Positions 1 through 64,000 of a stretch of 64,000 nucleotides of DNA are shown here, in pieces. The notes beneath the pieces were generated by a model, which did no database searches, was not told the DNA's origin, and saw only the letters and a list, made by a program, of their open reading frames with translations. The position numbers and the translations under genes were made by a program. The stretch is taken from assembly GCA_029582165.1 (NCBI GenBank), contig CM055877.1, positions 23,325,355-23,389,354 of the forward strand, given 5' to 3'. The first letter of the stretch is position 1; each line of letters begins with the position of its first letter. The stretch comes from Portulaca oleracea (Eukaryota; Streptophyta; Magnoliopsida; Caryophyllales; Portulacaceae).

Positions 1-1072
1 TTGTGAGGGTGCACTTAATCAAGTAGAGATTGAACTTTAGCGTTGAAATGTGTTTTCCTATAACTCAAATTTTTATGCAACTTATTCTAAAATTAAAAAT
101 ATATCAAATTTATTGTCTAATCAAATTTTATAATTTAAATTAACACAAAATGTACTGACACACAAAGAAGATATGATACTTTGAACACAAGATTTATATT
201 CGCTTTGTCCCTATTTACTTGTCACCTTGAATTGGGAGAATAGTAATATATGAAGATAATCAATAAAATTAGAGAAAACTATTATAAGATTATTTAAATT
301 GGTAAAAATTAATTATAAGAGATAAAATAATATAAATTATAAATTAAAATATAAGATGAAAAATAACTATAAAATAAATAAACTGGGATAGAGCAAGTAA
401 TTAAAATTTAACTATGCTAAACTTCTATGACCTTGTTCTTTGGTAAGGTTGAATATAAATCTCCCAATTTATTCTAACCTATACAAATTTATCCAAACCT
501 AACACAATTCTCCAAAAAAAAAAATCTCAATTTATCTTTATTTACTCTAATTTATCTATCAAAACTTGAAATTAATCTAACCAAAGAACATGACCTAAAT
601 TTATAGTGGGCTCCGTGGATATTGAAGTCAAACTTAAGTTGAATATGAAGACTCGCTGTAGGCCCATTTCTTTCTTAAACTGTTTCAACCTAAAAGTTAA
701 GTGAATTGACGGCCACTATTTTGTGCATCAAATTTTGGTGGGGTTGAGTGCAAAAGGTAGGAATGCGAGTGTTTGGAGGCCTTATCATAAAAGCAATTAC
801 TTTGTTAGTTTGGTAGATGCCCTCTGATTTGTAGGGACAAGGGAGTGCATGCCCATGTGCCCTAGCCAAGGGCATGATCCCTTTCCTTATTTTGCTGGGA
901 TACTCCCAACTTTGAATTTTAACTTTACAATGAAAACCACTTTATATATACGGAGTACTAGTTAACCCGTCTGTCTTATGGATCGGTTAAATGCACTTGA
1001 TTTGTATTTACTTGATCAAAAATATATGTACTCGCGTTTTTAATGTCAAATTTACATTCGCCATAACCAAAT
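1..1072. other. AT-rich intergenic DNA, no gene seen
   Basis: No reading frame with recognisable protein similarity occurs on either strand. The short frames here have no coding character. No terminal repeats or target-site duplications were identified. Confidence 0.5.
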
Positions 1073-1510
1073 ATAGCCTCCAATTATATTTAACTCGTTC
1101 GTCTGAATTGATAGGTTTAGTAGTTTGAGTTTCATTTGAAGCTATGATCCTTAGATATTGTATTCGAGTATGAAAATTAAATTTGTGCGTTAACAAAAAG
1201 TATAAGTATTTACCTAAATTCAAAATATGCCTGATTGACTTGTATTTAACTTTCCTGTCCGAATTGATATGTTTAGTAACTTGATTTTCTTTTGATTGTA
1301 GGATCCTTGGTTATTGTACTTAAGAGTAAAAGAGTAAAATTGTATGTGAAAACAGGCTACTAGACAAGTTGTTGACTACTTATTATACTTAAGGGTGAAA
1401 GAGTAAATTTGTAAGTGAACACAAGATATAAGACAAGCTGTTGATTAATTATTATATTGAAAAATAGAAGAGTAAATTCATGTGCAAACACAAACTAGCA
1501 GACAGGCTGT
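1073..1510. repeat. Degenerate direct repeats
   Basis: A block with the words TATTTAACT, GAATTGATA, GTTTAGTA and GATCCTT starts near 1085 and recurs near 1242. A shorter piece (TTATTATA ... GAGTAAATT ... AACACAA) recurs near 1379 and 1449. The copies are diverged. Nothing suggests coding function. It may be an old minisatellite or the remains of a duplicated transposon arm. Confidence 0.5.
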
Positions 1511-1746
1511 AAAATAATTTTTCGTTCTTTCCACTTTTATTGTATAGATGACTACCAAAATTCCCTTTAAATTTAACAATATCAAACAGAGTAGCTATTA
1601 TTTTTAGTAGTACATCACTCTCAACGTTAGAAATGTTGGAGGAAAGGGAGTAAACGGTATATAAATCAATGGGAACTCGCTTGGATAATACTAAGAGTCG
1701 TGGCCTAGTACTCACTTTCCTTAAGAACTATTTTCTATACAGTAAA

Positions 1747-2327
1747 TGTTCAAAGGGATAAAACTTAGCTCTTGTAACACTCAAGAAATAGGTTCTCACT
1801 TGAATCACTCAAGTATAGCTGCAGTCTAGACAAGAATGAGGATGTGATTAGCTTAGAATGGTGTGTCTCAAATAGCTTGGAATGTCTCCTATTTATAGGA
1901 GACTTCCACCCTCTCATGATATCCTTTAGTCAAAGGATAATCAAGAAACTTAATGGAGAGATTATCGCCTTAATATAACCTTGACCAAGTTAAGTCATAT
2001 AGCTGTTGGAATCCCTTAATAATCGTGCATAATAACAATATCAAACACTAATTACACAAAATCATATAGCCGTTAGCGTTAAAAACAATTATGGGTTCCA
2101 ACACGGTCCGTGTTGGGTGCAGCACGACCCGTGTTGTCTCAACACGACCTGTGTTGAGCCCAGAACAATTTCCTTTACTCTCTATAGACCAACACGACTC
2201 GTGTTGATCTCAGATTCACCAGTGTTGATCATATTCTTGATGTTTCACTTATATATGATCCTTATACTTGTTACATATAATTCCTTAAGCTATATAATTA
2301 ACTTATACTCTTGAAATATTTCCAACA
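1747..2327 (-). repeat. Copia 3' LTR (element read on minus strand)
   Basis: On the minus strand the segment begins TGTTGGAAATATTTC and ends CCCTTTGAACA, the TG...CA pattern of an LTR. A purine tract (AAATAACGGGGGAT, plus 2328-2341) abuts its start, as a polypurine tract should. Next upstream lies a copia RT/RNase H frame (2918-3945). A TATA box reading CTATAAATAGG on minus lies near 1895-1907. U3 holds a dyad array (separate entry). No second LTR is in the window, so the far boundary rests on the TG/CA rule alone. Confidence 0.7.
2098..2230. promoter_or_regulatory. CACG-CGTG dyad array in copia U3
   Basis: Four dyads: CCAACACGGTCCGTGTTGG at 2098-2116 (perfect apart from the centre base), then 2119-2137, 2139-2157 (TCAACACGACCTGTGTTGA) and 2189-2207 (CCAACACGACTCGTGTTGA), followed by a decayed fifth near 2210-2228. 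They sit about 200 bp upstream of the LTR TATA box on the minus strand. A role as transcription-factor sites is inference. Confidence 0.7.
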
Positions 2328-2917
2328 ATCCCCCGTTATTTCAAGAGTATGTAAAAACCCTTGAAATAACTTTTCTTAAGGAGCTTATACCCCCGCTATT
2401 TGATATATACCTTAACTTGTAACCACCAGAGAACCCACAAAACATATGCCTAATGAAAAGTAGATTACTCTTTGAACTTTTCAATTAGTGTATATGAGCC
2501 AAAATTGAATCCAAATCACAAAGTAGACATGTCTTTGAACTTTGGATTTATATTGACCAACTATACTCATAACACACATACATTTTTAGATCTTGAGTGT
2601 AAAACTTAGACACTTTTATCCGGCCTTGTGTCCTTATCCTTCATAAGTGTTTTGGAACTTTAGCTCATAGTTCCTTTATGCAGCCACACGTTACACTTAC
2701 ATAGGTAGACTTTGTAATTATAGCACCCCTGTAATTAGGCTTTCCACAAAGTCCATTAAGAGTATTACTACTCAACCTCTTATCATTACAGATTTCTAAG
2801 CATCACTTGACCTTGGGATGAAAAATGATGCTTCCTACCAATTTAAACAACTCCGTACTCATTTGAACTTTAGAAATTGGTGGTATTCCAATTCGTAAAG
2901 TTGAGTCTTTGTTGTAA
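2328..2917 (-). other. Copia 3' untranslated region
   Basis: Lies between the stop of the copia RNase H frame (2918) and the LTR start at 2327. It contains the polypurine tract at 2328-2341 and otherwise no frame or repeat of note. Confidence 0.55.
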
Positions 2918-3945
2918 TTAGTAATTCTTTGAGCTACAATCCATCCCTATTGAAGTACCTATTATCAAATCTTTAGTCAATCCTTTGGTTAGAGAATCAG
3001 CTATATTTTCTTTTGATTTGACATAACTTAAAGTCACTACTTCATCCCTTATAAGTTGATGTACATAAGCATGTCTTAAACCAATGTGCCTTGACTTGCC
3101 ATTGTAGACATGACTATATACAATATCAAGAGTAGACTTGCTATCACAATGAATTGTGATAGGTGCCATTGGCTTATACCAAACCAGTATTTCCAATAAT
3201 AAGTTCCTTAATCATTCCGCTTCCTTACAAGCAGCATACAACGCAACTAATTCCGAAGACATAGTGGAATTCGCTATATTAGCTTGTTTCTTGGATCTCC
3301 AAGAAACTGCTCCACCTTCTAGTAGGAACACCCAACCACTAGTGGAAGAGAAATCTCCTTTATTAATCCAACTCGCATCTGAGTATTCTTCTAATACCGA
3401 AGGTTCTCCCTTACAGGTGAGTTGATAATCTTTAGTACCAGCTAGATATCTTAATACTTTCCGAATTGCAAACCAATGCATATTACTCGGATTACTTGTA
3501 AACCTACTTAACATGCCAATTGCATAAGCAATATATGGCCTTGTACTTGTCATAGCATACATGAGACTTCCTATCAACTTAGCATATTCAAGTTGATTAA
3601 CCAGAGAACCCAAATTTTTCTTTAGTTTTTTATTTGAATCATAAGGTGTCACTGTTTGATATATCTTATCACCTCCAAACTTGTTCAATACTTCCTCAAT
3701 GTAATGCTCTTGAGACAAACTTATTCTATCATTATTTCTAATGATCTTAATACCAAGAATTACATTCGCTTCACCCATGTCCTTCATAGAGAACTTTGAG
3801 GATAGAAATTCTTTGGTCTTATTAACTTGTTCCATGTCGGTCCCAAAGATCAACATGTCATCAACGTATAGGCATATAATCACCCCTTTTCCATTCTAAA
3901 ACTTATAGTATATGCACTTATCCGATTCATTGATCCTACAATCCA
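2918..3945 (-). pseudogene. Ty1/copia reverse transcriptase and RNase H remnant
   Basis: This is the C-terminal part of a copia polyprotein: the RT palm with catalytic motif YVDDM (near 3860), the connection, and RNase H. The RNase H part shows DASW, TMSSELVAL and CDSKSTLD around its acidic residues, then the terminal DSLTKGL motif near 2985. RT copies element RNA to DNA and RNase H removes the RNA strand. The frame is continuous over about 320 codons except for a TGA at 3209-3211, where neighbouring residues suggest a tryptophan was lost, and another stop near 3899. RT fingers, integrase and gag are absent; similarity ends near 3945. It lies directly upstream of its PPT and LTR, so this is a 5'-truncated but fairly young copia copy. 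Confidence 0.88.
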
Positions 3946-4017
3946 ATTTTATTTTTTTTTTGGACCACCAGAATACAAACTGAAAGTAGGGATTATCGCC
4001 ATCCAATTTGTAAAATA

Positions 4018-4021
4018 TGGG

Positions 4022-4092
<71 letters not shown>

Positions 4093-4225
4093 CATCATTT
4101 CGTGTTAGATATATATCTGGTGTTAATTTATAGAAATAATTGTTAAATTCTGAGAATATGTCTTTTATCGCCTTATGTATTCGCTTTAATTAATTGTGAG
4201 TTCAAATGGATTAAAATCCCTTATA

Positions 4226-4306
<81 letters not shown>
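4018..4306. repeat. ATT and AT microsatellites
   Basis: An (ATT)n run at about 4022-4063 passes into (AT)n to 4091. A second pure (AT)n run spans about 4229-4298. They lie immediately before the first transposase codons of the CACTA element, where its left end would be expected. Confidence 0.9.
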
Positions 4307-4324
4307 TATGCAACTAAGTACATA

Positions 4325-6013
4325 ATGGAGAGTAGTAGAAAATGGATGTACGAAAGACATGATGGTGAATATCTTAGTGCGGAATTCGTACTTAGGGTGG
4401 ATAAAGAATTTATACGGTTGCAAAAACAAGGTAGTAGTTCGGGGAAATTTAGGTGTCCTTGTAGCAAATGTAATAAAGTTGAAGTACCGTGACGAGGATA
4501 CTGTGAAGTTACACTTGTACAAACACGGCTTCCGTCCAAATTATTATGTTTGATAAGCCACGGGGAGAAATTTGAGCCTCTCGGAGGTAGTGGTCAAACC
4601 TAAAACACTGTTGTTGATCGGTCTTCTAGTAATGGAGGTGTCAACAGTATGCAAGAAATGATCACCGACGCCATGGGGCATATGACTTTGAGCTGTAGTG
4701 ATGATACGAGAGAAGATGAGCCAGAGGAAGGGACTAAGAAGTTCTTAGAAATGCTCGATGCCTCCAAAAAGCCTTTGTATGAAGGTTGCGACGCGTCGTT
4801 GTTGTCGGTTGTGTTCACGGATGATTAACATAAAATGTGAGTACAATTTCCCAAATAAAGCCGTCGACAATCTGTTAGCCTTAATGAAAGACGTATGTCC
4901 CCCTGGCAATGAGATGAAAGACACCTACTATCAAGCGAAGAAATTGCTAGGTGCGTTAGAACTTCCACATGAGAGAATCGACGCGCATTCGAATGGGTGC
5001 GTGTTGTTTTGGAGGGAGAAACTTGAGTTAGATACGTGTTACCACTGCGGAGTCGATAGGTATGCTAAAATGACGATACGTGGAAAACGCATTGCACACA
5101 AGGAGTTGATTTACTTCCCAATGGGGCCGAGGTTGCAAAGATTGTGTGCAACTAAGACATCAGCAGAGCACATGAGGTGACACTTAAAGAATGCACGTGA
5201 CGATGGATCTATGGTTCATCCGTGTGACAGTGAAGCGTGGAAGCATTTTGATACCCTCCATAAAGGAATTTGTGTCTGAACCCCGGAACGTACGGTTGGG
5301 GATATGCACAGATGGTTTTGCACCTTTCGGTAGTTTCGGTCAATCATATTCATGTTTGTCGGTGATTGCAACTCCATATAATTTGCCACCTTGGTTGTGC
5401 ATGAAGAAGCAATACTTGTTTCTGAACTTGTTAATTCCTGGATCGAAAAGTCTGAAGAGAAATCTTGATGTCTACTTGCAACCGTTAATCGATGAGTTGA
5501 AACAATTATTGGAGGTTGGAATTGACACGTACGATGTCTCCAAGAAGTAGAATTTTAAAATGAAGGCATCCGTGTTGTGGACTATTAGAATTTTTCGGCT
5601 TACGGAAGGCTTTCTAGTTGGACCACAGCTGGTAAAATGTCGTGTCCCTACTGTATGGAGAATACAAAGGCTAGATGGTTACAGCATGGTAGGAAACATT
5701 CTTGGTTCGATTGTCATAGACAATTTCTCCTAGAGAACCATCCATTTCGAAAACATAAGAGCGTTTTCTCAAAGAATAAGGAAAAAAATTCTCCTCCACC
5801 CCCTCGATTGAACGGGGAACAAATTTGGAATCGTGTATGTAATTTCCCGAGCTCCACAGAACAACTTAACCGTGTTGAGGGGTATCTAGAGTCTCACAAT
5901 TGGAACAAGAGAAGCATAATTTGAGAGTTGTCGTATTGGAAAGATCTTAAAATCTTACACAACTTGGATGTCATGCATGTTGAGAAGAATGTATTTGATC
6001 AAGTGTTGAGCAT
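4325..6013 (+). pseudogene. CACTA TNP2 transposase, N-terminal half
   Basis: Starts with a transposase-associated domain: the frame from ATG 4325 (MESSRKWMYER) includes the zinc-binding pattern CPCSKC near 4460. It breaks by frameshift near 4490. Further pieces belong to the TNP2 domain: 4830-5180 (DTYYQAKKLLGAL, then HRIDAH-like and CYHCG motifs), 5190-5550 (CTDGFAPFG, PPWLCMK, IPGSK, YLQPLIDELK), 5637-5935 (CPYCMENTKARWL, SWFDCHRQFL) and 5940-6013 (HNLDVMHVEKNVFDQ). Several stops and frameshifts separate the pieces. The transposase should bind element ends and catalyse excision. The frame ends at the inserted solo LTR and resumes beyond it. Confidence 0.85.
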
Positions 6014-7041
6014 TGTTCAAGCTATAATATAGTCAGGGTTGTTTATCGTATCCACAGGGAGCAAGGTTCTTTTAATCGAAACTTTCACTACATTGCCTAG
6101 TTCAAGGTAAAAAGAGTATTAAGATAGGATGGGGGGAAACAGAGACAGATTAGTAGATAAAATCAGAGAAAAGGGGCCCAAGGGTCAGTTTTCGCCACCT
6201 AATGGTTACCCTCAAACAAAGCAATCTCGGACAAAGCACTAAACCAAGCTTGAAGTTAGGATATTGCAAGAATAAAGCCACTTCGGGGCCTCTCTCTAGG
6301 TATTCCCGAATTTAACCCCCGAGGTTTGTCCACTAATTTCTTGAGGACGCACCTAAAGAGTTTGAAATGCAAATCTCCCTACCCGAACTCCTCCACTATT
6401 CTCATGTGGATTCGTTCAAATATCCATTCGAATACTCTAAAGACTATGTTTGAGTAGATTTAATGGACTTTCACCACTAAATCACATAGTCAATAGGGTG
6501 GTCGAATGAAAACTTCATAAACAAGGCCTAATACTCTATCTAGAACTAACTCTAAGCAAGGGATCCCATTATGGGCTAAACCTTCCCCTAAACCCTAAGG
6601 AAACTAGCCACTAATATGCTAACTAACATTAAAACTAACAAACCTAGAACAAGAAATCTAATCATGATATTAAGGAAAGAAACACAACAAGATTAATCAT
6701 AAAGAACTAATTAAAACAAATAATAAAAGAAGGAAAGAAACTTACCCAAATAAGAACTAGGAAGATAAGAGTAAATAGAAAAAAATCCAAAGCTTGAATA
6801 ATAAGTCTTCGAAATAAATGCCCCTTGATTGCAATAATCCAAAGCCAAATACAATAAAGGCAAAGCTTGAGAGTAAATGAGGGTAGAATCTACCAAGAAA
6901 CTGGTGCTAAGTAGCTCCGAAAAGGAAAGATGAACAGTAAATGAAAGCTGCTAGGTTTAGATTTGGACCGATTTTATATACATAAGGGAAAAAAAACACA
7001 AAACACAATCATTTTAGCCCCTAAAATTCCACCAGTCAGGG

Positions 7042-7376
7042 TCGTCACGGGCACTACCCCTAATCGTCACGCCCGTGACGAGGCGATTCCAAAACCGCGG
7101 ACTTGAATTCTTCGCTGTGGTAGCGGGCGCTACCAACGGACGTCACGCCCGCTATCTCCTGGAAATCAGCTCCTTGCTAAAACTCTCCAGCAGGGCACGG
7201 GCACTACCTTTGGGGGTAACGACCGTGACCTCGTTCGACATTTTGACAATTAATTCCTCTAACTTGGTCACGGCCGCTACAAATGGGATCACGCCCGTGA
7301 CCACCTTGACTTGGCCTTTTGCTTGATTCCTTCCACTTAGTCACGGGCGCTACAAAATGGGGTCACGCCCGTGACC
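7042..7376. promoter_or_regulatory. Five-unit dyad array in solo-LTR U3
   Basis: Units of about 36 nt read GTCACGGGCGCTAC, a short loop, then TCACGCCCGTGAC, so each folds on itself. They begin near 7042, 7119, 7195, 7265 and 7339, giving a regular spacing of about 70-77 nt. The second and third are more decayed. The array lies upstream, on minus, of the LTR TATA box near 6975. Confidence 0.72.
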
Positions 7377-7488
7377 TCCTAGGGAATTCCTTGTCTTCTC
7401 TTGGCCTTGGAGATGAGGGTTGTCTTCCGGGGTCCCGGGGCGGCTTCCTGGAAATCCCGAGAGGGGATTCTAGGCATCAACGAACTCA

Positions 7489-7627
7489 GGGCATGTTTGG
7501 AGAGAAAAGTGGAATGGGTTGGGTATGGAATTAGAATCCTAAGGGGTTGGGTATGGAATTAGAACCCTGAAATGAAAGTGTTTGGTGAGCAGTGGAATGG
7601 AATTAAAACTATAGTCACAGTATTTGT

Positions 7628-7702
<75 letters not shown>

Positions 7703-8531
7703 GACAATAATAAAATTTAATAATTATCAATTATTAATTAGTTATTATTATATATTAATTAATAATATTATTACTATAAATTATAAATTATTATTTTTTA
7801 TTAATTAATAATTATTATCAATGGAAAATAATTAAATATAATAATAATTAATTAATTTTTAATTTTTGACATTTGTGTCAATTAGTAATTTTATTATATT
7901 AATTATTAATTATTAATAATTATAATTATTAATTAATTAATAATAATTATCAATTATTATTAACTAATTATAATAATTAATTATTAATTATTAATATATA
8001 TGTTTATTATTAATTATTAACTATTAATTACTAATTTTCATATTACTAAATTACTAATTATTATAAATTAATATTGATTAAAAACATTTAATAATTCATT
8101 ATTAGTAATAATTATTAGTATTTACATTTATAATAATTATTGTTATTATAATTATTATTAATAATTATAATTATTATCATGATTATTATTATTATTATTG
8201 TTATTATAAATTATTATAAATTTTTATAATTATTACTATAATTATTATTAATTAATATTAATAATAATTATTATTAATAATTATTATTATAATTATTATT
8301 ATTATTATGATTATGATTATTTATTATAATAATTATTATAATTATTATTAATTATTAATTATAATTATAATTATAATTATAATTATAATTATAATTATAA
8401 TTATAATTATAATTATAATTATAATTATAATTATAATTATAATTATAATTATAATTATAATTATAATTATAATTATAATTATAATTATAATTATAATTAT
8501 AATTATAATTATAATTATAATTATAATTATA

Positions 8532-8564
<33 letters not shown>

Positions 8565-8569
8565 GTTAC

Positions 8570-8636
<67 letters not shown>

Positions 8637-8836
8637 GGTTTTGTTGTTGTTGTGAAAGAAAAGGGATACCCTATTCCCCTCACATTTGGGAGGTTTCTAA
8701 TCCCCCTATTTGGGAGGGATAGCAAATCCCTAGGGATTGCAATTCCATTCCAGAAACTGCTCTCCAAACAGAAAAAACAGGAACTAGAATCCATTCCTAC
8801 TCAATTCCATTCCTATTTTGCTCACCAAACATGCCC
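7489..8836. mobile_element. Tourist-like (PIF/Harbinger) TIR element with microsatellite core
   Basis: Terminal inverted repeats GGGCATGTTTGG (7489-7500) and CCAAACATGCCC (8825-8836) are perfect over 12 bp and decay inwards (GGAATGG...CCATTCC words). They are flanked by TCA on both sides (7486-7488, 8837-8839), a 3-bp target duplication as made by PIF/Harbinger elements. The core is almost wholly AAT/ATT and AATTAT microsatellite plus other AT-only DNA (about 7630-8640). There is no transposase frame. Confidence 0.7.
7630..8640. repeat. Long AAT/ATT/AATTAT microsatellite tract
   Basis: (AAT)n at 7630-7660 switches to (ATT)n to 7702. Irregular AT-only DNA follows, then a nearly pure AATTAT hexamer array at about 8360-8532 and (ATT)n at 8533-8637. 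The strand switch AAT to ATT at 7661 makes an inverted tract able to fold. Long frames here are low-complexity artefacts. Confidence 0.92.
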
Positions 8837-8978
8837 TCAACTTTTCCCATGAAACGAACCCAAACTAACCTGCACAAAACTAGTAAAAACACGAATAAGA
8901 AACATTTATTATGAAAGGAGACAAACTAAAATTCTAAGTAAAAAGAGAAACATTTAGGCTAAAAAACAAGCCTAAACA

Positions 8979-10958
8979 AGCATCTTCATGAGTGTTAAGG
9001 GGAAGACAAAGGACGATAAGAACTTGCGTAGGGACCTAGCCACCCATTGCAAGCGTCATCGGCTAAACATTCAAGAAACTCATAACGATGATGAGACAAG
9101 CACTGAAACTATGCCGAATGCTCCTTATCAAATGGGTAAAGAAGAAATTAAGGCCTTGTGTGAGTGGTTGAAAGACCTCAAACTCTCTGATGGCTATGCA
9201 AACAACCTGAGTAGATGTGTCGATTCGAAAAATTCAAAATTGCATGGTTTGAAGAGCCATGATTGTCATGTATTCATGGAGAGGCTGTTACCAATTGCAA
9301 CCAGGGAGCTACTTCCTCAAAAAGTTTGGAAATTATTGACTGAACTCAGCCAGTTCTTCAGAGATTTATGTGTTTGTAATTTAAAGGTGAGTGATATGAT
9401 CCGATTAGAGAGAAACATACCAGAAATAATATGCAAGTTGGAAATGATATTTCCCATGCCTTCTTCAATGTCATGGAACACCTTCCAGTACATCTTCCTT
9501 ACGAAGTAGCAATGGGAGGACAAGTGTAGTACAGGTGGATGTATCCTTTTGAAAGGTACTTACTTACCTTACATAGTTAACATGATGTGTACTATGTAAC
9601 TTAAGGAAACATCAATGTTTGTTACTTATAAAATGTTGTAGATTTTTGCGTCATTTAAAGAAAAAAGTGGGCAACAAGGCACGAGTAGAAGGGTCTATCT
9701 GCAATGCATACCTAACAAAGGAGATAACAAACTTCTGTGCTGCATATTTTGCCCCGGAAGTTCAGACAAAGTTAAGGGATTTTAAAAGAAACGCATGCCC
9801 TGATGTGGAGCACGTTAACGATGTTAATGAACCCCTCCCTGATGTGTTCTCCTCAAACATGGGATATGCTCCTAGTGAGGGTCAAAAGAGGTACCTCAAC
9901 CAACAAGAGTATGTTGCGGCGCATGCATACGTTCTTTCAAACAGCGAGTTGTTGGAAAACTATGAAAGGTATCAACGCTTGCACGCCGCTATGTGTATGT
10001 ACATGCTCTTTGTAACTAATTACCTACTTAACACCTTAAATAATTTATTGAAAGGAAATTTGAAGAAGAAATGATCATATCGCATCCACGCACACAAGTA
10101 GGGGATTTGTGGAGCAAATTTGACAAACAATTCCCTGAATGGTTTAGACGAAAGGTGAACAATCAAGTCTCATTGAATTAATAAGATTCTACTTCAATTA
10201 TCATAATGATGTCTACTTGATGTTGACGACCTTGCTAAAATTTTATTGTGTAGGCTATCAATGCAAATGAAACAAATGACTTTATTCTATCGTTAGCCTA
10301 TGATCCTAACAAAAATGTGCGTCGGTGGAACCATTACTACATAAACAACTACAATTTCCAAGTTGAACGGCAAGAAAAGTCAAATGGCAACTCTGGGGTA
10401 TATATCAAAGGAATGCATGGCGTAGACTTCTATGGGACTCTTCAAGAAGTAATTGAGTTGGAATACTTAGGAAAATTTGGCAAGTACAAAGTTGTTTTGT
10501 TCAAAGTTGATTGGTTTGACTCCATCCTTGGTTTGAATAAACATGAGCATTACAATCTCGTTGATGTCAACCACACAAAATGGTATAAAGTATATGAACC
10601 ATTCGTGCTGGCATCCCAAGCGATGCAAGTGTTTTATATTCGTTATCCTAGTATGAGGCGAGATAGAAGCCAATGGTGGGTGACACTCATCATAAAGCCG
10701 GGGTCAACGATTGATGACATTGATGATGTCGCATATCAAGAGGATAACACTGAAAATCCTCCCACACTGTCTGGCTTTGACGAGGACCAAATTGAAGATT
10801 TAGATGATTTAGTTGATGAGTTGAATGATGAGGAACCCATGAACGATTATGCTAATGAATCCATTATAGGGGAAGAGGGAGGGGGAATAGAGGGGGATAA
10901 TATGTTAGAGCCTATTTGTACCGAGATTATTAGTAGTGAGGATGAAGATGAAAATTAG
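8979..10958 (+). pseudogene. CACTA TNP2 transposase, C-terminal half (DUF4218 and DUF4216 regions)
   Basis: The frame resumes after the solo LTR (SVKGKTKDDKN, 8988). The DUF4218-like region follows: LKSHDCHVFMERLLP, LTELSQFFRDLC, IPEIICKLEMIFP. It runs to 9509, then jumps frame to a piece at 9619-10060 (VEGSICNAYLTKEI). The last piece, 10260-10958, is a DUF4216-like domain (GVDFYGTLQEVIELEY, KYKVVLFKVDWFD) with a very acidic tail (DEDQIEDLDDLVDELNDEE). Gaps at 9510-9640 and 10060-10260 may be introns. This part is much better preserved than the N-terminal half. Domain order matches intact CACTA transposases. Confidence 0.85.
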
Positions 10959-11194
10959 TAGTGAATTACAATCGTATGATTAATGTGTAACAAGTTAATA
11001 TTTGATATACATTACTAGTCATTATCATGTATTCTATTCGTACCAAGCTGTATATTTTTCATGTACTAAATCAAATCAAGCATCGAGCTGATTTAGTTGA
11101 AGCCAATGTATTCTACTCTTACGAATGCTATTCTTTTTCATATACAATATTGGTACTAACTTGTGTTTTGATTTTACCTTGCATTAATTTTTAT

Positions 11195-13870
11195 AATAGG
11201 GGGAGACAGCCACACAACATTTGGCAGACTGCTGCACCGATAGACCCTAGCCAATACCCCAACAGGACACGACTTGAACCGGGGGGGGGGGGGAGAGGAG
11301 GATTGGTAAGATGATCACATAAAAATCTATGTACATTCATCTAGAATTGGTTTTATTAACCTTATTTGCTTTTTCGTAACGAATGAATATGTTCGCTGAC
11401 ATGCGTTTAGCACGCTTTATTAGAGAACAAAGTCGTAGCCACGCGAATGGGAAGCTTGCATTGAAATGGGACAAACGAGATAAAGCTACATTGTGGGCGG
11501 ACTTCTGTGTAAGTAATTATGCAAATTGGAATATGATTTTCTTATACGTAATACTCGTTTAACAAATCACTAATTAATTCATTTCATACAACGTCATTAT
11601 ATGTGGGATGAAGACCTCACACGAGACGTGCTTAGTGAGTGGCACACGAAGTTGTGCGACCGGACTGCTAATTCTGGGTACAAGGTCAGGACAAAAAAGA
11701 GGACGGACCCTGTACTATATATGAGCGATGCGAACCATGATAGAATGTTGGAGGAATCCCAAACCGAAGATTTCATTCGACGGTCTAATGCGGCCAAAGC
11801 AAACCGGAATTTGGAAAAAGAGGTCAATTGCAGGGTGCACGTCGGCTCGGTCTCGGCAGCGACCTATATGAAGAAGAAGGTGAACCCTATACTGGCACAA
11901 TTAATAAAATTATATGTATACATTAACTAGTATGAACTCTTTAAACAATTGTTTCCATTTACTGTTCTCACTTTTAGGCTGCCGAGGGGGTATTCCTGAA
12001 ATTGTCCGATGTCCACGCCCATATCCACTGTGGGTGATATGCTGCAGGGAATCCGTTGTGGAGTTCCACACCGTCCGCCACACTTGATGTAAGTTTCATT
12101 CACAAGAACTCTATCTTGAATTCCTGGATGTTTGTTTTAAAAGTGGTTGAGATGCTAAATGCACAACGATCGACATTCGTACGTCACAAGCAAATGATGA
12201 ATTATACATATAACTCTGACAACTTGTTGATCACTACAAAGCTGAATTTGTATTTAAATATGTGCCTTTAATTAAGTTAACCAATGCAGTTGGGAGTCGC
12301 GTAAAGTTGTTGCTAATCTAACCTAATTACTAACTTAATTACTCATAATTATGTCACATCCATTTTAGTATCCATTTAAGTACCTTTTCCATGAAATTCA
12401 TTGTAGTTCGTCGCTAATCAACATATTGAAAAGTTGCGGAATATCATCCTCAATCTCTGAAATGTTGTTTTAGCACGCTTCAAATTCATTTGAAACTACG
12501 ACATGGAAAAAGTAAATAGGATATTTGTAATGTTTCGAGCTGAGCAATAAGTAAGTTAACATTTCTAGTAGCTTAGAACTGGTTGAGTTTGAATTATTTT
12601 GGTAGTTATTAGTAAGTGAGTTAGTTATTATGTTTGGTTAGGAACAATTTTACGCGACTGCCAACTTTATAGGTTAACTTAATCAAATGCATGTCTTCAA
12701 ATGCAAATGCAGCTTTGTTATGAGGAACAAGAGGTCAAAGTTTTATGTACAACTCATCTTGAGTTTGCGACGTAGCAATGCTAGTTGTGACGGATTCAGT
12801 TTCAGAAAAACTTATGGAACGAATACCAAGGAACTCAATCTTGATTTCCTTAGTGTTAGTTTCATAAGTTTTTTCCGAAACTGAATGCATCACGACCAGC
12901 ATTCCTACATCGCAAGCTCATGATGAGTTGTATGTAAAACTTTGACCTTTTGTTCCTCATAACAAAGTTGTTTTTGCGTTTGAAGACATGCCTTTGATTA
13001 AGTTAACCTATAATGTTGGTAGTGTAAATTTGTTGCTAATCTAACCTAATTGCTAACTTAATTACTCGTAACTCCAAATGAAGACATAAATTATATATGA
13101 TTATCTCACATCCATTTAAGTACTCAACAACCAGTTGCGACATAAGTAAATAGGTCAAGACATTATAAGTCTATTTTGAATGTGAATGGGGATGCTCATG
13201 TGTTCAAATTGGATGAGGATTTGTAGGGTTTATGGGTTAATTTATGTCACAACTGGCCATTGCATTCTAGTTTTCAGATGGTAAGGCTATAAGGTAGGAA
13301 ATATTTTAGTTTTAAGGGAGGTTCTTCTAGATTTTCATCAGTTGATGTTTGCCCCAAGGCTATATCATTTACTAGTGCTCAATACTTGTTTGTTCCTTCG
13401 TTTGCTTCATTCTTTTATTCACATACATATATATATAAACATGATTTGGTGCAAGCTGTAAATTATATATATATGATACTTTACAGTTTGTATGCCTACA
13501 AAAAAACATTTTGCAACAATGTTCTGAGCGTGGCATCCAGGAGAACTCTCCGAAAGCCAGGGAGTCGTACCTCAAGTTGGCCCAGGGGTACAAACCTAAA
13601 GACCAAGCTATTTATGGTATTGGTAGTGCAACATCAATGTTCTACCAAACTCCACCCCCTGCCCAAGGTAGTTCGTCTAGTAGTGTCGGTGCAACCCCCT
13701 CCTCCATGAATGCTATTCTTATGGATCGAGTTGCTGCATATGGGGCCAAGCTCTCCCAAATGCAAAGCCATTTGACTCAGGTTTCGCAAAACCAACAACC
13801 CGATAGTTCTTATTCCCCATCTCAATATTTAAACATATCTGGATCACCCCGACCCCCTCCCCAACAATGA
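11195..13870 (+). pseudogene. CACTA second gene, PTTA/En/Spm-type transposase protein
   Basis: Exon-like pieces on plus: 11195-11314 (GRQPHNIWQTAAPIDPSQ, ending in a G-run), 11396-11513 (RLARFIREQ, LWADFC), 11598-11900 (MWDEDLTRDVLSEWHTKLC then HVGSVSAATYMKK) and 13511-13870 (KDQAIYGIGSAT followed by a Gln/Pro/Ser-rich tail with KLSQMQSHLTQV). The pattern resembles the plant En/Spm-associated protein that binds subterminal repeats. The middle, about 11930-13490, has no coding similarity and contains three copies of one repeat arm, so it is either a long intron or an insertion. The annotation rests on recognised words, not on a full alignment. Confidence 0.7.
12110..13165. repeat. Three-armed repeat: direct copies flanking an inverted copy
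   Basis: Arms B (about 12610-12830) and C (about 12850-13060) are inverted copies; shared words are TTGTTATGAGGAACAA, GGTCAAAGTTTTA and GCATGTCTTCAAA. Arm A (about 12130-12400) is a diverged direct copy of C, sharing AGTTGTTGCTAATCTAACC-type text at 12305 and 13027. B and C alone form a foldback element with arms of roughly 200 bp. The block lies in the non-coding middle of the second CACTA gene. Confidence 0.65.
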
Positions 13871-14089
13871 AACTTATGAATGTTTGTCTTATGAATGTTT
13901 AGTTAGGACCTTGAATTGGTGAAGTTGTTTAATATATGTATGAAACTTATATATATGTATGAATGTTTAATATTAGATATGTATAATTATGTTATGTATG
14001 AAACTGACAAGTGGATGAATATGCAGTTGATTATGTATACGCATATGTATATGTATATGGTAATATAATAATAGCAACGACCGATAATT

Positions 14090-14467
14090 CATAAACATAG
14101 CGACCAATACAGCGTGATTATAAACTATACTACCACAATCTTGAACTTTTTTTAAAAAAATTAATTAAAATCAGCGACCGATAGCATATCAGTCGCTAAG
14201 TATTGGTCTTCAATACCGAGTGATACTTAGCGACCGATTCGTTATCGGTCGCTAAGCTTGCGACCGATAGCGTATCAGTCGCTAATGCCGATATCCATCG
14301 CAAACATAGCGACCGATACGTATTGGTCGCCCAGGTCGACGGGCGACTAATATTCAGTGATCGATACGTATTGATCGCTAGTCTCGTTCGCCCGCCCTCT
14401 CCAACGAATGATAGAGGCCTATAGCGACCGATATAAACAGTCGCCGCATGTCGTTTCTTTTGTAGTG
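14090..14467 (+). repeat. CACTA subterminal repeats and right terminal inverted repeat
   Basis: GCGACCGATA...TATCGGTCGC-like decamers recur in both orientations at least eight times between 14174 and 14436, for example GCGACCGATACGTATTGGTC near 14309. The terminus on minus is CACTACAAAAGAAACGAC. The adjacent 3 bases AAC (14468-14470) would be the target duplication. Such repeats are binding sites for the transposon-encoded proteins in this superfamily. Confidence 0.85.
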
Positions 14468-16353
<1,886 letters not shown>

Positions 16354-16887
16354 CTTTATATCCATTTTGATCTAACAAACCAAACTTACATTTTTGCTAA
16401 TGACATACCATACTTAACATAATATTTTTTTGATTGAACCCCCACCACTTTCCGATCACCGAAAATGACGTGGAATTTGTTGTGCTGAGGTGGACTGTTT
16501 TATAGCCAAAAAATAAAAGAAAATTGTTGATGGCTTGTGTTTGTGCTGAGGTGGAGTGTTCTGACTCACAATTTCCCCCTCTCCCTCAAAAAACTTACAG
16601 TAAAAATTAAACCCAGCTCGAACAAAAATAATCCCCCACCAAAAAAAATGAAAATCCTCCTTAATCTTAATAGATGTCGTACTGTTCCATTAAACACACT
16701 GCCATCAACAATTTCCTTTTATTTTTTGGCTATAAAACAGTCCACCTCATCACAAAAAATTCCACGTCATTTTTCCGGTGACCGGAAAGTAGTGGAGGTT
16801 CAATCAAAAAAATATAATGTTAAGTATGGTATGTCATTAACAAAAAGGTAAGTTTGGTTTGTTAGATAGATCAAAATGGATATAAAG
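16354..16887. mobile_element. Foldback element with long inverted arms
   Basis: The left end CTTTATATCCATTTTGATC (16354) is matched by the right end GATCAAAATGGATATAAAG (to 16887). Arms continue inwards for about 180 bp with shared words (GACATACCATACTTAACAT, ATTCCACGTCAT, TTTATAGCCAAAAAATAAAA). There is no transposase frame. I could not find a convincing target-site duplication, so the superfamily is open. Confidence 0.75.
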
Positions 16888-18480
16888 TCATGTTAAGCGA
16901 TCTCAAGTCATGTCAGATTGGACTCGTCAATTTTCGAATTTGATTAGTTTACTGTTTCAAGTCAAAAAATTGTGTTCAAAATCTTGAGCTTTACGGGTGA
17001 TTCAGTTTAGGTCGGGTCAATTTATGTGAGACCTATTACCAACTATCACCACAAAAGTCATTTTCTTTTAGGATTGAAAATCCTTTGGAATTGTGAAGAT
17101 TAAATGACATACGTTTCTATAAACTTGATCATCAAAGAAAAAATCAAATCTAATCAAATAATAAATCCAAGGTACATGCTTAATTCATGTTCCATAGTAC
17201 ATGATTAAACTTGTCCTATATATCTTGACGTACGTGCACAAGTTCTTGAGCTTTCAAGTAAAGGATTCATGATAAGAACATGGCTTCTAAAGTAGCCTTC
17301 TAATTGAATGAGTCAAATTAGACTTTAATGGTCCTATTTCTTATGTGCAATAACAAAATTTAGTACAATAAGAGTGTAATAAGAGTGTATTTTGCGTAAA
17401 AGAAAACTATTTTCTTTGAAAATGATTTTCTTTAATTTATATTGATTGTGATTTTAACCAAAGTCATGATATATTTTTCTTCAAATATATTCATTTATAT
17501 TAAAATAATATTCATAAAATAATTTTAAAATAACATACCACAAAATGGTTTTTCAGGAAAATGATTCATTGAAAAATAATTTTTCTAGAAAATAAATTTT
17601 CAATCGATACTCTCACCTGTTTGGTAGAAGGAAAAGTAATTTTTTGGAAAATGATGGTGGAGTTGACGCTTGTGAAGAATGATCGGTGGGAGAATTTGAG
17701 AGAGGAGAAGGGCAGTAAGGGTGGATGTGGGTTGAATATTGGGGTTGAAAGAAAGATGGATAGTGGTAATTAAAAGGTGGGGCAGATGGTTTCTAGGAGA
17801 CACTATTGCACTTGGGACTCAATGGAGGTGGTGGGGAACAATGGTTAGTGGTGATGGAGGTTGAATGTTAGAGTTTAAGAGAGAGTTGAATGAGGATTTG
17901 AGAAAAGAGATAATGGAAAGGAGGTGTGGTGGTCGCGTCTAGCGCTAGCGGTGCTTCCATCGAAGATTGGGTAGGGCGATAGAGAAAGTAGGGTGGAGGC
18001 AGTATATGGTGGTGGCAGGGAAGACGTGAGAGTTGAGGGAGAAAGAGAATTTGTGCAGGAGTGGAGATGAAAAGAGAGAGAGTGAGTGGTTGCGTGGGCC
18101 TTACCAGTGGCCCGATATTTGTTGAATTTAGTTTTTATTATATGAACATCATAGTTGACTCATTCATAAAAGAAGGTTATTTTAGTTTAAGGATGTTCAT
18201 TTTAATTTTAATTTTAGTTTTTTTTGCTTACTATTTGAAAAAACCCGTAAGTTACATAAGACATAATATTAATGTTAGTTTTAAAATTTAATATTTTATT
18301 GTATATATATTTCATTTGAAAATTGTGATAATATATGTGTTCATTCTACATTACAACAATCCATATGCTTAGTAAAAAAATATGAAGCACATAATATCAT
18401 GAGATGAGAAAATTCATAACTTGCTTTAAACCCTTTGATGATTTATTTAGCATCCATGCAACACAGAGTCTAAGGGCTAG
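16888..18480. other. AT-rich DNA with a G-rich patch, no gene seen
   Basis: 17640-18080 is G/GA-rich (GGTGG words). No frame resembles a known protein on either strand. Confidence 0.5.
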
Positions 18481-18483
18481 TAC

Positions 18484-18521
18484 ACACTACACACTACACA
18501 CACACACGCGCACACACACAT
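18484..18521. repeat. Short AC-rich microsatellite
   Basis: An interrupted run of CACACA words with two ACGCG interruptions. Confidence 0.8.
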
Positions 18522-19895
18522 TTTTCATATGTTCTCGATAGCCAATGTGATCCATGAGAGATTGGGAACTCAAAAATTCGAAGAAAATCAACCCAAGACA
18601 CATCAAGTACCAACATCAACCTTGGCCACCAAGTAGAACTTACAACACATCTCAACGCCTAACAATGGAGTATATCTAGGTCTCAAACACACCAAATTAA
18701 CAAAAACTTAGCAAGATATGAACAATCTATAACGAATACTCACCAATATTGAACTTAGAGTTCAAGAGATACATAAAGGCTAGCCCACCAACACCCATTG
18801 AGACTCCATTGCAACCCTCACTAAGGTTGAAGAAGGTATTCCACACTACAAGTTCTAAAGGGGGTACTCTAACCCACCACCAAGAACATTCAAGGATAAA
18901 GAAAGAGAGATCTTGAGGAATAAGGTTTGCAAATACCCAATGTTTTCCATTCAAAATGTCAAAGTTGTGATTCTATTGAGAACCAATACAAATATAATAT
19001 AACTATATAAGGGGGTGGGGAGGAGAGAAACAGTTGAAAAACTCAGCAGATGCGTAAAACATGGTTAGGTGCGGCTACTGCCTAACCCAAGACCTAGCTA
19101 AAGAGAGAAGAAGCGAGGCAAGACTGACGTCTCACCAGCTGCAGCTAGCGCCTCCTCCATTCTTCACTCTTCCTTCAATTTTTCTTCTGTTAGCTTTCTT
19201 CCCGAGTCCTTTAGCTGAAAAACGACTATTTAAATTCGGCCCTTACTATAATATTTTGAACCTTTTTTAAGGGGTTTATTCTACATAAATATACAAAATT
19301 CTCTCAATATATAATATTTTGAACCTTTTTTTCTGGACTAATGGTGTCGATGGGCACTCCTAGCTCCCACACATATCCACCCATCCACTATAATAATAAT
19401 AACCTTCAAAGTGATGACTAATTATTTGTTTTTCATAGAATAAGCAAAGAAACGGTCAGAAATTTATTTGAAAAAAGGGGAAAATAAGCATTTGTGATAG
19501 AGTTAAGTACTTGTGTGTGATAACAGAAGCGAACAAATGTTTTTTTTTTCTTTTGTGTATGTGATGAAACAGACATCCTTGTCATAGAATAAGCATTTGT
19601 GAATGGTAAAATAGATGTTGTGATTAAATATATATGTGTAGCAAAATAAGTTGACAAAATAAATATTTGTAAGTAACACAATAAGCATACGTGTGATAAA
19701 TAAACATCAGGTATTTTATGGTATGATAACCAAATTATAAAAATCAAAATAAAAAATAAAAAATATATTTGAAACTAAAATATATTTCAAAAAAGGTTTA
19801 CAAACTAAATGTGCATGTAAAGAATGTTGAAAATAAAAAGTTAATATAATTTAATAGAATATTTTAAACTAAAATCTATAAGTGAGTGTCCATTA
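18522..19895. other. Intergenic DNA, no gene seen
   Basis: No recognisable coding similarity, terminal repeats or RNA gene was seen in this stretch. Confidence 0.5.
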
Positions 19896-19904
19896 TTATA
19901 AATA

Positions 19905-20286
19905 CCAACTTTGGGGGTATTGGAGACTAATAATACAAACTATTTTCTTGGACACTAGTAGTACCAACTATCGACCTGTTTTCCTCCAACAGTACACGAC
20001 CGAGTTGTTATAGTTTTAACTCATTGGAAAGATGACGTGGCTCCATGATGTGTGACGTGGAAGGCGGATGTTGGGTAGAAAATGTTGACGTGGACATTAA
20101 CATGCGTTCCATGTCACATATTATGGAGCAGCATCATCTTTTCGATGAGTTAAAACCATAACAATTCGACGGTGTACTATTAGAGGAAAATAGGTCAATA
20201 GTTCGTACTGCTAGTGTCCAAGAAAATAGTTTGTATTATTAATATCCAATACCCCCAAAGTTGGTATTATTGATGTCCGAAAACCC
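19905..20286. mobile_element. Foldback MITE, possible Mutator type
   Basis: Inverted arms pair CCAACTTTGGGGGTATTGG (19905) with CCAATACCCCCAAAGTTGG (20247-20265) and continue inwards for about 100 bp (AATAATACAAACTATTTTC, GAGTTAAAACCATAACAA-type words). The identical 9-mer TTATAAATA flanks the unit (19896-19904, 20287-20295), the duplication length made by Mutator transposases. On minus the right terminus starts GGGTTTTCGGACAT, like the MITEs at 48980 and 51135. The left arm lacks about the first 22 bases, so the 9-mer could be chance. Confidence 0.6.
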
Positions 20287-20364
20287 TTATAAATATTATG
20301 GGAAAAGTTGGTGTCTGTTATTACTTACCCCTTTAAACAATAGAGACTTAATTTATGCATGCCC

Positions 20365-20533
20365 TGTATAATGATAGATCAGAGAAATATGAGAGAATTT
20401 TTTGTGTATGTCATCTCAATACATTACAAGGGATATATATAGCATATAGACAGTAGGTTGTTGTAACTACCTAACAGACACATAACAAACTAACAACCAA
20501 GGCTATGCTCCTAACTCCTGAATATAGTTAACA
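20365..20533 (-). repeat. Copia 3' LTR, 169 bp
   Basis: Begins TGTATAATGATAG and ends TATAGTTAACA on plus. It matches the LTR at 25255-25441 apart from short indels and a few substitutions. Confidence 0.9.
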
Positions 20534-20545
20534 CCCCCCCCCCCT

Positions 20546-22026
20546 TCAAGGTAAGATTGGGGAAGAATCAAGCAATCCTAGCCTTGAACTCAAGAACTGA
20601 TGCTGAACTTCACCAAGTGCTTTAGTAAAAAGATCAGCCTGTTGATCATGTGTAGATATGCGGTGTGTCTGTAAAAAAACCTTCTTGAATCTTATCCCTT
20701 GTATAGTGACAATCGATGTTGATATGTTTGTTACGTTCGTGAAACACTGGATTTGCTGCAATATGGAGTGCAGCTTGATTGTCATAGTAGAGATGAACAG
20801 GTAGAGTGCATGATATACCAAAATTTCTAAATAGAGCAGAAATCCATACAAGTTCTGAAGTTGTGGCTGACATACTTTTGATATTCTACCTCAGCAGAAG
20901 ATTTAGCTACAGTGGGCTGCTTCTTGGTTTTTCAGGATATGAGAGAATCACCAGAAAGATTCAATATCCAGTGAGGGATCTGGAAGAGAACTTGCATGAT
21001 GCCCAGTCAGCATCACAGTATGCTTGAACAGAAAGATCAGTGCCAGCAGGATAAAAAAGCCCTTTATTGAGTGTGCCTTTGAGATACTTCAATACATGCA
21101 ATGTTGCATCAAAGTGTGGCTTTCTAGGATCTTGTAGGAAATGACTCAGATGTTGAATGGAATATGATATGTCAGGCCTAGTGATAGTAAGGTACAAAAG
21201 CCTGCCAATAATTCTACAGTATTGACTTGGATCTTCAAGGACATCACCATCAATGGATAACTTCAAACCCTTAGGAAAAGGGAATGTGCTAGGTTTAGTA
21301 TCTAACATTCCAGCATCCAGCAAGATATCATGAATATATTTTCTTTGATTTAAAAAGGATCCAGCTGAAGAACGTGATATCTCAATCCTAAGAAAATATC
21401 TTGCCAATACCAAATCTTTGATGGTGAAGGCACTGTGTAGAGATTTTTTCAGGCTATTGATTCCATCAGTATCATTACCTGAAATAAGCAAGTCATCCAC
21501 ATATACAAGAATACAAGTAAAGAGACCATCTTTGGATAGAGTAAACAGAGAATAGTCACTTTTAGATTGTAAGAAACCATGACCAAGAAGAAACTTGGTG
21601 AGTTCTTGATTTCATTGCATGGACGCCTGCTTAAGACCATATAAAGATCGCTGCAATTTGCATACTTCCCCTGGCTTGGCTGCTGTGTACCCATCAGGAG
21701 GCTCTATGTACACTTCTTCATCAATATAGCCATGGAGGAATGCATTGTTGATGTCTAACTGGTGCAATGGCCAGTTCTTAGTGGTTGCCAAGGCAGTAAA
21801 AACCCTTACAGTAGTAAGTTTTTCCATTGGGGAAAAAGTATGCTTGTAATCCATATCCTTTACATGCTCAAATCCTCTTATGACCAATCGAGCCTTATGC
21901 CTCTCCACACTTCCATCAGCTCTATACTTGGTCTTATAGACCCATTTTGATGTCAAAGCCTTGTGGCCAACATGCAATTGAGTGAGCTGCCAAGTGTGGT
22001 TTTGTTCCAAAGCATGGAGTTCTTAC
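20546..22026 (-). pseudogene. Copia reverse transcriptase and RNase H, broken
   Basis: The RT begins near 22010 (TWQLTQL, KWVYKTKYRADGSVERHKARLV). It continues with LDINNAFLHGYIDEEVYIEPP and LYGLKQA, the first catalytic region, to a stop near 21615. It resumes after a frame change with the YVDD-equivalent VDDLLISGND (near 21490-21500) and LTITRPDISYSI to 20961. RNase H occupies 20546-20873 (SELVWISALF, YYDNQAALHIA, TKALGE). At least three stops or frameshifts break it. It is the C-terminal part of the polyprotein, ending about 12 bp before the polypurine tract. Confidence 0.88.
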
Positions 22027-22680
22027 TGCATTGCATCATTCCATTTTGGATACTGTTTAGCTTGATGATAAGAACAAGGTTCCGGAGTTTGTAAAACATT
22101 AACCAAGGATGCCACATAAGAAGGAGTGAGATGTGCCAGGTTAACAAAGGACAAAAAGGATAAATAATGAGTAGATGTGGATGAATTATGTGAAGCAATA
22201 GATGTTAGGATAGAGGGTAAAGTTGTTGCTGGATTGATGGAGGGGCACTGATAGTCTTTCATCCAAGCCGGTGCTGCCTTTTGTCGTGTAGATTTTCTGA
22301 GAATAGGATTTGGTGGAGGAATGGAAATATATGTGGAAGAAGGAGGGTTAGAAGGAGAAGAGGAAGTTGATGAAGAAGTAGAGGTGGAAGGAAGATTAGA
22401 AGAATGATTAGAAGATGGACTGACTATAGGAGATGAATTAGTTATGGGAAAAGAAGTTGTTGGACTGTGTAAAACAATTTCAGAAGAAGAGTAAGTATTA
22501 TCAGTGACATTATGAGTGTTAGAAAGAGGAAAATTAGGAGATGTAGAAGGAGTGTCTTCAGAAAAGAAATGTCAGTAACAAGAAGGAAGAATAGTGGAAT
22601 GAGATTCCTGACAAGATTGATGTGAATTGGTGACATTTTGTTGAAAAGGAAAAATATTCTCTGAAAACAAAACATCTCGG

Positions 22681-23650
22681 CTATGAAAAATTGGTTTTGT
22701 TATCTAAATCATACAGTTTATAGCCTTTGAAACCAAAAGTATATCCAAGAAGAATGCATTTTCTGGCCCTAGAATCAAACTTGTTAGAAACAGTGAGGTT
22801 TTCAGCAAAACATAAGCATCCTGGCACACGTAAATTGCTATAATCTGGAGGTTTGTTGGGCAACATTTCAAAAGGAGTTTTCCAAATTTTTTCATGGGAA
22901 GTAAATTTATTAGGTGAGTAGCAGAAAGAATACCCCAAAAGTATTTAGGTAAATTTGCATGAAATCTGATAGCTCGTGCAGTTTCTAAGAGATGTCTATG
23001 TTTTCTTTCTGCAATACCATTTTGTTGAGGAGTATGAGCAATAGAATTTTGATGTAATATGCCTTTGTCATGAAAAAAATTTGGCAAACAGAATTAAGAA
23101 ACTCAGTACCATTATCACTCCTGATGGTTTTAATTTTTGAAGAAAATTGTGTTTCAATCATATTGTAAAACTGAATAATTGCATGTTTTGCTTGAGATTT
23201 GTTTTGGAAAAGGTATGTCCAGGTAGTTCTTGTGTAATCATCCACTATAGTTAAAAAATAATGAGCACCAGAAATAGATGCAATCTTGTAAGGACCCCAT
23301 AGATCTATGTGAACAATTTGAAAAGGAATAGAAGTCTTGATACTGCTTTAATTAAAGGGTAATCTGTTCATTTTTGCCATTACACAAGTTTCACAATCAA
23401 GATCAGAAGGAATGTAAGGTTTACACCAATTAATATGATGTAGAGTAGAACAAGAAGTATGACCAAGCCTAGCATGAATGATTTCTGGGCTTGGTATGCT
23501 ACAAGAGGAAGGATTAAGGGAAAAATTGACAAGACCAGAATCTCCATTCTCAGGATATTGTGATGATATTGCAGCTTTAGCATTGGATGTAAACCTGTAC
23601 AGACCACCTTGTTGAGTAGCAACAGTAATCACTCTCTTAGTTGTATGGTC
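22681..23650 (-). pseudogene. Copia integrase, broken
   Basis: The N-terminal zinc-binding region shows HARLGHTSC ... CETCVMAK (near 23360-23490). The catalytic core shows VDDYTRTTW (Asp, near 23245), RSDNGTEFLN (Asp, near 23110) and HTPQQNGIAERKHRHLLE (Glu, near 23015). Frameshifts near 23070 and 22930 and a stop near 23350 split it. Downstream, 22040-22680 is low-complexity and Ser/Pro-rich, the usual linker between integrase and RT. Confidence 0.85.
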
Positions 23651-24035
23651 CTGAATCAGACATTATGTAGGATAAAAGACATCAAATAGATTCAGGTCAG
23701 TAAGAAGCTTAGAAACAGGTAAAAGACTGAATTGGAAGCTTGGCACAAGCAAACCTTTATTCAAAACAAGAGTAGAGGTAATGTGAATCTGACCAGCTTA
23801 AGTTACTCTTTATAGAGCCATCAGGAAGGGCAATTGAGATAGGTTTAGGAAGAGTATATAAGTGGTTAAAGAAATGAGGGTTATAGGTCATATGGTTAGT
23901 GGCTCATGTATCAATGATCCAAGAACTCTTGTAATTATCATTCAAAACACAACAAGCACCAGAATGATTAGATACTAGAGAAGAATTACCTGCAAAGTGA
24001 ACAAAACCTTGGTAATTATCACTTGACTGATCACC

Positions 24036-25157
24036 TTACTTGTTATTCTTCATCAGCTTATACACTTCTTGGGCCAAGGTTTGCAAATCAATCTGATTTG
24101 TTCCACCATTATGCTTGCCATATTCATTGTCATCAAGGGGATCATTCAGAATCTCCTGCTCTTGCACTGAAACATGAGCAACTACTTTCTTGTTCTTCCC
24201 TTTCAACTTCTCATACCATTCAGGAAAACCATGCAAAATGAAGCATTGGTCTATAGTATGTCCAGTTCTTTTACAATGATTGCGATACTTGTTTTGCTTC
24301 TGTTGTTGCTTGGTATCCTTCTTGGTTTCTTTGTTTCTGCTGCTGTTTTGCCCTGCATATCCTCGAGCTAAGAATCTTGTTTCAGAATCTTGATTATTGT
24401 TTCTAGCAGCTACAGCAACAATCTCCTTCCCATACATCAATCCACCAGCTACTTTCTTTTGTTGCTCAATTGTTTCTACCATCTGACAAGCTTTGCTGAC
24501 ATTAGGCAAAGGATCCATCAAAAGAATCTAGCCTTTGATGGTATCATAACCATCATTTAAATGCAGAAGAAACTGACAAACTGCATTAGTCTTTGGTTTT
24601 GATCCAACTCAAGGGTTTTCTGAATGGCTTTGCAATTTGGGTGAGCTGTTTTGCAATCACATAGAGGAATACCACTCAAGTCTGCCAACTTATCCCATAA
24701 CTTCTTCAACTTGGTATAATAGACAGCTACACTATCATTCCCTTGAAATAACTCTGAAATTTCTCCCTGTATCTTGAATAATAGAGGACCATTACTCTGT
24801 CCAAAGCGTTCATTTAATTCATCCCATAAAGATTTTGCAAAATCAAGGTAAATGAAAGCATCAGACAGAGAAGGTTCTATAGAATTCAATATCCAACTAA
24901 CAACCATACTATCACACCTCATCCATTGCTCATAAAGAGGATCTGTAACACTAGGTTTAGTGCATTTACCATCGATAAATTCAAGCTTGACCTTGGTACG
25001 CAAAGACATTTGAGCAGCTCGACTCTACTTCTGGAAGTTAGTTCCATTCATCTTGACATTTGTCAACTGCATTCTTGGATGATACGAGGGATGCAGATAG
25101 AGGGGATCATTGTGAAATGATTCCAATCGAGCAGCTAAGATTGAATCATCAGCCATG
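24036..25157 (-). pseudogene. Copia gag with zinc knuckle, broken
   Basis: A frame from ATG near 25157 (MADDSILAARLESFHND) meets a TAG near 25028, continues to 24557 as a copia-type gag domain (DPLYEQWMRCDSMVVSWILNS, FAKSLWDELNERFGQ) and resumes at 24521-24036 with the nucleocapsid pattern HCKRTGHTIDQCF. Gag would form the virus-like particle and package RNA. Its start lies about 90 bp downstream (minus) of the primer-binding site. Protease, expected at 23650-24030, is present only as scattered stop-ridden traces. Confidence 0.82.
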
Positions 25158-25254
25158 ATCACAATGATTGAAAGAAAAAAAACACCTCTTTGAATCAGAA
25201 CAGAAGTGATCAAAGAGAGAAAAACAACGCGGAAAAGCCTTAGCTCTGATACCA

Positions 25255-25441
25255 TGTAAAATGATAGATCAGAGAAATATGAGAGAATTTTCTGTGTATA
25301 TGTGTATGTCATCTCAATACATTACAAGGGATATATATAGCATACAAACACTAGGTTGTTGTAAGTTGTTGTAACTACCTAACAGACACATAACAAACTA
25401 ACAACCAAGGCTATGCTCCTAACTCCTGAATATAGTTAACA
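25255..25441 (-). repeat. Copia 5' LTR, 187 bp
   Basis: Longer than its partner mainly through an inserted TATGTG-type hexamer near 25300 and a 10-bp tandem duplication TAAGTTGTTG near 25357, both slippage-like. The primer-binding site adjoins its left edge. Confidence 0.9.
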
Positions 25442-25446
25442 TGCCC

Positions 25447-26088
25447 ATTTGTTAACTTTTTTGTTATTTTAGTTTGTATAGACTTGTTTTATTTGTATGG
25501 TTTTGTTGAGTTTATCTAAAAGTAGTCGAAGAGCTAACAAATGCTCTCTTAGTTTTCTTATCTAACTTTTTAGTGAATTTTTATATTTCATATTACCTAT
25601 TATTTACAAATTCAATGACATATTAATTATTATTATTTTATTTTGTCCTTAACATTTATCAAACAAAAATTTAAAATTAATTTTAATTGAATATATTTAA
25701 ATAATTTTCCTTTTGATTATCCTATTTTCTTTTACAACTTTGATTTTAATTCAATCCTTCAAAATGCCATACATAAAAAGAAACGGAAGTAGTAACATCA
25801 CTATGCGTGGTATATATTCTATATGATTATAAATTGGCAAGGAAAAATATACAAGCAATGACAAAAACTAGATTTTACTTCTATTTAAAAAAATAAAATA
25901 ATAATAATAACCGGAATTTCTTTGTGAAGGAGGGAGGAAGGTTCATATATACATGCCCCACAGCCCATGGCCCATGGATACCTTTCTGTCAATCCATAAC
26001 AGCCAGCGTGACTGCACTGTTGAGTGTCGTACCAACAATATGACAAAAATAGAATAATACCACCATCTTAAAAATGTATATGTTTAAT
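25447..26088. other. AT-rich DNA, no gene seen
   Basis: No coding similarity or terminal repeats were recognised. Confidence 0.5.
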
Positions 26089-26091
26089 TAA

Positions 26092-26373
26092 GGCTCCGTT
26101 CTTTTATGTGGTACATTGCGGTATGGTACTACACTGTACTGCATTCTATAATTTTTCACTATATCTGACGCCACACCACACTACACTACAATCATTATCA
26201 ATATATGTTTTCATTTTTTTCTCTCTCACTTTTCTTCTCTACTTTTCACATTTTCTCTTTTAACCTACTCCACCTATCAGAACTTTCACCACACTCACCA
26301 AACTTTTTCAAATTTCACCGCACATCATCACACCATTACAATACTGCAACCAACCATATAACAGAACAGGGCC
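26092..26373. mobile_element. Tourist-like MITE (PIF/Harbinger)
   Basis: The termini GGCTCCGTTCTTTTATGTGG (26092) and CCATATAACAGAACAGGGCC (to 26373) are inverted copies with four mismatches. TAA flanks both sides (26089-26091, 26374-26376), the usual PIF/Harbinger target duplication. It is 282 bp long with no coding capacity. Confidence 0.75.
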
Positions 26374-26492
26374 TAACATGTACTTAACAATTAATTTTTA
26401 TTGATTTTATGAAAAAGAGCAAAAGTTTATTTTTAATAATATTTATTTAAAAATAATTTTATATATCAATAAATATTATATTATAGATTACT

Positions 26493-29400
26493 TATAACGA
26501 CCCGCCCCAAACCCGTATTAATTAAAGCCGTAATCACGGTGTTTATCTAAATTACGCTGTTAGAATTTTTCTTTCTTTTACGTTAATATGGTTATTTCTT
26601 TTATTATTATTATTATTTATTTTTATGCGCGACAGGTCTCGAGCTAGGCGATGGTTAAACGGGTTGATTTTATGTTATCTCGAATTTAAAGTTATGATTA
26701 TTATTACGAGTTTATGAATACTTTTACGATAAGTTTTATAATTTATTTTATCATTCTCAATTTTACGCTTGTAACCGAGGAAGGTTATATTATTCTCAAT
26801 TCCGTTTCTTTTACGATTTATACTACTCGATCCTCCTAAGTACATTTTATGGCCCGAATTATTTTATTAGTATGTTTTATCAATTTAGTTTATGTGATTT
26901 TAATTTTTAGTCTTCCACCCAATTTTATTCCAAGGAAATTTTATTTAGTTATATACTAAATTATATTTTCAAGGTTTATGTTATGTATTTATTTGGGTTG
27001 ATTACCAATTATTTTACCTAGCTAATTTCTTTTACCAATAGTTTAAGTTAAGTGTTAATTAGATGGTAATTTAATTAGGGAAGGGTTTTTATTAAGGGGG
27101 TTAAAGGGGGTTTGAGTTCATTTGGCAAAATCAGAATTTTTATCACAAGTTTCTCTCGCACTCACCCCTCTCCCTCTTCTTCCTCCCAATGCTGCCCAGC
27201 CGACCAGCCACCTGCCGCCCCTGCCGACGCTTTTCCGGCGACCTCGCCAGTCGGCTTGCCACCGGCCACCACCTTCTTCCCCCTTTACTTGTTCAATCTC
27301 TCACCTCAAATTCAAGTGGTATAATCTCAAACCCTAACCTAATTCTCTTGTTTATAATCTGAATTTCTACTTCAAATTTATGTTCTCTTGATGTTGTTCA
27401 TCTTCTTTATGTTTATTAAGCATGAATTTAAGTTGTGGTTAAGTTAGGGTTTAAGTTTTAAGTGTATGCATGTATATTTCTAAGTGTTTGTGAGGTTTTA
27501 TGGTTGAATTCATGGTGGATGATGAATACATGTTAATGCATGTGAATTTCTTGAGAGATTCTTAGTATATAAGGGCTGAGTTTATGTTTTAAGATTGTGA
27601 ATTAAGTGTTATTATGTTTAATTTGGGTGAATTAGTGAGGTTTTGGTGCAAGAGTTCAAGAATATGTCTTTTATGTTAAGTTTAGGTTTAATCCATGGAT
27701 GCATGTGGTTTTTAAGGTCTAAGATGAGTTAATTATCAAGGTTTATATTCTGAAAGTATGGTGGATTAAGGTTATATGGGATTTGATTGTGTTTTAATAT
27801 GATTAAGGGTGAAAAATCAAGCTAAAAACCGGAAAATTCGGTAGATAAGGTTTCTGTTTCGGTTCTGGAAATTTACAGTGGTATAAAAGTGGGGTTTTTA
27901 CCCAGATTTCTACTCCATATGATAGCCCAAGGTGTTAGCTAACCATAGGCTTTGGAATTTCGAGATTCCGACATGTATAGCCCGAGTTAAGACCAAAACC
28001 GTGAAGGTATAATTTTATATACGAATTCTGAGTCAGTATATTGAGGGCTGTTTTTCGTGCCTTTGGAGACCTCTTTAGTTTTTATGGTGAACATGAAAGT
28101 TTTAGGCCACGTTGCAAGCTTTCCGGAAAGGTATGATTCGTAGTCATCCGATATCGGGAGTATGAGTTACGAGCCCGGGAAGCAGGGCTGTCCGGAACAA
28201 GTTTCTGCCCAGAATTTTTATTGCCTTTTTAGCCTAAAATTTGTAAATTGGGTCTTTTATGGAGTTCTTATAAGTTTGTAGCCTTTGTGGTATTGTCAAG
28301 ATAGTTGGGATGAGTTTTCTAAGCTAATTTAAGTTAGGTTGATGTTGAGGATTATCTCCTAAAGGATTATAGGTAAATTAGCAAACCATGGGTTAATTCG
28401 GTGAAGCTTTAAGGCCCAATTAGGTATTGTTGATGACTAAGGGTTACACTTGAGTTCTTAGCAAGTTTATGCGTTCCTCTATGTCTAAGTAACCATAAGC
28501 TCGTCCTTTCTTCATATCCAATTCACCGTTCATCGATTCACAAATAGTTTCTAAAAATCCATAAACATGATATTGTTCTAAGTCCGTCGCTTGCGACATT
28601 CTTCATGTTTTCATTAATCAAGTACCTTCTTTCTAATAAGCTTTCAAGTGCTCTAATTCTATGCTCCTTCAAGCCAATGGTTGAAATGCATCATAAGCCA
28701 TGAACCTTCTCTATTGTTATTCAATTTTCACCGTGAGTTCCACTCTAAGTTTTTAAGCCGGTTATAGTTTATTCATGCACTGTTTCTGTCCGGGCTGTTT
28801 TTCGAGCCCTTCCTTTCATTTCTAGCCTCTGGGCCAGTTGACAAAATTGTCGGGCATGATTTTCCCTTTCCGAAAAGTACTCGTTTGCAAAAATCCGAGT
28901 TTTCTAGCCCAAGTTATCGCCGAAACAGCGAATTACTAAAATCTAAAATTTTATTTCCTTTCTTACCTTTTATGAGACAAGTTTAAGTATTTAATTCTAT
29001 TTTATATGATTACACGAACCTCACCAATTTCTCTACGCTTTTATTACAAATTCCTTATAGTCTCCAAGTCGCCCACGCCATCTCAAGCTCGAGGCTCGTC
29101 GCTAAAGCTTTCATCTAACCAAGGTACGCGAATTGTCCAACTTTTCGCTCCTTTATGTTTACGGTTTATGCTAAATGTTTACGGTTTTTGCTAAATGTTT
29201 ACGGTTTATGCTAAATGTTTACGGTTTATGCTAAAGGTTTACGGTTTATGCTAAATGTTTACGGTTTATGCTAATTTATGCTTTTATGATTATTCATGGT
29301 TTTAAGTGGTCCCATTTTATGGATTCTATGTTTTATGTTCTAGCTAGTTACGAGAAGTGCTAGCCTTTTAGATGCTCCTGATCATAATGTCCTAGACTTG

Positions 29401-30140
29401 GCCAGTGTCGACTGCATAGCAGTCACCCATTCCAAACTTAGATCGGTTTGGGCATGAGCGTGGTGAGATGCATTGCATCGATCGTAAGGGACCCAAAACT
29501 CTTAAATTTATGTATTTATTTCTAAGTTCATGTGACATGTTCTTTCTTTATGAACTCAAGTTACTTTTACTCATGTATAAGTTTATGTTCATGTCATTTC
29601 AAGTTAATGTTTTATCTCCTCTTTCCCGTTTTCAAAATGAATTTAAATGCCGGCACTAAAACCGTTTTCGAACGGTTTGACGTGTTGGAGGTTTACGTAC
29701 TGAGTGTTTCCCCACTCACTTTTCGCAATGTTTCAATGTTTTGTTTTAGGGGGTCCGAGCACCCAAGATAAAGGCAAAGGCAAGCAAGGGTAGTCACGTG
29801 TTGCAAGCAAGGTAGTCATGGTTGAAGTATTCCGGTCGACTTGGGTGTCCCACGTTTTAAAGCACCCATGCTTAAGGAAGAAGGATTGTACTTGTCATCT
29901 TTAATGGTTGTTTAAAGTTTGATGGTTATGCTTTGGAGATTCATCTTTAAGTATGAAGTTATGTTTTGGAAGTATAGTATGTAATGTTTATATGTTTTAA
30001 TGATGTTGTTTTGGGTTGTTGCCTTGTCCCGAGTGGGGACGGCGGTAATACCTCCACCCTAAGGTGTTCCGCTGCGCTAATCACAGGTTTAGTATGAGTT
30101 GTTGTGTTAATCTTGTGGTTAAGGGTGTTGGGGTGTTACA
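26493..30140 (+). mobile_element. Very long solo LTR or LTR-like unit (3.65 kb)
   Basis: The ends read TATAACGACCC (26493) and GGGGTGTTACA (30140), imperfect TRTAAC...GTTACA termini. The exact 5-mer TTACT occurs on both sides (26488-26492, 30141-30145). The unit has no gag or pol. Its text (a Pro-rich patch at 27120-27340, then long unique sequence, then a tandem 20-mer array) resembles the oversized LTRs of Tekay/Del-type chromoviruses. Lineage and orientation are inference. Alternatively it may be a large non-coding element. Confidence 0.62.
29157..29276 (+). repeat. Tandem 20-bp repeat, six copies
   Basis: The unit GTTTACGGTTTATGCTAAAT is repeated six times head to tail with one or two substitutions. 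It lies within the long LTR-like unit. Confidence 0.95.
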
Positions 30141-30145
30141 TTACT

Positions 30146-30956
30146 GAAATTAATAATTAATTAACAATGAAATAATTTATTAAACGAGGGAAATAGGGGG
30201 GTTGGGAAATTAAATAATAAACATCTTGATACAAGATGTTTAATAACCATCTTGCATTTTACTTAAATCACTCACAAATTTAAATGTAAATATATTTAAA
30301 CCATTATACACATATTTTACATTACTTTGAGTGATATTATAACTTATAAATGTTATATAAATAATTATTTATTATATAATTTTCAAAAATGTAAAAATAT
30401 TCATAAAATGTGTATTTTTTAGTTTTCACTATATTCTTATAATTATTTATTAAACAATTAGATTGTTATTTATATTATTTAATTTAATCCAATTAATAAA
30501 TATTATACACTTATGATTAATAAATATATAATTATTAAAAAATATTATTAAAAATTATAAAAATATAAAATATGAATAATTTAAGACACTTATTATTAAT
30601 CATCTTGAATTAAAACTTGTATCATTGTCCGGATTGAGAGAAATATCAAATCAAAGCAGTAACATAAAGTGAAGGGAATCTAGGAGGGCCCTCTGTTTTT
30701 GTGTCACATACGCTATAGAAATGAGGATGTGTGCTTATATTATCGGTCAAGTGCTGTGAGCCTGTGACTCTAAGCATCCGGACAAAGATTCCCACCTTCT
30801 TAATTGCTTTTAATCGTCTTTTGACTTTTTAGAAATACTGAAAAAAAATATTAGACAGCATGCTTTCTATAATAGTCGCAAATTTTAATACACTGAGAAT
30901 ATAAAATAGCATACTTTCTGCAAAAATCGCAAATGTTAATGTACTGTAATTATATA
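30146..30956. other. AT-rich DNA with a 50-bp tandem duplication
   Basis: GCATGCTTTCT at 30858 and GCATACTTTCT at 30908 begin two diverged 50-bp copies. No gene is seen. Confidence 0.55.
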
Positions 30957-31206
30957 CTACCTCCGTCCCAAATTGTTTGTCCATCTACCTAACTTCCTTA
31001 TCCCAAAATGTTTGTCCATTTTATAATTCCAATTATTGTAACTCGTATTATATCCCTAATAAATACTCTTTTGTTTCTTTTTTATTTTTCTTCACATGAG
31101 AAAAGTAAGGGCAATTCTGGTATATTACACATTTTTCACCCCATTTCTCATGACCATTGGACTTTTAAATATGGTTGGATGGACAAATAATATGGGACAG
31201 AGATAG
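30957..31206. mobile_element. Stowaway-type MITE (Tc1/mariner)
   Basis: The left terminus CTACCTCCGTCCC and right GGGACAGAGATAG are the inverted repeats typical of Stowaway elements, flanked by TA on both sides. It is 250 bp long and non-coding. Confidence 0.85.
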
Positions 31207-31208
31207 TA

Positions 31209-32169
31209 ATTGGTTTTAAAATATTTTTAAAAATAAATATTTTCTTAATAACGAAATTGATAATGGCTATGTGTTGATATTTGTTGTGGGCGTAAAATAA
31301 AGTTTTGTTCTTCTTTTATTTCATTTCTCTTGTATTATTTTTGGAACACGAGGAAAATTAAAAGTAGATCTTAAATATTTCCACTATCCTATGGGTCACT
31401 TTGGAAAAAGAAAGTTTAAAAACCAATAAAACATAATTGATTGGATAATTGTGATGATGTTATTTTAGAATAGTGATATGTGAATGAAAAAGAAAATATA
31501 AACTTTTCATAGTGTAATGATATATCTCTCTTGGGATGTTTAGCAATAAATTTATTTATTTCTTCCCAAAATAATTCCTAGTATCAGTAATTTTCTAATT
31601 TCTACTGCCAACTCTTCTATCATACCACAAGTAACAAAACGAGATACTCAAATATTTTTCTATCAAAGTTATTTACTTTTATGATTTTTGTATTTGAATA
31701 ATCCAAACATAGGCTATAGTATAACATGTGAAATAATTTGAAATTTCAAAATACATGACAATAATATGAACTTTGAGTGTATTCGATTTCAGTAATTTAT
31801 CACTGATTTCGAACCACTTCCGCTCAGATGCAGAGTGCAACGACAAGCTTGTGTAATTACGGTAGTATATGTGGGACAATTCCAGCACCACCTCACCTTA
31901 CTATCGAATTAAAGTAGGCGAAATTTGATGATAGGCTACTAAAATCCAACACCTCTAAATTCCAAATTATTACCCTGTATTTCAAAACTTTGGATTTATT
32001 TTACATATGACCAAAATTAAGACTACTCAAATTCAAACACCCTTATTTTTATCTGATGTCACCCATTTACTTTCACTTTTCCCCGAACATGGACATATTT
32101 TTTGAAAAAAAAATGTAAGATACACAACATAGATAGCCCATCTCACAAGAGTTCTATCCCAACTATATT
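31209..32169. other. AT-rich DNA, possibly LINE 3' flank
   Basis: No gene is recognised. The LINE should end somewhere near 32170 or further left, but I could not locate its A-tail. Confidence 0.45.
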
Positions 32170-32579
32170 GTAGTATAATATTAAACAGTTCACTATTGTA
32201 TACTTCCTCCCATTTCACTATTTAATTTGGCTAATCCTATACTAGCTTTAGCAAACTAGCTAGAAACCTATTAGCTTTGCTAAACACATGACTAACATCA
32301 CTACAATCAAGATGCACCAAAAAGTTCCTAATATGCACAACAAGAGTATATATGATACTTATTGAAACCATGAACTGTATCAATATTAATTTTGTTATCA
32401 CCTTCGATGCACATGTTCCAAAGACTTTCAGTGGATACCTCTCGAAGACTATTCTACATCGCAGTCGCCTCCCCCAATGACACTAAAACCTTCCTCAAAT
32501 TAAATGTATAAGCAACAACCATCATATCTCAATTCGCCAATCCTAAATTATCAAACCTCTTGCTGCTCTAAAAGGAGCC
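32170..32579 (-). pseudogene. LINE RNase H domain, distal part (continues from 47183)
   Basis: On minus, RNase H text resumes at the copia target site: AARGL near 32560, then LAN-DMMVVA, LRKVLVSLGEAT and CIEGDNKINIDTVHG near 32400. It is broken by stops and a frameshift. The proximal part (NFDG, near 47205) lies 14.6 kb away on the other side of the nested copia. The target duplication GAGCC marks the join. Together they form the C-terminal RNase H of a plant L1-type LINE. Confidence 0.7.
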
Positions 32580-33148
32580 CGTTAGGATTCTCAGGGTGTG
32601 GTTAGCAGACAAACAATAAATAAGGGCGAAAAATAAATAAAGATTCGACACAAGGAATTAACATGGAAAAACCCAAATCGGGAAAAAACCACGAACGATG
32701 CACTATCAGAGGATTACAACAGTGTTTCAGAGATTCCTAGACCTCTACAATCTCTCACAATCTTCCTAGAGTTACAACCTGAGAACTCAACACTTACAGT
32801 TGAGCCTCACACAACTCTCTCAGGAACACAAAGATTACAGGTCAATCTCTTGTGGTATAAGATAAACACTCTCAATTGCTGTTGTGATGTAAATCAAGGA
32901 GAACAAGGCCCCTATATATAGGAGGAGGATGACTACTCATCAAGCCACCAAGAAAGACATTCTATTAGCACCAATCAAGACACCAATCAATCCACCAATC
33001 AAGGTACTAAATTGGTCTCCCACTTAGCACCAATCAAGGCACTAATCAATCCACTAATCAAGGTACTCAATTGGTCTCCAACTTAGCACCAATCAAGGCA
33101 CTAATCAATCCACCAATCAAGACACTTAATTGGTCTTCACACCCAACA
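32580..33148 (-). repeat. Copia 3' LTR, 569 bp
   Basis: A near copy of 46612-47182. Its end, TGTTGGGTGTGAAG on minus, is preceded by the purine tract CAAGTGGGAGAT. U3 holds almost three tandem copies of a 59-bp unit (CACCAATCAAGGCACTAATC...) between about 32970 and 33140. The terminal CA has mutated to CG. Confidence 0.9.
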
Positions 33149-34480
33149 ATCTCCCACTTGAAGACCAATTGCAAACACAGTCTTCTATCACTTCAACACC
33201 TTCTCAAATCCTCTAGTGTATCCGTCTCGATCTTATTCAACAAAGATCAACAGAGGTCCCAGTTGACCTCCCATCAACTCCTCTTTTTGCAACAGGCTCC
33301 CACTTGAACTGATCACGCCCCTGCAACTTCGACAAACGCATCATCGTCAACAACTTAGGGGAATTTTGGATTGGAATTTTACCTCGTGTTGAACTTGTCG
33401 AATTCCCATGCAGGTTAGATGCGTTCCTCGGCTGACTGATGGAAATCAGCCCACACTTATTCCCCTAGGCCCAATCAAGAAGGCCCAATTGAAGGTCCAT
33501 CATACATATAGGGTCCTTCACCAAAGGACTTCAATCCATACAAGACCGACGGGGCATATTTGGTTCAACTACATCAAGTGGGCCAACGAAGAAAGGTACA
33601 AGGTTGAACTACGAAGGCCCATTCATATGGTGTGTTTCCTATTTCAAGAGGATATCCAAACATCCTAGAAGATGGGCCAAGTCACACGCCAAGCCCAAGA
33701 GGAGCAAGCACACGTCCAAGTCAAGAATCCAAGTCCAATTTTATGATCTTGATTTTTGGATGTAATTTAATTAGTTAAAGTTTAATTAGTTTTTGGTGTG
33801 TTTCTTTTAATAGGCTAGATTAGGCGTGTAGTTTATCTTTCCTAGATAGAGATTGACTATTTTGTGACTAATCCATCTTGGATTAGGAAAGCCAAAACCA
33901 ACTAGGATAAAGTTAGTTATAACAAACTCCCCCTAGGATAAGGATTCCTAATCCAAGGGAGAGTAGGATTAAGTAGGCGTCTAGGATAAGGATTCCTAAT
34001 CCAAGGGAGAAACCTAGCTCTATCCGTTCTTACCTTTCTATCAATATAGTTAAGGTAATTACCCTGTGAGCTTTCTGTCAATACAGTTAAGTCACATTCA
34101 ACCCTATCTCTTACCCCCTCATCCCAACGCCATCTCCACCTCCTTAAACCCCCAAAAAATCGTCACCCTTCCCTCTCTCTCAAACGCCACCTCTCTCTTT
34201 ATCTCTCTCCATAACAACCATCCATCAAACCCTCTCCCTCCTCCAACAACCTAACAAACTCACTCTCTCTCCCATCATACGCCACCCTCTCTCTCTCTCA
34301 CCATCCATCCTAACGTCACCCTCTCCCTCTCTCACCTCCCTTACCTCACGTCATCCCCCTTCAATCCCCATCCAAGAATCATTCATCCCTCTCTCTTCCC
34401 ATTCAAGATTCATCCCCTTCTTGAATCTTGAAACAACTAAAGCCCTCACGGTAAAACAACCGCCTCAAAGAACCCTAATT
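33149..34480 (-). other. Internal non-coding cargo of the gag-only copia
   Basis: The space between gag/protease and the polypurine tract, where pol should be. It holds no RT, integrase or RNase H. A second purine-tract-like word (minus AAGTGGGAGCCTGTTG) lies near 33300. The 30-mer beginning CTAGGATAAGGATTCC occurs twice (33933 and 33980). 34060-34440 is CT-rich on plus. Origin unknown. Confidence 0.6.
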
Positions 34481-35671
34481 CAAGAGAGCCTCCACCTATC
34501 TTTCTCCCTAATCTCGTGATTCACCCCCACCCTCTGTTGTTTGGTTACACGTGTTTCGTGTATTATTGGAATCAAGAACCTTTCTTGATCCGGTAATACA
34601 TCACTGACCATCCGTTCCTGTAGCCTCGACCGGAAACCTCCTCGTTTCTGGTACCCTTCTCTCATCAGAGAAGCTAACACGCCTTTGACGAGCATGAACA
34701 GGCCTGTTAGAATTATCAATGGCAGAATATAGTTTCCCCTTTTTCCTGCCATTTGCAATTATCAGAGATCCTTTCGTTACCCTCCAATAACCATCTTCAA
34801 ATCTCGTCGTGAACCCCTCCTCATCTAGTTGACTCACAGATACAAGGTTCTTGGTCAGACCCGGGATATACCGAACATTCTTCAACCTCCAAGTTCCACC
34901 CTTAGAAGTTTTAATGTTCACATCACCTCTTCCTAGCACCTTTAGGTTGTGACCGTTTGCAAGCCTAACCCTGCCAAACCTCCTACTCACAAAATTGCTA
35001 AAGGCCTCCCTGCTAGATGAAGAGTAAAACGAAGCACCCGAATCTATCACCCAACTCCCTTCTGATTTGTCAACACTAACAGTTAGGACATCACCTAAAT
35101 CCTCAGCAGAATTTACCGAGTCATGGTTATTATAACTGCTCTTCCTGGGTTTAGGACAATCCCTACGAAAATGACCTCTATCACCACAGTTCCAACACAA
35201 CACTTGCTCCATGTTTCGACCTCTGGATTTTGATCGACCCCGACCCGAACTCCCACTATTCCTCCTATCCCTGACAATCAAAACATTCCCCGAAGACTCA
35301 GACACGTCGGAATCTTTCCTACGAATACTTTCATTCAGGACAAAGTCTCTAATTTCCCCAAACTTCAGTTTCTCATTCTTCTTAGTTGAAGAAGTTACAG
35401 AAGTCACAAAATAATCCCAAGACTTAGGTAGGGTAGCCAATAATATGTTAGCGTTCATCTCATCGTCGAAATTAAATCCCATAGAGGTTAACGTTGATAG
35501 TATTATATTCAACTCATTCATACTATCATGCATATCACCAAACTCTTGTATCGTAAATTCAAACAAACGACGTAACACATATACCTTGTTCACTGCCGAA
35601 GGTTTCTCATATGTGTTTTTCAAGGCCTCGAGCAGATCTTTCATCGTGTTCTGATCTTTGACTTTTAGAGC
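34480..35671 (-). pseudogene. Copia gag C-terminus, zinc knuckle and protease start
   Basis: Continuation of the gag begun at 46559. In order: the gag capsid-like domain (LEALKNTYEKPSAV, MHDSMNELNIILSTL, LLATLPKSWDYFV), a basic linker, the CCHC knuckle CWNCGDRGHFRRDC (near 35165-35205), then the protease active-site motif WVIDSGAS (near 35040) and NVRYIPGLTKNLVSVSQL. The frame ends near 34601 in a low-similarity tail after the protease core; a +1 frame runs on to 34480. Apart from the Athila insertion the frame is open, which suggests recent activity. No residue changes are seen in DSGAS or CCHC. Confidence 0.85.
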
Positions 35672-37120
35672 TAATAGGCCGCAAGTGCACGGGTGCTCGT
35701 GTAGCAAGTGTCAAGGTCGATTTCCACAGGGACTTTTCCTTTCAACGCACTGAACTAGCCTCCTAGTTGATTGCTAAGTCGATCGGGTTTTTGTTTGAAA
35801 CAATCTAATTCTATTTCTATTCACTATTCAAGATTAACAAATAAATATACACACAATTTACTTGAATTTATCAATAAGAAAAAGACGTTCAGGGGATAAA
35901 ACCTAAGTAACTTTATGAATCAAACAAGTGGATGGAACATGTATGTCATTAATTTGGTACATTTTAGGGTCGATAATCGCATAAATTATTCCGTAGTGAG
36001 CTTTTGGCACTAAAACAGATTGCGTAGCAAAATTGATCACCTACTGTCGTGGTTATTTCAATTTTAACTAAGTTAAAGATCAAATTATCCAATGACCACT
36101 AATTATAAAGTCTTCTATGTCTAGTTCACTTCATAACTAGTTTAATCCTAAGGGTTCCGATTATCGAATTTCTCCTTTCAGTACTTCACTCAACAATCTA
36201 ATTCCATATTCTTGATGGCCAGTCAAAAACAATGACATACATAATCAAAGGTTAAATAAAATGCATTCAAACTAGATTAACAAACTTGTTCAATCCAACA
36301 AAACTCAATCCATAAGAGAAACAAATAAGGGTTTATCCCCTAAACTAAAAGAAAACTACTCACTACTCATGTTCAAAACACAAAACATATTAAAATCTAT
36401 TCTAGAAAGCATATAAAAATCTATGAGAGAATGAGAAATAAACCAAATGCAGAACAATCTTGCAAGGAATGAACTATGGAGGACTTTTGCTCCTCCAAAC
36501 TTCAATCTTTGCTTCAATCTTCTTTCTTGATCTCCCAATCCTCCCCCTCATTGATGGATGCATTAATCAATATAAAGGGGATCAATCAGGGTTAGGTGAC
36601 AGCATGGAGGATAGTGGAGTGATTATTGCTTCCATAGACAGCCGAAAAACATCATGATAAAAAGCAAAAACCCACTTGCAAGTGCCGAAAGTGAAAGGAT
36701 AAAGCAACACGGACCGTTCCAGGGCAACACGGGTCGTGTCACTGTCAACACGGGTCGTGTTGACATGACACGGACCGTGTTGCTCACTGGAGTTGGATTT
36801 CTAACTTTCTGGAATCTGAAACGGCCCGTTTTGGGTCTTTTGGCACCCGTGTTGATGCCAGTCGGGCTCCAATGTCTTCTTGGGCCAATATTTGGGCCTT
36901 GGGGTGGATTTATTCTTCAGTTGTGATCCTCTTGGACTCCATACACTTGATTTTAAGCTTGATTTCTTCAATTTAACACCAATTTCCTACAAAACTATAC
37001 CAAACTCCAACCAAGCATAAAATAGAGAATTCGAGTATAAAAATAATACATTCATATCAATAATCACTCAAATTAACTCTAAATAACCCAAGATCACATA
37101 TATATAAAATACACTTATCA
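35672..37120 (-). repeat. Athila 3' LTR, 1449 bp
   Basis: On minus it starts TGATAAGTGTATTTT after the PPT and ends GCGGCCTATTA (CTATCA in the partner). A TATA-like TTTATATTGATTAATG lies on minus near 36567. The dyad array at 36705-36860 is about 140 bp upstream of it. Small frames shared with the other LTR are not genes. Confidence 0.92.
36705..36860. promoter_or_regulatory. Dyad array in Athila 3' LTR
   Basis: Units CAACACGGACCGTTCC (36705), CAACACGGGTCGTGTC (36725), TCAACACGGGTCGTGTTGA (36745) and TGACACGGACCGTGTTG (36766), then looser copies to 36856. Spacing is about 20 bp. Confidence 0.75.
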
Positions 37121-39194
37121 AACCCCCCATGCTTACACCTTACTTGTCCCTAAGCAAGGCTAAACTCACAAATATAATAGAAATCAAATAAAATAACGAA
37201 GGGAGAAAATAAACGGGACAAAATGACTCAAGTCAAAAAGGAAAAAATTTCAAAGTAAAATTGAAAAATTTATTTACAAATTTCCTCAGGAAAGCATCGA
37301 TAAGACTTTCAATTAATCCCATTTAATCAAGCATAGCCCAAGTATGAACGAAAGTTCATATACAAGAGAAAATGAAATCATAAAAAGAATTACAAAAACC
37401 ATACCTATCAAGATCAAACTAATCACCCTCCTAATCACAAATGAAACAAGCAAGCACACAATAATGGAGGAAACTAGGTAATTGAGAGCAACCTCACTTT
37501 AGGGAATGTGGAAACACTCCTCTCATGTGTTTGAAAGATTAATATTCAAATGAAGGTGCACTGAATACTCAATCACAAAGCAACATTCTACCATAAGCTT
37601 GCAAATAATCTCAATTCTCTACCGCTAAAATACAATGAACAATGATAATCAAGAGGACTTTCAAAAGGGTTGTAATGGGGCTAAGGTTAAGGGTAAAGAG
37701 TTGAGATATATTTGGGAAAGTGGAGCTAAAAGCCAATACTTGGAGCATAAACCTCACCAAATTATTAAAATAAGAACACTCACACCTTATAAACATATCA
37801 ATGCATCCCATAATCATGTGGAAATTGCCTCAACTCAAAAAAAAATAAACTATCAAAATACGTTTTTTTTTTCATTTCTCTGATTTTTGTTTTCTTTTTT
37901 TTTTCTCTTTTTGCTATTTTTTTCTGAAATTCAAATATTTCAATTCAAACTCAAAGATATATACATCAATAAAGCAATTTCAACTCGACCCATATCAAGC
38001 TACAATGGGGAGCAATCTCAAAAAAAATATTTCAACTTCACAACATCCCCAACAAGACCAAACCACAAATACATCACAATCAACCCAACTTTTCACACTC
38101 TAACACTCCAAGCAATGGCTTAAAGGTAGGAAATTATATATACGACCATGGCTAAAAATGTAGGTAATCAAGAGAAAGAGTGATACAAGGCTAAAGGTGG
38201 GTTAAAAACGGATAATTCACATGTAAAGGGTGGCTACTTGGCTTTGTAGTTGAAATATGTACAAGAATGCCTCTATCATATTACCAATGCACAAGCAAAA
38301 ATGCAGTTTCAAAGAGATGCATCGCAAGTTCTAGAGAATGCAACTAAGGATGAGCCACACATGGAAATGAGACTAATAAAAATGATTAGTCATTTAAGGC
38401 CTTTGTGGTCTCACAGGTTAAAAAGCTCTCAAATAAACCTAGCTCATATAGACGTATACGTGCTAAACTCATTCCAAAATATCTCAAAAGGGCAATAAAT
38501 CATCACTATCAAAGTACAATTCTAAACTCTCTATGATTCACAACTCTTTTCAAACCTTTAATTCACAAAAAGGGCTATACGAGACTAAATCAAATCAAAT
38601 CAAAAGAAAACTTATCTAGCTTTACCTTATTTTATTTTATTTTTTTATTCTTCTTTTTCTTCTTTTTCAATTTTTTTTAAAATTTCTGATTTTTTTTTAA
38701 TTTTTCAAAATCTAAAATCAAAAGTCAAATGAAAAAACTAGAAAATAAGAAATTAAAAACTAAGAAAAAGAAAGAAAATTAAAATATAATATGATACTAA
38801 CTAATGCAATAATTCATAAATGAAAGAAAATAGAAAACTTAAGAAAAATCAAAAAGAAAAAACTAAACTAACTAAAGAAACAAAACTAAAATGAAAACCA
38901 ATAAACTAAAGGAAAAACAGAAAATAAAATCATATTCACAAAGGTGAAAACACAAAATTTTTAATTTTTCAAATTAATCCCCCCATGCTTGGACAAAGCA
39001 TTGTCCTAAATGCATAAAACAAGAAGAAACAAGCACAAAAGGGGAAAAATAGGACAATCACTGCGGTGGTGGAGGAGGAGGTGGGTAAGGGTATTGGTTA
39101 GGGTAGTTCAACTGTCAATCGCGCATCGCTTGCATCATCTCAAGCATGCGCGCTTGTTCGGCAGCTTGGGTGGCATTGGCTTAGTCAAGAAGGT
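37121..39194 (-). other. Athila polypurine tract and AT-rich post-ORF spacer
   Basis: The PPT lies at 37121-37135. The rest, about 2 kb, is A-rich on plus (37820-38960 especially) with no meaningful frame. A second CCCCCCATGCTT purine-tract-like word occurs near 38979, just downstream of the ORF. Confidence 0.75.
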
Positions 39195-40412
39195 CTAGCC
39201 TCTCAAAAATACGAGTTTGGTTGTGTAAGATCTGGTCTGAAGTGGTTCGAAAATAACCAAACTCATTTTCGCAATAGGTTCTAAGGGAGGCTTGGTCCGC
39301 ACGCAAAGAATTAAAACTATCTTGGAAACAAAATGTGGCGGCGGGACCTTCTTCATCATCCCCGCCACCCTCGTGATGAGGAGGCAAGGAACTTGGTCGG
39401 GAATAGGGTTAGGTTGTGGAAATGGTGCGTTAGGAAGGAAAAGAATATTCGAGAGCACTTGAATGGTAAGGTTCGGATGAGGAAGCCTCATCAACTCATT
39501 GTTGGGGTACACCCACCAAACTTCTTCCCCTCTTAACTTGCACATTTTCATGTCTCTAATAGCCCTACCATCTAAGGTCATTGGGCCCTCTACCCTATCC
39601 CGCTCGTGACGAGCCGAATCCCAACCAAAGTGCCTAGCCAAAACCGTGAGCAATCCACCAATAACGATATCACCTTTAGTGTGAGATGTTATGCGTGCTA
39701 AATGTGTGGCAAAAAAGGCGGCGGGGTTAACTTCGGGTCGTGCGTGATACATACCCCATACCGTGTAAAATTCAGCTTGAGCCGCAACATTCATACTATC
39801 CCCCTTTCCAAATAACCCACAAGCTAGGATGCGCTGCGTGTAGCGGAACACCGGGTTCCGTATGTGCGTGCACTTAGACTTACTCGGGTGGTAGTCATTC
39901 CTAGTTGTGGTAAATTGCCAAAATTCATTGGCGTTCCATTCAGCTAAAAGGGGCACATCTCTTGTGGCGACACCTGGGACAACTGGTAGACGAAAGATCT
40001 GTGCAAACTGGGCGAGAGTCAAATGATATTCTTCTTCGTCTATCCTAAAGGTAATCCTACCCTCTTGTGACCTAAGGTTCACATCAAAAGTGCTAAGCAC
40101 CTCTAGGGTAAGGTTCCGATAGGTTGGCTCTCTCATCCTCGCAAAGTCTAACATCCCTTTTCTATTCAAAAGTCATTCTACATCGTCTAGCATGCCAGTT
40201 GTTTGTAAGAATGGCTCATTCATGTAACGAGTAGGGAGTATATTGCGCTGAGATAAGGCAAGGTAACGTTCAAATTGAACTCCTTCTAAATTAAAAGGGT
40301 TATTACCTCGTGTTTGCATGGAAGATGAGCCCGCTTTGCCTTTGCAATTGTCACCATTGTCCCCTTTTCGCTTCTTTGACGCTTGCTCCTCACCACGCGA
40401 AGTTCTGACCAT
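39195..40412 (-). pseudogene. Athila extra ORF (ORF-1/env-position protein), one break
   Basis: Two consecutive frames: 40412-40173 (MVRTSRGEEQASKKRKGD, a basic nuclear-signal-like start) and 40169-39195 (NRKGMLDFARMREPTYRNL, FRIDEEEYHLTLAQFAQIFRLP, HPSKSKCTHIRNPVFRYTQRI, MYHARPEVNPAAFFATHLA). A stop near 40171 separates them, so one protein of about 400 residues was probably encoded. It resembles the extra protein of Athila-group elements that sits where env lies in retroviruses. I see no signal peptide or transmembrane segment in this copy. Function is unknown. A tail frame at 39181-39387 suggests a further frameshift. Confidence 0.75.
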
Positions 40413-42090
40413 CTTTTATACAATATATACAAGCTAAAATGTTAGTGATTTACAAAGGATTACAAAGAAAACTACTCAAATCTAAACAAGGGAACTAAAC
40501 TATCCTACCTAAAACTCTAATAAACTGAAAATTGCTTAAGACTCCTAAACTTTATATTACTTGTAATGAAAACTAAACTAAATTATGTCTAACTCGAATG
40601 CTATTGGATTAAAGACCCTAACTAAAATAACTAAGTTTTAATTCTTGCTACTTAACATATACATATACAACAAGTATTCCAATGCTAGCTAATCCAACTT
40701 TTGTACATATACAACATTAAACAACATTTAAACACCAAAATCAGAAACTAAACTAAGGTAAAATCAGTTAAGTCAAAACTAAACAACTAATTTAAGTTAA
40801 GAAAATAACTAAATAAAACCCTAAACAAAACTAAAACAGAAAATTAAAACTAAAAGAAGCAAGATTTAACAACTAAAGCAAAAGAAATAAACTAAAACAA
40901 AGAAACAACAATTATACAAGAAATTCACACTTCAAAAAGCTTGAAACATAACAATGGTGGACAACAATTGAAACTCACATATTATACACAAAAATTGAAA
41001 CTAAAAACGAAAATATAAAACGAAAATAAACTAAATAAAACAAAGAAATTAGAAAAATAAACCTTGTTACACTTGAAGAAGGAGAAAAGAACTTGAATGT
41101 GGGTGAAAATGGAGGTTTTTGGGAATGGGGTGAAAAATGGAGTGAAAGGAATGAGGATGAAATTGTTGGGATCTGAAAGAGGAAGGAAAAAGATGAAGAA
41201 TGGAAGAAAAATGGAGTGATTTGGGTGAGAATTTAGGGAATTAGAGTAAAAAGAGTGAAGGAGGGAAGTTGGTGCTATGGAGTTTGAGAGCTTCTTGAGG
41301 GAGTATGGAGGAAGAAGAATGATTATGGAGGTTGAAGGAGATGGAGGAAGAAGAAAGAGTTAGTGAGAGAGTAATTTAGTGAGGATTAGCTAGGGCAGCA
41401 CGAGTGAAGAAAGGCCCAAAACAGATGAATTAATAAAAGGAAAAGAGAGGGGCGTGAAAATGGGTGAAAACACCCGTGTAATCACGCGTCGGGGTTCAAC
41501 ACGGATCGTGCTAGCTCAGCACGGTCCGTGTTGAACCCTGTAATCCTTACCCGACTCTCTGGAAGGCAACACGGATCGTGCTAGGGTCAGCACAATCCGT
41601 GTTGGCCTTGTTCTTCGCCTGGGTTCGATTCCTCCTACTAACAACTTTTTTTTTTCTTTTCTTTCTCACTTTTTTCTTGCACTTTTCCTCACTCACTCTC
41701 TCTAATCTCTCTTTTTTTTTTTATGATTTTTTTTCACTCACTCTATTTTTTTTCTTTTTAAAAATTTCAGATTTTTTATATATTTATTTTTTTTAGTTTC
41801 CTAAAACTAATACCTCCAAAATGAAAAATAAAATATAAACCCTAGAAAAATCCTAGAAAAAAATGAAATACAAAGGAGAAAATGCCTATTAACCCTAGAA
41901 AAATTTAAAGAAATTAAAGAAAAATCCTACAAATTCTAGAAAAATATGGAAAAATATAGAAAAATTCAAATAAAAAGAAGAAAAATAAGGAAAAAATTTT
42001 AGAAAATCCTAAAGATGAAAATAAAACTGAAAAAGCTTGGGTTGCCTCCCAAGAAGCGCTTGTTTAATGTCCTAAGCTAGACAAGGTACC
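40413..42090 (-). other. Athila post-protease spacer
   Basis: Minus-strand text just after the gag-protease stop reads AAACAAGCGCTTCTTGGGAG (about 42046-42065), a phrase I associate with the region after pol in Athila elements. Pol therefore seems to have been deleted between it and protease. The remainder is AT-rich except for the paired dyads at 41495-41606. Confidence 0.65.
41495..41606. promoter_or_regulatory. Paired long dyads inside Athila
   Basis: Unit 1 (41495-41539): left arm GGTTCAACACGGATCGTGCT pairs with right arm AGCACGGTCCGTGTTGAACC at 19 of 20 positions. Unit 2 (41564-41606): arm GGCAACACGGATCGTGCT pairs with AGCACAATCCGTGTTGGCC with few mismatches. They begin 69 bp apart and lie about 1.1 kb upstream (minus) of the extra ORF. 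Confidence 0.75.
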
Positions 42091-42092
42091 TC

Positions 42093-44770
42093 TCAACCCG
42101 GTGAATAATCCATTACTCCATAGCCGAGGGCTTTTAGAGCTTCAAATTGCATAGTACCTCCAAATATCTTTAAATTGACCCTACAGCTTGGGTCAAACTC
42201 ATCACATCCTTCAGAAATTGAGGGTTCACCATCATTAAACCTGAAAATCTCATCAAATGTACCCTTGTTAATAGCATAAGGCACGTTCTTGTTGATGTTA
42301 GGTGGGGGCAAAATTTCTTTTATTCCCACTCTTGCATCGGCAAGGTCATGACCCTTATCAATAAATAAGCCACAAGGATTTTCAACGAAATAATTATGAG
42401 GCTTATCAAGGCTCTCACCTTCAACATCACACACATAATCATCATGTTTTTCACAAACCACACCTTCATCATGCTCATCTTTCTCACATAGCACATCAAC
42501 ACCAAAACTAGGGGAAACTTCCCGTGGCAAAACATCACGGAATAAGTCAAATTCTAGTTCATGTTCCCCTATCCTAAACTTCATCTTCCCACATTGTACA
42601 TCAATGACACACCCTACAGTAGCAAGAAAAGGTCTCCCCAAAATGATTTGGGTACGGGATACCTCGGGCATATCAAGGATGACAAAATCAATCGCACATA
42701 GCAATCACCCACCTTAAGGGGAAAGTCCTCCAAAATACCCTTAGGGTACTTGATGGAACGATCCGCCATTTGCAATGACATGGTAGTTGGTCTCAACTCT
42801 CCTAGGTTCAACCGTTCATACAAAGAATAGGGCATTAAGCTTACACTAGAATCCACATCACACAAAGCTCGGTCAACGGTTAAACTACCTAGGCCACATG
42901 GGATATTAAAGCTTCACGGGTCCTTAAGCTTAGGAATAAGCTTTTTAAGAACCATGGAACTACACTCTTGAGTCAATGCAACTTCCTCATTTTCATCAAT
43001 TTTCCTCTTTTTAGAGAGGATTTCTTTGAAAAACTTTGCATACAAAGGCATTAGAGATACAACATCCAAAAATGGCACATTCACATTCAATTGCTTTAAC
43101 ATATTAAAGAACTTGCCGAATTTTGCATCTAATATAGCCTTAGCATATCGTTGAGGAAAAGGTAACGGTGGTTTGTAAACTCTAGAGGGAGATGAAGGTC
43201 GGGTTTCGGTATTCTCTTTTGAATGCTCATTCTCAAGGTCTTTCTCCCTAGGCTTCTCAACCTTTTTCTCAACCTCAACCCCCCCATGCTTATCATTTGG
43301 CATGCTAGATCCCTCATATTGTGTCCCACTCCTCAAAATAATGGCATTGCATTGTTCCTTAGGGTTAGGTACGGGCTTTCTGGGAAGCATTCCCGGAGGG
43401 GTAGTGGAGGTACTAGCTTGCCTAGCAATTTGGTTCTCAAGCATTCGATTGTGGGTGCTAATAAGGTCAACTTTCGTAGCTAAGGCCTTAATCACCTCAT
43501 CTTGTCTTTGTTGATGCTCGAGTTGCTGTTGTTGGTGTTGTTTTTAAGACAACATTAAAGCTTGTAGCATGGCCTCTACGTTAGGATTTTGGGGGGCTTG
43601 TGGTGCAGGTGCTTGAAGTTGTCTTTGCCCTTGGGGTTGACCCATTTGGTTATTGTCCCGGTAAGAAAAGTTCGGGTGGAACCTAAGACCGGGGTTGTAA
43701 GTATTGGAAAAAGGGTCAAAGTTTGGCCTATTGGAAGGGTTACCAACATAGTTAACCACTTCGGTCAATTCATTACTAACCAACCCACTAGGACAATTCA
43801 AGGTCTCATGCTCATATGATTGACACGACGCACATGGTTGGGAAGGGTGAGCATTTACATTCAGCATATCCATCTTTTTAGTCATGGCATCCAATTTAGC
43901 ATTCAACATAGAAATAGCATCAACATCATACTTACCTCCCGTCCTCTTGGAACGGGGCCTTGACCACTGGTAGCTATTGATCGCCATTTCCTCAATCAAA
44001 GTTTGAATTTCTGCAACTGTTTTGGACATGATGTTGCCCCCCGCAGCCGCCAAGATGTTGGCCCTCAAGTTGTCATCCACCTCGTTGTAGAAAGCTTGTA
44101 TCGGGACCCATGGTTCGAAACCATGGTGGGGGCATTGACGTAAGAGGTCCTTGAACCTCTCCCATGCTTCATAGTGGGACTCATCCGGCTCTTGAACAAA
44201 TGTTGAAATTTGATTTCGGAGGCTCGTCAACTTGCTAGGAGGAAAGTACTTCGTCAAGAATACGCTAGCAAGTTGGTCAAAAGTGGTGATGGCGGAGCTT
44301 GATGGAAGAGAGTCCAACCACTCCCAAGCCCTCCCTTCAAGTGAGAAGGGAAACAATCGCAGCTTGATTGCATCGGGTGTTGCACCATTTGCCTTAAAAG
44401 TCTCACATGCTTAGTTGAATAGGCGAAGGTGCCGGTTGGGATCTTCATTGGGAAGGCCATGGAATGGGTTGGCCTTCACCAAATTGATAATTGAACTCCT
44501 TAGCTCGAAATTATTCGCGGACACATTTGGGGGATTTATGGCGGAGGGTTGATTTGTGACATTTGGCATCACATAAGAGCCAAGCGTGATTCTAGGCTCG
44601 CCGCCGCCACCTGACATGGTGTTTATTTGCTTGGAGTTTTCTCCTTGTCTTCTTCGGGCTTGCTCTAACTTTTGCTTCTTCCGCCGGGAGCGAAAGGTTC
44701 TTTCGATTTCAGGATCAAACCCAAACAGTGGATCTTTTTGCATACACTTAGAGTAAACCTGGCAAGACAA
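42093..44770 (-). pseudogene. Athila gag and aspartic protease, few breaks
   Basis: Starts at 44770 with a basic leader (RSRRKKQKLEQARRRQ). The retrotransposon gag domain follows (FPFSLEGRAWEWLDSLP, LTKYFPPSKLTSLRNQI, HYEAWERFKDLLRQCP), then a cysteine cluster CASCQSYEHETLNC and the retropepsin-like domain (LCDVDSSVSLMPYSLYERL near 42860, IILGRPFLATVG near 42640). Breaks: stops near 44413, 43541 and 42914 and a frameshift near 42700. In the protease the expected D-x-G active-site glycine reads as Asp (DVDSS), which should inactivate it. The frame ends at 42093 without RT. Gag would form particles that package this RNA if a helper supplied pol. Confidence 0.85.
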
Positions 44771-44858
44771 AACTAAAACACCAAAGAAAAATCAAAACAG
44801 AAAATAAATGACTTAGGCAATCTTCGGGTATTCGTTCAATGGCTGGCTAGGGACTAAG

Positions 44859-44876
44859 TCCCCGGCAACGGCGCCA
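44859..44876 (-). other. Athila primer-binding site (tRNA-Asp)
   Basis: The plus strand reads TCCCCGGCAACGGCGCCA, identical to the 3' end of plant tRNA-Asp(GUC) with CCA. The minus-strand element RNA therefore pairs with that tRNA over 18 nt. It lies 6 nt from the LTR edge (44883). Confidence 0.92.
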
Positions 44877-44882
44877 AAAGCT

Positions 44883-46353
44883 TGATAGGCCGCAAGTGCA
44901 CGGGTGCTCGTGTAGCAAGTATCAAGGTCGATTTCCACAGGTACTTTTCCTTTCAACGCACTGAACTAGCCTCCTAGTTGATTGCTAAGTCGATCGGGTT
45001 TTTGTTTGAAACAATCTAATTCTATTTCTATTCACTATTCAAGATTAACAAATAAATATACACACAATTTACTTGGATTTATCAATAACAAAAAGACGTT
45101 CAGGGGATAAAACCTAAGTAACTCTATGAATCAAACAAGTGGATGGAACATGTATGTCACTAATTTGGTACATTTTAGGGTCGATAATCGCATAAATTAT
45201 TCTGTAGCGAGCTTTTGGCACTGTAACGGGTTGCTTATCAAAATTGATCACCTACTGTCGTAGTTATTTCAATTTTAAGTAAGTTAAAGATCAAATTATA
45301 CAAAGACCCCTAATTATAAAGTCTTCTATGTCTAGTTCACTTCATAATTAGTTTAATCCTAAGGGTTCCGATTATCGAATTTCTCCTTTCAGTACTTCAC
45401 TCAACAATCTAATTCCATATTCTTGATGGCCAGTCAAAAACAATGACATACATAATCAAAGGTTAAATAAAATGCATTCAAACTAGATTAACAAACTTGT
45501 TCAATCCAACAAAACTCAATCCATAAGAGAAACAAATAAGGGTTTATCCCCTAAACTAAAGGAAAACTACTCACTACTCATGTTCAAAACACAAAACATA
45601 TCAAAATCTATTCTAGAAAGCATATAAAAATCTATGAGAGAATGAGAAATAAACCAAATGCAAAACAATCTTGCAAGGAATAAACTATGGAGGACTTTTG
45701 CTCCTCCAAACTTCAATCTTTGCTTCAATCTTCTTTCTTGATCTCCCAATCCTCCCCCTCATTAATGGATACATTAATCAATATAAAGGGGATCAATCAG
45801 GGTTAGGTGACAGCACGGAGGATAGTGGAGTGATTATTGCTTCCATAGCCAGCCGAAAAACATTATGATAAAAAGCAAAAACCCACTTGCAAGCGCCAAA
45901 AGTGAAAGGATAAAGCAACACGGACCGTTCTAGGGCAACACGGGTCGTGTCACTGTCAACACGGGTCGTGTTGCCATGACACGGATCATGTTGCCATGAC
46001 ATGGACCGTGTTGCTCACACTGGAGTTGGATTTCTAACTTTCTGGAAGCTAAAACTGCCCGTTTTGGGTCTTTTGGCACCCGTGTTGATGCCAGTTGGGC
46101 TCCAATGTCTTCTGGGGCCAATATTTGGGCCTTGGAGTGGATTTATTCTTCAGTTGTGATCCTCTTGGACTCCATATACTTGATTTTAAGCTTGATTTCT
46201 TTAATTTAACTCCAATTTCCTACAAAACTATACCAAACTCCAACCAAGCATAAAATAGAGAATTCGAGTATAAAAATAATACATTCATATCAATAATCAC
46301 TCAAATTAACTCTAAATAACCCAAGATCACATATATACAAAATACACTTATCA
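44883..46353 (-). repeat. Athila 5' LTR, 1471 bp
   Basis: TG...CA ends on minus (TGATAAGTG...CCTATCA). It is 22 bp longer than its partner; this is fully explained by one extra 20-bp dyad unit and a 2-bp AC insertion near 46012. Confidence 0.93.
45916..46090. promoter_or_regulatory. Dyad array in Athila 5' LTR, one unit longer
   Basis: The same order of units as in the other LTR, but the unit CCATGACACGGATCATGTTG precedes CCATGACATGGACCGTGTTG, where the partner has a single copy. The array lies about 140 bp upstream of the TATA-like box on minus. Confidence 0.78.
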
Positions 46354-46559
46354 AAAGCCACGTTCCGAGTTAGCGTCAGCCTGACCGTACTGAATGCCTG
46401 ACCATTAAGCTCTTCCCAATCCTTCTGTTCCATTTCTTTTGGCTTATCACCCATCGCAAGATGCAACCTTTGCTGGCGGAGCACATCCTCAACGCGCATC
46501 CTCCACCATGCGTAGTCTTTCCCATCGAACTTCGGAATCTTCACAATTGCGCCCGCCAT
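46354..46559 (-). pseudogene. Copia gag N-terminus (continues at 35671)
   Basis: ATG at 46559 opens MAGAIVKIPKFDGKDYAWW, the usual start of a Tork/Tnt1-like copia gag, then LGDKP-like text and the FSTVRLTLTRNVA helix, where the Athila LTR begins at 46353. The protein continues on the far side of Athila. The reading phase matches when one 5-bp duplication is counted. ATG lies about 40 bp after (minus) the primer-binding site. Confidence 0.88.
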
Positions 46560-46611
46560 TGCTTCTTAGTCTGCAAATCAACCACGCTCCAACCAAAGCT
46601 CTGATACCAGT

Positions 46612-47182
46612 TATTAGGATTGTCAGGGCGTGGTTAGCAGACAAACAATAAATAAGGGCCAAAAATAAATAAAGATTCGACACAAGGAATTAACGTGGAA
46701 AAACCCAAACCAGGAAAAAAACCACGAACGATGCACTATCAGAGGATTACAACAGTGTTTCAGAGATTCCTAGACCTCTACAATATCTCACGATCTTCCT
46801 AGAGTTACAACCTGAGAACTCAACACTTACAGTTGAGCCTCACACAACTCTCTCAGGAACACAGAGATTACAGGTCAATCTCTTGTGGTATAAGATGAAA
46901 CACTCTCAATTGCTGTTGTGATGTAAATCAAGGAGAACAAGACCCCTATATATAGGAGGAGGATGACTACTCATCAAGCCACCAAGCAAGACATTCAATT
47001 AGCACCAATCAAGGCACCAATCATTCCACCAATCAAGGTACTAAATTGGTCTTCCACTTAGCACCAATCAAGGCACTAATCAATCCACCAATCAAGGTAC
47101 TTAATTGATCTCCCACTTAGCACCAATCAAGGCACTAATCAATCCACCAATCAAGACACTTAGTTGGTCTTCACACCCAACA
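46612..47182 (-). repeat. Copia 5' LTR, 571 bp
   Basis: Partner of 32580-33148 with scattered substitutions and the same 59-bp U3 tandem repeats (about 47000-47160). The primer-binding site is 2 nt from its left edge. Confidence 0.9.
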
Positions 47183-48467
47183 GAGCCTTTTACCCATCAA
47201 AATTTATTATGATCGAATTGATCCTCTTGTGGCACCCTCTAAGAATCCAATGAGAGTGGCCAAAATGAACTCCAATGAGGCAATGACTCATCATCAACTG
47301 TCGAGCAAGGGAAAGAACTTTCCACTCCTTAGTATGAGTTGTAAAGATGGACATTTAAGATTCAAATAAACATCATTAGTTTTGGTTACGTTGTTAAGTT
47401 TCATTAAGTTAGTTGGAGATCTCCAATTATCAAACCAAAATTTAATGAAAAGACCATTTCTGAGCTTACAATGCACACCCTTATAAAACAAGTCACGGTT
47501 GCGAAGGATAGTTTTCTAATCCCAAGAGCCTCCAATTTTTTTATCACGCTCAAAGAAATTATCAAATGAGGGGTATTTAGATTTGATTACATCCACCCAA
47601 GGACCCTTACCTATCAAATATTTCCAAGTAAGCTTACATAAGAGTGTTGTTTACTATTTCATTTTCCACAATCCTAGGCATCTCATGTTTTTAGGAATAT
47701 ATACCTTATCTCAAGTAACCATAAGGAGGCCTTTTGTATGAGTTAACATATTTCTAAAGAAACTTTCTACTAATGTCGTCAATTTTTTTAGTGGTGTCCT
47801 TAGAAAGTTGAAAAAATTGCATAGTGTGAGCAGATATAGACTCAAAATTGAACTATATGAGAATAACTTTACCTAGTTTAGAAATCAATGTCGACTTCCA
47901 TGATTTCAGTTTATCTAAAGTGCGAGAGATAAGCTCTTCAAAGTAGAATTTTGTGGTCTTCCTTTAAATATAAAACAACTTTGGTATTTACCCAAATTAT
48001 CTTTACGAGGAATAGTGAAAACACACGCGACTAGATATTTATCATGAGGTTTAAGCATTAGCAGAGAAATTATTGAAGAATTATGGAAATTAATTAACTG
48101 GCACGAGAGATAACAGAATCTTGACAAAACGTAGTTTACCTGTTCACCAACTTTCAATTTTTCTTCCCAAAAAAGAAGGTGGTCATATGCAAAAAACAAT
48201 CATGGGATATAGGGGATTGTGAGACTAGCTAGGTTGACCCCAATACCACTATCTGGCGGCGAAGTTATCGTTTTGAAATACCTAGTAGGACCTCCATGCA
48301 GAGGATAAAAAGATAGGAAGACAAGATATCATCATGCCTTATACCACGAAAGGGTCTGAACAAACTACAAACCTCATCATTAAGTAAAATCGAATAGATT
48401 ACAGAAGTAACACATCCCTAACCAGACTAATTCATGCTGGGTGGAAACCAAACTCCTTAAGATTTTG

Positions 48468-48468
48468 A

Positions 48469-48516
<48 letters not shown>
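48468..48516. repeat. (AAT)n microsatellite in the LINE
   Basis: About 16 AAT triplets between two pieces of RT text. Confidence 0.95.
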
Positions 48517-48979
48517 CCCACTCTAATCTATCATAACATTTTTCCATGTCAAGTTTTAAAGTGTCTTAACCTTGTTTAACTTTCATGTTTTTAAAGTTTT
48601 TGATAATTCAGTTTGATGATCGAGAGCTACCAAAATATTGTCATCGGTTGAATGACCAGAAATAAATGCGCTTTGACTTGGGTTGATAATCTTATCAAGA
48701 ATAGGTTGCAAACGATTGACCATAATTTTTAAAATAATTTTGTAAAGACTATTACATAGCCTAATGTCTAGTTGAGTGGTCGAAGTTGGATTATTTGTTA
48801 TATGAATCAAAGCAATCAGAGTATGATTCATGTGCTCCTCCTGAAAGAAAAATTTGATTGCTTCACAAACATCATTATGCACAACATAGCAACAGTTTTG
48901 ATAAAAGGATATACCAAAACAATGTAACCCTGAGGCTTTGAACTTGTATTGTTGAAAGACAGCTTGCTCAATTTTTTGA

Positions 48980-49302
48980 GGGTTTTTGGATGTTAATATA
49001 CTGAACTTTTGGAGTATTGGACAATAGTACACTGAACATTGACTTTGGACGATAATACACTGAACTTTGGGGGTGTTGGACAATAATGCACCCGGAACAA
49101 CTTCAGCGGTGGCTAACTCGGTGGCGATCCTACGTGGTAGCCTGCCACGTAGGATCGCCACCGAGTCAGCCACCGTCAAAATCTCTCCGGGTGCATTATT
49201 GTGAACAGCCCCTAAAGTACAGTGTATTATTGTCCAAGGTCAAAGTTCAGTGTATTATTATCCAATAACCCAAAAATTCAGTATATTACCGTCCAAAATA
49301 CC
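48980..49302. mobile_element. Mutator-type MITE, copy 1, inserted in LINE RT
   Basis: 323 bp, nearly all inverted repeat: termini GGGTTTTTGGATGTTAATAT and, on minus, GGTATTTTGGACGGTAATAT. The centre is a near-perfect palindrome (CTCGGTGGCGATCCTACGTG at 49109 mirrored by CACGTAGGATCGCCACCGAG at 49143). The exact 9-bp duplication ATTTTTTGA flanks it (48971-48979, 49303-49311), as made by Mutator-superfamily transposases. Removing it restores LINE text. Confidence 0.88.
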
Positions 49303-49440
49303 ATTTTTTGATTAATGATCTCTTATGTGAGGATTTCATTATCCACAATAGTGATAGGACTGAAAGATGTCTAGACTCAAGATTGCATTTTGGGTACGCC
49401 TCAAATTTAGATCAAAGAAAAAATCAAAGACAATTTTTTT

Positions 49441-50074
49441 TTTATCTAGCTAGTTTTCTCATGCAGTTCCTTAATTTGACAAAAAAGGCATTTGTTATAT
49501 TTATAAATATTTTATTACAAAAAGGAGCTTTGCAGCTGTGTCATGTGCCATGCAGAAATGTGAAGATTGTAGATTTGATATTTAGGCTTTTAAAAGGTGG
49601 GCAGGGCAGTGAAGCATACCGTCTTTTGTTTTTGAGTGTAGGGTAGTTCAGTTTACTGTAATCAAATGGCCGAAATCCAGAACACCTTGGTTGATGATTC
49701 AACACATAAAAACAAACAACCAAAATGGACTGCTAAATATATTTAGATGTAGACCCATCGACAGACTTATCCTTTCAACATACTTTGCTGTTTCCACTTT
49801 CCTCCTTTTCCTATCTACAAAATTCACTACACTTCTACCCCACCATGGACAAACAAAGAGGAGAATTTTACTTACCTTTCTTTTCCTTTCCTTTCCTTTA
49901 TAATGGTAAGTTAGGTTTATCATATCCTTTCTATATTTTATCTTACTCGAATCTTTAAAAAATAATCAAATCAATGTCATTTCCTTACCTTTCCTTTTCT
50001 TATTAACCTTACATTACCTAACTTGATCCTACCACTCTAAAAATTAGAAATTATTACATCAATGAAGTGCAAAC
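49441..50074. other. AT-rich DNA, no gene seen
   Basis: May include older LINE sequence to the right of 49440, but no convincing protein similarity was read. Confidence 0.45.
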
Positions 50075-51134
50075 TGTTGACTCTATGAAGCATATAATAA
50101 TTTTGATGATAACAAATGATAAAATTAGTATTATATATGAGGTTGGAAATTGAAGTGATTTAATTATCATGTTACTCATATATAATACTTATGATAGTCC
50201 AATATATTAATTTGAATATATTTGATTGGACAAATTTGTGAAGTGTAACTTGATTGATATTATGAGAATATTGAATAAAAAATGAGATATATGCAAGCTA
50301 ATAAATGTGCTAAATGCATTGAACCAAATCCTTTAGTATTTTTGGCAAATTTAATGTTATTTAGCTTGATCAATATTGAGCTTAATTATGTGTTACCTAT
50401 TATCTAATATGATATGATATGATATTCACATGCTTGCTTATATTATTATTTGAATATTATATCTAATTGACAAGGAGAAAGAATTCAAAGACAATATCTT
50501 GTGAGAATCATATCAAGATCAAGAGATCATGCATGTCAAGAATCAAGACTTGCTTTATTCACTTGGTTGACTCTTTGACACTACTTGTCCAAACACATGC
50601 TATAAATATGAGAAGTATTTGAGCATTCAAGGATAGAAGATAAGAGACAAGAGAAGAGAAGATACAAGACACACGAGCAAACATCTCACTTGAGCGTTAA
50701 TTCCTACTACTATTGTGTGAGAGTACAAAGAATTGTATTGAGCTATTATTTATTGAGTCGAGTTGTTGAGATAATTATTGTTAGGAAGATTTAGGAGTTG
50801 AGAGGACGACTCCACCACACTTGATTGAAAGGCGATATCAAGTGGTGAGCTCTTGAGAGTAGAGAAGGTTCTAAGATCGGTTGTAAAAATCCATCCTAAC
50901 AATAATTAGAGGTTAAATCCTAGAGTTGGAGAACTTTAGGCGGTGACGTACTCCGAAATTGAGTTCGGAGGAACATCGTAAACAACTACCGGATTTTATC
51001 TATCTTTTATTCCGCAATTTATTTCTGCATTTTAATTCCGCATTTTATTTAATAACTAGCCTCATTAAACTTTCACCAACCATACTTGTAAATTACAATG
51101 AAAATCGTGAAAGAACAATTATAAACTTAAACAA
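50075..51134 (+). repeat. Candidate SIRE/Maximus-like solo LTR
   Basis: Starts TGTTGACTCTATGAAG with TTTTGATGATAACAAATG shortly after, wording I associate with SIRE-type copia LTRs. A TATA box (GCTATAAATATGAG) lies near 50600 and an AT-rich tail with TTTATTCCGC words near 51000. The 3' end is uncertain because MITE copy 2 inserted at 51135 and no target duplication could be fixed. No internal retroelement sequence is adjacent. Confidence 0.45.
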
Positions 51135-51428
51135 GGGTTTCTGGACGCTAATATACTGAAATTTCGGGGTATTGGATAATAATACACTGTAGTATGGGGG
51201 TGTTGGACAATAATACACCCATAACAATTTCGGCGGTGGCTGACTCGGTGGCAATCCTACGTAGTCCGCCTGCCACGTAGGATCACCACCAAGTCAGCCA
51301 CCATCGAAATCTTTCCGGATGCATTATTGTTCAACACCTCCTAAAATATAGTGTACTATTGTCCAATGTCAAAATTCAGTGTATGATTATCCAATACTCC
51401 AAAAATTTATATCAACATCCAAAAATCC
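51135..51428. mobile_element. Mutator-type MITE, copy 2
   Basis: A sister of the copy at 48980: same termini (GGGTTTCTGGACGCTAATAT) and same GC-rich palindromic centre (CTCGGTGGCAATCCTACGTA, then CACGTAGGATCACCACCAAG). The flanks CTTAAACAA (51126-51134) and TTTAAACAA (51429-51437) match at 8 of 9 positions, a diverged 9-bp duplication. Confidence 0.85.
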
Positions 51429-51788
51429 TTTAAACAAATATCTGAAATTCAACATTATTAATACCTGTTCTTTGGATTGGTTGGAATCACTTTTGGATGG
51501 ATTGGATTTGATTGGATAAGTTGTGATACATTTTGAGGAATTGTGTTTTTAGAGAATATTTTTTTGAGGAATTGTGTAAAGTTTTGATTGGATTGGATTA
51601 AATTGGATTGGAAAGAATTACCAATCCAAAGAACAAGTAAGTCTTGTTGACATTCGATTCTAAACACTAATAATAGCTTTAACATGAATCTTCCATGAGT
51701 GCGTCTATACTATTAATAAATGGTCTTATAATTCGTTTTATTATTCATTCTGTATTAGAATACGAGCGCTTTTTTGAGATATTGGAAG
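51429..51788. other. AT-rich flank of the Tat element
   Basis: Contains repeated GGATTGGATT words near 51500-51620. No gene. Confidence 0.5.
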
Positions 51789-52610
51789 TGTAGATCTATA
51801 AACACAAATTTCGAACCTGAAATAAATAAAGACAAAAAATATGAGAAATAAATTAATTTTTATTGATATTTGAATGTAAACGGGTATAATCTCTATATCA
51901 AATACAATAATGATGATCCTCTGATTCGATTTCCTATGACTTGGGTGAGCCGAGGGCGCGGACGCTTGATCTCGATCGATGAAACAGACGAGGAAGACGA
52001 CTGCAGTCTTTGATGTGAAGGACATAAGCTGTTGAACTAGCTGACGTTTGTCCTTGGTGCTTGGTAGCTGGAGAGCGCCTGTAGTTCGATCTTCTCATCA
52101 GCTTTGCAAGTCTTGCTGAAGAACTCTGAAGCAGTTCTTGATCTTGACGCAGTAGAGGCTTGAAGACTCGATCCTGAGCATTTGCAGACTTCGATCCTTG
52201 GCGCTTGGTAGCTGGAGACTGCTGGCAGTTTGATCTTCTGAAGCCTCTGGAGTGCATAATGTCAAATGCCGCCGGTGTAGACTGCAGTATATGTTGAAAA
52301 TGAGGGAGATGACCCCTATTTATAGCCTCTGGAGGCCTAGGGTTGCCTAGGGTTTGAGCCGGGCTTTGGGCTTGGGCCCAAATTAATTAATTATCCCTTT
52401 ATTTAAAATAAAAAAAATAATTACTATTTTCTGCATCATAATTGACACGTGTCACGATGGTATTGGCCAAGGTACACTTCCATTTGAAATTTAATTAAAT
52501 GGACCGCTGTATTTAATTTTGCACGTGGCGGATAATAATTGATCCAAATAAATTTATTTATTTTCCACGTGTCGTCTTCTGATTTGTCGACAAATTTTTA
52601 CTTCCTATAA
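51789..52610 (-). repeat. Tat-type gypsy 3' LTR
   Basis: On minus: U3 from about 52610, TATA box CTATAAATAGG at 52316-52324 (plus complement), predicted start of R near 52285-52292, then R-U5 ending near 51789 (ATAGATCTACA). The purine tract GATGGGGGCAT precedes it. U5 shares about 190 bp of nearly identical text with 57175-57370. R-U5 contains a 144-bp internal duplication (TCCTTGG...GGTAGCTGGAG at 52051 and 52195) that the second copy lacks. The exact LTR start base is uncertain. Confidence 0.78.
52446..52571. promoter_or_regulatory. Three CACGTG G-boxes in Tat U3
   Basis: CACGTG cores at 52446-52451 (within the perfect 12-bp palindrome TGACACGTGTCA), 52522-52527 (GCACGTGGCG) and 52566-52571 (CCACGTGTCG). 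All are upstream of the TATA box on minus. G-box/ABRE elements bind bZIP and bHLH factors in plants; use here is inference. Confidence 0.7.
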
Positions 52611-52626
52611 ATGCCCCCATCGAGAG
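52611..52626 (-). other. Tat polypurine tract
   Basis: Minus CTCTCGATGGGGGCAT immediately before U3, the priming site for plus-strand DNA synthesis. Confidence 0.65.
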
Positions 52627-53980
52627 TCAGCCGCGGACACGAATCTTGAGTGTTTGAAGCGGTTGGGTCTTGAATACTGATGGTTTGACTTTAGCTTGGC
52701 ACGAATTTTCGTAGGGCCCAAAGCTATGATTTTACCGGACATGTGAATAACCAGTGGAAGTATGTCTATTTATATGCAAGTATAATACAATTATAAACGT
52801 ACAAGAATTTTGTTTTTCTTCTTCTTTTTCTTTAAAAAAAAATTAATACCCTTGAAGCATGCTTCCTTCCACGTTTGGGGCTTACATTTACTAGATTGAC
52901 CCAGTATATGTACGGATTTTTTTTCTTTTCTTCTTTTTGTTTCCAAATTATCAAGAATTTATTTAACTAAAATTCTTAACAATTATAATTGGAGTAGGAT
53001 TGAGGCTAGAGTTGGAGTTGGGGTTGAATTGGAGTTGAACGGAATTGGATTTGTAGTGGGAATATGAGACTTATCAGTCAAAACACTATAAATTAGCCTC
53101 CAGTCTCTGATTATTCAGTTCGTTGTGACAGAGATAAATCTTTCCAGTAAAATTCTTTCCGTTGATTAATCCTTTTAATCTTTACGGTGACCATGAACTG
53201 ATTATTTGCGTGATTTGCAGGAACAGAGGGTGTTCTTAGTGCTCTTGCCAACAAATTTCACCACGTATGATCCCTTTTTATTGAATCTTGGAGGATAAAC
53301 TTTGATGCCTTAGATACATATTCTGATAGTTCTTGATCATACCATCGATTTTTTCTTCCTTTATTTTCTGCCTAGTGCCTCTGTTTTGCTCTTAATTTTT
53401 GAATTTTTTTTCTTCGGCTTTTGATCATCACCAGCATCACAACTTTGTGATATGGATGATGATGATGGTTCTGGTTGACTTTCTCTTGATGATCATGCTT
53501 TTGGAAAAAAAAATTGATGATCATGATTTTGATCTAGATGATCTTGATTTTGATTGTTTTTTTTTCGATGACCATGATTTTGATCTTTGATGATAGATGA
53601 TCTTCGTTTTGATATTTGAAGTAAATCATACTCCCGTGTTGAGCTATTGATCTTGCTCATGATTTTAGTTTCGATGGAGATAATTTGATAATTATGATAA
53701 TCATACGATCTTGATTTTCATCCTACTTGATTTCGTGATTCCTCTGTTTTTGGGGTAAATTTACAGAGGTTTTGGGATCATCAACAATGGATGGTTTTGC
53801 TATCATATATACATATATATATTTTTTAATTTGTCTTACTTGAAGAATTTCTGCAACTGTTTCTCCAATTCTGCGCCACTCTCCTTTTCGAGTTGGTGAT
53901 TTTTTTTTTTGGAGCAGGAAGTTGGAATTAATTGACATTGTCTGCTTGAAGTTGCCCTTCGTCCTCGCCAATATCTTGCC
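52627..53980. other. Tat 3' spacer with GAT-rich tract
   Basis: Non-coding. 53410-53720 is rich in TGATGATC/TTTTGAT words; frames through it are Asp/Phe runs. No recognisable gene. It separates the antisense PMD pseudogene from the PPT. Confidence 0.55.
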
Positions 53981-53981
53981 C

Positions 53982-54161
53982 ACTCCTCAGCGTGCTGACG
54001 TATGGTAGTCCTAGACTACTCTCTTCAGGACTGTCTGGGTCGACAACATCGTCTTCTCCGCTTTCTGTGCTACTCCTCAGCGTACTGACGTAGAGTAGTC
54101 CTAGACTACTCTCTTCAGGACTGTCTGGGTCAACAGTGTTGTCACTCCGCCCTGCCTTGAG
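53982..54161. repeat. 90-bp tandem duplication
   Basis: ACTCCTCAGCGTGCTGACGT (53982) and ACTCCTCAGCGTACTGACGT (54072) start two copies with a period of exactly 90 bp. They share CCTAGACTACTCTCTTCAGG. The unit is a multiple of three and both strands stay open through it. It lies just 5' of the PMD frame. Confidence 0.92.
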
Positions 54162-54207
54162 TACTCCCCTTGTGATATTCAGGCTTTTCACGTCACCGCT
54201 AGAGATC

Positions 54208-56743
54208 ATGGTGTACTTTGTTGACTCATCTTCGAAATCGCCATCTGTCACCATTTTGGACAAGAAAGACGACGCCATCGAGGACGGAATAACACTCCGA
54301 GTTGATGTGCCGACGCCACTACCCTCCAAGAAATCCTTGCTCAACGATGAGCTCACAGATTCTCATTGGAGCGTCACTTCTACCCGTGATGTACTGAACT
54401 CAGACGGCACCATCACACACAACTATAAAACTTTGAAGTTTTTTTCTCCTCTGTTCGAAGCTTCAGTTCCAGTACAAAAACCATCGCCTTTGCAGACGGG
54501 TCAATAACATGGGGGACTTTCTCGCCTAACGACAACTTTTATATTCCATGTTACTGGGAGTGGCTCGAGGACGTTCTTGGTCGTAATAAGGAAAAACTCA
54601 TAGACTAGAGGATTTTTAATGGATTATATGCATCTTTATTTTCCTACGACCTTAGCCCCAATGTTTTCAAGACCTTCTATGAACTATGGTGCCCTACTAC
54701 TAACACCTTCTGCACAGAGATGGAGAAATGTCGATTTCTTTGTGAGACATGTGGAAAATAGCTGGGCTTCCGGCTAGTGTGTCTTACTATGAAGAAGTTG
54801 TTCCTTCCGCCCAAACGTTGTTGTCTGCCGGCCAAGAAGATAGCGACATACCAAAGTCCTGCATTTATCTATTTTCTGTTTTCCGCAACCAATGTCAAGA
54901 TGTCAATGGCACTATTCAACTTCCAGCTAGCGAATGGGTGCGTTTCTAGTATCGTGGCTCGAAGAAGTATGCAAGCCCTCCCCCACGAGATAATAGAAGA
55001 CGGAAAGGAGTTCCACCAGAGACTTGTTGTCCTCCTGGATCCATCGCTAAACGTCCAGTACGGACCAAGAAGGAAAAGGGTCCTTTTGTTCTTCTCGGTG
55101 TTCCCGAGTCATTGATTGAAGACTACCTCGCCGCCCTCATATCTTGCTGGTTATGTTGCTTTGCACTACCAACTGACAAGCTTAACCTCATCCGCCCTGG
55201 TGTGTTCAAGGCTGCCAGCCAGATTGCGCTTGGGGAATGTGTGAATTTGGCCATCCCAACTTTGGCTAGTATCTACCAAGGTTTGTATAAGATCTCCTCT
55301 GCTAAGAATTTGAGTAAGCTGGAGGTTATTTTCCCTGTGCAGTATGTTTATGGCTGGTTGGGCACCTATTTCGAGAATCATTTCTAGCATCCTAAGATCA
55401 AAGACAATCATTCTCCTAAAATGGTTAAACTTTCAAGAGAAAGAATGGACAAAACATTTGATCGGCAGGGGTCACGTGAATTACTGAGGCGTCCTGAGGT
55501 GTCATGTGTATATTGTATTGCTGAGTTGATGGACACCTGTCGGGAACTGACTGACACTCCTGTATTGTCCACTGGCTGGAAGGCTTACATGGTCTGCATG
55601 CGCAGCGGTTTTCTGACGCTACGCCAGGGGAGGACTATCGTAATAGAGTCGTACTTCCCTTGTAAATTCGGGAGTCAGTTTGGTTTTTATCAGGATGTGC
55701 TTAGTGATCCCAGCAAGACTGTTCGCGGTGGTACTTTAGAAGACGCGGCATGCTACTGGTACAATCTGACAAAGCATGGGCTGAGATCCACAGTGACTAT
55801 TCCTTGCACACCAGGCCCAAAGTCCATGATGGTTATAGTAGAGTATGCCAACTGGTGGAAATCTTATCGCCAGGATCTCTTTTCTTCGGAGACTAAGAGG
55901 CTCATTCATGCTGATACAACACCGCCTAAGGCTCGTAGGGCGAAGGTTAATGACGATGCCTCTGTTCTGGTTGTCACTGATGGAAAAGCAAAAGCCTGTC
56001 ATGCCTCTACTGTTCAAGTTGTTCCTCCTGTTGATGATCTTAGGGGGGAAGGAGATGGTAGCTCTTCTATTGGTCCGGACTTGTCTCCTCAAAAGAGTTC
56101 TCATGATTCACCTGGGAGGGAGAAAATTGAGTCTTTGAAAGGCTTAGATATCGCGCCAAGGTCCAGGGGTAAATCAAACTGCGCGACTAGCTTGTCTAAG
56201 TCCGAAAACAGAGCAAAGGCAAGTCTATAACTCATCAACCTACCCCTTTCTCCCTATGCTTTTTTTTTTTTTTTTTTTTGCTGATGGCAGATACGTAGAT
56301 GAACTGATATATTTTTCTTGCCTGGGCAAGAGTTGACTCCAACGAGCAAGGAGCTGCTTGAAGAAATGTTCGGTGACGATGGCAGTGAGAACACCTTGAC
56401 GGCACCGCTCGCAAGGAGTCGTGAGCCAACTGCATCAATTGACATAATGCCCCCACCGGTCCACGACGTCAATAGGGCTCATTCTCCTACTCCATCTGCT
56501 TCCGCCTACTTTCCTGGCAAAATCTCCCATGGCTGCTTGGCTGGTGAGGTGCGACGACAGTTTCTTCAACAGTTAAAGAAGTATATTCCACGGACAGAAG
56601 ATGACATTAAGAACCTGAGATCAGAGGCCGAGAAGTTCTATGGAACCTTGTCGTCTCTTGACGCAAATCCTTCAGCGAGAGGTCTTGCAAGTTTATTTTC
56701 AGCAGCAAGGACAGTAGCAGGACTACGGTTTTTACTCTGCTGA
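54208..56743 (+). pseudogene. Plant mobile domain (PMD) protein pseudogene, antisense in Tat element
   Basis: Plus-strand pieces: 54208-54450 (MVYFVDSSSKSPSV), a frameshift, then ITWGTFSPNDNFYIPCYWEW and LSPNVFKTFYELWCPTT (54500-54720), 54749-54949 (GLPASVSYYEEVVPSA) and 55080-55387 (IEDYLAALISCWLCCFALP, YGWLGTYFENHF). The best-preserved piece, 55421-56230, has the characteristic SQFGFYQDVLSD and YWYNLTKHG region. A last piece spans 56318-56743 (PTSKELLEEMFGDDG). It resembles the aminotransferase-like plant mobile domain. At least four stops or frameshifts occur; the gap 56231-56317 with a poly-T tract may be an intron. It lies antisense between integrase and PPT, where Tat-lineage elements are known to carry an antisense extra ORF. 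Confidence 0.72.
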
Positions 56744-56745
56744 GC

Positions 56746-57174
56746 AGGAGTCAGGTTAGACATTCTCTCTTCAAACCCATTACTGTCCCAAGGTATAGAG
56801 TATTCCAGTGTTATCTCTTCCGTCAACTGGATCTTTTTCTCCATGGAAGGTGGCTTCGGCGCTATATTCTCCACAAGCTTTTGGTTAACAAAGTGTTCAA
56901 AGGAGCTTCCGTATCTTTCCTTGAATATGTCTCTAAGTTCACAAAGCTCAGGTAAATCAGAGAATCTGGCAGCAGCGAACATGAGGGATACTACAGCCTC
57001 TCTGCAATCCTCAGGGCATTCCCTGAGCTTTTGCAAAACCGGAAGGTGCTTCAAGATGATTTCACAAACATGATAAATAAATTCATAGCACGATGAAAGA
57101 ACCAGCTCTGCAACCAGTCCTTCAGCTCTTCCAAAAGCATTGGTTTCGAGGCCGCTTAAGAGCAGATCAGCACC
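56746..57174 (-). pseudogene. IST1-like host gene fragment captured in the Tat element
   Basis: A 143-codon uninterrupted stretch on minus: ADLLLSGLETNAFGRAEGL, CYEFIYHVCEIILKHLP, ECPEDCREAVVSLMFAAARF, LPELCELRDIFKERYG and IQLTEEITLEYSIPWDSNG. This is the core of an IST1-like protein (regulator of Vps4/ESCRT-III in the multivesicular-body pathway). The first helices and the C-terminal tail are missing. The frame runs open from an R-U5 LTR segment (57175 upwards) and passes into sequence antisense to PMD at about 56745. It has no intron over 430 bp; IST1-like genes usually have one near the ECP motif (from memory), which suggests a spliced RNA source. The open frame suggests either recent capture or selection. 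Confidence 0.75.
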
Positions 57175-57549
57175 TACACAAATTTGTAAACACAAATTTC
57201 GGGCCTGAAATAAATAAAGACAAGAATTATGAGAAACAAATTAATTTTTATTGATATTTGAATGTAAGCGGGTACAATCTCTATATCAAATAAAATAATG
57301 ATGATCCTCTGATTCGATCTCCTATGACTTGGGTGAGCCGAGGGCGCGGACGCTTGATCTCGATCTCGAATGTAGGTCTAGCTGAAGAACTCAGTTGTAG
57401 TTCTTTACCTTGACGTGCAGAAAGCTTGGAGCTGTTGATCTTGAACTTTCGTCGACCTTGATGCTTGGCGCTTGGGAGCTGGAGGCTGCTTGCAGTCCGA
57501 GCTTCTGAATTCTCTGAAGTGCAGAATGCCGAATGCCGGTGTCGTCTGC
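57175..57549 (-). repeat. Isolated R-U5 segment of the Tat LTR
   Basis: Matches R-U5 of the LTR at 51789-52285 (AGCGTCCGCGCCCTCGGCTC, AATAAAATTAATTT-type text). It starts at the base equivalent to 52285, about 38 nt downstream of the TATA box, and lacks U3 and TATA. On its upstream side it is fused to integrase with a 4-nt overlap (GCAG, near 57550). On its downstream side it is fused to the IST1 fragment without a primer-binding site. It also lacks the 144-bp duplication, so it came from a different family member. Confidence 0.8.
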
Positions 57550-57802
57550 CCATTTGAAGAAGTAGTCTGTGGTGGCCAAGATGTAAGAATGACTAGCCGA
57601 TGACTTAGGCGTAATTGGTCCAACAACATCAAGACCCCATGCCTCAAACGGCCATGATGCCACCATAGGATGGAGTGGTTCCGGAGGCTGGTGTATGAAG
57701 TTGGCATGAAATTGGCAAGCGTCACACCACCTGGCATAGTTCATGCAATCTTGTACCATTGTGGGCCAGTAATATCTCATCCTCTTAACACGGTCCTGAA
57801 GC
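57550..57802 (-). pseudogene. Tat integrase, truncated
   Basis: The zinc-binding C-terminal pair (CDACQ, near 57720) follows RYYWPTM. The catalytic core opens with WGLDVVGPI (first Asp) and ATTDYFFKWAD (second Asp), then stops at the fusion with R-U5. The third catalytic residue and the whole C-terminal domain are absent. It joins by a frameshift to the RNase H frame near 57803. It cannot be active. Confidence 0.85.
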
Positions 57803-58552
57803 TTAGGACCTGATTGATGCGCGCCACACGTCCTTGCTTTGCCTCGTCCAGCCTAGACATCTTAACCAGAGTCCTGAAAAAGAGCGCCGATAGAGGGTAC
57901 CATGGTAGTAGAAGAACCGAGAAGCTCTCCGTTGGACTTCTGTATTATGCTTAACATCACTAGGTAGCCTTCCATGCTTTAAGTAGTCCATGATGGGTTG
58001 GCGCCAATCCTCCACCTCGGTTTCAAGAGCACATATTGCATTGACCTCTTCTTCCAACTCCTGGTCTGGCAGTGCTACGACCCATCGGCTGCATACCGGG
58101 ATCGTTATGTTCTCTTCTGCCCCTAGTGCTAAGGTGGCCGCCAGATTAGCGAGTGCGTTAGCCATCTTGTTGGAACTCCTTGGAACATGCTCTACCTTGA
58201 CTATGTCCAATTTCTCCAATAATTGCAACGCCAGCCTGTGGTATGGCACCAAGTCTTCCTTTTTAACTTCATACTCTTCAAGAAGTTGCTTAATGATCAA
58301 CTGTGAGTCACCGTAGATGTTGAGCTCCTTTATCCCCATTTCAGTAGCCATTTGAAGTCCCAGGACCAATGCTTGATATTCCGCCATATTGTTTGAACAT
58401 AATTGAGTAAGAACAAACGAATATGTTAGAACATGTCTTTCGGGAGAAACAAAGACAACCCCTGCTCCAGCGCCATCATGCCTCGCCGCTCCATCAAAAT
58501 ACATATCCCACGATGGAAAGATGTCTACGAAGAACACGTCCTCCCCTGGCAA
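57803..58552 (-). pseudogene. Tat second RNase H (archaeal-type) and integrase N-terminus
   Basis: The element has two RNase H domains, a mark of the Tat lineage. This one shows MYFDGAARHDGAGAGVVF (Asp), SNNMAEYQALVLGL (Glu), IYGDSQLIIKQL (Asp) and HVPRSSNKMANALANLA. In the last motif the usual catalytic Asp (D-A-L-A-N-L-A) reads Asn. The end (LPSDVKHNTEVQRRASRFFYYHGTLYRRSF) is the HHCC start of integrase, which breaks near 57830. A TAG near 58570 separates it from the first RNase H. Confidence 0.87.
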
Positions 58553-58567
58553 GTCATCACTTATCTC

Positions 58568-59118
58568 CTAGTTGTCAGGAATCGGGTGCTCGACCAAGAA
58601 GTCAGCTAATGCTTGTCCCTTCATTGCTTTTTGCGGGACATAGACAATGTCGTACTGCTTCAAGATCATGGCCCACTTTGCCAGACGACCACTTAACACC
58701 GGTCTTGACAAGATGTACTTGATAGGATCTGCCTTAGAGATGACACGCGGTGTGAGATGCATGTAGTGCCTTAGCTTCGAGCAATAAAACCGTGGCTAAA
58801 CATATCTTTTCTATAGGAGAATAGTTCAACTCAGCTCCGACCAGAGTTCGACTTAGGTAATACAACGCTCTTTCTTTTCCATCTTTAGTGTGTTGAGCGA
58901 ACAACGCCCCCAATGACCTCTCCTGCACCGTAACATAAAGTATGAGGGGCTTGCTAGGGATCGGTGCTCCTAAGATTGGAGGGTTTGACAAGTATTTCTT
59001 GATGGAATCAAAATCTTTTTGATACGAGTCATCCCACTCGAAAGGAGCACCCTTCTTCATAAGGTGGCTGAAAGGATAGCAACAACCAGCAAGATTTGAT
59101 ATGAACCTCCGAATATAG
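58568..59118 (-). pseudogene. Tat first RNase H (gypsy-type)
   Basis: MKKGAPFEWDDSYQKDFDSIKKYL (59060) starts the tether/RNase H region, then LILYVTVQERSLGALFAQ and LYYLSRTLVGAELNYSPIEK. A frameshift near 58780 leads to ISKADPIKYILSRPVLSGRLAKWAMILKQYDIVYVPQKAMKGQALADFLVEHP. The catalytic Asp position reads YVTV rather than Y-V-D/A variants that keep an acid; degenerate gypsy RNase H domains are common when the second RNase H is present. Confidence 0.82.
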
Positions 59119-60500
59119 GCTAGTCGACCTTGAAGGCTGCGAAGCTCCTTGAGATTCTTTGGTCCGGCATTTCCTGGATTGCTTTAATCTTTGCTTGGTC
59201 AACCTCTATTCCTCTATGGCGAACGACGAAGCCTAGGAACTTTCCAGAGGTAACACCAAATGCGCACTTTAGAGGATTCATCTTAAGTTGACACCTCCTC
59301 AACCGTTCAAAAATTTGACGAAGGTCCTGAAGGTGATCCGCCCTCTTCCTTGACTTAACCACCAAGTCATCAACATAACATTCCAGTGTCTTATGAAGCA
59401 TGTCGCCAAATATTTTCTGCATCGCTCTTTGGTACGTCGCTCCGGAATTTTTCAAGCCGAACGACATTACTTTGTAACAAAATATGCCCTTTGGTGTCCG
59501 AAATGCTGTCACATCTTGGTCTTCCGGTGCCATCTGGATTTGATTATATCCGGCGGTGCAATCCATAAATGACAAGGTTTGGTGACCCGTGGTGGAATCA
59601 ATCATAAGTTCGGTGATGGGTAAGGGAAAGTCATCTTTTGGACAGGCTTCGTTAAGATCGTGAAAGTCCACACAGACGCGAAGTTGTCCGTTCTTCTTCC
59701 TTACAGGGACAATGTTTGCAATCCATGTCGGGTACTTCACTTCCCGAATGAATTCTGCCTCGATGAGCTTGTCGACCTCCTTTTCAATTTCTGGAACCAG
59801 TTCCGGACGGAACCTCCGTTGAGGCTGCTTCTTGGGTGAGACACCTTTCCTTATGGCCAAGCGATAGACAGCAACCTTCGGGTCTAATCCGGGCATCTCC
59901 TTGTAATTCCAAGCAAATATATCCCTATATTCTGAAAAGAGTTTGAAATACTCCCCCTCTTCTTCCGACGTGAGCAGAGAGCTTACATAGATAGGGCGAG
60001 GCTCCTCTACTGTTCCAAGATTTAACTCTTTTAAATCATCGACCGTTGCTTGCCCCCCATCTTCAAGTGTCTTAGGAGTTTCAGCAAGCTCTATTTCATC
60101 CTCAGGATTTTGGTGTTCTGTGATGGTAATATGATTGGTTGACAAAACTTCTTCTTGGCTGGACTCCTTTTCAGATTTGGTATTTACCCGGTGACCTGTT
60201 AGAACCACAGTACGTCTCTTGACTCTAAGGGAACAATCTGTCTTTATATCCAAGGTAGAGAGACGCTTCATGCGAGAAGGGAGAGAGCTTTGAATGTCAT
60301 TTGTGACTCCTATGCGTCCGAACACGGAAGTGTCTCCTTGAAAAAGTTGTGGCTCCAATAATTCCTTACTGGCTTTTATCCTAGCAAACACTGAAGGCTT
60401 CGACTGAGAATGACCCTTGATTCTGCTGAAAACAGATCTCCTTCTGCTAGGTGTGTCTCTTATACGAGTGAAGACAGAAGGGCGTTCACCAGAAGTAGTC
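59119..60500 (-). pseudogene. Tat reverse transcriptase
   Basis: In the 423-residue frame from 60391 the RT occupies about residues 205-415: VCVDFHDLNEACPKDDFPLP, SFMDCTAGYNQI (catalytic Asp 277) and CYVDDLVVKS (YVDD at 339-342), then GFVVRHRGIEVDQAKIKAI. Catalytic residues are intact. A frameshift near 59160 displaces the end of the thumb. N-terminal to RT is a linker with repeated SVFxRI motifs (60310-60520). RT copies the element RNA primed by a tRNA. Confidence 0.92.
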
Positions 60501-60502
60501 GG

Positions 60503-61897
60503 TCATAGCCTATCGAACACAGAGGACCTTGGCTTAGGCTGAGTGTTTTCCTCCTCACTAGCATCAGCCTCTTCAGCTGTAATGTACTGAACCTCGGACC
60601 TCCTCTCTTTTCTTCGCCCTGAGATTCTAACAGGTTGTATTGGCTTGTAACCAAGACCAACCTTAGAGACTTTTACCGAACCCCCTTGCTCTTGCATCTT
60701 CTTTTGTGTGTTGTTAAGGCCGTAAGGCTTGGCCTTAACTACCTCCCCTAAGGGTGCCGGATTTTGAAAGTCATAACCAACCTTTTTCATAAGCTTGTAT
60801 GCCTTTGGATCGAACCCTTCGTTAGTCCTTGGAGTCGGTAGATCATCACCCTCTTTAGACGACACCACAAACCCGGAGAGAGGTGGCTTTTCTGCCTTGT
60901 TTTGTTGTGGATGGAGGATAGGGATGACCGCATTTGCTTTGAGTGCACTTAGACTCTCCTCAGTGACTTTCTTGTTGGACGCGTTCTTCGAGCTTCTAGT
61001 TGTATATTCGGCAAAAGGAGATTCCCCCTCATTTCGGCGAGACTTAGGTATGTACCTTAGAACTGGTATCACCGCGCCAGATGATGGAGCAACTTGCTTA
61101 TTGGTCGACTCGGAGAGTGCCACTGACCTTTCCTCTTTATGCGGTACCTTCCATGTATCGTCCGTCACTACCTCAACATCTTTCTTCAAGGCCTTTTTGC
61201 CTGTGGAAGCAATTGACGAAGGCATCGCCTCCTTAAACATCACAGTCTCTTCAAAGAATCTTGCGTCTGCAAAGTGGGATTCAGCCCTATTAAAAGGCTT
61301 AACATCACCATCTATCTTTCTTTCCCCACCTATATAATACTTCAAACATTGATGTAGACTGGAAGCTACGATGCCATGCTCATGTAGCCACGGTCTCCCC
61401 AACAATAACTTATAAGAAGTCCTGGAGTTGATAACGTGGAAAATTGAAGTTGTAGACAAGTCACCCATTGATAGCTCAATCCGAATCATCCCAAGTTCTC
61501 GTTGACCTTCGAGGTTGAACCCCTATATCATTGTACGACTCTTGGAGAGCTCTTCAATTGTGATTCCCAATTCCGACATCGTCGACTTTGGCATGATGTT
61601 CACCGCAGATCCTCCATCAACCAAAATGCGTTTGACCTTCTGTCCACGGAGGTAGTCGGATACAAATAAAGGACGATTATGGAGCTTGGATCCTAGAAGT
61701 AAGTCATCGTCAGTGAAGGTGATGGATGTGTTGCAGGAAACACACTGTGTGAATGTGACGGACGATTCCCCCACATCTTGAACCTTGTCGGCATAAACCT
61801 CGGGGTGTTGCAATGTAGTGGCAACATGACAACGCATTTCTTCGGGAAGATGAAAGATTTGCCCCCATGCCATTCGTGCTGGTAAGGCCTCCAACAC
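60503..61897 (-). pseudogene. Tat aspartic protease and linker
   Basis: The protease domain carries KRILVDGGSAVNIMP (near 61600), the Tat-type form of the D-S/T-G motif, and YKLLLGRPWLHEHGIV (near 61400). An in-frame TAG near 61521 lies between ELSKSRTMI and GFNLEGQ. The following linker to 60503 is long, Ser/Lys-rich and of low complexity, ending at a TGA after SVFDRL. The same frame continues into RT beyond that stop. Protease would cleave the polyprotein in the particle. Confidence 0.87.
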
Positions 61898-61907
61898 CCT
61901 TAGAGTT

Positions 61908-63950
61908 TTATCCGTAGCTTTTTGAAGAAGATCTCACTTCGCTGTCCTCATCTTCGAGCTCGGAGCAGGAGACCATGTTAACCACAACTTTTTCAGCCTT
62001 TCCTAAGAAGTCCCATGGGAAATATTCACCTAAGGTGAGAGGACGACGTGAACCTTTCTCGAACGACCCAGAGGTTTTGGCCAACTGCTTCCTAGCGTTG
62101 TCGACCCTCTTCCCTTGCCTAGCCGGTTGGGAACTTCTTTCCCCTCCTTGTTGCTTTCTATTGCGAGATGATGGTACTTGAACTTTGCTGTTCTTCCTAG
62201 TTTTCCTCCGTGTGACGAGAGTCCATCCTCCCTCCTCCTCTAGACCTTCTGGTGCTTCCGTATGTCTCCTTTGAGAGGCCCGAGCTAAAATGGGGATAAA
62301 AACTGGTTCTTGGCTCCCGAACTGGATCATCACAAGATCTTCTCTGTTATATGGAGCCAGGTGTGCCGAAATACAGTTAGTCTCGACGTTGTTGTCCAAG
62401 TCCAATATTATCCTCCCTTCTTCAGCTAACCTCATGATGCGTTCTTTCAGGGTAATGCATTTCTCGAGAGGGTGACTGACTACCCTGTGATAGCGACAGT
62501 ACCTCGGGTCGTTTGTCCATCCCGCTTCTTCTGGCCTCTTTGGTTGTGGGAGCTCGATAACACCCTTCTCCAGCAAGTCATCAAGCATTCCCGACAAGTC
62601 TGAATCAGGGAACGGATATTTCTTCTCCTGTAGCTCCTTCAACGTAGGACGTTTCTTAGCATCATTCCTCGAGAATGTGGTTTTTCTGCTTTCTTGTTTG
62701 GGTTTGGCAGAGATTCGAACTGGCTCCTCAATTGCAGTTGAAACATACATGGACTCCCTCTTTGAAGTCTTCACTGGCTTTGCATTCTTCTTGTACTCGT
62801 TAGTACCCTTTCTTGCTTCGGACGAAGATGAAGATTTTCCCCGTCGATTCTCTATGGTAATCTCCATGTCGTGTGCCTTGGTTGCTAACTCCTGGAAGGT
62901 CCTTGGCTTGACCATTTTGAGGACGTAGAGCAGGTCCCAGTGCATACCTTGAGTGCACATGTCGACAGCCGAAGCCTCAGAGAGGCGATCCTTGCACTCA
63001 AGACTAAGAGCCCTCCAATGATGGATGTATTCAAGGACCGACTCCCCCTCCCATTGTTTGGTATTCGTCAGCTCCGTCATGCTAACAACACGTTGAGTGC
63101 TGTAGAACCGGTTTAGGAACTCTCGCTCCATTTCTTCCCAGCTGTTGATAGACTCGGGTTCCAAATCTGTGTACCAGTCGAATGTTATCCCTTTCAATGA
63201 TCGAACAAACTGCTTCACCAGTCGGTCTCCTTCCGTCCCTGCATTGCTGCAAGTCTCGATGAAATGCGCAACGTGTTGCTTGGGGTTACCTTTTCCATCA
63301 AACTGATTGAACTTCGGGGGTTGATAACCGAGTGGCATCCGAAGCGCATCGATCCTCTTTGTGTAGGGCTTTGTATACAAGTGACTCTTGTTCGACGCCT
63401 CTCCGAGTTGAGCCCTTACTGCATTAGCAATCATACTCTGGATCTCTTCCGCAGTCATTGATCCTGAAGACGAGATCTTCTTTTTTTCACCGTCGCCATC
63501 ACCATCACCCTTAGAAGATTCTTTGTCAGATTCCTCGTCAGTTTCTTCATCAGACTCTTCATAAGGGCGCTTCTCTATTTTCCTCATTAGTTTCGCGATC
63601 TGTTCGCTTTGTTCGTCGATCTTTTTGTCTTTTTCTTCGCTTTCCCTAGCAAGTCTTCTCAGTGTAGCCTCCAACTCCGCAATCTTTTCTTCCATGTTGG
63701 AAGCGCCAGTTGTCATCACTGACATGATGACAGTTTGAGTAGACTCAATTTCAGCCTCCGAGAAGATAGATTCCTTTTCAGTCATTGGGGAAGAATCTTC
63801 GCTGGAATAGTCTTGGCCTTCAAAGTCCTCAGACTCGAAGATCGGGTTGTTGCGAGTTTGGAGTTCGTCCGTTCCACGCGGTGTAGTCATGACTGAGCCG
63901 AAGGTATTTGTAGTGCTTGGCCTCCGAGAGTGAGGAGTCATTTGAAGCAC
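61908..63950 (-). CDS. Tat-type gypsy gag, long open frame
   Basis: An uninterrupted 680-residue frame. Residues 85-128 form a likely coiled coil ([20 protein letters not shown]). An acidic Glu/Asp/Ser stretch follows (about 130-160), then the gag domain at about 205-330 ([55 protein letters not shown]). A cysteine/histidine motif [15 protein letters not shown] lies near residue 475. The C-terminal part is basic ([18 protein letters not shown]). The true start may lie upstream, outside the window. The protease follows in another frame after 11 nt, so a frameshift or splicing would be needed. It is the only full-length open gene of the element. Confidence 0.88.
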
Positions 63951-64000
63951 TCCCTGAAGGTTGGAATCAACAGCCAGACTCTTCCGTGACAGGGTTGGTG

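Follow-up and report, generated by a model that had tools for sequence, protein, structure and literature searches.

The window, a stretch of 64,000 nucleotides at C10:23325355-23389354 of a 1.13-Gb assembly, contains a Ty3/Gypsy element in which part of a spliced host mRNA for an IST1-like protein is embedded together with an R-U5-leader fragment that appears to come from a related element. We consider it probable that reverse transcriptase built this composite element by hopping three times between templates while making a single minus strand inside a virus-like particle. Capture of host mRNAs by plant LTR elements is already known, but the route taken is usually lost, and what sets this case apart is an unusually legible record of the hops. 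Each join is readable because the genome also holds two close IST1 genes, LTRs related to the donor and uninterrupted relatives of the sequences on either side.

The element lies on the minus strand and runs from 51797 to past the window's end. Its own 3' LTR (51797-52609, minus strand, 813 bp) could be aligned with its own 5' LTR, which is located outside the window at C10:23389612-23390384 (773 bp), and the pair differs at 59 of 768 aligned positions (K=0.082). The 3' LTR carries TATAAATA from 52324 downwards and reads TATAGG...TTTATA, a decayed form of TGTAGG...TTTACA in which both terminal dinucleotides have changed (TG to TA and CA to TA). Directly after the 5' LTR stands AATTTGGCACGCTCAGTGGGAC, which we read as leader plus primer-binding site. 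The target-site repeat GATCT (51792-51796, minus strand) adjoins the 3' LTR, and its counterpart before the 5' LTR is GATCA, a match in 4 of 5 bases. Since this repeat and the LTR pair enclose the composite, the composite lies within one insertion.

A Pfam scan returned gag, reverse transcriptase, RNase H and an integrase stump, in the order expected for Gypsy elements. The gag ORF spans 61908-63950 (minus strand; PF03732, E=5.4e-12), while the RNase H and reverse transcriptase ORFs are in three pieces within 57803-60391 (minus strand; PF13456, PF17919 and PF00078), pol being decayed. The integrase stump (57545-57780, minus strand; last residues ...YFFKWA) was recognized by the Integrase_H2C2 profile at E=7.7e-5 and 23.2 bits, below the Pfam cut-off of 25.5, and the rve domain in the related copy L079 was likewise slightly below its own cut-off (E=4.7e-7). 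Aligned against L079, the window lacks 1672 bp, namely the downstream half of integrase together with the terminal part of an antisense ORF. What is left of the latter in the window is a stop-broken plus-strand region at 54136-56675 with weak plant-mobile-domain (PMD) similarity, the profile giving E=4.1e-6 at 55112-55387 and 0.0092 at 55421-56230, both below Pfam's cut-off. An 87-nt unit in two direct copies (85% identical) is located upstream of the antisense ORF pieces, at 53959-54135.

On the basis of this anatomy, namely the antisense ORF and the Gypsy domain order, we provisionally name the element as Tat/Retand-type. Two papers describe Ty3/Gypsy elements of this type as carrying antisense ORFs between pol and the 3' LTR (PMC11963269, PMC7264820), which is where the antisense ORF lies both in the window and in L079, and the LTR length here falls inside the 315-1194 bp that they report. 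Unlike the elements described there, the antisense ORF of the present element matches PMD weakly, and no transposase-28 domain was detected in the pieces of antisense ORF that were scanned (4 from the window and 3 from L079).

The IST1 patch occupies 56670-57171 on the minus strand (502 nt) and contains an Ist1 domain (ESCRT-III-like, PF03398; E=5.6e-35, 121 bits against a cut-off of 33.6) that covers profile positions 30-164 of 164, the N-terminal part being absent. A sequence-only reading of this DNA had placed an R-U5 piece and an IST1-like sequence here in same-strand order, and that arrangement is real and far beyond chance. The reading had also ended IST1 at 56746; the identity holds, but protein relatives extend the similarity beyond that position, and we place the limits at 57171/57172 and about 56670. 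The closest protein relatives are in Caryophyllales (the best are P0007 at 79% and Carnegiea at 77%), and in a protein tree the window copy clusters with these two with a support of 84, which makes Caryophyllales the probable order of the host.

To identify the source of the patch, we searched the same genome with 501 bp of it and scored all 9 of the 9 first-look candidates. The only unbroken match is the window copy itself. Two close IST1 genes were recovered in pieces, at C2:60091081-60094102 and C23:33010343-33013790, along with two further, more distant IST1 genes. In both close genes the exon pieces measure 45, 104, 145, 141 and 67 nt and are separated by four GT-AG introns, of 1511, 785, 91 and 134 bp in C2 and 1541, 972, 91 and 343 bp in C23. 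The patch joins parts of these five exons at 57127/57126, 57023/57022, 56878/56877 and 56737/56736, with all 4 introns precisely absent relative to both host genes, which bears out the earlier statement that the IST1 segment is intronless. These exact losses indicate that the patch came from a spliced mRNA. The proposed check for exon-edge breakpoints gave none: at 57171 (5') as well as at about 56670 (3'), the patch breaks off in the middle of a host exon. No poly(A) tail is present at the patch, whose 3' edge is inside an exon; such a tail is given as a general mark of retrogenes in one report (PMC5664825), and an internal fragment of an mRNA would carry none. Intron retention at the 5' edge, where GTGTAG/GTGCTG resembles an acceptor, was ruled out by the continuation of the host exon upstream of 57171. 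A separate processed IST1 pseudogene was also considered as a source, and none was present among the 9 scored candidates.

The R-U5 piece (57185-57549, minus strand) lacks U3 and TATA, as had been noted, and ends in a true LTR end, TTTACA. Against the 3' LTR of the element itself, its identity is 95% along 179 bp and 76% along another 178 bp. Thirty LTR placements from 29 loci of this genome (L002-L030) were compared as well, and the piece was 93.8-96.3% identical to 29 of them and 87.8% identical to the remaining one. Relative to the two LTRs of the element, the donor LTR has a different R and is without a stretch of about 120-130 bp that both of these carry; on these sequence comparisons, it is assignable to a related subfamily other than the element's own.

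The LTR end reads TTTACA in 28 of the 30 placements, with a one-base variant in the other 2. Beyond it, 16 continue into a leader, AAT(T/G)TG(G/A)CAC, and are therefore 5' LTRs; 12 continue into other sequence, and 2 form a tail-to-tail pair in L016, where two members of this LTR family, at ~1270-1873, flank a short palindrome (TTTACA AATTTAAATT TGTAAA). In viral contigs, 20 stretches fit a pattern but none of them encoded a relative, and an exact match to an LTR word was not found there. In the window, the LTR end at 57185 is followed by AATTTG (57179-57184, minus strand), which corresponds to the leader AATT and the first two bases of the primer-binding site (the TG of TGGCACGC). The R-U5 piece thus extends six bases beyond the LTR end and two bases into the primer-binding site. 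Between this leader and IST1 stand six unexplained bases, TGTAGG (57173-57178, minus strand); they occur at this position in 0 of the 30 LTR placements and are absent from all 16 leaders. The same bases can also be read as a double copying of the U5 end AAATTTGTGT, after which 3 unexplained bases remain at the join. In either case, and contrary to what had been claimed, the LTR does not abut IST1 directly. The two do share a strand, but the open frame said to unite them does not extend through the LTR part, which holds stops and contributes just ~20 codons in frame ahead of IST1.

At its other end, the R edge corresponds to a position of the element's own LTR that lies 39-43 nt downstream of the initial T in TATAAATA. 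Among family LTRs, the distance from this T to GCAG is 37-41 nt in the 26 placements in which both marks were located, and at least 39 in 21 of them. Transcription usually starts ~32 nt from the TATA box, and if this spacing holds, the R edge is some 6-12 nt inside the expected start. The sequence-only reading had set the edge about 38 nt after the TATA box, where an LTR transcript should begin; with the usual spacing, the edge would be near this start but not exactly at it.

The same reading had proposed that an LTR drove a chimeric LTR-IST1 mRNA. In its most developed form, an LTR or the 5' part of an element sitting in an IST1 exon would have produced a fusion transcript (R-U5-leader-IST1) that was spliced, packaged and joined to the host element by two template switches, in parallel with oncogene capture by retroviruses. 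Such a transcript would place R-U5 and IST1 next to each other on one strand, with an R edge close to the expected start; it requires one switch fewer, and a deletion join made in genomic DNA could account for the filler between U5 and IST1. We nevertheless regard it as improbable. Both the C2 and the C23 genes are unbroken at the exon concerned, and neither contains an LTR of this family, in that exon or elsewhere within the 8-9 kb read. The bases that follow the LTR end are the element's leader AATTTG and not IST1, and the join falls in the middle of an exon, which also sets aside splicing from an LTR donor to an exon edge. With these three observations, a fusion mRNA becomes unnecessary. 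Moreover, among the genome candidates scored (the best 40 of 2967, 1253 and 131 first-look candidates, a scope in which rarer join relatives may have escaped notice), we did not find R-U5::IST1 at another locus, as a many-copy element of this composition would give. It is doubtful that a plant gene was captured here by LTR initiation in the manner of a retroviral oncogene, from a fusion locus since lost, with the insertion as its fossil. Were this true, a transcript start region and spliced host exons would be preserved together inside another element, and within the literature searched, partly available as excerpts, we found no plant case of such a capture.

Short shared sequences are present at two of the three joins, 4-5 nt at one and 3-8 nt at the other depending on the copy compared. 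Where integrase meets R (57545-57549, minus strand), the sequence GCAGA gives 4 or 5 bases in common depending on the LTR copy. Integrase in family copies reads GCAGA followed by GGC in 27 of 29, and the LTR placements at the matching place read GCAGAC in 10 and GCAGTC in 13 of 30. The previously noted 4-nt GCAG overlap is therefore real, and its length may be either 4 nt (GCAG) or 5 nt (GCAGA). At the join of IST1 and the antisense ORF (56668-56675), the sequence TCCTTCAG is common in its full 8 nt to the C23 IST1 gene and the copies L080 and L086; the overlap of C23 with other copies is six bases for L083 and L084, four for L081 and L082 and three for L079, while the C2 gene shares six bases with L080. 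Eight copies were examined at this join, of which seven were readable (L085 was not located). The antisense ORF region is cut at 56673-56675, where IST1 starts on the opposite strand, and the ORF stretch listed at 56676-56743 is IST1 read in reverse. Consistent with this boundary, relatives of the antisense ORF stop at or before 56675 in all 40 non-self places scored (the best 40 of 131), with 31 of them stopping at 56673. At a random join, at least 5 shared bases would be expected with a chance of ~0.005 and at least 8 with a chance of ~0.0001, where the 8-nt overlap is the best case, seen with 2 of the 7 copies. The U5/IST1 join has no shared sequence and holds ~6 filler bases, features that would better suit end joining, or a broken mRNA on which synthesis ran off the end.

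These features raise the question of whether the composite arose by repair of a break inside an element that had already inserted, with a loss of ~1.7 kb and the capture of two cDNAs by microhomology-mediated end joining. Short shared bases at two joins and ~6 nt of filler at the third would fit such a process, as would the R-U5-leader fragment, which has the appearance of a minus-strand strong-stop product. On the other hand, two free cDNAs would have to be available at the same break, the IST1 and R-U5 fragments are both in sense orientation (an outcome expected in 1 of 4 cases by chance), and the divergence of the patch is not below that predicted from the age of the insertion (27 changes against 20.5, see below). 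Overall, we consider break repair unlikely.

The general proposal of host-gene capture through spliced RNA and template switching is borne out by the intron losses, the shared bases at two of three joins and the single insertion unit, all of which, like the component parts, are read directly in the DNA. All pieces of the composite are in sense relative to the element, and their strand, order and edges fit a hopping reverse transcriptase. In the three-hop reconstruction that we favor, reverse transcriptase would start at the 3' end of the element RNA and arrive at the antisense-ORF region, where it would hop to a spliced IST1 mRNA by way of TCCTTCAG or part of it. After copying 502 nt towards the 5' end of this mRNA, it would continue on a second element RNA, of the related subfamily, entering at leader/U5 and copying U5 and R almost to the capped end. 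A third hop, through GCAG(A), would return it to the first RNA, within integrase and 1672 bp (as measured on L079) upstream of the point of exit, and the composite product would then integrate as a single unit. We infer the single pass, the order of the hops, the packaging of the IST1 mRNA and the link between the R edge and an RNA 5' end; that R does not begin exactly at the expected start counts against this reconstruction.

The substitutions in the patch provide a rough estimate of its age. Over 501 nt, the window copy differs from the C2 gene at 31 sites and from C23 at 36, while C2 and C23 differ from each other at 12, and the patch branches before the C2/C23 split. It carries 27 private changes, and these indicate that it is not a misplaced copy of a present-day mRNA. 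An assembly artefact or chimeric join could in principle juxtapose such sequences, yet it is very improbable given these private changes, the correct placement of both LTRs and the target-site repeat, and the shared bases at two joins. The LTR divergence (K=0.082) predicts 20.5 changes in the patch after insertion, against the 27 seen (P(>=27)=0.10); an age half as great gives P(>=27)=1e-5 and one twice as great P(<=27)=0.013. The patch is thus compatible, on this rough test, with an age about equal to that of the insertion or somewhat greater. The test is rough because gene and element rates differ and because part of the 27 changes may predate capture, as the branching before the C2/C23 split allows, which weakens the match.

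Of the private changes, 15 are nonsynonymous and 12 synonymous, and no stop was introduced. Random placement of 27 changes gave an expectation of 19.5 ± 2.2 nonsynonymous changes; 143 of 4000 draws had no more than 15, and a stop-free outcome has a 17% probability by chance. None of the 47 columns that are invariant in 24 Caryophyllales relatives is changed in the window, and dN and dS between the window copy and C2 are 0.042 and 0.152. This substitution pattern and the intact invariant columns hint at some constraint, which we would read as belonging to the part of the branch that precedes capture. A role after capture is possible, but most likely the patch is a passenger sequence with no function. 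At 56671-57171, the coding strand shows C to T in 11 of the 27 private changes and G to A in only 2.

Several known systems offer partial parallels. In a model of LTR-mediated retroposition (Tan et al. 2016, as related in PMC5408686), synthesis changes template several times between the RNA of the element and cellular mRNAs packaged with it, guided by short similarities, and retroduplicated genes have been described in plant LTR elements, including retroduplication of NLR genes in pepper (PMC5664825). The present case shares with these a piece of spliced host mRNA within an LTR element, the loss of introns, short overlaps (at two of its three joins) and, in the proposed reading, several switches; it differs in that the host fragment is tied to the R-U5-leader of a putative second RNA inside the element and that gag-pol is largely present. 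Maize Bs1, which carries parts of three genes and expresses a fusion (as reviewed in PMC13317346), likewise has host-gene fragments inside a plant LTR element, whereas here there is one gene, no second copy among the candidates scored and a broken integrase. Abnormal RNA-to-RNA switching in Veju and BARE-2 altered LTRs or added unknown sequence (PMC13317346), and although the proposed hop between two RNAs of one particle is similar, the R-U5-leader is here inside the element and beside a host mRNA. Finally, a tripartite chimeric pseudogene of Magnaporthe records two template jumps in one insertion (PMC2104539), the jumps being kept in a single insertion as proposed here, though that event was driven by a LINE and not by an LTR element. 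In the literature searched, in part as excerpts, we found no report of IST1 capture by an element. Genomes can be searched for internal R-U5-leader pieces that stop at the primer-binding site, each a mark of the use of a second element RNA as template; such pieces could serve to count hops and to test whether host mRNAs and element RNAs are packaged together.

Other repeats are present in the window. Direct repeats of ~1.47 kb (95.6% identical) at 35674-37122 and 44885-46355 are perhaps the LTRs of another element, and the ORFs between them appear gag-like by eye. The sequences at 48979-49298 and 51135-51429 are related copies of short inverted-repeat elements that are MITE-like.
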